Assembly: GCA_902783575.1 (NCBI GenBank)
Contig: CACZRP010000054.1
Location: 1-36,882 of the forward strand
Origin: an uncultured Eubacteriales bacterium
GTDB lineage: Bacteria > Bacillota > Clostridia > Lachnospirales > Bianqueaceae
Direction: 5' to 3'
Length of the DNA: 36,882 nucleotides
Positions 1 through 36,882 of this stretch are shown here, piece after piece (the stretch's first letter is position 1; each line of letters starts with the position of its first letter). Made by a program: the position numbers and the translations under genes. The notes under the pieces were generated by a model. The model did no database searches and was not told where the DNA came from. It saw only the letters and a list, made by a program, of their open reading frames with translations.

Positions 1-100
1 GGTCAGGCCATATATCTGCAAAGTTCCTACTGACGTCAGGCTGTGAAGCAAGCGAACCGCGCAGAGGAGGTCACGGGTTCAGTACATGGAAATCTGTTAT

Positions 101-128
101 TTGATTTTTCTCTTTTCTATGATAGAAT
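101..128 (+). promoter_or_regulatory. Promoter of the Tet(M)-like/NYN fusion gene
   Basis: The -35 box TTGATT (101-106) and the extended -10 TGA-TAGAAT (hexamer 123-128) are separated by 16 bp. The expected start of transcription is 134-136, which is the A of the ATG at 136, so the mRNA would have essentially no leader. No Shine-Dalgarno sequence precedes that ATG, which agrees with leaderless initiation. Confidence 0.6.
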
Positions 129-135
129 AGTGTTT

Positions 136-2874
136 ATGAAAAATATTAATTTAGGTATTCTTGCACATGTTGACGCCGGAAAGACTACTTTGTCTGAGGC
201 GATGCTTTATATCAGCGGACAGATCAGGCACCTTGGCCGTGTGGACCACAGGGACTCTTTTCTTGATATGGATATTCAGGAGAGGGAAAGAGGCATAACT
301 ATTTTTTCGAAGCAGGCCAGACTTTCTCTTTCGGACAACACATCGGTTACATTGTTGGATACACCTGGGCATGTGGATTTTTCCAGTGAAATGGAACGCA
401 CGCTGCAGGTTCTTGATTATGCAGTTCTTATCATCAGCGGCGCTGATGGGATTCAAAGTCATACTGTCACACTCTGGAAGCTTTTGAAGAGATATCAGAT
501 TCCCACATTTGTGTTTGTCAATAAAATGGATCTGAATTATCATTCTTCTGAGGAAATTATGAGCCAGCTTCAGGCCAGACTGTCTGAAGACTGCATCGAT
601 TATACGGACAGCAGCGCGATGGCAGAGAAAATAGCGACCATCAGTGAAGAAGCGCTGAATGAATATCTGAATACAGGGAATATCAGTCTTGATACGCAGG
701 TTAATCTGATTCGAAAGAGACTGCTGTTTCCCTGCTTTTTTGGCTCCGCACTGAAGCTTGATGGCGTCAGGGAGTTTATGGATCTTCTTGACAGGCTGAT
801 GATCATGCCGGAATATCCTGAGGACTTCGGAGCCAAGGTATATAAGGTTTCCTATGATTCTTCCGGTGAAAGACTCACCTATATGAAGATCACCGGAGGA
901 TCCCTCTCATCCAAGGACAGCATTGTTACCGGTGAAGAAATGGGACAGCCGGTGCGTGAAAAAGTGAATCAGATCCGGCTATATTCGGGGAGCAAGTATG
1001 AGAATACCGGCAATGCGGAAGCAGGCACTATCTGCGCCATTACGGGGCTTTCAGGCACCTTTCCCGGGCAGGGCCTGGGAATCGAGAAGGACAGTGATGC
1101 CCCTGTGCTGGACAGCTTTATCACTTATCAGGTGATTTCTGAGACGGATATTCATACTGTCATGCGGATGCTGCAGAAGCTGGAGCAGGAAGATCCCATG
1201 CTTCATGTGGTCTGGAATGATCAGCTCCAGGAGCTGCATGTCCAGCTGATGGGCCGGGTGCAGCTGGAGGTGGTCCAGCGACTGATGAAAGAGCGCTTTC
1301 ATACGGACATTGAATTCGGTCCCGGCAGCATTGTCTACCGGGAGACCATTGACTCCTCCATGGAGGGTGTGGGGCATTTTGAGCCTTTGAGACACTATGC
1401 CGAGGTACATCTTCTGCTGGAGCCCGGTCCCAGGGGCAGCGGACTGGTGCTGGATTCCAGAGTCAGCGAAGATCTGCTGGACAAGAACTGGCAAAGACTG
1501 ATTCTGACCCATCTTTCAGAACGGGTATTTCCCGGAGTGCTGACCGGATCTCCCATTACTGATATGAAAATCAGTATCGTGGGAGGCAGAGCCCATGTGA
1601 AGCATACCGAGGGCGGCGATTTTCGCCAGGCGACCTATCGGGCGCTGAGACAGGGTCTGATGCAGACTAAAAATGTGCTGCTGGAGCCTTACTACGACTT
1701 TGAGCTGACCATCCCGGACAGTACCATCGGCCGGGCCATGACAGACCTGGAACAACGGTTCTGCCATTTTGATTCTCCTGTCCAGACAGGAAATGCCAGT
1801 GTGATTTCCGGTTATGGACCGGTCAGCACGCTGGCTGATTATCCCCTGACGCTGACAGCCTATACGAAAGGTGAGGGCACTCTTGTGTGTACCCCCAGAG
1901 GCTATGATCTTTGCCATAACAGCGCTGAAGTTATCGAAAACATTGGTTATCACCCGGAGGAAGATACAGCAAATCCGGCAGACAGCGTATTTTGCTCCCA
2001 TGGGGCTGGATTCATTGTTCCCTGGTATGAGGTTCCCAGGCGCATGCATGTTCATACGCCTTTCAGCCGATTATCACCTCTGGCCAGAGAATACAGGGAC
2101 GAGACCGAAGAGGAGGAAGCCAATGCTCCTGTGAAAAGGTCAGCCGCCCCACAGCCTGCTGATTCGCTGGCACTGGATAAAGAGCTTCTGGAGATCTTTG
2201 AAAGGACCTATGGCAAGGTAGGCAAGGACGCTCTGAGGGAAACAAGAAAGCCAATAAAAAAACATCCCGACACAGACGATAAGGTCCATGTCGAGATTAA
2301 GGAACCGGAAACAGAATATCTTCTGATCGATGGTTATAATGTTATTTTTGCCTGGGATTCCCTGAAAGAGCTGGCGGAAACCAGTCTGGAATCGGCAAGA
2401 AATCAGCTGCTGGAGATCGTGCGCGCGTACCAGAGCTTCCGCAAATGCATCAGTATCGTTGTATTCGACGCTTATAATGTGCCCAGACCCCTGGAGGATA
2501 TTTTCAAATACCAGGAGATCTATGTGGTATTTACCAAGCAGGCGGAAACTGCGGATACGTATATAGAACGAACCACCTATGACCTGAGCAAAAAACAACG
2601 CATCCGGGTAGTTACCTCCGATGGGGCGGAGCAGCTGATTGTCCTCGGCCATGGGGCTCTCAGAGAATCAGCCAGGGAGTTTGAGCAGGAGATGAAGGAA
2701 GTCTGGAACGAGATCCGAGACACCGTTCACGAGTTCAACTACGCTGAACAGAAAGAACAGAAGCGCCTAGACGAACAGCGTCTGATCAATCTGCTGGAGC
2801 AGGCAAATCAGCATCGGGAAGACATAGATCATAAAGAACACAAAGAAGAAAACACCAAGGGTAACCACCACTGA
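136..2874 (+). CDS. Tet(M)/EF-G-like translational GTPase fused to a YacP/Rae1-type NYN endoribonuclease domain
   Basis: This encodes 912 residues from the ATG at 136. That start gives the classical family N-terminus with G1 HVDAGKTT at 11-18; an in-frame GTG at 43 would add 31 unlike residues. Other G motifs are RGIT (52-55), DTPGHVD (75-81) and NKMD (129-132). EF-G-like domains II to V follow to about residue 640, the full length of Tet(M). After a charged linker (about 645-725) comes a NYN domain (about 728-865) with IDGYN (731-735), VVFD (775-778), ETAD (804-807) and TSDG (827-830), the acidic pattern of PIN/NYN nucleases and close to Bacillus YacP (Rae1). A charged helical tail ends the protein. 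Rae1 is known to cut mRNA in the ribosomal A site. The Tet(M) drug-displacing tip loop (YSPVS) reads HVKHT here at 487-491, so tetracycline resistance is unlikely. I infer a ribosome rescue or mRNA quality-control role. The 3' end overlaps yfhO by 108 bp. Confidence 0.9.
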   Translation: MKNINLGILAHVDAGKTTLSEAMLYISGQIRHLGRVDHRDSFLDMDIQERERGITIFSKQARLSLSDNTSVTLLDTPGHVDFSSEMERTLQVLDYAVLIISGADGIQSHTVTLWKLLKRYQIPTFVFVNKMDLNYHSSEEIMSQLQARLSEDCIDYTDSSAMAEKIATISEEALNEYLNTGNISLDTQVNLIRKRLLFPCFFGSALKLDGVREFMDLLDRLMIMPEYPEDFGAKVYKVSYDSSGERLTYMKITGGSLSSKDSIVTGEEMGQPVREKVNQIRLYSGSKYENTGNAEAGTICAITGLSGTFPGQGLGIEKDSDAPVLDSFITYQVISETDIHTVMRMLQKLEQEDPMLHVVWNDQLQELHVQLMGRVQLEVVQRLMKERFHTDIEFGPGSIVYRETIDSSMEGVGHFEPLRHYAEVHLLLEPGPRGSGLVLDSRVSEDLLDKNWQRLILTHLSERVFPGVLTGSPITDMKISIVGGRAHVKHTEGGDFRQATYRALRQGLMQTKNVLLEPYYDFELTIPDSTIGRAMTDLEQRFCHFDSPVQTGNASVISGYGPVSTLADYPLTLTAYTKGEGTLVCTPRGYDLCHNSAEVIENIGYHPEEDTANPADSVFCSHGAGFIVPWYEVPRRMHVHTPFSRLSPLAREYRDETEEEEANAPVKRSAAPQPADSLALDKELLEIFERTYGKVGKDALRETRKPIKKHPDTDDKVHVEIKEPETEYLLIDGYNVIFAWDSLKELAETSLESARNQLLEIVRAYQSFRKCISIVVFDAYNVPRPLEDIFKYQEIYVVFTKQAETADTYIERTTYDLSKKQRIRVVTSDGAEQLIVLGHGALRESAREFEQEMKEVWNEIRDTVHEFNYAEQKEQKRLDEQRLINLLEQANQHREDIDHKEHKEENTKGNHH

Positions 2875-5496
2875 GATGGAATCCAGAGTGGGATTCTCCG
2901 TGATTCTTTCGTAGATCCGATGCATGGCCGGGATCAGCAGACTGCAAAGTAATAAGACCAAAGCGGCCAGGCTGACAATCAGTCCCGGGATCAGTCCGAC
3001 GGGCATAAAGGAAATACTGATCTCATGATTTCCGGCAGGAAGCCGGAAGGAAACAAAACCATCAAAGCTCTCTGTCAGGGGAGCTTTTTTGTTGTCGATT
3101 TTCAGGGTAAGACCCTCATCATAGGGAAGAGACATAAAGATGGTTTTATCCTCCTCAAAAGAGGAGACCGCGGATAAAGACCGGTTGGAAGTCTTTTTAA
3201 AGCCCAGAGCCTCGCATTCCTTTGCCGCCTGCTGCAGCTGATTCATCTGCAGGCTGAACAGACCGAAGGAACGGCAGTTCACGGGCTTCAGAAGCTCAAT
3301 ATCCACCTCAACCATTTCGTTGGAGAACAGTCCCAATTCCACGAGGCCGTTGTTAATGGATGTGGGGTAGGAAGAGTAGACGATCTTGTTGTCGACGGTA
3401 ATTCTGAAGGCGTTATAGATGGGCTCGGACAGATGATTGGTCAGCTCATCAAAACAGTCGAAGTAAAGGTAGGCCGGCTCATCGAACCGAATCTGGTAGA
3501 TGAGATGACCGTGGGTATCGGTCAGATTCTGCCGGAGCTGATACTCGCCGCCGGCGTGGGCGATGTTGATATCCCTTTCTACAGAAGGCGAATAGGATTT
3601 AAGGGCAGGCTCTGCATGGGGGAACAGTTTATGCCAGAGCAGTTCCTGAACTTCAAAGCGGCTCAGCCTCTCCAGATGATTGGTGTCGGATGAAGATTCT
3701 TCCGAAGCGATGCCCATGGGCAGGACCACAGGCTTTCTGACAACTTTATAGGTATTGTTGGCGTATTCGCTCTTCATGCCATCCGCCCATTCCACCTGAT
3801 AAGCCACAGACATATAGGCATCGGTCAGAACAGTGCCGCCATAGCCGCCAACTTCCATCCAGTAGGAGGAATAGCCCAGATTCTTCATGGCGAACATATA
3901 GGACTGGCTGGTGAGAGAAGTATAGTGGCCCAGGGTATTGAAGCCCAGGGCTGCCAGAGAGTTGGCGTGATAGTATTTCTGCCTCATTTTCACGCGGTAG
4001 AAATCCGGCGAAGCCCCCTCAGCGATTTTCTCTTCATCCGGGCGGAAATTCTCCAGATCCGTGAACTGCTGGTATTGATAGACATGCTCGTCGGTATCGG
4101 CGGAGATCATATAGATCTGGATATTGTTCCAGAAACTGTGAACCAGGAGAACCAGACACAGAATTACAAAATAGAGAGGCCGGATGGTATTCCGGTTCAG
4201 GCAGCGGATCAGCAGCAGAAACACCGGGAATTCGAGCAGGGCCAGAAGCGAAAGAAGCTGCAGAGAATTGCTGTTTCCCCAGAGGTGATGGGTATAGCTG
4301 GAAAGGACAGTAATCTGCGCGTTTACCACCAGATGGGAGAGCAGACAGGATGTGACAGACAGCAGCAGGAGAGCGGCGAAAATGACTGTTTCTTGCACCT
4401 GGTCCTTAGGTTTTTCGGCGGGAACAGCCTTTTCAAGATAATAAGCTCCCAGAATGATCATCAGAAAGAGGGGAATAAAGCCATATCTGACGGGAAAGCT
4501 CATGTAGTTGCCGGTATGCCACATGGTATTGACAGGCTCAATAAAGACCGGTATCAGCATCAGGAACAGTAGGAACAGATAGTTTTTAATCAGGCCTTTT
4601 TTCAGAGGGGTATGAACGATACCATAGCAGATGGCAGCCAGAGCCATCATGGAAGGAAACAGGATGGGCAGTGTGGTCTGAATGTGAGTAAACAGAGTCT
4701 TATCTGCCAGCGTGCTGAGAATGGAGGTGCCTCGGCCGGAGGAGAGGAACTGGAGTATGCTGGGAAGCCAGACAACGCAGGTCAGGCAGGCCGCAGCCAG
4801 AGAGCCGGCAAGAAAGCGGCTGAGTACGGTTTTCCGGTTTTCCGGGTTCAGCGTTAAGGCAAGAACGCCAAAATACAGCAGAGTGAAAACCACTACCATA
4901 TACTCGATATAGTAGCAGAGCACCATCATGGCGCTCATACAGAAAATATAATATCTGACCTGATGCCGGGCCGCCAGATGCTCAAAGGATAGCATCAGCA
5001 GAGGAAACAGGGCGGCCATATCCAGCCAGATGGTATTCTGATAGAAAAACAGGCTGTATCCGGAGAAGGCGTACAGGAGAGCAAACAGAAAGCAGTACAT
5101 GGGACGGTGCTGGTGCCTGATCAGATAGATGCAGGCAGTCAAGCCGCATAAAGCCATCTTGAGAATGGTCAGAACATTCATAAACTCCAGCATCCTGGCA
5201 TCGGGAACCAGCAGCAGAATCAGATGGACGGGGCTGGAAATGAAGAAGAAAAACACGCCCCAGAAATTCATGCCTCCCGCCGCGTGAAAGCTGTAGAGCA
5301 TGCTCTCGGAGCCGGTGATGATGCGTTTAAAGCTGAGGAGCAGCGGAATGACCTGCTGGTCCATATCGCACCAGGAGATGGAGCCGTTCCCGAAGGGATA
5401 AAAGCCTTCAATCAGAAAGACCATCAGTAAGATAAAAGAAACCGCCACAGGTGTACCTATTAATACGAATCTGTAAGCGGTATTTTGATTTTTCAT
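2767..5496 (-). CDS. yfhO: YfhO family membrane protein (putative envelope glycosyl-transfer protein)
   Basis: The 909-residue protein has an N-terminal membrane helix, the acidic CDMDQQ motif in the first outer loop, many hydrophobic helices over roughly the first half, a long soluble extracellular part and two C-terminal helices. This is the YfhO architecture. Bacillus YfhO is linked to glycosylation of lipoteichoic acid, probably as the membrane enzyme using an undecaprenyl-linked sugar; the exact substrate here is unknown. The gene starts 9 bp after the typA stop, and its AAGGA ribosome binding site abuts the typA TAA, so the two are very probably cotranscribed and perhaps translationally coupled. 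The last 35 codons, which contain the whole final membrane helix, lie antisense to the tail of the Tet(M)-like/NYN gene. No terminator is visible at the overlap. Confidence 0.88.
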   Translation of the reverse strand: MKNQNTAYRFVLIGTPVAVSFILLMVFLIEGFYPFGNGSISWCDMDQQVIPLLLSFKRIITGSESMLYSFHAAGGMNFWGVFFFFISSPVHLILLLVPDARMLEFMNVLTILKMALCGLTACIYLIRHQHRPMYCFLFALLYAFSGYSLFFYQNTIWLDMAALFPLLMLSFEHLAARHQVRYYIFCMSAMMVLCYYIEYMVVVFTLLYFGVLALTLNPENRKTVLSRFLAGSLAAACLTCVVWLPSILQFLSSGRGTSILSTLADKTLFTHIQTTLPILFPSMMALAAICYGIVHTPLKKGLIKNYLFLLFLMLIPVFIEPVNTMWHTGNYMSFPVRYGFIPLFLMIILGAYYLEKAVPAEKPKDQVQETVIFAALLLLSVTSCLLSHLVVNAQITVLSSYTHHLWGNSNSLQLLSLLALLEFPVFLLLIRCLNRNTIRPLYFVILCLVLLVHSFWNNIQIYMISADTDEHVYQYQQFTDLENFRPDEEKIAEGASPDFYRVKMRQKYYHANSLAALGFNTLGHYTSLTSQSYMFAMKNLGYSSYWMEVGGYGGTVLTDAYMSVAYQVEWADGMKSEYANNTYKVVRKPVVLPMGIASEESSSDTNHLERLSRFEVQELLWHKLFPHAEPALKSYSPSVERDINIAHAGGEYQLRQNLTDTHGHLIYQIRFDEPAYLYFDCFDELTNHLSEPIYNAFRITVDNKIVYSSYPTSINNGLVELGLFSNEMVEVDIELLKPVNCRSFGLFSLQMNQLQQAAKECEALGFKKTSNRSLSAVSSFEEDKTIFMSLPYDEGLTLKIDNKKAPLTESFDGFVSFRLPAGNHEISISFMPVGLIPGLIVSLAALVLLLCSLLIPAMHRIYERITENPTLDSISVVVTLGVFFFVFFMIYVFPMLICLLQQIDQTLFV

Positions 5497-5505
5497 GGTT
5501 TATCC

Positions 5506-7341
5506 TTAGTTTTTGGCAGACTGGGAAGCACGGAAGATCGCTTTGGCTCTCAGACCGGCATCCAGAATTTCCTTACGCATACGGATGCTCTTCGGCGTGA
5601 TCTCCACAAGCTCGTCATCTGCGATAAATTCAAGACATTCTTCCAGAGACATTTCCTTGGGCGGCGTCAGGCGCAGCGCTTCGTCGGCAGCAGAGGAGCG
5701 CATGTTGGTGGCATGCTTCTTTTTGCAGACATTGACGACAATGTCCTCGCCTCGGGAGCTCTCACCCACAATCATGCCTTCGTAGACATCGGTGCCCGGT
5801 CCGATGAACAGGTTGCCGCGCTCCTGAGCGTTGAAAAGTCCGTAAGTAACGGCTTCTCCCGTCTCGTGAGCAATCAGTGAACCATGGGTTCTGGGAGCGA
5901 TTTCACCCCGGAAGGGCTTGTAGCTGTGGAATACATGGTTAATGATGGCAGTTCCGTGGGTTTCGGTCATCAGCTGGGAGCGGTATCCGATGAGACCTCT
6001 GGCGGGAATCAGAAACTCAACGCGGGTGTAGCCGCCCTGGGTGGGAGTCATGTTCACCAGTTCTGCTTTTCTCGCAGCGGAGCCTTCCATCAGCACACCT
6101 GTGTATTCGTCGGGCAGATCCACCACCAGCTCTTCAAAGGGTTCCCAGACCTGACCGCCCACCATTTTGGTAATAACCTGAGGTTTGGTGACGGCAAATT
6201 CGTAGCCCTGGCGTCTCATCTCTTCGATGAGGACGGAAAGATGCAGCTCGCCGCGGCCAGATACGATCATGGATTCGGGAGAATCGGTATCCTCGACTCT
6301 TAAGGAAATGTTGGATTCCAGCTCACGGTAGAGACGGTCTCTCAGATGGCGGGAGGTAACATATTCACCCTCCTTGCCGGCGAAGGGACTCTTATTGACG
6401 GTAAAGGTCATGGAAAGGACGGGCTCATCAATGGAAACAAAGGGCAGAGGCTCCACATTGGTGGGACAGCAGATGGTTTCTCCGATGTTGATATCCTTCA
6501 GACCAGAAACAGCGACAATCTCGCCGGCGGCTGCGTCCTCAGCCGGAACCCGGCGCATGTCATCATAGACATAAAGATTCGTGATCTTTACATTGGAGGA
6601 GGTGCCGTCCTTCCGGCAGATAACCACCTGATCGCCTACCTTGACAGAGCCGCGGTCAATACGGCCCACCGCGATACGGCCGGTATAGGTGTCGTAGTCA
6701 ATGTTGGAAACCAGCAGCTGCAGGTCACCATTTACATCTCCCTTGGGAGCGGGAATGGTGTCAATGATGGTCTGGAACAGAGGCTGCATATCCTGTCCCA
6801 CCACGGAGTAATCCGTGGAAGCCCAGCCGTCCCTGGCGGAGGCGTAGATCACAGGAGAATCCAGCTGTTCGTCGCTGGCGCCAAGGTCCAGAAGAAGCTC
6901 GAGAACCTCATCCACCACAGCGTCGGGACGGGCGTTGGGACGGTCGACCTTATTGATGACGATGATGGGCGTCAGATTCAGATCCAGGGCTTTTTTAAGA
7001 ACAAAACGGGTCTGGGGCATGCAGCCTTCATAGGCATCCACCAGCAGCAGCACGCCGTTGGCCATTTCCAGGGCACGTTCCACCTCGCCGCCGAAATCGG
7101 CGTGGCCGGGGGTGTCGATAATATTGATTTTATATCCGTTATAATGCAGAGAAGTATTTTTCGCCAAGATGGTAATACCGCGTTCTCTTTCCAGATCGCC
7201 GGAATCCATGATTCTCTCGGCTACCTCCTGGTTTTCACGGAAAATACCGCTCTGATGAAGCAGCGCATCCACCAGGGTAGTCTTGCCATGGTCAACATGG
7301 GCAATGATGGCGATATTACGGATCATATTCTGTTCAATCAT
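5506..7341 (-). CDS. typA: Ribosome-associated translational GTPase TypA/BipA
   Basis: The 611 residues match the usual family length. G1 is AHVDHGKTT, G2 RGITI, G3 DTPGHADFGGE and G4 NKVDRPNARP, the last typical of TypA. The C-terminal half carries the TypA segments around GRGELHLS and IPARGLIGYRSQ. TypA binds the 70S ribosome at the elongation-factor site and is implicated in ribosome assembly and stress or low-temperature growth. The start ATG at 7341 has AGAGG 6 nt upstream; the second Met (MIRNI) has none. A strong promoter lies just upstream. yfhO follows at 9 bp. Confidence 0.97.
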   Translation of the reverse strand: MIEQNMIRNIAIIAHVDHGKTTLVDALLHQSGIFRENQEVAERIMDSGDLERERGITILAKNTSLHYNGYKINIIDTPGHADFGGEVERALEMANGVLLLVDAYEGCMPQTRFVLKKALDLNLTPIIVINKVDRPNARPDAVVDEVLELLLDLGASDEQLDSPVIYASARDGWASTDYSVVGQDMQPLFQTIIDTIPAPKGDVNGDLQLLVSNIDYDTYTGRIAVGRIDRGSVKVGDQVVICRKDGTSSNVKITNLYVYDDMRRVPAEDAAAGEIVAVSGLKDINIGETICCPTNVEPLPFVSIDEPVLSMTFTVNKSPFAGKEGEYVTSRHLRDRLYRELESNISLRVEDTDSPESMIVSGRGELHLSVLIEEMRRQGYEFAVTKPQVITKMVGGQVWEPFEELVVDLPDEYTGVLMEGSAARKAELVNMTPTQGGYTRVEFLIPARGLIGYRSQLMTETHGTAIINHVFHSYKPFRGEIAPRTHGSLIAHETGEAVTYGLFNAQERGNLFIGPGTDVYEGMIVGESSRGEDIVVNVCKKKHATNMRSSAADEALRLTPPKEMSLEECLEFIADDELVEITPKSIRMRKEILDAGLRAKAIFRASQSAKN

Positions 7342-7372
7342 AAAAAACCTCTACAAAAAATGTATTCGAACT

Positions 7373-7401
7373 ATTTTACTACAGCCTGAAGGGCGGTTCA
7401 A
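7373..7401 (-). promoter_or_regulatory. Promoter of typA-yfhO
   Basis: On the minus strand a -35 box TTGAAC (7401-7396) and a -10 box TAAAAT (7378-7373) are separated by exactly 17 bp. The predicted transcript has a leader of about 25 nt containing the AGAGG ribosome binding site. Confidence 0.8.
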
Positions 7402-7443
7402 TAAAAAAATTTGCCGTAATTTCGGGAAAAAGCGGCGATTCTC

Positions 7444-7473
7444 CTGACAAATTGACGATAATAATAATATAGG
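7444..7473 (+). promoter_or_regulatory. Possible weak promoter of the comEA operon
   Basis: CTGACA (7444-7449) and TATAGG (7468-7473) are 18 bp apart, followed by a run of nine T and the ribosome binding site AGGAGG (7484-7489). The match is modest. A nearby TTGACG at 7452 has no -10 at proper spacing. The operon may depend on an activator. Confidence 0.35.
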
Positions 7474-7495
7474 GTTTTTTTTTAGGAGGTACATT

Positions 7496-8131
7496 ATGCA
7501 GAAACTTTTGAAACAAAGATGGCTCTGGGCAGGTATTTCTCTGCTGGTAATCATTCTGGTGGTATGGAAAATGAGGACCGGGAATGAGCTCCGGTCTGGA
7601 ATCGTTCTGGAAGAAAGCTCCCTTGAATACGAAGAGGTTCTCTCTGCCGCAGGTGAGTCAGAACGGGAGCCGCTGGAAAGCAGCGTCCGGCTGATCGGTG
7701 TACACATTACAGGGGCGGTGGCAAATCCGGATCAGGTTCTGTATGTGCCTGAAGGCAGCCGTGTCAAGGATATCATCGATCTGGCGGGAGGAGCCCTGCC
7801 GGAGGCTGACCTTTCCAGAATCAACCTGGCGGCTTATGTCAGTGACGGCCAGAAGGTAACGGTTCCTCTGGCGGGACAGGAACTGCCGGAGGAAGAAATG
7901 ATCACGGGAGATGGGGAGCAGGAGACTTCAACAAAACACTTGACCAATATCAATTCAGCCACTAAAATAGAACTAATGGAGCTCCCCGGGATTGGTGAAG
8001 CGATGGCTGAGAGGATTATTGCGTACCGTCAGGAACATGGCGGCTTTGCTTCCATTGAGGATCTGATGAATGTTTCCGGCATCGGAGAGACCAAATTTAA
8101 CGGTTTGAAGGATCTGATCACCTGTGAGTGA
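7496..8131 (+). CDS. comEA: ComEA-type membrane-anchored DNA-binding competence protein
   Basis: The 211-residue protein has one N-terminal membrane anchor (about 9-26), a SLBB-like domain (about 66-125, with ITGAVANP and DIIDLAGG), an acidic linker, and a C-terminal double helix-hairpin-helix module (about 150-210, with NINSA, LPGIGEAMAERII and VSGIGETKF). In transforming bacteria ComEA binds incoming double-stranded DNA outside the membrane and hands it to the ComEC channel. A perfect AGGAGG lies 6 nt before the ATG. It is the first gene of an operon that also includes comEC, with three other genes between. Whether this organism is competent cannot be told from here. Confidence 0.93.
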   Translation: MQKLLKQRWLWAGISLLVIILVVWKMRTGNELRSGIVLEESSLEYEEVLSAAGESEREPLESSVRLIGVHITGAVANPDQVLYVPEGSRVKDIIDLAGGALPEADLSRINLAAYVSDGQKVTVPLAGQELPEEEMITGDGEQETSTKHLTNINSATKIELMELPGIGEAMAERIIAYRQEHGGFASIEDLMNVSGIGETKFNGLKDLITCE

Positions 8132-8154
8132 CAGATTTAAGGATAGGAGGTACG

Positions 8155-8838
8155 ATGGCTACCAAGGTACTGGTTGTGGATGATGAGAAGATCATTGTCA
8201 AGGGCATCAAATTCAGCCTCGAGCAGGATGGCATGGAAGTGGACGCGGCCTATGACGGTGAAGATGCTTTCCATATGATTGAAGAAGGGGATTATGATAT
8301 TGTTATCCTGGATGTGATGCTTCCCCGCATGGATGGAATCCAGGTCTGCCAGCAGGTGCGTGAGTTTTCTCAGGTGCCGATCCTTATGCTGACCGCCAAG
8401 GGCGAAGATATGGATAAGATTCTGGGCCTGGAATACGGCGCAGATGATTATATGACCAAACCCTTTAATATTCTGGAGCTGAAGGCCAGAATCAAAGCCA
8501 TTCTCAGGAGATCCCACTCCAACGAATCCCGCGGAGACAACATGGTGGAATACCATGATCTGAGAATTGATTTTGACAGCCGCAGAGTCTTTATCAAGGG
8601 CAATGAAACCAATCTGACCGCCAAGGAATTTGATCTGCTGGAGCTTTTGTCGAAAAATGCCGGCAAGGTTTACAGCCGGGAGAAGCTGCTGGAGATTGTC
8701 TGGGGAGCCGCTTATCCCGGTGATGTGAGAACCGTGGATGTGCATGTGCGGAGACTTCGCGAGAAGATCGAACCGAACCCGGGGGATCCTCTGTATATTC
8801 AGACCAAATGGGGCGTCGGATATTTCTTTAAAGCATAA
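8155..8838 (+). CDS. OmpR/PhoB-family response regulator
   Basis: The product has 227 residues. The receiver domain shows the acidic pair D9-D10, the phospho-acceptor D53 (ILDVMLP) and the TKPF lysine motif near residue 103. A winged-helix DNA-binding domain follows at about 130-226 with LTAKEFDLLELL and RTVDVHVRRLREKI. The ATG at 8155 is preceded by AGGAGG at 8145-8150; an upstream in-frame GTG at 8128 overlaps the end of comEA and has no such site. It resembles the WalR/ResD/MtrA group. The cognate kinase begins 17 bp downstream. Target genes are unknown. Confidence 0.95.
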   Translation: MATKVLVVDDEKIIVKGIKFSLEQDGMEVDAAYDGEDAFHMIEEGDYDIVILDVMLPRMDGIQVCQQVREFSQVPILMLTAKGEDMDKILGLEYGADDYMTKPFNILELKARIKAILRRSHSNESRGDNMVEYHDLRIDFDSRRVFIKGNETNLTAKEFDLLELLSKNAGKVYSREKLLEIVWGAAYPGDVRTVDVHVRRLREKIEPNPGDPLYIQTKWGVGYFFKA

Positions 8839-8855
8839 TTACAGGCGGAAACCAT

Positions 8856-10328
8856 ATGTTCAAATTGGAACTTAAAGGCAGTTTCAGCAAACTGGTCCAC
8901 ACCATCAAGGTACCGATGTTCCTGGGGATCGCCTTGCTATACTGCCTTTCTTCAATTCTCCTGAGTGAGTATTTCTTTACCATCTGGAACGATTACTGGA
9001 TCAGTCAGCGCATCACCGAAGCCAACCGTTTTATCAGCTATCTGGCCGGGGAAATATCCTCCGGCGAAACGGACAGCGGCGAAAACTCTCTGATTCTCAC
9101 CAACCGGTTCCAGAATATGTCCCGGATGTACAGCTACATGCGGGTGCTGATTCTGGATTCCAACGCGAAGGTGATTCAGGATACCACTCAGTCGAGAATC
9201 GGACGTTATATCATCAATGATGAAGTCATCGCTGCCATGAGCGGCCAGACGGTTCAGGGAGGCGATGACCTGGTTCACCGCATCGCGGTGCCCATCAAGT
9301 CCAAAGCCGATGTCAATACGGTGCAGGGCGTGATCTATGCCTTCGCCAGCATGGAAACGGTTCAGCGCTCCCTGGAGGTGGGCAGGACCCGGATCATCCT
9401 GGTACTGATGCTGGTTTCCATGGTTACCATGGCTCTGATTTACCTGCTGATCTACTGGTTAATGCGACCACTGAAGAAGATCATAGTCTGGCTCCGGGAC
9501 CTCAAGAATCAGGAAATCGACGTGGAGGACCTGGGAGGGCCACGTTTCAAGTCGAAAAATGAGTTTTCTACGATTGTGGATGAGGTCGAAGACGTGACCC
9601 ACGATCTTCTCAGTCTCGACCGCTCGAGAAAGGAATTCGTTTCCAACGTTTCCCATGAGCTGAAGACCCCCCTCAGTTCCATCAAGGTGCTCACGGAATC
9701 CCTGCTGCTGCAGGACAGTGTGCCGGAAGAGCTGTATAAGGACTTTCTGCAGGACATCAACAGTGAGATAGACCGAATGAACGGCATTGTCAGCGACCTT
9801 CTGACCCTGGTGAGGCTGGAGGAGGGAGAAAACGTCCTGAATCTGTCCACTTTTTCTGTGGGTGACATGGCCGAGGATATTATCAAACGCCTGAATCCGC
9901 TGGCCGATCAGAAAAACGTTCACCTGCTGGTGGAGGAAGTGCATCCCGCCATGATCGAGGCAGATGAAACCAAGATGACGCTGGCTCTGACGAATCTGAT
10001 CCAGAACGGCATCAAATACAACAAGGATGGCGGCCAGGTAAAGATCCGGATCGACAGCAACCAGGTCTATGCCCTGATCGTAGTTTCCGACACGGGAATC
10101 GGTATCGACGAAAAGAACTATGACAAGCTGTTTCAGAGATTCTACCGGGTGGATAAAGCCCGGGACCGCGGCGCCGGAGGCACCGGCCTCGGTCTGGCCA
10201 TTGTGAAGCAGATCGTTACCCTGCATAAGGGAACTATCACCGTTTCCAGCGTGCCGGGTGAGGGCAGCAGCTTTTCCATCAAGATGCCGCTGGTACAGAC
10301 AGCGGATTCGGAAGAAGAAGAGGAATAA
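8856..10328 (+). CDS. Membrane sensor histidine kinase with HAMP domain
   Basis: The 490-residue kinase has membrane helices at about 19-41 and 179-201 enclosing an extracellular sensor of about 135 residues, then a HAMP domain (about 203-255). There is no cytoplasmic PAS domain, unlike WalK. The H box FVSNVSHELKTPL holds the phospho-accepting H267. The ATPase domain has the N box (TNLIQNGIKYN), DTGIGI and GTGLGLAI. The C-terminus is a run of Glu. It should phosphorylate the regulator encoded just upstream. The sensor ligand is unknown. Its stop is only 4 bp from the GerMN lipoprotein start, suggesting the lipoprotein belongs to the same signalling unit. Confidence 0.95.
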   Translation: MFKLELKGSFSKLVHTIKVPMFLGIALLYCLSSILLSEYFFTIWNDYWISQRITEANRFISYLAGEISSGETDSGENSLILTNRFQNMSRMYSYMRVLILDSNAKVIQDTTQSRIGRYIINDEVIAAMSGQTVQGGDDLVHRIAVPIKSKADVNTVQGVIYAFASMETVQRSLEVGRTRIILVLMLVSMVTMALIYLLIYWLMRPLKKIIVWLRDLKNQEIDVEDLGGPRFKSKNEFSTIVDEVEDVTHDLLSLDRSRKEFVSNVSHELKTPLSSIKVLTESLLLQDSVPEELYKDFLQDINSEIDRMNGIVSDLLTLVRLEEGENVLNLSTFSVGDMAEDIIKRLNPLADQKNVHLLVEEVHPAMIEADETKMTLALTNLIQNGIKYNKDGGQVKIRIDSNQVYALIVVSDTGIGIDEKNYDKLFQRFYRVDKARDRGAGGTGLGLAIVKQIVTLHKGTITVSSVPGEGSSFSIKMPLVQTADSEEEEE

Positions 10329-10332
10329 GAAT

Positions 10333-11355
10333 ATGAAAAAGAAAAGCTTAATGATTCTTCCGATTCTTCTGCTGCTGGTGCTTTGCATGGCACTTTTCGG
10401 CTGCTCTTCCGACGGGCAGGAAACCGATGGTTCTATATCGGACGGTTCTACGGTTTCCGATAATTCCACTCAGAAGGTGACCCTGTATTACACCGATGCC
10501 GACGGCGGCAGCCTGACCGCGTATCCGTTGGAGCTTCAGTTTGGTGAAGAATCAACCCTCAAATACAAGGTCGATACTCTGATCAACCTTCTTTCTGATC
10601 CCTCTCTGCTGCCGGATACGAATGCCAGCCTGGTTTCCCTCCTTCCCAAGGGAATCGTTCTTCATGTGGTCCTGGAAACGGATTATAACGGGCAGGACAC
10701 CGCTGAAAGCGCCAATACCATCCGAGTGGAGTTTTCCAGCCGCTATCCCTCCCTGTCAGCCGCAGAGAAGCTGATGATCCGTACCGGGCTTTCCCAGTCC
10801 CTGTTCTCCCTGCCAGGGATTAACAGGGTGGATCTCTGTATGGCTCAGGGAGAGGAGGTTGTGGCCTTCGATCAGATTCTGTCTACGGACCGGATGATTA
10901 TCAATCAGTATGACGAGGGCTTTTACCGTGACGAGCTGAAGGTGGTCCTCTATTTTGCCGGCAGTGATGGACAATATCTGGTGCCGGAGGAGAGAGTGAT
11001 CCGTCTGGGTATGACAGAATCCCTTTCCATGGGTATTGTGCGTTCTCTGATCGAGGGGCCTCAGACCGCCGGTCTGCAGAAGACTCTTCCCGAAGGTACG
11101 AAAATCAACGACATCAGTGTGGAAGAGGGCGTCTGCTATATCGATCTGAACGCCACCTTCCAGATGAACCATGGCGGTGGTGAAACAGCGGAAAAGCTGA
11201 CCATCTATTCGCTGGTGAATTCTCTGGGACGAGTGAATGGAATTGATTATGTTCAGATTCTGATCGACGGTAAGAAAGTCCCTGTCTATAAATCCTATGT
11301 GGAAATCGACCGTTTTCTGGAACCGGACAGCAGCATTGTTCAACCGGCCCCTTAA
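10333..11355 (+). CDS. Lipoprotein with tandem GerMN domains
   Basis: The product has 340 residues. A lipoprotein signal peptide (MKKK, then a hydrophobic stretch) ends in a lipobox at LFG-C24. Two GerMN domains follow: about 48-190 (starting TLYYTDADG) and about 208-325 (starting VVLYFAGSDG, with VRSLIEGP and INDISVEEGVCYIDLN). GerMN domains occur in Bacillus GerM, a spore-assembly lipoprotein, and in actinobacterial LpqB, encoded after the MtrA-MtrB two-component pair. The position right after a kinase matches the LpqB arrangement, so an envelope-side modulator of the kinase is one inference; a GerM role is the alternative. The ATG at 10333 is chosen because it begins the signal peptide. 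Confidence 0.88.
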   Translation: MKKKSLMILPILLLLVLCMALFGCSSDGQETDGSISDGSTVSDNSTQKVTLYYTDADGGSLTAYPLELQFGEESTLKYKVDTLINLLSDPSLLPDTNASLVSLLPKGIVLHVVLETDYNGQDTAESANTIRVEFSSRYPSLSAAEKLMIRTGLSQSLFSLPGINRVDLCMAQGEEVVAFDQILSTDRMIINQYDEGFYRDELKVVLYFAGSDGQYLVPEERVIRLGMTESLSMGIVRSLIEGPQTAGLQKTLPEGTKINDISVEEGVCYIDLNATFQMNHGGGETAEKLTIYSLVNSLGRVNGIDYVQILIDGKKVPVYKSYVEIDRFLEPDSSIVQPAP

Positions 11356-11383
11356 GGATACTTACTGAGGCGGAGGAAAGATT

Positions 11384-13561
11384 TTGAGAAGCAGGCCATT
11401 GATACCGGTATGTACAGCATACATGGCCTGCCTGATACTGATACTTCAGATCATTCCCTCTCTGGGAGAAAGAATATTTGGCTATCATGAGGCTCAGATG
11501 GAAGCCCAAAGCTGGATGGAGCGGAGCCGGGGACTGTTTGTCCGGGTATCCCGGATCGACAGCCAGGAGGACTCGCTGATTCTTCGTGCCAGGCTTCTGT
11601 CTCCGGAGGGAATGGAAACCGGATGGTATATCCGAATCCTGGTGTACGGATCTGAAGATCAAACAAAGTTCAGAGAAGGAGATATTCTCAAAGTATCAGG
11701 CAGACTGAAGCTGCCTGAAAAACCGGCCAATCCGGGACAATGGGACGAAGAAACCTTTCTCAAATCTCAGGAGTTTCTAGCCACTCTTACTTCCTCCGAC
11801 ATTCTTCTTTTACAAGAGCATCACTGGTGGAATCCGGCTCCTCTCATCGGCGGTATACGCCGATTCCTGTCGGATACCATCGACAGCCTGTTCAGGGAGC
11901 CTTTCCGCAGCATCTATAAGGCTATGCTGCTGGGGGAGAAGTCCTCTTTGAGCACGGAAATCAAGGATCTGTTCTCCAGAGCCGGCATATCCCATATAGC
12001 GGCTATTTCGGGCCTTCATCTGACAATTCTGATCGGAAGTCTGGAACGATGGCTCAGCGGCAAAATGGGGCACCGGAGGGCCTTTCCTCTCCTCATGCTG
12101 ATGCTCTGGCTTTATGTCTGGCTGACCGGATTCTCCATAGCCACTATACGCGCGGCCCTGATGTTTTCCTATCAGACCGCGGCGAGGCTGCTGGACCGCG
12201 ATCCTGATGACAAAACAGCCCTGTTTCTGGCAGCCATGATTCAGCTTCTTCTGAAACCTCTGTCCGTGCTGGGAGCCGCTTTCTGGCTCACCTACGGCGC
12301 GGTGGCAGGAATCTGGGCAGGAAGAAGCTTTGCCCTGCAGTTCTTTTTCCTGCCCCGGTCCCTGCGGGAAAAAATAGCCGGCGGACTGGGCGTGTCCCTG
12401 GTGACATTGCCGGTCAGCCTCTGGTTCTTTTCCGGAGCCTCTGTGGGGTCCTTTTTTCTGAATCTTCTAGTGGTTCCCCTGGTACGATATATTCTGATCC
12501 TGGGTGTCGCCTCGGTGGCGCTGGGCAGCGTCCTGCCCTGGGCGGGACAGCTTCTGGCCCGGCTGGGTTCAGCTGTTCTGAACTTCACCCTTTGGGTGAG
12601 CAGCAAATCCACCGAGCTTCCGTGGCTCACCTTTCAGGGTAAGCCTGCCGTTCTTCAAATGGCAGCGTTTTTCGGCATTGTGGGCTTCCTTCTCTGGGCC
12701 TGGAAATCCCCGAAGCAGAGGAGGCTGCCCCTGTACCTGATCTCACTGGCGATGAGTCTGGCCCTGATCTTTTATCCAGCTTCAAGAAGAGTCATTTTTC
12801 TCAGTGTGGGACAGGGAGACTGCAGCATCATTGAGTGGGATGGCACAGTGATTCTTGTGGACGCTGGCCCTTCCTGCTCCACGGTCATTCAGCCCTATCT
12901 GGAGAGCCGGGGAATTCACCGTATCGACGCAGCCATTCTGTCACATCCGGATATGGATCATATGGAGGGTCTTCTGACCCTGTCCGAGAGCGGATTGCCC
13001 ATCGACCTGCTGCTGGAATCTTCTGCCGCTTCCAATGATACAAAGGAGCGGAGACGGCTGGAGGAATCCGTTGTGAATCACGGAGGCAGCGTTGTCCGGG
13101 CCGGGAGGGGCGACGAACTGGTGCTGGAAAAAGGAGGAACAGATATCCGGATTCTCTGTCTGTCTCCCGGATCCGAACAGGGCACCGTCAATGAGGATTC
13201 CCTCGTCACGCTGATCCGGCTTTCCCATCTCCAGCTGCTTTATATGGGAGACGCGGGCACGCAGACAGAGCAGCAGCTCGAGCTGGATGAGATTGATCAT
13301 CAGATTCCGCTGATATTAAAGGCTGGCCACCATGGTTCCATGTATTCATCTTCCGAATGGCTGCTGGACCGGGCTGAGCCGGATCTGACCGTGATCAGCT
13401 GCGGAGAGAACAACAGCTACGGACATCCCCACAAGGCCATGCTGGAGAGACTGGAGGAGAGAAACTGCCCCTATCAGGTCACTGCGTGGAACGGAGCTGT
13501 ATGGATCGATCAGTTTTTAGGACATGAAATATACTGGCATATGTTTGAGGATCATTCATGA
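11384..13561 (+). CDS. comEC: ComEC/Rec2 competence DNA-uptake channel protein
   Basis: The 725-residue protein begins at a TTG with GGAGGA (11372-11377) 6 nt before it; the next Met, 13 residues in, has no ribosome binding site. An N-terminal membrane part with an outer domain (DUF4131-like) is followed by the competence domain with AGISHIAAISGLHLTIL, then further helices. The C-terminal metallo-beta-lactamase-like domain has VGQGDCSII near residue 475, SHPDMDH near 520 and KAGHHGS near 645. ComEC carries single-stranded DNA across the membrane, and the lactamase-like domain is proposed to degrade the other strand. The TGA overlaps the holA ATG by 4 bp. Confidence 0.95.
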   Translation: MRSRPLIPVCTAYMACLILILQIIPSLGERIFGYHEAQMEAQSWMERSRGLFVRVSRIDSQEDSLILRARLLSPEGMETGWYIRILVYGSEDQTKFREGDILKVSGRLKLPEKPANPGQWDEETFLKSQEFLATLTSSDILLLQEHHWWNPAPLIGGIRRFLSDTIDSLFREPFRSIYKAMLLGEKSSLSTEIKDLFSRAGISHIAAISGLHLTILIGSLERWLSGKMGHRRAFPLLMLMLWLYVWLTGFSIATIRAALMFSYQTAARLLDRDPDDKTALFLAAMIQLLLKPLSVLGAAFWLTYGAVAGIWAGRSFALQFFFLPRSLREKIAGGLGVSLVTLPVSLWFFSGASVGSFFLNLLVVPLVRYILILGVASVALGSVLPWAGQLLARLGSAVLNFTLWVSSKSTELPWLTFQGKPAVLQMAAFFGIVGFLLWAWKSPKQRRLPLYLISLAMSLALIFYPASRRVIFLSVGQGDCSIIEWDGTVILVDAGPSCSTVIQPYLESRGIHRIDAAILSHPDMDHMEGLLTLSESGLPIDLLLESSAASNDTKERRRLEESVVNHGGSVVRAGRGDELVLEKGGTDIRILCLSPGSEQGTVNEDSLVTLIRLSHLQLLYMGDAGTQTEQQLELDEIDHQIPLILKAGHHGSMYSSSEWLLDRAEPDLTVISCGENNSYGHPHKAMLERLEERNCPYQVTAWNGAVWIDQFLGHEIYWHMFEDHS

Positions 13562-14550
13562 AAAGTTTGAAGGAACAGATCAGAGACGGCGAGTTTTCGA
13601 AGCTGTATCTCTTTTATGGCGATGAACCTTATCTGATCAGGCTGAACTCCGGAAGGATCAAAAAGGCGCTGATGACGGAGGAGGACGAAATGATGAATTT
13701 CGATCTCTTCCGTGAAAACATCGATACGGAAGCCCTGAAAATCAGTCTCGAAACCCTTCCCTTTATGTGTGAACGGAGACTGGTATTTGTCGAAAACTCC
13801 GGCGCCTTCACTTCCAAGGCACCCGAATCCCTGACCAGGGAACTGGAGCATGCGGCCGAGTCGCTGCCGGATACCACCACCGTGGTGTTTATGGAAAAGG
13901 ATGTAGACAAACGGTCCCGAATGTTTAAGGCGGCCCAGAAGTACGGCCAGGTGCTGGAAATGAACCATCCGGGAGAGCAGGAGCTGGGAATCTGGATTTC
14001 TCAGGAATTCCGGCGCAGAAATGTCCGGATTGATCAGAATAACATTTCCTATTTCCTTTCTCTGACCGGAGGAAATATGGAAAATATCCTCTCTGAAATC
14101 CAGAAGCTGGCGGGATATGTGAAGGAGAAGGGCGTGGTTGCCCGGGAGGATATTGACCTTCTGGTTACCCCTTCCGTCGAAACCAAAATCTTCCGGCTGA
14201 CGGACCATCTGGGCAGCGGGCGGCAGGACCAGGCATATCTGGCTTATCAGGAACTGCTGAGGCAGAATGAGAAGCCCGAGATGATCTTCTATATGATCTG
14301 CCGTCAGTTTCATTTACTCTACCGGACCTCCCTGATGGAGAGAGAATCCGCGGACACCGTGGCCGCGGAGCTGAAGCTGAGGCCCTTTGTGGCTAGGGAA
14401 TACAAAAGGCAGGCGGGAATGTTCGGCAGGGAGCGGCTCCTGAAGCTGGTGAAGAAACTCTATCAGTTTGATCTTGGTTTCAAAACCGGCGAAATTACCG
14501 TTCAGGAGGCGCTGGATCTGGTGCTTCTCAGATATGCCAGCCTGAAATAA
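13558..14550 (+). CDS. holA: DNA polymerase III subunit delta
   Basis: This 330-residue clamp-loader delta subunit opens the beta sliding clamp during replication. Typical features are the N-terminal LYLFYGDEPYLI segment, the central LGIWISQEFRRRN region, the SLTGGNMENILSEIQKLAGY stretch and the C-terminal helical collar domain (QAYLAYQELLRQNEKPEMIFYMI). It overlaps comEC by 4 bp (ATGA), so it is translated with the competence operon; the comEC-holA link is common in Firmicutes. No terminator is seen after it before the rpsT promoter. Confidence 0.96.
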   Translation: MKSLKEQIRDGEFSKLYLFYGDEPYLIRLNSGRIKKALMTEEDEMMNFDLFRENIDTEALKISLETLPFMCERRLVFVENSGAFTSKAPESLTRELEHAAESLPDTTTVVFMEKDVDKRSRMFKAAQKYGQVLEMNHPGEQELGIWISQEFRRRNVRIDQNNISYFLSLTGGNMENILSEIQKLAGYVKEKGVVAREDIDLLVTPSVETKIFRLTDHLGSGRQDQAYLAYQELLRQNEKPEMIFYMICRQFHLLYRTSLMERESADTVAAELKLRPFVAREYKRQAGMFGRERLLKLVKKLYQFDLGFKTGEITVQEALDLVLLRYASLK

Positions 14551-14576
14551 ACTGAGAAAAATTCCTTATATTTTGA

Positions 14577-14605
14577 TTGACATCAGAGGGATTCTTTAGT
14601 ATAAT
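14577..14605 (+). promoter_or_regulatory. Promoter of rpsT
   Basis: A perfect -35 TTGACA (14577-14582) and a perfect -10 TATAAT (14600-14605) are separated by 17 bp. Transcription would begin near 14612 and give an 80-nt leader. The leader contains a short hairpin, GCAGC/GCTGC (14648-14660), ahead of the AGGAGG at 14675-14680. Confidence 0.92.
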
Positions 14606-14691
14606 ATCCTGCGTGTCTTAGTCTGTCCATTCTATTTTTACTTCGGAGCAGCACGGCTGCCATTTAGAAATCTCAGGAGGTTTGTACCAAC

Positions 14692-14955
14692 ATGGCGAAC
14701 ATTAAATCTGCCAAAAAACGTGTTAAAGTGATCCGCACCAAAACACTTCGCAACAAAATGATCAAATCCAGCGTCAAGACTGCAATCCGCAAGGTCCTTG
14801 CCGCTGTTGAAGCTAAAGACCAGACAGCTGCCAAGGCTGCTCTTGTCAGCGCGGTATCCACCATCGATAAGGCGAAAACCAAGGGCGTTCTTCATAAGAA
14901 CAACGCTTCCCGTAAAGTTTCCCGTCTTCAGAAGATGGTCAACAATATTGGCTGA
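14692..14955 (+). CDS. rpsT: 30S ribosomal protein S20
   Basis: The 87-residue, Lys/Arg/Ala-rich protein starts MANIKSAKKRVKV and has the conserved NKMIKSSVKTAIRK and NNASRKVSRLQ segments of S20, a primary 16S rRNA-binding protein. The AGGAGG lies 11 nt before the ATG, slightly long. It has its own consensus promoter and is followed by a terminator. In Bacillus the genes gpr and spoIIP lie between rpsT and lepA; here lepA follows directly. Confidence 0.98.
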   Translation: MANIKSAKKRVKVIRTKTLRNKMIKSSVKTAIRKVLAAVEAKDQTAAKAALVSAVSTIDKAKTKGVLHKNNASRKVSRLQKMVNNIG

Positions 14956-14989
14956 TTTCTAACAGTTATTGTAAAAGTAGATTGGAAAG

Positions 14990-15029
14990 CACCCTCAAGC
15001 ATATACACATTAGCTTAAGGGTGTTTTTT
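14990..15029 (+). terminator. Intrinsic terminator after rpsT
   Basis: The stem CACCCTCAAGC (14990-15000) pairs with GCTTAAGGGTG (15013-15023) with a single mismatch, and is followed by a run of T. lepA starts only 39 nt beyond it and I see no clear promoter between, so some read-through is likely. Confidence 0.82.
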
Positions 15030-15067
15030 CTTAAACAATGATCCCTATTTTTCGGAAAGGAGGGTCT

Positions 15068-16882
15068 ATGTCAGATCCCAGGAAAATCAGGAATTTCTGT
15101 ATAATTGCCCATATTGATCACGGCAAATCCACTCTGGCCGACAGAATTATCCAGAAAACCGGTCTCCTCACAGAACGTGAGATGCAGGATCAGGTACTGG
15201 ACAACATGGATCTGGAGCGGGAGAGAGGCATTACCATCAAGGCTCAGGCTGTCCGACTGGTTTATCACGCCTCCGATGGTGAAGAATATATTTTCAACCT
15301 GATTGATACTCCCGGTCACGTGGATTTCAATTATGAGGTTTCCCGTTCTCTGGCCGCCTGTGAGGGCGCTGTGCTGGTGGTGGATGCTTCCCAGGGAGTG
15401 GAGGCCCAGACGCTGGCCAATGTTTATCTGGCGCTGGAGCATGATCTGGAGATTCTTCCTGTGATCAATAAGATAGATCTTCCTGCCGCCGAGCCTGAGC
15501 GTGTGAGAACGGAGATAGAAGATATTATCGGTCTGGACGCCTCCGACGCCCCTCTGATCTCTGCCAAAACCGGCATCAATATCGAAGAGGTTCTGGAACA
15601 GATTGTTCAGAAGATCCCGGCTCCGGAAGGTGATCCCGCCGCGCCCCTGAAGGCGCTGATTTTCGACTCTCTCTACGATTCCTACCGTGGCGTCATCGTA
15701 TTCTGCCGCGTGATGGATGGTGAAATGCGCCGCGGCGTCCGGGTACGCATGATGGCGGCCGGTGCGGAATACGATGTGGTGGAAGTGGGCTACATGGGTG
15801 CAGGCACCCTGATTCCCTCCGAGACCCTCGGTGTGGGAGAGGTGGGCTATTTTACTGCCAGCATCAAGGATGTCAGCAATACCCGGGTAGGTGATACGGT
15901 AACGGAAGCCGCCAGACCCGCGAGTGAGGCTCTGCCGGGCTATAAAAAAGTGCTTCCCATGGTGTACTGCGGCATGTATCCTGCGGACGGCGCCAAATAT
16001 CCGGATCTGAGGGATGCCCTGGAAAAACTGAAGCTCAATGATGCTTCCCTGTTCTATGAGCCGGAGACCTCCGCTGCCCTGGGATTCGGTTTCCGCTGCG
16101 GCTTTCTTGGTCTGCTGCATATGGAAATCATTGAAGAAAGACTGGAGAGAGAATTCAATCTGGATCTGGTCACCACAGCGCCGGGCGTTATCTATAAGGT
16201 CCACAAGACCAACGGCGATCTGATTATGCTTTCCAATCCTTCCAACCTGCCGGATGCCGCTGAAATTGACTATATGGAGGAGCCCATTGTCAATGCCGAG
16301 ATCATGATCCCCACCGAGTATATCGGAGCGATTATGGATCTCTGCCAGGACCGCCGCGGCGTTTATCAGAGCATTCAGTATATCGAAGATACCAGAGCGA
16401 TGCTGAATTATCATCTGCCTCTGAATGAGATCATCTACGACTTCTTTGATGCCCTGAAAAGCCGCAGCCGGGGCTATGCCTCCTTCGACTATGAGCTTCT
16501 CGGCTATGAACGTTCCGATCTTGTGCGGCTGGATATGCTGATCAACAAGGAAATGGTGGATGCTCTTTCCTTTATTGTTCACACCTCAAAGGCCTATGAG
16601 CAGGGCCGCCGGATGGCGGAGAAGCTGAAGGATGAAATTCCGAGACATCTGTTTGAAATTCCCATCCAGGCTGCCATCGGCGGAAAGGTCATCGCCAGGG
16701 AGACGGTGAAAGCCATGCGCAAGGATGTGCTTGCCAAATGCTATGGCGGTGATATTACCCGTAAGAAAAAGCTGCTGGAGAAGCAGAAAGAGGGTAAGAA
16801 GCGGATGCGCCAGGTGGGTAATGTGGAAATTCCCCAGAGCGCCTTTATGGCTGTGCTTAAGTATGATGATGAAAAAGGTTAA
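15068..16882 (+). CDS. lepA: Elongation factor 4 (LepA), ribosomal GTPase
   Basis: The 604 residues match the family length. G motifs are [28 protein letters not shown] and NKIDLP. The LepA-specific C-terminal domain is present, with [22 protein letters not shown] and [12 protein letters not shown]4 acts on the ribosome, reported to back-translocate stalled complexes or to help initiation and 30S biogenesis. The start at 15068 is taken because AAAGGAGG lies directly before it and the protein then begins at the usual place; an in-frame ATG at 15038 adds ten unlike residues. A bidirectional terminator follows. The usual neighbour hemW is absent. Confidence 0.97.
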
Positions 16883-16924
16883 AAAAAGGAGTCCTATCTG
16901 TCTGCTGACGGATAGGACTCTTTG
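16881..16924. terminator. Bidirectional terminator between lepA and lgt
   Basis: GAGTCCTATC (16889-16898) pairs perfectly with GATAGGACTC (16911-16920) over a 12-nt loop. A run of A precedes the stem, giving a U tract for lgt, and a T-rich stretch follows it for lepA. Confidence 0.88.
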
Positions 16925-16962
16925 TCTTTATGATCATTATCTGTCCGAGCCGGGGAAGGGGA

Positions 16963-18045
16963 TTAACCCCAGAGATCCTCATCGGTAATCTCTGGCTTTT
17001 TCTCCTCGTCGGATTTTTCTTCCGGCTGTTCAGCCTCGGATTCTGCTTCGGTGACAGGAGTGGCCTCATCGGCGGCTTCCTCCTGGCTGTCTGCCTCGGA
17101 AGCTGATTCATCAGCCTTCATCTCAGCAAGAATCTGATCTTCAGGCAGCTCCACATCAGGGGCGTATTCGTTCTCTGTCATGGCCGCTCTGGCAATGGCG
17201 ATTTTGTTTTTGCGGGAGAGAACAATCAGCATGGTGACGCCCAGAATCACAAGGATGACAGAAACACCGACGGATACCGGGAAATTGGTGTTCCAGAACA
17301 GCAGCTGATCTGTACGCAGGGATTCGATCCATGCCCGGCCGCAGCCGTAGCCCGCAAGATAAAGGAACATGATCTCTCCGTCGAATTTTTTGCGGCGGAA
17401 GAAGAATACCAGGATGATCACCAGGGCCAGGCACCAGAGGGATTCATACAGGAACATGGGGTGAACCTGGATATAACGGACACCGCCCTTGGAGACGCTT
17501 TCTGCCAGCAGCTCGGGAGTGGTGTAGGCCGCGGTTTCAATGTTGAGTCTCATGGCAAACAGAGAGTCGGTGTAGCCTCCAAAGCATTCCTGGTTAAAGA
17601 AATTGCCCCAGCGGCCGATGGCCTGTCCCAGCGCCAGACCGGGCATGGCGGTATCCAGCAGCTTCAGCATGGAGTATTTTTTCACCTTGCAGAAGACAAA
17701 AGCCGTGAGAACAGCACCGATTACGCCGCCGTAGATGGCCAGACCGCCGCCTCTGAAGTCGAATACCCGCAGGGGATTGTCCGCATAGTTTTCCCAGGAG
17801 AAGATGACATAATAGATTCTTGCTCCGATTAAAGAGAAAATCAGGGCGTAGATCAGGAAATCCACGTAGAGATCAGGATCCTGGTCGGATTTTCTGGCCA
17901 GATACCGGGCCAGGAACAGACCAGCCATGACACCGACAGCAATCATGATGCCGTACCAGGCAATATCAATTCCAAAGATAGAAAAAGCGACTTTGCTCAG
18001 ATGCTCAATTTCAATTCCAAGATAAGGAAACCATATATCAGGCAT
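16963..18045 (-). CDS. lgt: Prolipoprotein diacylglyceryl transferase with an acidic C-terminal tail
   Basis: Lgt transfers diacylglycerol from phosphatidylglycerol to the lipobox Cys of prelipoproteins, such as the GerMN lipoprotein encoded in this window. The sequence has seven or so membrane helices, GGGLAIYGGVIGA and the signature GRWGNFFNQECFGG. The start at 18045 (MPDIWFP) has AAGGAG upstream and lies downstream of the promoter; a longer frame from 18096 would start at or before the predicted transcription start. The 360 residues exceed the usual 260-300 because of a tail of 72 residues (289-360), very rich in Glu, Asp and Ala, ending TDEDLWG. The tail would lie in the cytoplasm if the topology is the usual one. 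Confidence 0.95.
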   Translation of the reverse strand: MPDIWFPYLGIEIEHLSKVAFSIFGIDIAWYGIMIAVGVMAGLFLARYLARKSDQDPDLYVDFLIYALIFSLIGARIYYVIFSWENYADNPLRVFDFRGGGLAIYGGVIGAVLTAFVFCKVKKYSMLKLLDTAMPGLALGQAIGRWGNFFNQECFGGYTDSLFAMRLNIETAAYTTPELLAESVSKGGVRYIQVHPMFLYESLWCLALVIILVFFFRRKKFDGEIMFLYLAGYGCGRAWIESLRTDQLLFWNTNFPVSVGVSVILVILGVTMLIVLSRKNKIAIARAAMTENEYAPDVELPEDQILAEMKADESASEADSQEEAADEATPVTEAESEAEQPEEKSDEEKKPEITDEDLWG

Positions 18046-18087
18046 AAGAAGACTCCTTAAAACATGTGTTGATAACGTGCACAAAAC

Positions 18088-18116
18088 AGTATACAACTTT
18101 TTACACCAAAGTCCAA
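18088..18116 (-). promoter_or_regulatory. Promoter of lgt
   Basis: On the minus strand TTGGAC (18116-18111) and TATACT (18093-18088) are 17 bp apart. Transcription would start near 18081, leaving a leader of about 36 nt. This supports the lgt start at 18045. Confidence 0.78.
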
Positions 18117-18172
18117 TAGATTTTTTGTGAACATTTTGACTCGTCCCACTGATGCGATTCTTCGGCTGAATG

Positions 18173-18201
18173 TTGTATTTTTAGTAATTGTCAGATATAA
18201 T
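18173..18201 (+). promoter_or_regulatory. Promoter of the REC-GGDEF-EAL gene
   Basis: TTGTAT (18173-18178) and a perfect TATAAT (18196-18201) are separated by 17 bp. The leader of about 40 nt carries CAGGAG before the ATG at 18247. Confidence 0.72.
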
Positions 18202-18246
18202 AATCATTAATGGTATTACCAGATAACATATATCAGGAGTTGTAAA

Positions 18247-21200
18247 ATGCTGAAAAGTCATGAAAAATTCCATTCATCAAATGGAAAAAGACAGATTCTG
18301 ATAGCGGATGATGAATTAATCAACCGGGAGATGCTGAAGCTGATCCTGGAGGATGATTATGAAATTATAGAAACAGCCGACGGGCAGCAGGCGCTGGAGA
18401 AAATCACGGAATATGCAGAGACCCTTTCTTTGATTCTTCTGGATCTGATGATGCCCGTCATGAGCGGCTCTGAGCTGCTGGTGAAGCTGAAAAATGATTC
18501 CGTATTAAAGCATATTCCCGTGATTGTGCTCACTGGCGATCAGGAGGCGGAGGTGGCCAGCCTGAGCAGCGGAGCCAGCGATTTTATTCCCAAACCCTAT
18601 CCCAAGGCGGAAGTCATCCTGGCCCGAATCCGGAGAACCATCGAGCTTTCCGAAGACAGGGATATTATCCAGTATACGGAGCGGGATCCGCTGACGGGAC
18701 TGTATAACAAGGAATTCTTCTACCGGTACGCGGAGCAGTTTGATCAGCATCATAAGGACGTGGCAATGGATGCCATTGTGGTGGATATCTATCATTTCCA
18801 TATGATCAACGAACGGTTCGGCACGGCCTACGGGGACGAGGTGCTGAAGCGAATCGGCGAGAAGCTCAGGGAAGCCGTCAGTCAGTCTCAGGGCATTGTC
18901 TGCCGCAGAGAAGCGGATACCTTCATGCTGTACTGCCCCCATGGTCTGGATTATAAAGAGATTTTGGACCGGGCCGGCATGAACTTCGTCAATGACGATC
19001 TCGAAGGCAACCGGGTCAGGCTGAGAATGGGCGTTTATTCCGAGGTGGACAAGAGCCTGGATATTGAACGCAGATTTGACCGGGCGAAGATTGCGGCGGA
19101 TACGGTAAGAAACAGTCTTGCGAAGACCATAGGTCTTTACGATGACAGGATGCACGAAAAAGAACTGTACGCGGAGCAGTTAATCGAGGACTTTCCCAAG
19201 GGAATTGCGGAAAAACAGTTTCTTGTCTATTATCAGCCCAAATTCGACATACGTCCTGACATTCCGGTCATGGTCAGCGCCGAGGCCCTTGTGCGCTGGA
19301 AGCATCCCTCCATGGGGATGATCAATCCCGGCATATTCATTCCTCTGTTTGAGGAAAACGGTCTCATTCAGACCCTGGATCATTATGTCTGGGATGCCGC
19401 CGCGGAACAGGTGTCGGAATGGAAAAAACGCTTCGGCATCACGGTGCCGGTTTCTGTCAACGTATCCAGAATCGACATGTATGATCCTCATCTGATCGAT
19501 GTGCTGGCCGGGATTCTCAGTAAATACAATCTGTCAGCCCCCGATCTTCATCTGGAAATCACCGAATCCGCCTATACCCAGGATTCCGAGCAGATTATCA
19601 GCACGGTGAACCGGCTGAGAACCCTGGGCTTCCTTGTGGAGATGGATGACTTCGGTACCGGCTATTCTTCCCTGAATATGATTTCCTCCCTGCCCATCGA
19701 TGCTCTCAAGCTGGATATGCAGTTTATCCGCAATGCTTTCAAGGACAAGAAAGACACCCGGATGCTGGAGGTGATTATTGATATCGCTGATTATCTCGGA
19801 GTTCCTGTCATTGCCGAAGGCGTGGAAACCGAAGAGCAGCTGAATTCCCTCAGAGCGATGGGATGTGACATTGTACAGGGGTATTATTTTTCCCGCCCGA
19901 TCCCTTCCGATGAGTATGAGCACTTTGTCGTGGAACGGCAGAATATGAAACTGGATCATGAGATTCAGTTCGATAAAACAGGTCCCCGTGAGCAGGACAA
20001 CAGCTTCAGCAGGATTGCTTACGCTCTTTCCTCGGGATTTGAGCTGGTTTATTATGTGGATCTTCGGGACAATCATTATGTGCAGTTCAGCTCTGACGGA
20101 AGATATGAGGATCTTCAGATTACCAGAAGCGGCGGCGATTTCTTTGAAAATATCCAGCGCAGAATCATCAAATATGTTTTCCCCGAGGACAGGAAAAGAC
20201 TTTCTTCCTGCCTTCAGAAAAACGCGCTGCTGGCCCAGATGTATGACAACAAACCCTTTTCCCTGACCTTCCGGGTTTTGGTGAAGGAGTCAACGGAATA
20301 TTACAATCTGAAAATTGTGAAGGCGAATACCGTCGACAACCATCATATTGTGGTGGGCATCAGTAAAATTCAGCCGGATCTCGCTGAAGCCGCGGGTTCT
20401 GCCGATGAGCAGGGAATCAGTGCCTATTCCCGGATTGCCCACGCGCTGGCCAGGGATTATTTCTGCATTTATTACGTCAATACGGATACGGATCATTTCA
20501 TCGAGTACAGCTCCGATGATGCCTTTGCCCAGTTCGGTCTGGAAAAGGAAGGAGATGACTTCTTCAATCTCAGCCGTGAAAATATCCGCCGTATCGGATA
20601 TCCTGAGGATATTGCGGACTTTCTGTCCGCCTTTACAAAGGAAAATATCCTGGAGGCAAAGAAAACCAGCGGCGTCTTTACCCTGACTTATCGTCTGATG
20701 TTTGACAATGTGCCCACCTATGTCCACCTGAAGGCCACCTGTATGGATGACCAGAATGATCCGCACATTGTCATCGGCGTGAGCAATATCAATGAGCAGA
20801 TGATGCGGGAACAGGAGCATGCCTATGTTCTTCATACCGCCAGGGAGCTGGCCAACCGGGATCCCCTGACGGGAGTGAAAAGCAAAAGGGCCTTTATTGA
20901 CGCGGAGGAATCCTTCAATCAGAGCATCGCGAATCAGGACTGCAGGCCCTTCGCGGTGGCTGTCATGGATGTGAATGAACTCAAGAAAATCAACGATACC
21001 CAGGGACATATGGCCGGAGATGAACTGATCCGCAGCGCGTCCATGGAAATCTGCAACATTTTCTCCCACAGCCCCGTCTATCGCTATGGGGGAGATGAGT
21101 TTGTGGTCATCATGAGGGGCAGAGATTACGACAACAGAAAAATGCTGATGGATCTGCTGGAAGCGGAAAACAGAACCCATTCCGTTTATGGCGGAGCTGT

Positions 21201-21336
21201 GATCGCCTGCGGTATCTCGGATTATGTGCCCGGCGAGGACACGAAGTTCTCCGATGTGTTTGTCAGGGCGGATGCGCAGATGTATGAAAATAAAAACCTG
21301 CTTAAACAGCAGGGTCCATTTCCCGGAACAATGTGA
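18247..21336 (+). CDS. Multidomain cyclic-di-GMP enzyme: REC-GGDEF(degenerate)-EAL-PAS-PAS-GGDEF
   Basis: The product has 1029 residues and no membrane helix. A receiver domain (about 15-135) carries D21-D22 and phospho-acceptor D66. A first GGDEF domain (about 145-300) has RREADTF at 220-226 in place of the active motif, so it is probably not catalytic. The EAL domain (about 310-565) keeps EALVRW (E346), NVS, EITES, DDFGTGYSS, LKLD and EGVETE, so phosphodiesterase activity is expected. Two similar PAS-like domains follow (about 590-712 and 722-850). A C-terminal GGDEF domain has intact YGGDEF at 947-952 but no RxxD inhibitory site at the usual place, so cyclase activity is expected. The protein could both make and degrade c-di-GMP under phosphorylation control. 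No kinase lies next to it. It is monocistronic with its own promoter. Confidence 0.93.
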   Translation: MLKSHEKFHSSNGKRQILIADDELINREMLKLILEDDYEIIETADGQQALEKITEYAETLSLILLDLMMPVMSGSELLVKLKNDSVLKHIPVIVLTGDQEAEVASLSSGASDFIPKPYPKAEVILARIRRTIELSEDRDIIQYTERDPLTGLYNKEFFYRYAEQFDQHHKDVAMDAIVVDIYHFHMINERFGTAYGDEVLKRIGEKLREAVSQSQGIVCRREADTFMLYCPHGLDYKEILDRAGMNFVNDDLEGNRVRLRMGVYSEVDKSLDIERRFDRAKIAADTVRNSLAKTIGLYDDRMHEKELYAEQLIEDFPKGIAEKQFLVYYQPKFDIRPDIPVMVSAEALVRWKHPSMGMINPGIFIPLFEENGLIQTLDHYVWDAAAEQVSEWKKRFGITVPVSVNVSRIDMYDPHLIDVLAGILSKYNLSAPDLHLEITESAYTQDSEQIISTVNRLRTLGFLVEMDDFGTGYSSLNMISSLPIDALKLDMQFIRNAFKDKKDTRMLEVIIDIADYLGVPVIAEGVETEEQLNSLRAMGCDIVQGYYFSRPIPSDEYEHFVVERQNMKLDHEIQFDKTGPREQDNSFSRIAYALSSGFELVYYVDLRDNHYVQFSSDGRYEDLQITRSGGDFFENIQRRIIKYVFPEDRKRLSSCLQKNALLAQMYDNKPFSLTFRVLVKESTEYYNLKIVKANTVDNHHIVVGISKIQPDLAEAAGSADEQGISAYSRIAHALARDYFCIYYVNTDTDHFIEYSSDDAFAQFGLEKEGDDFFNLSRENIRRIGYPEDIADFLSAFTKENILEAKKTSGVFTLTYRLMFDNVPTYVHLKATCMDDQNDPHIVIGVSNINEQMMREQEHAYVLHTARELANRDPLTGVKSKRAFIDAEESFNQSIANQDCRPFAVAVMDVNELKKINDTQGHMAGDELIRSASMEICNIFSHSPVYRYGGDEFVVIMRGRDYDNRKMLMDLLEAENRTHSVYGGAVIACGISDYVPGEDTKFSDVFVRADAQMYENKNLLKQQGPFPGTM

Positions 21337-21347
21337 AGATTACCGTA

Positions 21348-21376
21348 TTGTGAATAGGGAAAGTTTGTGATATAAT
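21348..21376 (+). promoter_or_regulatory. Promoter of ychF
   Basis: TTGTGA (21348-21353) and TATAAT (21371-21376) are spaced by 17 bp, with an extended -10 (TGA before the hexamer). The leader is about 78 nt. Confidence 0.78.
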
Positions 21377-21460
21377 TCGTCTGTTATAGCTTTTTTCCGG
21401 TGTCGTTTGTCTGAGTGCCGGAATGAAGTGATCTTTGATTATTTACAGGATGGAAAATTC

Positions 21461-22558
21461 ATGAAGCTTGGTATTGTGGGACTTCCCAATGTAGGCAAAA
21501 GCACGCTGTTCAACTGTCTGACGAAAGCCGGAGCAGCGGCGGCTGCCAATTATCCTTTCTGCACCATCGAACCGAACGTGGGTGTGGCTGCGGTGCCGGA
21601 TCACAGGCTGCAGGTTCTGACTGAAATGTATCATTCAGCCAAGACCACGCCTGCCATTATCGATTTTGTTGATATCGCCGGACTGGTGAAGGGCGCTTCC
21701 AAGGGTGAAGGCCTGGGCAATCAGTTCCTTTCCCATATCCGGGAATGCGATGCCATTGTCCATGTGGTCCGCTGCTTTGAGGATGATGATATTATCCACG
21801 TGGATGGCTCCGTGGATCCTCTGAGGGATATTGAGACCATCGATATGGAGCTCATTTTCTCCGATATGGACATGCTGGAACGCAGAAAGGCCAAAACCGC
21901 CAAGCTGGCGAAGAATGACAAAAGCGCCCTGGCGGAGCTGAAGCTCATCGAGAAGGTTTACAGCGCGCTGGAGGAAGGCAAGAGGATCAAGGATCTGGAG
22001 CTTCCTGAAGAAGAAAAGGCCCTGGTGGACAGCTTTGAGCTGCTGAGCTCCAAGCCCGTAATCTACGCCGCCAATGTGCTGGAGGATGATCTTTCCGATG
22101 ACGGCGCTTCCAATCCCCATGTGGCCAAGGTCAGAGAATTTGCCGCAAAAACCGGAGAAGAGGTTTTTGTGGTCTGCGCGAAGATTGAAGAGGAGATTGC
22201 CTCCCTGGATCCCGAGGAGAAGGAAATGTTCCTGGAAGAGCTGGGGCTCTCCGGCACCGGCCTGGATAAGCTGATTGCCGCCAGCTATCATCTGCTGGGT
22301 CTCATCAGCTATCTGACCGCCGGACCTACCGAATCCAGAGCCTGGACCATCAAAAAAGGCACTTTGGCTCCCCAGGCGGCCGGAAAGATTCATTCCGACT
22401 TTGAACGGGGCTTCATCCGGGCGGAAGTGGTAGCCTACGATGACCTGATTGCCTGCGGATCCATGACGGCGGCCAAGGAGAAGGGCCTGGTCCGTTCCGA
22501 GGGCAAGGAATATGAAATGAAGGACGGCGATGTCGTTCTGTTCCGCTTTAACGTGTAA
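21461..22558 (+). CDS. ychF: Ribosome-binding ATPase YchF
   Basis: The 365-residue protein is the Obg-like ATPase YchF (OLA1). It has G1 GLPNVGKST, the [11 protein letters not shown] switch, [10 protein letters not shown], and NVLE in the G4 position instead of NKxD, the change that gives the family its ATP preference. A TGS domain ends the protein (about 280-365, with RAWTIKKGT and [13 protein letters not shown]). YchF binds ribosomes and is linked to stress responses and start-site fidelity. The start at 21461 is chosen because [10 protein letters not shown] is the universal N-terminus and an AGGA lies upstream; 18 further in-frame codons upstream look non-coding. Confidence 0.97.
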
Positions 22559-22562
22559 CGGC

Positions 22563-22592
22563 TTTACGAAAGGTTTCAGTCCAATGTAGAAT
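22563..22592 (+). promoter_or_regulatory. Probable promoter of prfC-glnS
   Basis: TTTACG (22563-22568) and TAGAAT (22587-22592) are 18 bp apart in the 84-bp gap after ychF. The match is moderate, and read-through from ychF is also possible since no terminator is visible. Confidence 0.45.
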
Positions 22593-22642
22593 TTAGCTTT
22601 GAATTTGTTATCGGAAATCTGGAGTAAAGGAAGGACACGTGA

Positions 22643-24259
22643 TTGAGTAATGAAAATATCCGGGATGAGATCGCGAGGAGAAGAACCTTCGCCATCATAT
22701 CTCATCCGGACGCCGGTAAAACCACCCTCACGGAAAAGCTGCTGCTTTACGGAGGCGCCATAGTTGAAGCCGGTATGGTTAAAGGCAAAAAGAATATGCG
22801 TCACGCGGTTTCCGACTGGATGGAAATCGAAAAGCAGAGAGGTATTTCCGTTACCTCTTCCGTGATGCAGTTCAACTACGAAGGATACTGCATCAATATC
22901 CTGGATACCCCGGGCCATCAGGATTTCTCTGAGGATACCTACCGCACCCTGATGGCGGCGGACTCCGCCGTCATGGTGATTGACGGTTCCAAGGGTGTGG
23001 AGGCCCAGACCCGAAAGCTGTTTAAGGTCTGCCGCATGAGAGGAATCCCGATCTTCACCTTCATCAACAAGATGGACCGGGAAGCCAAGGACAGCTTTGA
23101 TCTGATGAGCGACATTGAAGGGGAGCTGGGAATTGAAACCTGTCCCATCAACTGGCCCATCGGATCCGGCAAGCGTTTCCAGGGTGTTTATGACAGGCTT
23201 CACAAAAAACTGATCAAGTTTGAGTTTGAAGGGGACACCATCGCGGGAAAACATGAGGTTTCCTCTGTATCTATGGAGCTGACGGATCCCCGGCTCGGCG
23301 AAATGATCGGAGAAGAGGCCCTGGAGCAGCTGCTGGAGGAGACCGAGCTGCTGGACGGTGCCGGCCATCCCCTGGACATGGAGATGGTGAGCCATGGAGA
23401 GCTTTCACCGGTATTTTTCGGCTCCGCGCTGACGAATTTCGGTGTGGAACCTTTCCTGGAGGAGTTTCTTCATATGACCACCTCCCCGCTGCCCAGAGAA
23501 GCTAAAGAGGGGATTGTGGACCCGCTGACGGATCCTTTCTCCGGCTTTATCTTCAAGATCCAGGCCAATATGAACAAGGCCCATCGGGACAGAGTTGCGT
23601 TTTTGAGAATCTGCTCCGGCAAATTTGAGAAGGGAATGGAGGTTTACCATTCCAAGGAAGGAAAGAAGATCCGTATCTCCCAGCCCACCCAGCTGATGGC
23701 CCAGGACAGGTCCATCGTGGATGAAGCCTATGCGGGAGATATCATCAGTATCTTTGATCCAGGAATCTTCTCCATCGGTGATACCATCTGCGATACAAAG
23801 CATATTGTTCACTATCAGGGCATTCCCACCTTCGCCCCCGAGCATTTCTGCCGGCTGCGGCAGGTGGATACCCTGAAGAGAAAGCAGTTCATTAAAGGAA
23901 CCACCGAGATCGCAGAGGAGGGTGCCATTCAGATCTTCCAGGAGCCGGGAAAAAGCATGGAGGAGGTCATTGTAGGCGTTGTCGGTACCCTGCAGTTCGA
24001 TGTGCTGATCTACCGTCTGAAGGCGGAATACGGCATTGAAGTCCGTATGGAAAATCTTCCCTATGAGCACATCCGCTGGATCCGGGCTCTGCCTGAAAAC
24101 ATGACCGCGCCCACGGATCTGACGCTGACATCGGATACCAAGATTGTTCAGGATATCAAAGGCAATCTTCTTCTCCTTTTCAGCAGCGAATGGAACATCG
24201 ACTGGGCTCTTTCCCATAACAAGGGACTGACCCTGGCTGAATTCAGTGACAATGAATAA
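22643..24259 (+). CDS. prfC: Peptide chain release factor 3
   Basis: The 538-residue GTPase has G1 SHPDAGKTT, G2 RGISV, G3 DTPGHQDFSED and G4 NKMDRE, and the RF3-type C-terminal region with VVGTLQFDVLIYRLKAEYG. RF3 removes RF1 and RF2 from the ribosome after peptide release; RF1 is encoded later in this window. The start is TTG, with AAGGAAGGA ending 7 nt upstream; the alternative GTG at 22639 is out of frame. glnS follows after 23 bp and is probably cotranscribed. Confidence 0.96.
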   Translation: MSNENIRDEIARRRTFAIISHPDAGKTTLTEKLLLYGGAIVEAGMVKGKKNMRHAVSDWMEIEKQRGISVTSSVMQFNYEGYCINILDTPGHQDFSEDTYRTLMAADSAVMVIDGSKGVEAQTRKLFKVCRMRGIPIFTFINKMDREAKDSFDLMSDIEGELGIETCPINWPIGSGKRFQGVYDRLHKKLIKFEFEGDTIAGKHEVSSVSMELTDPRLGEMIGEEALEQLLEETELLDGAGHPLDMEMVSHGELSPVFFGSALTNFGVEPFLEEFLHMTTSPLPREAKEGIVDPLTDPFSGFIFKIQANMNKAHRDRVAFLRICSGKFEKGMEVYHSKEGKKIRISQPTQLMAQDRSIVDEAYAGDIISIFDPGIFSIGDTICDTKHIVHYQGIPTFAPEHFCRLRQVDTLKRKQFIKGTTEIAEEGAIQIFQEPGKSMEEVIVGVVGTLQFDVLIYRLKAEYGIEVRMENLPYEHIRWIRALPENMTAPTDLTLTSDTKIVQDIKGNLLLLFSSEWNIDWALSHNKGLTLAEFSDNE

Positions 24260-24282
24260 TATACAATAAAGGATGAGACACG

Positions 24283-25968
24283 ATGGAAGAAACTTTTGTG
24301 ATGAAAAACGGCATGCCGCTTCCTGAACCCGAAAACTTCATCGAGCGGGAGATCAACAAGGATCTCGTGGAGGGTGTCAACTTTGAAGTCAATACCCGTT
24401 TCCCGCCCGAGCCCAACGGATATATGCATATCGGTCATATCAAAGCCATCTGCGTGGACTTTGGCACCGCAGCTAAATACGGCGGAAAATGCAATCTCCG
24501 TTTTGATGATACCAATCCTTCCAAGGAAGATACCGAGTATGTGGAGAGCATCATGGACGATATCCGCTGGATGGGCTTCCAGTGGGACAAGGTTTTCTAT
24601 GCCTCCGAGTATTATGACAAGCTTTATGAGTTTGCCGTCATGCTGATCAAGAAGGGTGTCGCCTATGTGGATGATCTCTCCCAGGAAGAAATGAGAGAGT
24701 TCCGCGGAACCCTGACGGAGCCGGGCAAAAACAGCCCCTACCGTGACCGCAGCGTGGAAGAGAATCTGGATCTTTTCGAACGGATGAAGAACGGCGAGTT
24801 CAAGGAAGGGGAGAAGGTGCTGCGCGCGAAGATTGATATGTCTTCTCCGAACATGAACATGCGGGATCCCGCCATGTACCGGATTGCCTACGCCCATCAT
24901 CACCGGACCGGCAACAAGTGGTGCATATATCCCATGTACGACTTTGCTCATCCCCTGTCCGACGCGCTGGAGGGAATTACCTATTCTCTCTGCAGCTTTG
25001 AGTTTGAAGACCATCGTCCGCTGTACAACTGGTTTGTCAAGCAGGTGGGCCTTTTCGAGGACCATCCTCCGAGACAGATTGAGTTCTCCCGGATGGAAAT
25101 CAGCAATGTGGTTACCAGCAAGAGAAAACTGAGAGCCCTGGTGGAGAACGGCATTGTGGACGGCTGGGATGATCCCCGCATGCCAACGCTGGCTGGCCTT
25201 CGCAAACGCGGATATACCCCAGAGAGCATCAAGAACTTCATTACCAGCACCGGCGTAGCCAAATCCCGCGGAGCCACCATTGATTATCAGTACCTGGAGT
25301 ACTGCATCCGCGATGACCTGAAGCTGAAGAATAAACGTCTGATGGCTGTGCTGGACCCTCTGAAGGTGATCATCGACAACTATCCGGAAGACCAGGTGGA
25401 GTATTTCACCGTTGAAAGCAATCCCGAGAATCCGGAGCTGGGCAGCCGCCAGGTTCCCTTCAGCCGCGAGGTTTATATCGAGCGGGATGACTTTATGGAA
25501 GTGCCTGAGAAGAAATTCTTCCGTATGGCTCCCGGCCGCGAAGTCCGTCTGATGGGTGCCTATCTGGTGACCTGCACCTCCGTGGACAAGGATGAAAACG
25601 GAAACATTACCGCCATCCACTGCACCTATGATCCCGAAACCAAGGGCGGCAACGCTCCTGACGGAAGAAAGGTCAAGGGCACCATCCACTATGTCAGCGC
25701 GGCCAAGGGCGTCAGCGCCAAGGTCCGCTGCTATGAGCATCTGTTTGTTTTTGATGAGGAGACGCAGGATTACGTCAACAATCCCGATTCTGTGACGGTC
25801 TTTGAGAACGCGTTTATCGAGCCGTCCATTCTGGATGAGGAGCAAGGCTCCCGGTTCCAGTTTGTGAGAAACGGATACTTCATCAAAGATGAAAAAGATT
25901 CAGAAAAAGAAGGAACGATGGTAATTAACCGCATCGTTCCTCTGAAGAGCTCTTACAAGCCTGTTTAA
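24283..25968 (+). CDS. glnS: Glutaminyl-tRNA synthetase
   Basis: The 561-residue class I synthetase charges tRNA-Gln directly. It has the HIGH signature within PPEPNGYMHIGHIK, the KMSKS-equivalent VVTSKRKL, and the GlnRS-type catalytic segments DDTNPSKED and YPMYDFAHPLSDALEGITYSLC. The two beta-barrel anticodon-binding domains occupy about 340-555. Many Firmicutes lack GlnRS and use GatCAB amidation; presence here fits those clostridial groups that carry glnS. It lies 23 bp after prfC. The stop is 6 bp from the stop of the convergent fucosidase gene and I see no terminator hairpin with a U tract between them. Confidence 0.97.
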   Translation: MEETFVMKNGMPLPEPENFIEREINKDLVEGVNFEVNTRFPPEPNGYMHIGHIKAICVDFGTAAKYGGKCNLRFDDTNPSKEDTEYVESIMDDIRWMGFQWDKVFYASEYYDKLYEFAVMLIKKGVAYVDDLSQEEMREFRGTLTEPGKNSPYRDRSVEENLDLFERMKNGEFKEGEKVLRAKIDMSSPNMNMRDPAMYRIAYAHHHRTGNKWCIYPMYDFAHPLSDALEGITYSLCSFEFEDHRPLYNWFVKQVGLFEDHPPRQIEFSRMEISNVVTSKRKLRALVENGIVDGWDDPRMPTLAGLRKRGYTPESIKNFITSTGVAKSRGATIDYQYLEYCIRDDLKLKNKRLMAVLDPLKVIIDNYPEDQVEYFTVESNPENPELGSRQVPFSREVYIERDDFMEVPEKKFFRMAPGREVRLMGAYLVTCTSVDKDENGNITAIHCTYDPETKGGNAPDGRKVKGTIHYVSAAKGVSAKVRCYEHLFVFDEETQDYVNNPDSVTVFENAFIEPSILDEEQGSRFQFVRNGYFIKDEKDSEKEGTMVINRIVPLKSSYKPV

Positions 25969-25974
25969 TTGTAA

Positions 25975-27372
25975 TTACCGGATCCAGATTTCAGGATCCA
26001 GCAGCACCGTTTCCCCGCGGGAGGCGGTAATGGCAATCTGCAGATGATCTGTCCTCAGGGAGCTGAACTGCTCGTCAGTGGTACGGGCTGTACTCAGCTT
26101 TCTCAGAGGACAGATTTTTTTGTGTCCAATGGTGGTTCCCTGATAGACTACAGACATCTGATTGTCCCTAAGAGCGCACCGCAGCTGGAAGTTCTCTGTC
26201 CGCTGGCCCTGAGAGATGTCTTCCTTTAAGGAAACGAAGACAATGTCCTGGGGTTCATCCCAATATAGATCGATATTCTTCTGGGTATCGGAGATTCTGG
26301 TCTCTGTGACGCGGGCTCGGGCAGCGGCGTTTTCTGAGAAGGAAGAACGAATCAGATTTCCGAGCTCCTCCAGACGCTGAACATCCTTCTCATCCAGCAG
26401 ACCCGAGGGGGCAGGAGGAATATTGAGATTAAAACAGCTGTTGCCGCCAACGGTGCTGAGATAGGTATCAAAGAGACGCTGCAGGCTGTGGGGCTCCTGG
26501 TCGGGATGATAAAACCAGCCTGGCCGGATGGACATATCCGTTTCCGCCGGGCAGAAAACAAGTCCCTTGGAATAGAGCAGATTATGCAGGGCACCGATGT
26601 CGGGATCGGGGTTGTACATATAGGACAGATCCCCCTGGAGCATGGGGCCTGTGCCTGTCTGAACTTCGCAGTGAAAGCACAGCTCGGAGGGCAGCACCGC
26701 CCACTCCGCGTGGCGGCTCTGGCCGCTTTCATTGCCAATCCACCGGATATCCGGTCCGTGATCATTGAAGATGACCGCCCCTGGCTGAAGCTTCCGGATC
26801 AGCTCTATGTAACGGGGAAAATCATAAACCTGCTTTTTGCCGTTGGGGCCTTCGCCGCAGGCGCCGTCAAACCAGACGCAGAAAATGTCTCCGTAGCCGG
26901 TTAAAAGCTCCTCCAGCTGATGACAGTAGTAGTCATTATAGGCCTCGGTGCCGTAGAGGCTGGAATTTCTGTCCCAGGGAGAGAGATAGAATCCGAATTT
27001 GATGCCTCCCCGGCGGCAGGCCTCGGAAGCTTCCCTGACCACATCCAGCACCTGGCCATTTTGTTTGGGTGAGTTTTTGACTGAGTGTTCGGTGTAGGCG
27101 GAGGGCCACAGGCAGAAGCCGTCATGATGCTTTGCGGTGAGAATCAGGCCCTTCATTCCGGCTTTTTTGATGGCGCTGACCCATTGATCGCAGTCCAGCT
27201 CTGTGGGATTGAATATGGAAGGGTCTTCGGTACCGTCGCCCCATTCCCGGTTGGTATAGGTGTTAGGTCCGAAGTGTATAAAGGCATAGAATTCCGTATC
27301 AAACCAATGCAGCTGCCTTTGGGAGGGCCTGACATTGGATAATTCCTTTAGCCATGCATTCCAGTCTTTCAT
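25975..27372 (-). CDS. Cytoplasmic GH29 alpha-L-fucosidase
   Basis: The 465-residue protein is a family 29 glycoside hydrolase. It has FIHFGPNTYTNREWGDG near the start, LTAKHHDGFCLWPS (H82-H83), GFYLSPWDRN and VWFDGACG, whose D169 is the probable nucleophile. A beta-sandwich-like C-terminal domain follows. There is no signal peptide, so it should cleave small fucosylated glycans after import. GH29 includes alpha-1,2/3/4/6-fucosidases; linkage cannot be read here. No transporter or fucose-catabolism gene is adjacent, which is unusual for such an enzyme. The start at 27372 has only a weak GGGA site upstream but a consensus promoter. Confidence 0.9.
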   Translation of the reverse strand: MKDWNAWLKELSNVRPSQRQLHWFDTEFYAFIHFGPNTYTNREWGDGTEDPSIFNPTELDCDQWVSAIKKAGMKGLILTAKHHDGFCLWPSAYTEHSVKNSPKQNGQVLDVVREASEACRRGGIKFGFYLSPWDRNSSLYGTEAYNDYYCHQLEELLTGYGDIFCVWFDGACGEGPNGKKQVYDFPRYIELIRKLQPGAVIFNDHGPDIRWIGNESGQSRHAEWAVLPSELCFHCEVQTGTGPMLQGDLSYMYNPDPDIGALHNLLYSKGLVFCPAETDMSIRPGWFYHPDQEPHSLQRLFDTYLSTVGGNSCFNLNIPPAPSGLLDEKDVQRLEELGNLIRSSFSENAAARARVTETRISDTQKNIDLYWDEPQDIVFVSLKEDISQGQRTENFQLRCALRDNQMSVVYQGTTIGHKKICPLRKLSTARTTDEQFSSLRTDHLQIAITASRGETVLLDPEIWIR

Positions 27373-27413
27373 TCTGATTTCCCGCTTTCTGATATATTTT
27401 TATGCATGAAAGT

Positions 27414-27442
27414 ATTCTATAGCCCTCCGGAAAAGGTGTCAA
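27414..27442 (-). promoter_or_regulatory. Promoter of the GH29 fucosidase gene
   Basis: On the minus strand a perfect TTGACA (27442-27437) and TAGAAT (27419-27414) are 17 bp apart. The promoter is back to back with that of fba, with 28 bp between the two -35 boxes, and I see no clear operator or CRE-like site. Confidence 0.85.
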
Positions 27443-27470
27443 GGGACTGCAGCAGTCTTTTAAAAGCCCG

Positions 27471-27499
27471 TTGAACTTGCCAGTGGTTTATGCTATAAT
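27471..27499 (+). promoter_or_regulatory. Promoter of fba
   Basis: TTGAAC (27471-27476), a 17-bp spacer and an extended -10 TGC-TATAAT (hexamer 27494-27499) make a strong promoter, as expected for a glycolytic gene. Confidence 0.9.
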
Positions 27500-27561
27500 T
27501 CTAAATTGACAGATAAAATAAAAGCTTATCAAGCTTAATCTTGTTATCAGGAGGATTTCCC

Positions 27562-28425
27562 ATGTTAGTATCTGCAACTGAAATGCTCAATAAGGCAAAA
27601 GCAGGCCACTATGCTGTCGGTCAGTTCAATATCAACAACCTGGAGTGGACCAAAATGGTTCTTCAGGCTGCCCAGGAGAATCAGTCTCCCGTGATTCTCG
27701 GTGTTTCCGAGGGTGCCGGCAAATACATGACCGGCTTCAAGACTGTTGCCGCTATGGTTTCCGCTATGATCGAGGAAATGGGCATCACCGTTCCGGTAGC
27801 CCTGCATCTGGATCATGGTACCTACGAAGGTGCTCAGAAATGCATCGAAGCAGGTTTCTCTTCTGTTATGTTTGACGGTTCCCATTACGGCATCGAAGAG
27901 AATATTGAAAAGACCAAAGCCATCATCGCTCTGGCTCACAGCAAAGGCATCTCCGTAGAAGCGGAAGTCGGAGCCATCGGCGGCGAGGAAGATGGCGTCA
28001 TCGGCGGCGGTGAAGTGGCAGATCCTGAAGAGTGCAAACAGATTGCTGACCTGGGAGTTGATATGCTGGCTGCCGGCATCGGCAACATCCACGGCGTTTA
28101 TCCCGCCAACTGGAAAGGCCTGAACTTTGAGGTTCTGGCAAAGATTCAGGAAAAGACCGGCACCATGCCTCTGGTTCTTCACGGCGGCACCGGTATTCCG
28201 GATGACATGATCAAGAAAGCCATCGACCTGGGCGTTTCCAAGATCAATGTTAACACCGAATGCCAGCTGGTATTTGCTGAAGCTACCCGCAAATATATCG
28301 AAGCAGGCAAGGATAAGCAGGGTAAGGGATTCGATCCCCGTAAGCTGCTGGCTCCCGGCGCTGCAGCCATCAAGGATAAGGTTACCGAGAAGATGATTCT
28401 TTTCGGATCCGTCGGCAAGGCATAA
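27562..28425 (+). CDS. fba: Class II fructose-1,6-bisphosphate aldolase
   Basis: The 287-residue zinc enzyme splits fructose 1,6-bisphosphate into dihydroxyacetone phosphate and glyceraldehyde 3-phosphate. It shows the class II signatures LHLDHGTYEGAQKCIEAGF, VEAEVGAIGGEEDG, VLHGGTGIPDD and GVSKINVNTECQ, including the metal-binding His residues. The start ATG at 27562 is preceded by CAGGAGG; an in-frame TTG at 27541 overlaps the leader. Strong promoter, strong ribosome binding site and biased codons indicate high expression. A mini-hairpin array and a terminator follow. Confidence 0.97.
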   Translation: MLVSATEMLNKAKAGHYAVGQFNINNLEWTKMVLQAAQENQSPVILGVSEGAGKYMTGFKTVAAMVSAMIEEMGITVPVALHLDHGTYEGAQKCIEAGFSSVMFDGSHYGIEENIEKTKAIIALAHSKGISVEAEVGAIGGEEDGVIGGGEVADPEECKQIADLGVDMLAAGIGNIHGVYPANWKGLNFEVLAKIQEKTGTMPLVLHGGTGIPDDMIKKAIDLGVSKINVNTECQLVFAEATRKYIEAGKDKQGKGFDPRKLLAPGAAAIKDKVTEKMILFGSVGKA

Positions 28426-28432
28426 GTTCCAA

Positions 28433-28510
28433 TTGCCCGAAAGGGCAGTGACCGAAAGGGCATCTGCCTGCATAGGCAATTACCGCAAGGGCAGCTGCCA
28501 TTCAGGCAGT
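28433..28510 (+). repeat. Tandem array of five mini-hairpins after fba
   Basis: RGGCA cores occur at 28443, 28458, 28474, 28489 and 28504, a period of 15-16 bp. Each is preceded by a partly or fully complementary arm, giving small stems such as TGCCC-GAAA-GGGCA, TGCCT-GCAT-AGGCA and CTGCC-ATTCA-GGCAG; three loops are GNRA-type. Two stems (units 2 and 4) are imperfect. It lies between the fba stop and its terminator, hence in the fba 3' untranslated region. Confidence 0.75.
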
Positions 28511-28529
28511 ATCCAATGATCTGAAATCT

Positions 28530-28557
28530 AAAAGGCCATGGTTTTCCATGGCCTTTT
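28530..28557. terminator. Bidirectional terminator between fba and the flavin-reductase-like gene
   Basis: AAAAGGCCATGG (28530-28541) and CCATGGCCTTTT (28546-28557) form a perfect 12-bp stem with a TTTT loop. The flanking A and T runs serve both convergent genes. Confidence 0.9.
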
Positions 28558-28587
28558 GATATGGTGCGCGGGTACAGCGGCTCAGAT

Positions 28588-29169
28588 TCAGTTTGTTTTT
28601 TTGACGGAATAGCCAAAGGATCCCAGTTCCTTTCCCAAAGCGAAATACTGGCCGTGGGAATAGGCAATGAGGTCCGCCTTCTCCAACTGAAGTCTTCCCT
28701 TCTCGTCCAGCAGGCTTTCATCCACATGGACAGCTTTGACTTCGGCCAGGAACATATCGTGGCTTCCCAGGGGAATTACCTGGGTCACCTGACATTCGAT
28801 GTTGACAGGGGATTCCTGAATCAGCGGGGCATGAATCACGGATGCCTTTCCTGCCGTCAGACCGGACAGCTGGAATTTATCGGTTTTGGCCCCCGTTTTG
28901 ACGCCCAGCATGTCCGTTACCCGGGCCAGGCTGACCGTCGTCAGGTTGATGACAAATTCTCCCGTTTCCTTCAGAATGGGATAGGAATAGCGTTCGGGCC
29001 GGACAGAGATATAGGTCATGGCAGGGGAGGAGCAGACGGTGCCGGTCCAGGCTACGGTCAGCATATTGCAGTTTTTCTCGTCACCGGCCTTTTCGTATCT
29101 GCCCACACTCACTAAGGCAGCGGGGACAGGATACAGCATGTTGCCTGCCCGCCAGATCTGTTTGGACAT
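28588..29169 (-). CDS. Flavin reductase-like FMN-binding protein (flavoredoxin type)
   Basis: The 193-residue protein belongs to the flavin reductase-like (split-barrel) FMN-binding family. It shows the family's PVPAALVSVG start, NMLTVAWTGTVCSSPAMTYI with the Thr/Ser-rich flavin site, SVRPERYSYPIL, EFVINL and the conserved IECQV segment. Such proteins bind FMN and transfer electrons or reduce flavins; the partner is not visible here. The start at 29169 (MSKQIW) has GAGGTG 6 nt upstream. A GTG 9 nt earlier lies inside that site and is rejected. It is monocistronic, convergent with fba. Confidence 0.87.
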   Translation of the reverse strand: MSKQIWRAGNMLYPVPAALVSVGRYEKAGDEKNCNMLTVAWTGTVCSSPAMTYISVRPERYSYPILKETGEFVINLTTVSLARVTDMLGVKTGAKTDKFQLSGLTAGKASVIHAPLIQESPVNIECQVTQVIPLGSHDMFLAEVKAVHVDESLLDEKGRLQLEKADLIAYSHGQYFALGKELGSFGYSVKKTN

Positions 29170-29200
29170 GGTGTTCACCTCGCAGCTTCATTTGGTAGGT

Positions 29201-29206
29201 ATTTTA
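29201..29206 (-). promoter_or_regulatory. Extended -10 promoter of the flavin-reductase-like gene
   Basis: On the minus strand the sequence TGG-TAAAAT (hexamer 29206-29201) forms an extended -10. No good -35 box is seen at 16-18 bp. Confidence 0.45.
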
Positions 29207-29230
29207 CCATAGATCAACTGAAAATAATAG

Positions 29231-29259
29231 TTGCATTCACGCTTCAGGGATGGTATAAT
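29231..29259 (+). promoter_or_regulatory. Promoter of rpmE
   Basis: TTGCAT (29231-29236), a 17-bp spacer and extended -10 TGG-TATAAT (hexamer 29254-29259). The leader is about 58 nt. Confidence 0.87.
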
Positions 29260-29322
29260 AGCGATTGTGCTATTTGGTCGGAAATCAACTAGCATAAATC
29301 CCATAGAAAGAGGTGGACCCCT

Positions 29323-29532
29323 ATGAAAGAAGGAATTCATCCGAAATACTACCAGGCTAAAGTCAAATGCCACTGCGGCAACGAGTTTGTCGTAGGTTCT
29401 ACTGTACCCGAGATCACCGTTGAAATCTGCTCCAAATGCCATCCGTTCTATACTGGCCAGCAGAAGGCTGTGACCGCTCGCGGACGTATCGAAAAGTTCA
29501 ACCGCAAGTACAACATCGGCGGAAAGAACTAA
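29323..29532 (+). CDS. rpmE: 50S ribosomal protein L31, zinc-binding form
   Basis: The 69-residue protein begins [10 protein letters not shown] and carries C16, C18, C36 and C39 (CHC and CSKC), the zinc-binding C+ form of L31. A zinc-independent paralogue often replaces it under zinc limitation; none is seen here. AGAGGTGG precedes the ATG. A strong terminator follows 26 bp after the stop. Confidence 0.97.
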
Positions 29533-29558
29533 GGAATCTCTTCCAAGAAGAATTTCTT

Positions 29559-29586
29559 CACCCGACTACCTTAGTCGGGTGTTTTT
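29559..29586 (+). terminator. Intrinsic terminator after rpmE
   Basis: CACCCGACTA pairs with TAGTCGGGTG around a 3-nt loop (29559-29581), followed by TTTTT. The DUF1385 gene starts 24 nt beyond, with no promoter recognisable between, so DUF1385, prmC and prfA probably depend on read-through. Confidence 0.9.
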
Positions 29587-29609
29587 CGTAATTGAGAAAA
29601 GGAAATCCT

Positions 29610-30587
29610 ATGTCTAATAAACAAAACGCGTCTTCCTGCCCCGTGGGAAGGCCTTCCATCGGCGGACAGGCTGTCATGGAAGGGGTGATGATGAATGGAA
29701 ATCATCATTACACGGTGGCTGTCCGGGATCCTGGGCAGAATATCCGGACTGAAATCTTCGAACGGCAGAGCATCACGGAGAAATACCGTGTGCTGAATCT
29801 TCCGATCATCCGGGGAGTCATTCGCTTTGTCGAGTCCATGGTGATCGGCTTTCGTACGCTGGATTATTCGGCGGATGTATTTATTGAAGATGAGGAACCC
29901 AAAAAGGAGCCGAAAACCTCCTTTGGCCGTTTCTGGGCAAAGACGGGGGACCGTATTCTCACTACCCTGAGTATGATTCTCGCTGTGGGACTTGCGCTGC
30001 TTCTGTTTGTTTATGTGCCCGTGAGAGTGGCCCGGCTGATCGCTGTCACCTGGCTTAACGTGCCGGTGATTCTCGGCCTGCTGGAGGGACTGATCCGCAT
30101 GTCAGTCTTTATTCTGTATATTTTTCTGGTTTCCAGAATTAAGGATATTAAAAGGACCTTTGAGTATCACGGAGCGGAACACAAGACCATCAACTGCTTT
30201 GAAGCGGAAAAGCCCCTGACGGTGGAGAATGTCCGGACCATGAGCCGCTACAATAAACGCTGCGGCACCAGTTTCCTGTTCATCATCATGCTGGTAAGCA
30301 TTCTTGTGTTTTCTCTGATCCGGATCACGGATCCCCTCTGGCGGTTTATTATCCATCTTCTGATGGTGCCCGTCATTGCCGGCCTTTCTTATGAGGTGCT
30401 GAAGCTTTCGTCCAGATCCAAATCCGTGATTCTGAACGCCCTGGTGGCGCCGGGGCTCTGGATTCAGCGTCTGACCACCCAGGAACCCGATGATCAGGAA
30501 ATTGAAGTTGCCATTGCTTCCGTCATCCGCCTTTTCGAAGAGGAATACCCCGAATATATCGATGAATCTGCTCATGATGAACAATGA
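29610..30587 (+). CDS. DUF1385 family membrane protein (YqhQ-like)
   Basis: The 325-residue protein has the family N-terminal motif GGQAVMEGVMMNG, membrane helices near 115-140, 150-180 and 215-265, and the conserved EYHGAEHKTINCFE motif with His/Glu/Cys residues that could bind metal. The biochemical function is unknown. It sits between rpmE and prmC-prfA, a neighbourhood seen in many clostridia, so a link to translation or the envelope is possible but unproven. The ATG at 29610 has AAGGA upstream; a TTG at 29592 in frame is less likely. Its end overlaps prmC. Confidence 0.9.
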   Translation: MSNKQNASSCPVGRPSIGGQAVMEGVMMNGNHHYTVAVRDPGQNIRTEIFERQSITEKYRVLNLPIIRGVIRFVESMVIGFRTLDYSADVFIEDEEPKKEPKTSFGRFWAKTGDRILTTLSMILAVGLALLLFVYVPVRVARLIAVTWLNVPVILGLLEGLIRMSVFILYIFLVSRIKDIKRTFEYHGAEHKTINCFEAEKPLTVENVRTMSRYNKRCGTSFLFIIMLVSILVFSLIRITDPLWRFIIHLLMVPVIAGLSYEVLKLSSRSKSVILNALVAPGLWIQRLTTQEPDDQEIEVAIASVIRLFEEEYPEYIDESAHDEQ

Positions 30588-31383
30588 TCTGCTGAATCAA
30601 GGAATGGAACTTCTGATCCGGTCCGGCTTCGACAGAGATGAAGCCGCTTCGGATGCCTGGTTTCTTCTGCAGGGACTGGGGGAGGATCGATTTCTTCAGG
30701 GAGTGAAGGAACGGACCAGCCGCAGGCCTGTGGCTTATATCCTTGGTGAATGGGATTTTATGGGGCTGACCTTTGTACTTGATTCCCATGTACTTATCCC
30801 GAGACCGGATACGGAAACCCTGGTGGAAAATGCCATCACCTGGACCAGGGGACACTGGAAGAGAGAGGAAAGATATTCCGTCCTTGATCTGTGTACAGGC
30901 AGCGGATGTATTGCCATCAGCCTGTGGAAATTCCTTTCGCCGGAATATCAGATCCGGATGACTGCGTCGGATCTTTCTTCTCAGGCCCTGGCAATTGCGA
31001 AAGAAAATGCCCAAAAACATCAGGCGGATATTCAGCTCCTGCAGGGAGATCTCTTTGAGCCTGCAGAGGACAAATACCATATGATCGTTTCCAATCCTCC
31101 TTATATCGCTTCCCGCGTCATATCCGGCCTGGATCCGGATGTGAAGGACTATGAGCCCATGATGGCTCTGGATGGCGGAGAGGATGGGCTGAATTTCTAC
31201 CGCAGAATAATTGCTGAGGCTCCCGGATATCTGGAGCCGGGCGGTGTGCTGATGATGGAAATCGGCGACGAGCAGGCCGCGGATGTGGCTCAGCTGCTGC
31301 GGGGCGGTCCTTATTCCGGGATACGGATTCTGAAGGATCTGGCCGGTCATGACAGAGTGGCGGAAGCGACAATAGAAAGATAG
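30562..31383 (+). CDS. prmC: Release factor glutamine methyltransferase
   Basis: The protein is 273 residues from the ATG at 30562 (269 from 30574; the start is uncertain because neither has a clear ribosome binding site, and both lie inside the end of the DUF1385 gene). PrmC methylates the Gln of the GGQ motif of RF1 and RF2 with S-adenosylmethionine. An N-terminal helical domain is followed by the Rossmann fold with VLDLCTGSGCIAI and the catalytic SNPPYI motif. prfA, its substrate gene, starts 9 bp downstream. Confidence 0.94.
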   Translation: MNLLMMNNDLLNQGMELLIRSGFDRDEAASDAWFLLQGLGEDRFLQGVKERTSRRPVAYILGEWDFMGLTFVLDSHVLIPRPDTETLVENAITWTRGHWKREERYSVLDLCTGSGCIAISLWKFLSPEYQIRMTASDLSSQALAIAKENAQKHQADIQLLQGDLFEPAEDKYHMIVSNPPYIASRVISGLDPDVKDYEPMMALDGGEDGLNFYRRIIAEAPGYLEPGGVLMMEIGDEQAADVAQLLRGGPYSGIRILKDLAGHDRVAEATIER

Positions 31384-31392
31384 GAACAAAAT

Positions 31393-32466
31393 ATGTTTGA
31401 AAACTTACAGCAGGTGGTTATCCGATACGAAGAAACAGGAGACAGGCTCAGTGATCCGGCGCTGCTGGCTGACCAGGAAAAATGGCAGGCAGTGAACAAG
31501 GAGCACGCGTCACTGGAAAAGCTGGTCTCTGTTTACAAGAGCTATACAGCGGCCGTGCAGAATCTCTCGGATGCCAAGGAGATGCTGGAAATGGAATCCG
31601 ATGAAGAGCTTCGTTCCATGGCCAAGGAAGAGATTGCCGAAAGCGAAGCCAGAATCGAAAAGCTGACTCAGGAGCTGAGAATTCTGCTGCTGCCCAAGGA
31701 TCCCAATGACGAGAAGGATGTTTTCGTGGAGATACGGGCGGGAGCGGGCGGAGATGAGGCTTCTCTGTTTACTGCTGAGATCGGACGCATGTACCAGCGC
31801 TACGCGGAACGGCGGGGATGGAAAACGGATATGATTTCCCTTTCCGAGAATGGTCTGGGAGGGGTCAAGGAAGCTGTTTTTCAGGTCAGCGGTTCTGATG
31901 TATATTCCCGCATGAAATACGAGAGCGGCGTTCACCGTGTTCAGAGGGTACCCGCCACGGAATCCGGCGGAAGAATTCATACCTCCACTATGACGGTGGC
32001 TGTCCTTCCTCAGGTGGAGGATGTGGATGTGGAAATTGATCCCAATGATTTGCGCATCGATATTTTCCGTTCCTCCGGAGCCGGCGGCCAGAAGGTAAAC
32101 AAAACCTCATCCGCCATCCGGATTACCCATCTCCCCACGGGCATCGTGGTGCAGTGCCAGAACGAGCGTTCCCAGTATCAGAACAAGGATAAGGCCATGC
32201 AGATCCTGAAGGCCCGGCTTCTGGAAATTGAAAACAGCAAGCAGAGTGAATCCGTTGCTTCCGACCGCCGCTCCCAGGTGGGTACCGGTGACAGAAGCGA
32301 AAAGATCCGTACCTACAATTTTCCTCAGACCAGGGTGACAGATCACAGAATCAAATATACCACTCATCGGATTGATGCCATCATGGACGGCGATCTGGAT
32401 GAGATTCTGGACAGGCTGATTGAGGCCGATCAGGCCAGGGCTCTCTCCGCATCGGAAGAGTATTAA
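31393..32466 (+). CDS. prfA: Peptide chain release factor 1
   Basis: The 357-residue factor reads UAA and UAG. The codon-recognition PAT tripeptide lies in VQRVPATESGGRIHTS, and the peptidyl-hydrolysis motif GGQ is at 231-233 in SSGAGGQKVNKTSS. It follows prmC by 9 bp with AGGA before the ATG. Its 3' flank holds a 14-bp inverted repeat followed by T-rich sequence that may act as its terminator. Confidence 0.97.
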   Translation: MFENLQQVVIRYEETGDRLSDPALLADQEKWQAVNKEHASLEKLVSVYKSYTAAVQNLSDAKEMLEMESDEELRSMAKEEIAESEARIEKLTQELRILLLPKDPNDEKDVFVEIRAGAGGDEASLFTAEIGRMYQRYAERRGWKTDMISLSENGLGGVKEAVFQVSGSDVYSRMKYESGVHRVQRVPATESGGRIHTSTMTVAVLPQVEDVDVEIDPNDLRIDIFRSSGAGGQKVNKTSSAIRITHLPTGIVVQCQNERSQYQNKDKAMQILKARLLEIENSKQSESVASDRRSQVGTGDRSEKIRTYNFPQTRVTDHRIKYTTHRIDAIMDGDLDEILDRLIEADQARALSASEEY

Positions 32467-32509
32467 ATATGAGCAAATTGTGAATCTTCATAAAATTGCA
32501 TAAAAATAC

Positions 32510-32538
32510 TTTCAATCTTGTATCAAATGTGTTAGAAT
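32510..32538 (+). promoter_or_regulatory. Probable promoter of the EF-G paralogue, inside an inverted repeat
   Basis: The extended -10 TGT-TAGAAT (hexamer 32533-32538) has only a weak -35 (TTTCAA, 32510-32515) at 17 bp. Transcription would start near 32545, within the right arm of the inverted repeat at 32512-32551. No better promoter is seen before the ATG at 32616. Confidence 0.5.
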
Positions 32539-32551
32539 GATACAAGATTGA
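32512..32551. promoter_or_regulatory. 14-bp perfect inverted repeat: candidate operator and/or prfA terminator
   Basis: TCAATCTTGTATCA (32512-32525) is the exact reverse complement of TGATACAAGATTGA (32538-32551), with a 12-bp spacer that contains most of the -10 box of the next gene. T-rich sequence (TTTTTATTT) follows, so as RNA it could form an A/U-rich terminator for prfA. As DNA the geometry fits a dimeric repressor site covering the promoter. Confidence 0.7.
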
Positions 32552-32615
32552 TTTTTATTTGCGGCCATGCAACTCACATCCTGCATGGACATCTGCAGCA
32601 AGGAGGATTGGAACT

Positions 32616-34700
32616 ATGGATGTATATTCTGCGGAAAATATCCGTAACGTCGTATTATTAGGCCACGGCGGCGTAGGAAAGACAACGATCGCTGAACAGA
32701 TGGCTTTTATAACCAAGGCATCCACGCGCCTTGGAAAGGTCACAGATAAGAATACCATTTCTGACTTTGACCAGGAAGAGATGAAGAGAGGATTCTCCAT
32801 TAACACTTCCCTGATTCCCATCGAATGGAGTTCCAGTTTTATCAAACATAAAATTAATATCTTAGATACTCCCGGTTACTTTGACTTCGCCGGTGAAGTT
32901 GAAGAGGCCATGAGAGTGGCCGGCGGCGCCATCATCGTTGTTGATGCCAAAGCCGGTGTCCAGGTCGGTACCGAGCTGGCCTGGGAGAAGACCGAAAAGA
33001 AGCATATGCCCCGCATGATCTTTGTCAACGGCATGGACGATCCCGAAGCCAATCTGGAAAAGGTTCTGGAACAGCTGAAGGAGAAATTCGGCAACGCCAT
33101 TGCTCCTTTCCAGGTTCCCTTCAAAGAGAACGGCAAATTCGTCGGCTTTGTCAATGTGCCTAAGATGGAAGGCCGCCGTTACTCCGGAAACCGCGTTGAA
33201 GATTGCCCCATTCCCGATGGCATGGAGGATGAAATCGAGCCCGTTCGCCAGATGATTCTGGAAGCTGTCGCCTCCACCGATGAAGAGCTGATGGAAAAAT
33301 TCTTCATGGAAGAAGAATTCACTCCGGAAGAGATTAATCATGCCCTCAGAAGCGGTATCATCAGCGGTGACATCGTTCCTGTTCTTTGCGGCGCTGCCAT
33401 CAACGGTACCGGTATCGGTGTTCTGATGAGCTCCATCTGCAGCTATCTTCCCAATCCCGCAGTTGCCTATCCCAAAGCTCCCGCCAAGGATCTTGAAGGC
33501 AATGACATCGAAGTCGAGTGCAAGGCCGATGGTCCTTTCTCCGGTCTTGTGTTTAAGACCAGTGTGGACCCGTTCCTCGGAAAAATCAGCTACTTCAAAG
33601 TGCTTTCCGGTACCATCAGACCCAACGATACCATCGTTAACGTCAAGAAGGAAGCCGAAGCCCGCGTCAGCCGTGTTTATACCATGCGCGGCAAAGAGCA
33701 GATCGAGGTTCCTGAGCTGCAGGCCGGTGATATCGGTATTCTGACCAAGCTGACGGTTACCCAGACCGGAGATACACTGGCCGCTAAGGATTTCAACGTT
33801 GTATATCCCGGCGTTGATTTTGCTCCTTCTCTGATGTCCATGGCCATCAAACCCAAGAACAAGGGTGATGAAGATAAGATGACCACTTCTCTGGCCAAGA
33901 TTATTGAAGAGGATCCGACCCTGCGTACCGAAGTTGACGGTGAACTGAAGCAGCAGCTGATCTATGGTGCCGGTGACCAGCACCTGGATGTTGCCATTAA
34001 CAAACTGAAGAACAAGTTCAAGGTTGAAGTTGAGCTGTCCAAACCGAAGGTGTCCTATCGCGAGACCATTCTTGGCCGCGCGGAAGTCCGCGGCAAGTAC
34101 AAGAAGCAGTCCGGAGGTCATGGCCAGTACGGTGATGTTCAGATTATCTTCGAGCCCAGCGGCGATATGGAGAAACCTTACGTCTTCGAAGAGCAGATCT
34201 TCGGCGGTTCCGTACCGAAGAACTACTTCCCCGCTGTTGAGAAGGGTATTCAGGAAAGCGTTAAGGAAGGTCTGCTGGCCGGCTATCCTATGGTTGGCGT
34301 TAAGGCTACCCTGACCGATGGTTCCTACCATCCCGTTGACTCTTCTGAAATGGCATTCAAGACCGCTACCTCCATGGCCTTCAAGGAGGGTATTCCGAAG
34401 GCTAAACCCGTGATCCTTGAGCCTATCGCTTCTGTGAACGTTCTTGTCAACGAGGAATACATGGGCGATATCATGGGCGATCTTAACAAGAGACGCGGCC
34501 GTGTCATGGGTATGGAGCATATGGGTAAGAAACAGCTGATTTCCGCTGAGGTTCCCATGTCTGAGATGAGCTCCTATGCCACGGATCTTCGTTCCATGAC
34601 TCAGGGACGTGGTTCCTATACCATGGAGTTTGCCCGTTACGAGCAGACCACTCCTGATGTTCAGGCAAAGATTATTGCCGAGAACAAAAAGCCCGAATAA
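32616..34700 (+). CDS. Elongation factor G-like GTPase with altered G motifs
   Basis: The 694-residue protein has the five-domain layout of EF-G, including domain IV (KKQSGGHGQYGDV, GSVPKNYFPAVEKG) and domain V (LNKRRGRVMGME). Its G motifs depart from canonical EF-G: G1 is GHGGVGKTT (16-24) not AHIDAGKTT, G3 is DTPGYFDF (84-91) with Tyr88 where translational GTPases have the catalytic His, and G4 is NGMD (138-141), not NKxD. This matches EF-G paralogues rather than the housekeeping fusA, which normally lies with rpsL and rpsG. Nucleotide hydrolysis may be weak. AAGGAGG precedes the ATG at 32616. Codon use is highly biased, suggesting strong expression. A good terminator follows. Confidence 0.9.
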   Translation: MDVYSAENIRNVVLLGHGGVGKTTIAEQMAFITKASTRLGKVTDKNTISDFDQEEMKRGFSINTSLIPIEWSSSFIKHKINILDTPGYFDFAGEVEEAMRVAGGAIIVVDAKAGVQVGTELAWEKTEKKHMPRMIFVNGMDDPEANLEKVLEQLKEKFGNAIAPFQVPFKENGKFVGFVNVPKMEGRRYSGNRVEDCPIPDGMEDEIEPVRQMILEAVASTDEELMEKFFMEEEFTPEEINHALRSGIISGDIVPVLCGAAINGTGIGVLMSSICSYLPNPAVAYPKAPAKDLEGNDIEVECKADGPFSGLVFKTSVDPFLGKISYFKVLSGTIRPNDTIVNVKKEAEARVSRVYTMRGKEQIEVPELQAGDIGILTKLTVTQTGDTLAAKDFNVVYPGVDFAPSLMSMAIKPKNKGDEDKMTTSLAKIIEEDPTLRTEVDGELKQQLIYGAGDQHLDVAINKLKNKFKVEVELSKPKVSYRETILGRAEVRGKYKKQSGGHGQYGDVQIIFEPSGDMEKPYVFEEQIFGGSVPKNYFPAVEKGIQESVKEGLLAGYPMVGVKATLTDGSYHPVDSSEMAFKTATSMAFKEGIPKAKPVILEPIASVNVLVNEEYMGDIMGDLNKRRGRVMGMEHMGKKQLISAEVPMSEMSSYATDLRSMTQGRGSYTMEFARYEQTTPDVQAKIIAENKKPE

Positions 34701-34717
34701 AATCTAAGCGCTATATC

Positions 34718-34748
34718 AAAAGCCGGCGGTTTCATACCGCCGGCTTTT
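34718..34748. terminator. Bidirectional terminator after the EF-G paralogue
   Basis: AAAAGCCGGCGGT (34718-34730) and ACCGCCGGCTTTT (34736-34748) pair perfectly over 13 bp with a 5-nt loop. The convergent DUF6062 gene ends 76 bp further on and can share it. Confidence 0.93.
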
Positions 34749-34823
34749 CGTTAATGGCGCATAACAATGGAATGGATTCATTGCCTGCTGATTCTCTGAC
34801 TTATGAATATCTGACTTCTGAGA

Positions 34824-35564
34824 TCATTTGGTATCAGGTTTGATGCCTTTCAGCTTCAGGATGGTCCGGGGAAGGGCATCCCTGGAGTTCTTCCAGGGCT
34901 CATTGGCATAACGGTAGTCAAACTTCTGGGTGAACCATTCCAGATCGTCTTCCACCCGGGTCAGGTTCTGATCCATACTGGCTGTGATGATTTGCCGGAA
35001 AGCGGCCAGCTCATCTCCCTTGAGATATTTTTCCGCACTTTCGTAAAGCTGAAGAAAATGATTGAAGCAGAATCCCTTGCCGGATTCTGTTTTTTTCCTT
35101 ACTTCCGGATCCTTTTTGTACAGCATGAAGAAGGCTTCCAGGTACCGTTCAAAGGTCGCGTCAATCCTTCCGCAGATATAGCAGCTGGCATTGTATTTTT
35201 TCATGTACTGGGAAACGGGGGAGGAGGGTTCGGTTTCTTTTCTGGCAAACAGCTTTCTGCCGGAGCGGGCAGAGGAATCCTGGGATGACAGGAGTTCTTT
35301 CAGGGCGTCATGCTGGTGCTTCAGCTGAGAGTGGAGCATCAGTCCCAGCCCCAGAGAATTACCCTGGGCATATAGCCTTGCGATGTGCTCGCGGCAGAAT
35401 CCCTGGGCGTTGGTTTCTCCCCGCACATCCACTTCCATATAGGCAGGGGATAGAACATAGGCCACGGTGGTGTCCTCCAGCTTGTTTCTCATGACGCAGA
35501 AGGGGCACTCGCCATCGGAATTCAGGCCGTCCATGACGGGTATGGTATAAATCTGTTCTTTCAT
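34824..35564 (-). CDS. DUF6062 family protein with duplicated CxxC...CxxH motifs
   Basis: The 246-residue soluble protein is of unknown function. It contains two matching Cys/His sets: C20-C23 with C57-H60, and C128-C131 with C166-H169. The gaps between the CxxC and CxxH halves are 33 and 34 residues, and both CxxH halves lie in a GFCxxH-x5-LY context, so the protein is an internal duplication and probably binds two zinc ions. The second half also has a helical segment (about 135-215). GGAGG lies before the ATG at 35564 and there is a good promoter. It is divergent from pta. Confidence 0.85.
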   Translation of the reverse strand: MKEQIYTIPVMDGLNSDGECPFCVMRNKLEDTTVAYVLSPAYMEVDVRGETNAQGFCREHIARLYAQGNSLGLGLMLHSQLKHQHDALKELLSSQDSSARSGRKLFARKETEPSSPVSQYMKKYNASCYICGRIDATFERYLEAFFMLYKKDPEVRKKTESGKGFCFNHFLQLYESAEKYLKGDELAAFRQIITASMDQNLTRVEDDLEWFTQKFDYRYANEPWKNSRDALPRTILKLKGIKPDTK

Positions 35565-35597
35565 GACTTCAATCCTCCGGACTTTTTGTACCTTTTT

Positions 35598-35626
35598 ATT
35601 ATCGGAAAAGGGGAGAGAAAAGTCAA
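35598..35626 (-). promoter_or_regulatory. Promoter of the DUF6062 gene
   Basis: On the minus strand TTGACT (35626-35621) and GATAAT (35603-35598) are 17 bp apart. It is divergent from the pta promoter, with 9 bp between the two -35 boxes. Confidence 0.8.
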
Positions 35627-35635
35627 CCGAAAAAC

Positions 35636-35664
35636 TTGAAAAAGAGGGGCATTTGACGTATAAT
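35636..35664 (+). promoter_or_regulatory. Promoter of pta-ackA
   Basis: TTGAAA (35636-35641) and TATAAT (35659-35664) are separated by 17 bp. The leader is about 41 nt. Confidence 0.87.
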
Positions 35665-35711
35665 GAGAGAAGTGATTTTTAAATCTATTTGCGAAAGGGG
35701 AACCACTTTCC

Positions 35712-36710
35712 ATGAGTACATTTCTTGAAAATGTGAAGGCCAGAGCAAAGGCCGACAAGAAAACCATTGTTTTGCCCGAGTCTATGGACCGCCGTACTTT
35801 TGAAGCCGCTGCTGTCGTTCTGAAAGAGGAGATTGCCAATCTGGTAATTATCGGAAGCCCTGAAGAGGTGGAAGCCAACAGCCAGGGACTGGATATTTCC
35901 GGTGCTGTGATTATTGATCCCAAAACTTCCGAGAAGACTGCTCTTTATGTGGATCAGCTGACTGAACTGAGAAAATCCAAGGGCATGACCAAGGAAATGG
36001 CCGATGATCTTCTTCTGAAGGATTATATGTATTATGCCTGCATGATGGTCAAGAACGGCGATGCCGACGGCGTTGTCTCCGGTGCCTGCCATTCCACCGC
36101 CAACACCCTGCGTCCTTCTCTGCAGATTGTAAAGACTGCTCCCGGAACCAAGCTTGTTTCTTCTTTCTTTATCATGGTTGTTCCGAACTGCGAACTGGGT
36201 GCCAACGGTATTTTCCTGTTCTCTGACTGCGGCCTGAACCAGAATCCGAATCCCGAAGAGCTGGCTGCCATTGCCAAATCCTCTGCTGAGTCCTTCCGCC
36301 TTCTGGTGGGTGAAGAGCCCCGTGTGGCTATGCTTTCCCATTCCTCCAAGGGCAGTGCCAAGCATGCGGATGTTGACAAGGTTGTGGAAGCTACCCGCAT
36401 TGCCAAGGAGCTGTATCCTGAGCTGATGCTGGATGGTGAGCTTCAGGCTGATGCTTCCATGGTTCCTTCTGTCGGTGCCTCCAAGGCTCCCGGAAGCCCT
36501 GTGGCCGGGAAAGCCAACTGCCTGATCTTCCCCGACCTGGATGCCGGAAATATCGGCTACAAGCTGGTAGAGCGTCTTGCCAAGGCTCAGGCCTATGGTC
36601 CTGTTACCCAGGGTATCGCTGCTCCCATCAATGACCTCTCCCGCGGCTGCTCCTCCGACGATATCGTTGGTGTGGTTGCCATCACTGCTGTCCAGGCTCA
36701 GAACAAATAA
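35712..36710 (+). CDS. pta: Phosphate acetyltransferase
   Basis: The 332-residue enzyme converts acetyl-CoA and phosphate to acetyl phosphate and CoA, the first step of ATP-yielding acetate formation. It is the short form without the N-terminal regulatory domain. Typical segments are TIVLPESMDRRTFEAA, ADGVVSGACHSTANTLRPSLQ, LSHSSKGSAKHADV, PGSPVAGKANCLIFPDLDAGNIGYK and the C-terminal PINDLSRGCS motif. An AAAGGGG site lies rather far (about 12 nt) from the ATG. ackA follows at 16 bp. Confidence 0.97.
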   Translation: MSTFLENVKARAKADKKTIVLPESMDRRTFEAAAVVLKEEIANLVIIGSPEEVEANSQGLDISGAVIIDPKTSEKTALYVDQLTELRKSKGMTKEMADDLLLKDYMYYACMMVKNGDADGVVSGACHSTANTLRPSLQIVKTAPGTKLVSSFFIMVVPNCELGANGIFLFSDCGLNQNPNPEELAAIAKSSAESFRLLVGEEPRVAMLSHSSKGSAKHADVDKVVEATRIAKELYPELMLDGELQADASMVPSVGASKAPGSPVAGKANCLIFPDLDAGNIGYKLVERLAKAQAYGPVTQGIAAPINDLSRGCSSDDIVGVVAITAVQAQNK

Positions 36711-36726
36711 TCAAACGAGGTAGAAC

Positions 36727-36882
36727 ATGTCTAAGATTTTAGTTATCAACTGCGGAAGCTCTTCCCTGAAGTATCAGCTGATCGATATGGAAAACGAGTC
36801 CGTACTGGCTAAAGGCCTGTGCGAGAGAATCGGTATTGACGGTTCTCTGCTGACTCACAAAGTCGAAGGCAAGCCCAACTAC
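36727..36882 (+). CDS. ackA: Acetate kinase, N-terminal part (cut by window end)
   Basis: The first 52 codons begin [20 protein letters not shown], the ASKHA-fold phosphate-binding N-terminus of acetate kinase. The enzyme makes ATP and acetate from acetyl phosphate supplied by Pta, whose gene is 16 bp upstream. GAGG precedes the ATG. The rest lies outside the window. Confidence 0.95.

Follow-up and report, generated by a model that had tools for sequence, protein, structure and literature searches.

A Rae1-type nuclease domain fused to an EF-G/Tet-like GTPase is a near-exclusive alternative to standalone Rae1 in Clostridia

Rae1 (YacP) of Bacillus subtilis attacks mRNA in the ribosomal A site in a translation-dependent manner (PMC12320835, PMC6613710, PMC10100781). 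Tet-type factors have a ribosomal binding site that overlaps that of EF-G in the A site, and Pro509 of Tet(M), on the tip of domain IV, sits in the tetracycline site (PMC8161019). The two kinds of protein meet in clostridial "Tet" proteins that also contain a YacP NYN domain; Atkinson 2015 (PMC4342817) described ten of these, from ten species, and read them as possible antibiotic resistance proteins. Here we analyse a further member with the same architecture and from the same bacterial group, encoded on a 36,882-nucleotide contig of an uncultured Eubacteriales bacterium (the whole of which we call the window). The fusion was therefore already published in 2015, and other earlier mentions are possible. 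Our account differs from that of Atkinson 2015 in placing the GTPase, by sequence comparison, outside the Tet(M/O/S/W) group, in finding the fusion in 128 of 393 Clostridia genomes and in its replacement of standalone Rae1.

The fusion gene is an uninterrupted open reading frame at window positions 136–2874 (+ strand), which translates to 912 amino acids. From N to C terminus, the protein consists of a five-domain EF-G/Tet-like GTPase, a conserved C-terminal extension, a linker of about 87 residues and a Rae1/YacP NYN nuclease domain. The G domain, of the EF-G family of translational GTPases (residues 1–221; 136..798, +), matches Pfam GTP_EFTU over residues 2–221 (3.9e-49) and contains the motifs AHVDAGKTT (the P-loop, 10–18), DTPGH (75–79), NKMD (129–132) and GSAL (203–206). 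Domains II, III, IV and V (222–596; 799..1923, +) correspond to Pfam EF-G_D2 (232–309), EFG_III (335–395), EFG_IV (398–511) and EFG_C (514–596) and are modelled confidently by AlphaFold2. The P-loop, DTPGH, NKxD and domains II–V of the EF-G superfamily of translational GTPases are thus all present by Pfam, motifs and model. Alignments delimit the C-terminal extension of the GTPase (597–640; 1924..2055, +), which reads SVFCSHGAG...PW....MH and in which C620, H622 and G623 are invariant among 80 fused proteins. The initial annotation had described a complete Tet(M)/EF-G-like GTPase over residues 1–640; its extent is best put at residue 1 to about 640, with this extension counted in.

The variable linker (641–726; 2056..2313, +) is predicted by AlphaFold2 to be largely disordered and differs between homologues in both length and sequence. 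It leads into the NYN_YacP/Rae1-type nuclease domain (727–886; 2314..2793, +), which is assigned from Pfam, PDB sequence matches and conservation; the Pfam NYN_YacP match covers 729–886 with 159.5 bits against a curated cut-off of 24.6 (9.5e-47). The remaining C-terminal tail (2794..2871, +), of differing length among homologues, lies within a long helix (846–908) in the AlphaFold2 model. In PDB sequence searches the closest solved structures to the front half (1–592) were Tet(O) (9.8e-69) and Tet(M), and the back half (728–889) matched B. subtilis YacP/Rae1 (5mq8 and 5mq9, about 1e-24), with the NYN domain aligned over nearly its full length. A structure search with the whole model returned only EF-G-type chains among the top 50, as would be expected with the GTPase as the larger module. 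Rae1 of B. subtilis is a standalone protein of about 170 residues, whereas the domain here forms the tail of a 912-residue GTPase.

We assessed conservation by scanning genome contigs, which yielded 313 relatives, and aligning the best 80 of these, the window protein included. In these 80 fused proteins the GTPase residues D13, K16, T17, T18, T55 and D75 are invariant; H79 is present in 79 of 80, K130 and D132 likewise in 79 of 80 (one gap), and N129 in 73 of 80, with T in 5. The nuclease residues D732, N735, D778, D807, S828 and D829 are invariant in all 80, and we rejected a degenerate nuclease on this ground; loss of the acidic residues across homologues, which the initial annotation had named as a refutation, was not seen. 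The initial annotation had correctly named D732, D807 and D829 among the acidic residues of the NYN fold; the second acid is D778, residue 777 being F. Comparison with 26 standalone proteins showed that D732, N735, D778, T805, D807, S828 and D829 are common to fused and standalone members, and that 25 of the 26 positions conserved to at least 90% in both sets have the same residue. The assignment as a Rae1-type nuclease is therefore borne out by Pfam, the PDB matches and the retention of the family-invariant residues. The fused clade also has markers of its own beside the catalytic motifs, within DGYNVIFAWD and FDAY (residues 738–741 and 780; window 2347–2358 and 2473–2475): F738 occupies a position that is mostly N in standalone Rae1, in which D741 and Y780 are rare.

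The GTPase module was characterized further against named families. The best-scoring of these was tet_protect (1.7e-117), at 393 bits where the curated cut-off is 775, and the EF-G model gave 272 bits against a cut-off of 659. The module has the five-domain order of Tet(M) and Tet(O), with about 30% identity over residues 1–590, but it falls below the tet_protect cut-off and differs from them in its domain IV tip, C-terminal extension and clade. At the tip (residues 484–498, GRAHVKHTEGGDFRQ; 1585–1629, +), an alignment places YYSPVST of Tet(M/O/S/W) against GRAHVKHTEGGD here, with the general form GRAHxKHTEGGD, and His487 aligns with the histidine that is conserved at the domain IV tip in EF-G (GSYHDVDS). 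With EF-G the fusion shares domain order, G motifs and this histidine; the EF-G loop SGGRGQYGH is absent, and GHFEPLRHYAEV is found instead. The C-terminal extension has the form common to unfused members of the group, SVFCxHGAG...W....MH, unlike the Tet C-terminal segment. A GTPase tree, built by a quick method and with long branches flagged, groups the fused proteins with unfused relatives of 651–657 residues, apart from Tet(M), Tet(O), Tet(S) and Tet(W), the separate clades each having SH-aLRT 100. By sequence, then, the GTPase is not a Tet(M) protein and appears to form a subfamily of its own. The initial annotation was right that the GTPase is complete with its G motifs, but the Tet(M) label does not survive the curated score, tip loop, C-terminal segment and tree, and the same four lines reject a tetracycline resistance protein.

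Two further GTPases were seen in the course of this comparison. An unfused relative in Limosilactobacillus fermentum CP033372 (L137:5001-6897; about 45% identity over 13–639) is split by a frameshift in the record and unannotated, and its partial sequence was placed among the fused rows of the tree. A 659-residue Tet-like GTPase with the tip GNHHVWHTHPLD (L177; G607:C8:24652-26532) grouped weakly with Tet(M/O/S/W) (SH-aLRT 91), and its genome also carries an unfused GTPase.

We then considered how the two modules are joined. The AlphaFold2 model, made with 63 aligned sequences, contains two confident modules and has a pTM of 0.65, so that their relative placement is not fixed; pLDDT is below 50 at 663–675, 691–693 and 696–724. 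Much of 663–724 is thus predicted to be disordered, and the reach of the NYN domain is unlikely to be limited by the linker, a partial answer to the earlier question of whether the linker lets this domain approach the A-site codon. Within the linker, a motif scan and alignment identified a putative helix with the motif DKELLEIFERTYG (681–693; 2176..2214, +), of general form ELxxIFxRTYG. The strict form [KR]ELxx[IV]FxxT[YFH]G occurs in 55 of the 80 fused proteins, and most of the other proteins have a looser version; E683, I687 and T691 reach 90% conservation or more in an alignment of 63 rows. The unfused GTPases examined terminate before this motif. The ELxxIFxRTYG helix therefore appears, from these alignments, to be the sole conserved element specific to the fusion as such.

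To place the fusion in a wider setting, we surveyed 393 Clostridia genomes (a sample of at least 90% completeness, with the window's own genome added), calling fused and standalone proteins from the length of the open frame. An NYN_YacP domain is present in 250 of the 393 and the fusion in 128, about a third of the sampled species. By this call the NYN_YacP genomes comprise 128 with the fused form, 112 with the standalone form and 9 that are unclear, mostly owing to short or cut frames. A single genome (G302) has an intact standalone gene in addition to the fusion, and in another (G388) the fusion is accompanied by a broken remnant. In the window's genome, which is 86% complete, a search for standalone yacP/rae1, proposed as a check in the initial annotation, returned the fusion as the sole NYN_YacP match; with the continuous reading frame, this upholds the claim that both modules reside on one polypeptide. 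Fused and standalone Rae1 are thus almost mutually exclusive alternatives, which suggests that the fusion is the cell's Rae1. In G302, the neighbourhood of the standalone copy, which we read by eye as mrnC-rlmB-yacP-sigH, is presumably in the canonical order. This gene order is consistent with the fusion having arisen first and the old copy having been lost later.

The fusion relatives belong to the class Clostridia, with one copy of the fusion or GTPase per genome across many families. Its recurrence in 128 sampled genomes rules out a chimeric assembly. A mobile or phage gene as its main home was also rejected: only 2 of 1381 matching plasmid records and 2 of 110 matching phage records reach a query coverage of 80% or more, and the plasmid matches lay on replicons of 518 and 760 kb or had lower coverage. 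Two unannotated faecal 'Bacteriophage sp.' records (MT835563 and MT835514) contain the fusion over 93–94% of the query, and may include host DNA. A search with PADLOC models for anti-phage defence gave no match, and we rejected a defence system on this basis.

To examine the origin of the fusion we built a tree of NYN domains. In it, 28 fused rows and one standalone row (from genome G227) form a clade with support of 100/100, and the fused rows alone form one side of a branch supported at 80/63, which favours a single origin of the fused NYN domains but does not prove it. G227 encodes an unfused GTPase elsewhere in its genome, so that its pair may be either a split fusion or an unfused relative. 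The GTPase subfamily as a whole is present in 163 of the 393 genomes: all 128 with the fusion, 6 of those called unclear, 22 in which Rae1 is a separate gene, 6 without NYN_YacP, and the window's own (fused). Among non-fused genomes, 22 have the GTPase and a separate Rae1, 6 the GTPase only, 90 Rae1 only and 139 neither, a co-occurrence above chance by Fisher's test (9e-5, not corrected for phylogeny); many of the 22 come from one family, f38. The two parts are linked, yet each is able to occur alone: Rae1 functions in Bacillus without such a GTPase and lacks it in 90 of the sampled Clostridia, and the GTPase is present without Rae1 in 6, so neither needs the other.

The surroundings of the gene in the window were also inspected. 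A candidate promoter, TTGATT-16-TAGAAT (101..128, +), ends 7 nt before the ATG; it is a pattern match, with 1 found against 0.6 expected by chance. We saw no clear Shine-Dalgarno sequence upstream of the ATG, and the proximity of the promoter-like element to the start together with this lack suggests that the mRNA may be leaderless. Leaderlessness as a conserved feature was rejected, since the promoter arrangement is not conserved in homologues. Downstream, a convergent open reading frame for a membrane-protein-like product of 909 residues (2767-5496, −) overlaps the fusion gene tail to tail by 108 bp (2767-2874). The 37-kb contig carries five translational GTPases between positions 136 and 34700, the fusion included. 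We take three of them, from their translations, to be TypA/BipA-like (5506-7341, −), LepA-like (15038-16882, +) and RF3-like (22643-24259, +), and two other frames presumably encode release-factor-1-like (31393) and GlnRS-like (24283) proteins. A second EF-G-like frame (32559-34700, +) scores 687.6 bits against the EF-G model, and the genome thus encodes an EF-G of its own besides the fusion. A genome of the same genus (G013) and one of another genus of the same family (G001) also have matching GTPase frames together on a single contig, but G041 does not.

RelE toxins form a family without a GTPase and are a different kind of nuclease. They offer a comparison only in how they work, by attacking mRNA in the A site (PMC12320835). 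We propose that the fusion is the cell's Rae1, delivered to stalled ribosomes by its GTPase, with the task of finding ribosomes taken over by the attached non-Tet(M) module, a proposal that we regard as evenly poised. The analysis shows the architecture with its conserved motifs, the fusion standing in for separate Rae1, a favoured single origin and a flexible tether, and every step of the action on the ribosome is inferred. The GTP-bound GTPase module would dock at the factor site of a ribosome whose stalling has left the A site empty, and domain IV, which carries a tip histidine like that of EF-G, would enter the decoding site. GTP hydrolysis would free domain IV while the linker held the NYN domain nearby; the tethered NYN domain could then move into the vacated A site and cut the A-site codon as free Bacillus Rae1 does, and the truncated complex would be cleared by tmRNA or another rescue route. 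Since a domain IV of EF-G type would occupy the A site in which Rae1 would also have to work, the modules would have to act sequentially, with a hand-over between them. Counting for this proposal are the invariant nuclease residues, the alternation of fused and standalone forms, the NYN clade, the GTPase match in all 128 fused genomes, the co-occurrence of the separate genes, the joining of two modules by a low-confidence linker and the literature on Rae1 in the A site. Counting against it are the occurrence of each module alone, the competition for the A site and the fact that a good share of the co-occurrence derives from f38. A stronger form, in which one protein detects the stall and cuts the mRNA in place of free Rae1, timed by GTP and with the linker helix as a switch, is tentative and somewhat more doubtful than not.

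In the main rival account, the GTPase could provide ribosome affinity only, or have a separate job, with the NYN domain cutting like free Rae1 and uncoupled from GTP hydrolysis. The existence of each module alone in other species, the mostly disordered linker of variable length and the uncertain relative placement (pTM 0.65) would all fit such an anchor, but the near-single origin, the long retention over many families and the conserved linker helix suggest more than a loose tether, and we consider it unlikely, if a serious contender. A checkpoint in rRNA or tRNA processing or ribosome assembly, in which the GTPase would check newly made ribosomes and the NYN domain would trim rRNA, is improbable. 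The standalone Rae1 of G302 adjoins an RNA-methyltransferase-like gene, and maturation of rRNA and tRNA was the role originally proposed for the NYN domain, as cited by Atkinson 2015 (PMC4342817); B. subtilis Rae1, however, acts on mRNA in a translation-dependent manner, and the residues shared with it are kept. Finally, the proposal in Atkinson 2015 (PMC4342817) of antibiotic resistance by a Tet-type ribosomal protection protein with an acquired RNase domain agrees with tet_protect as the best named family and with Tet(O) and Tet(M) as top PDB matches, but is very improbable given the score of 393 bits against 775, the replacement of the YYSPVST loop and its proline by GRAHxKHTEGGD, the lack of the Tet C-terminal segment, the separate clade, the single copy per genome in many families and the near-absence from plasmids.

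In summary, the new elements of our account are a GTPase that we place outside Tet, the replacement of Rae1 by a sole fused copy, the near-single NYN clade, the co-occurrence of the separate parts and the linker motif. The annotation of these proteins is corrected accordingly: their best named-family score is to tetracycline resistance, yet the defining Tet features are absent. Rae1 and a ribosome-type GTPase were joined, probably in a single event, and the pair has been retained across many families of Clostridia, common gut bacteria included. If cleavage requires GTP hydrolysis, the fusion would offer a handle on stall recognition and on the timing of mRNA quality control. If the stronger form of our proposal is true, a large share of Clostridia would use a stall detector and mRNA cutter of this kind.
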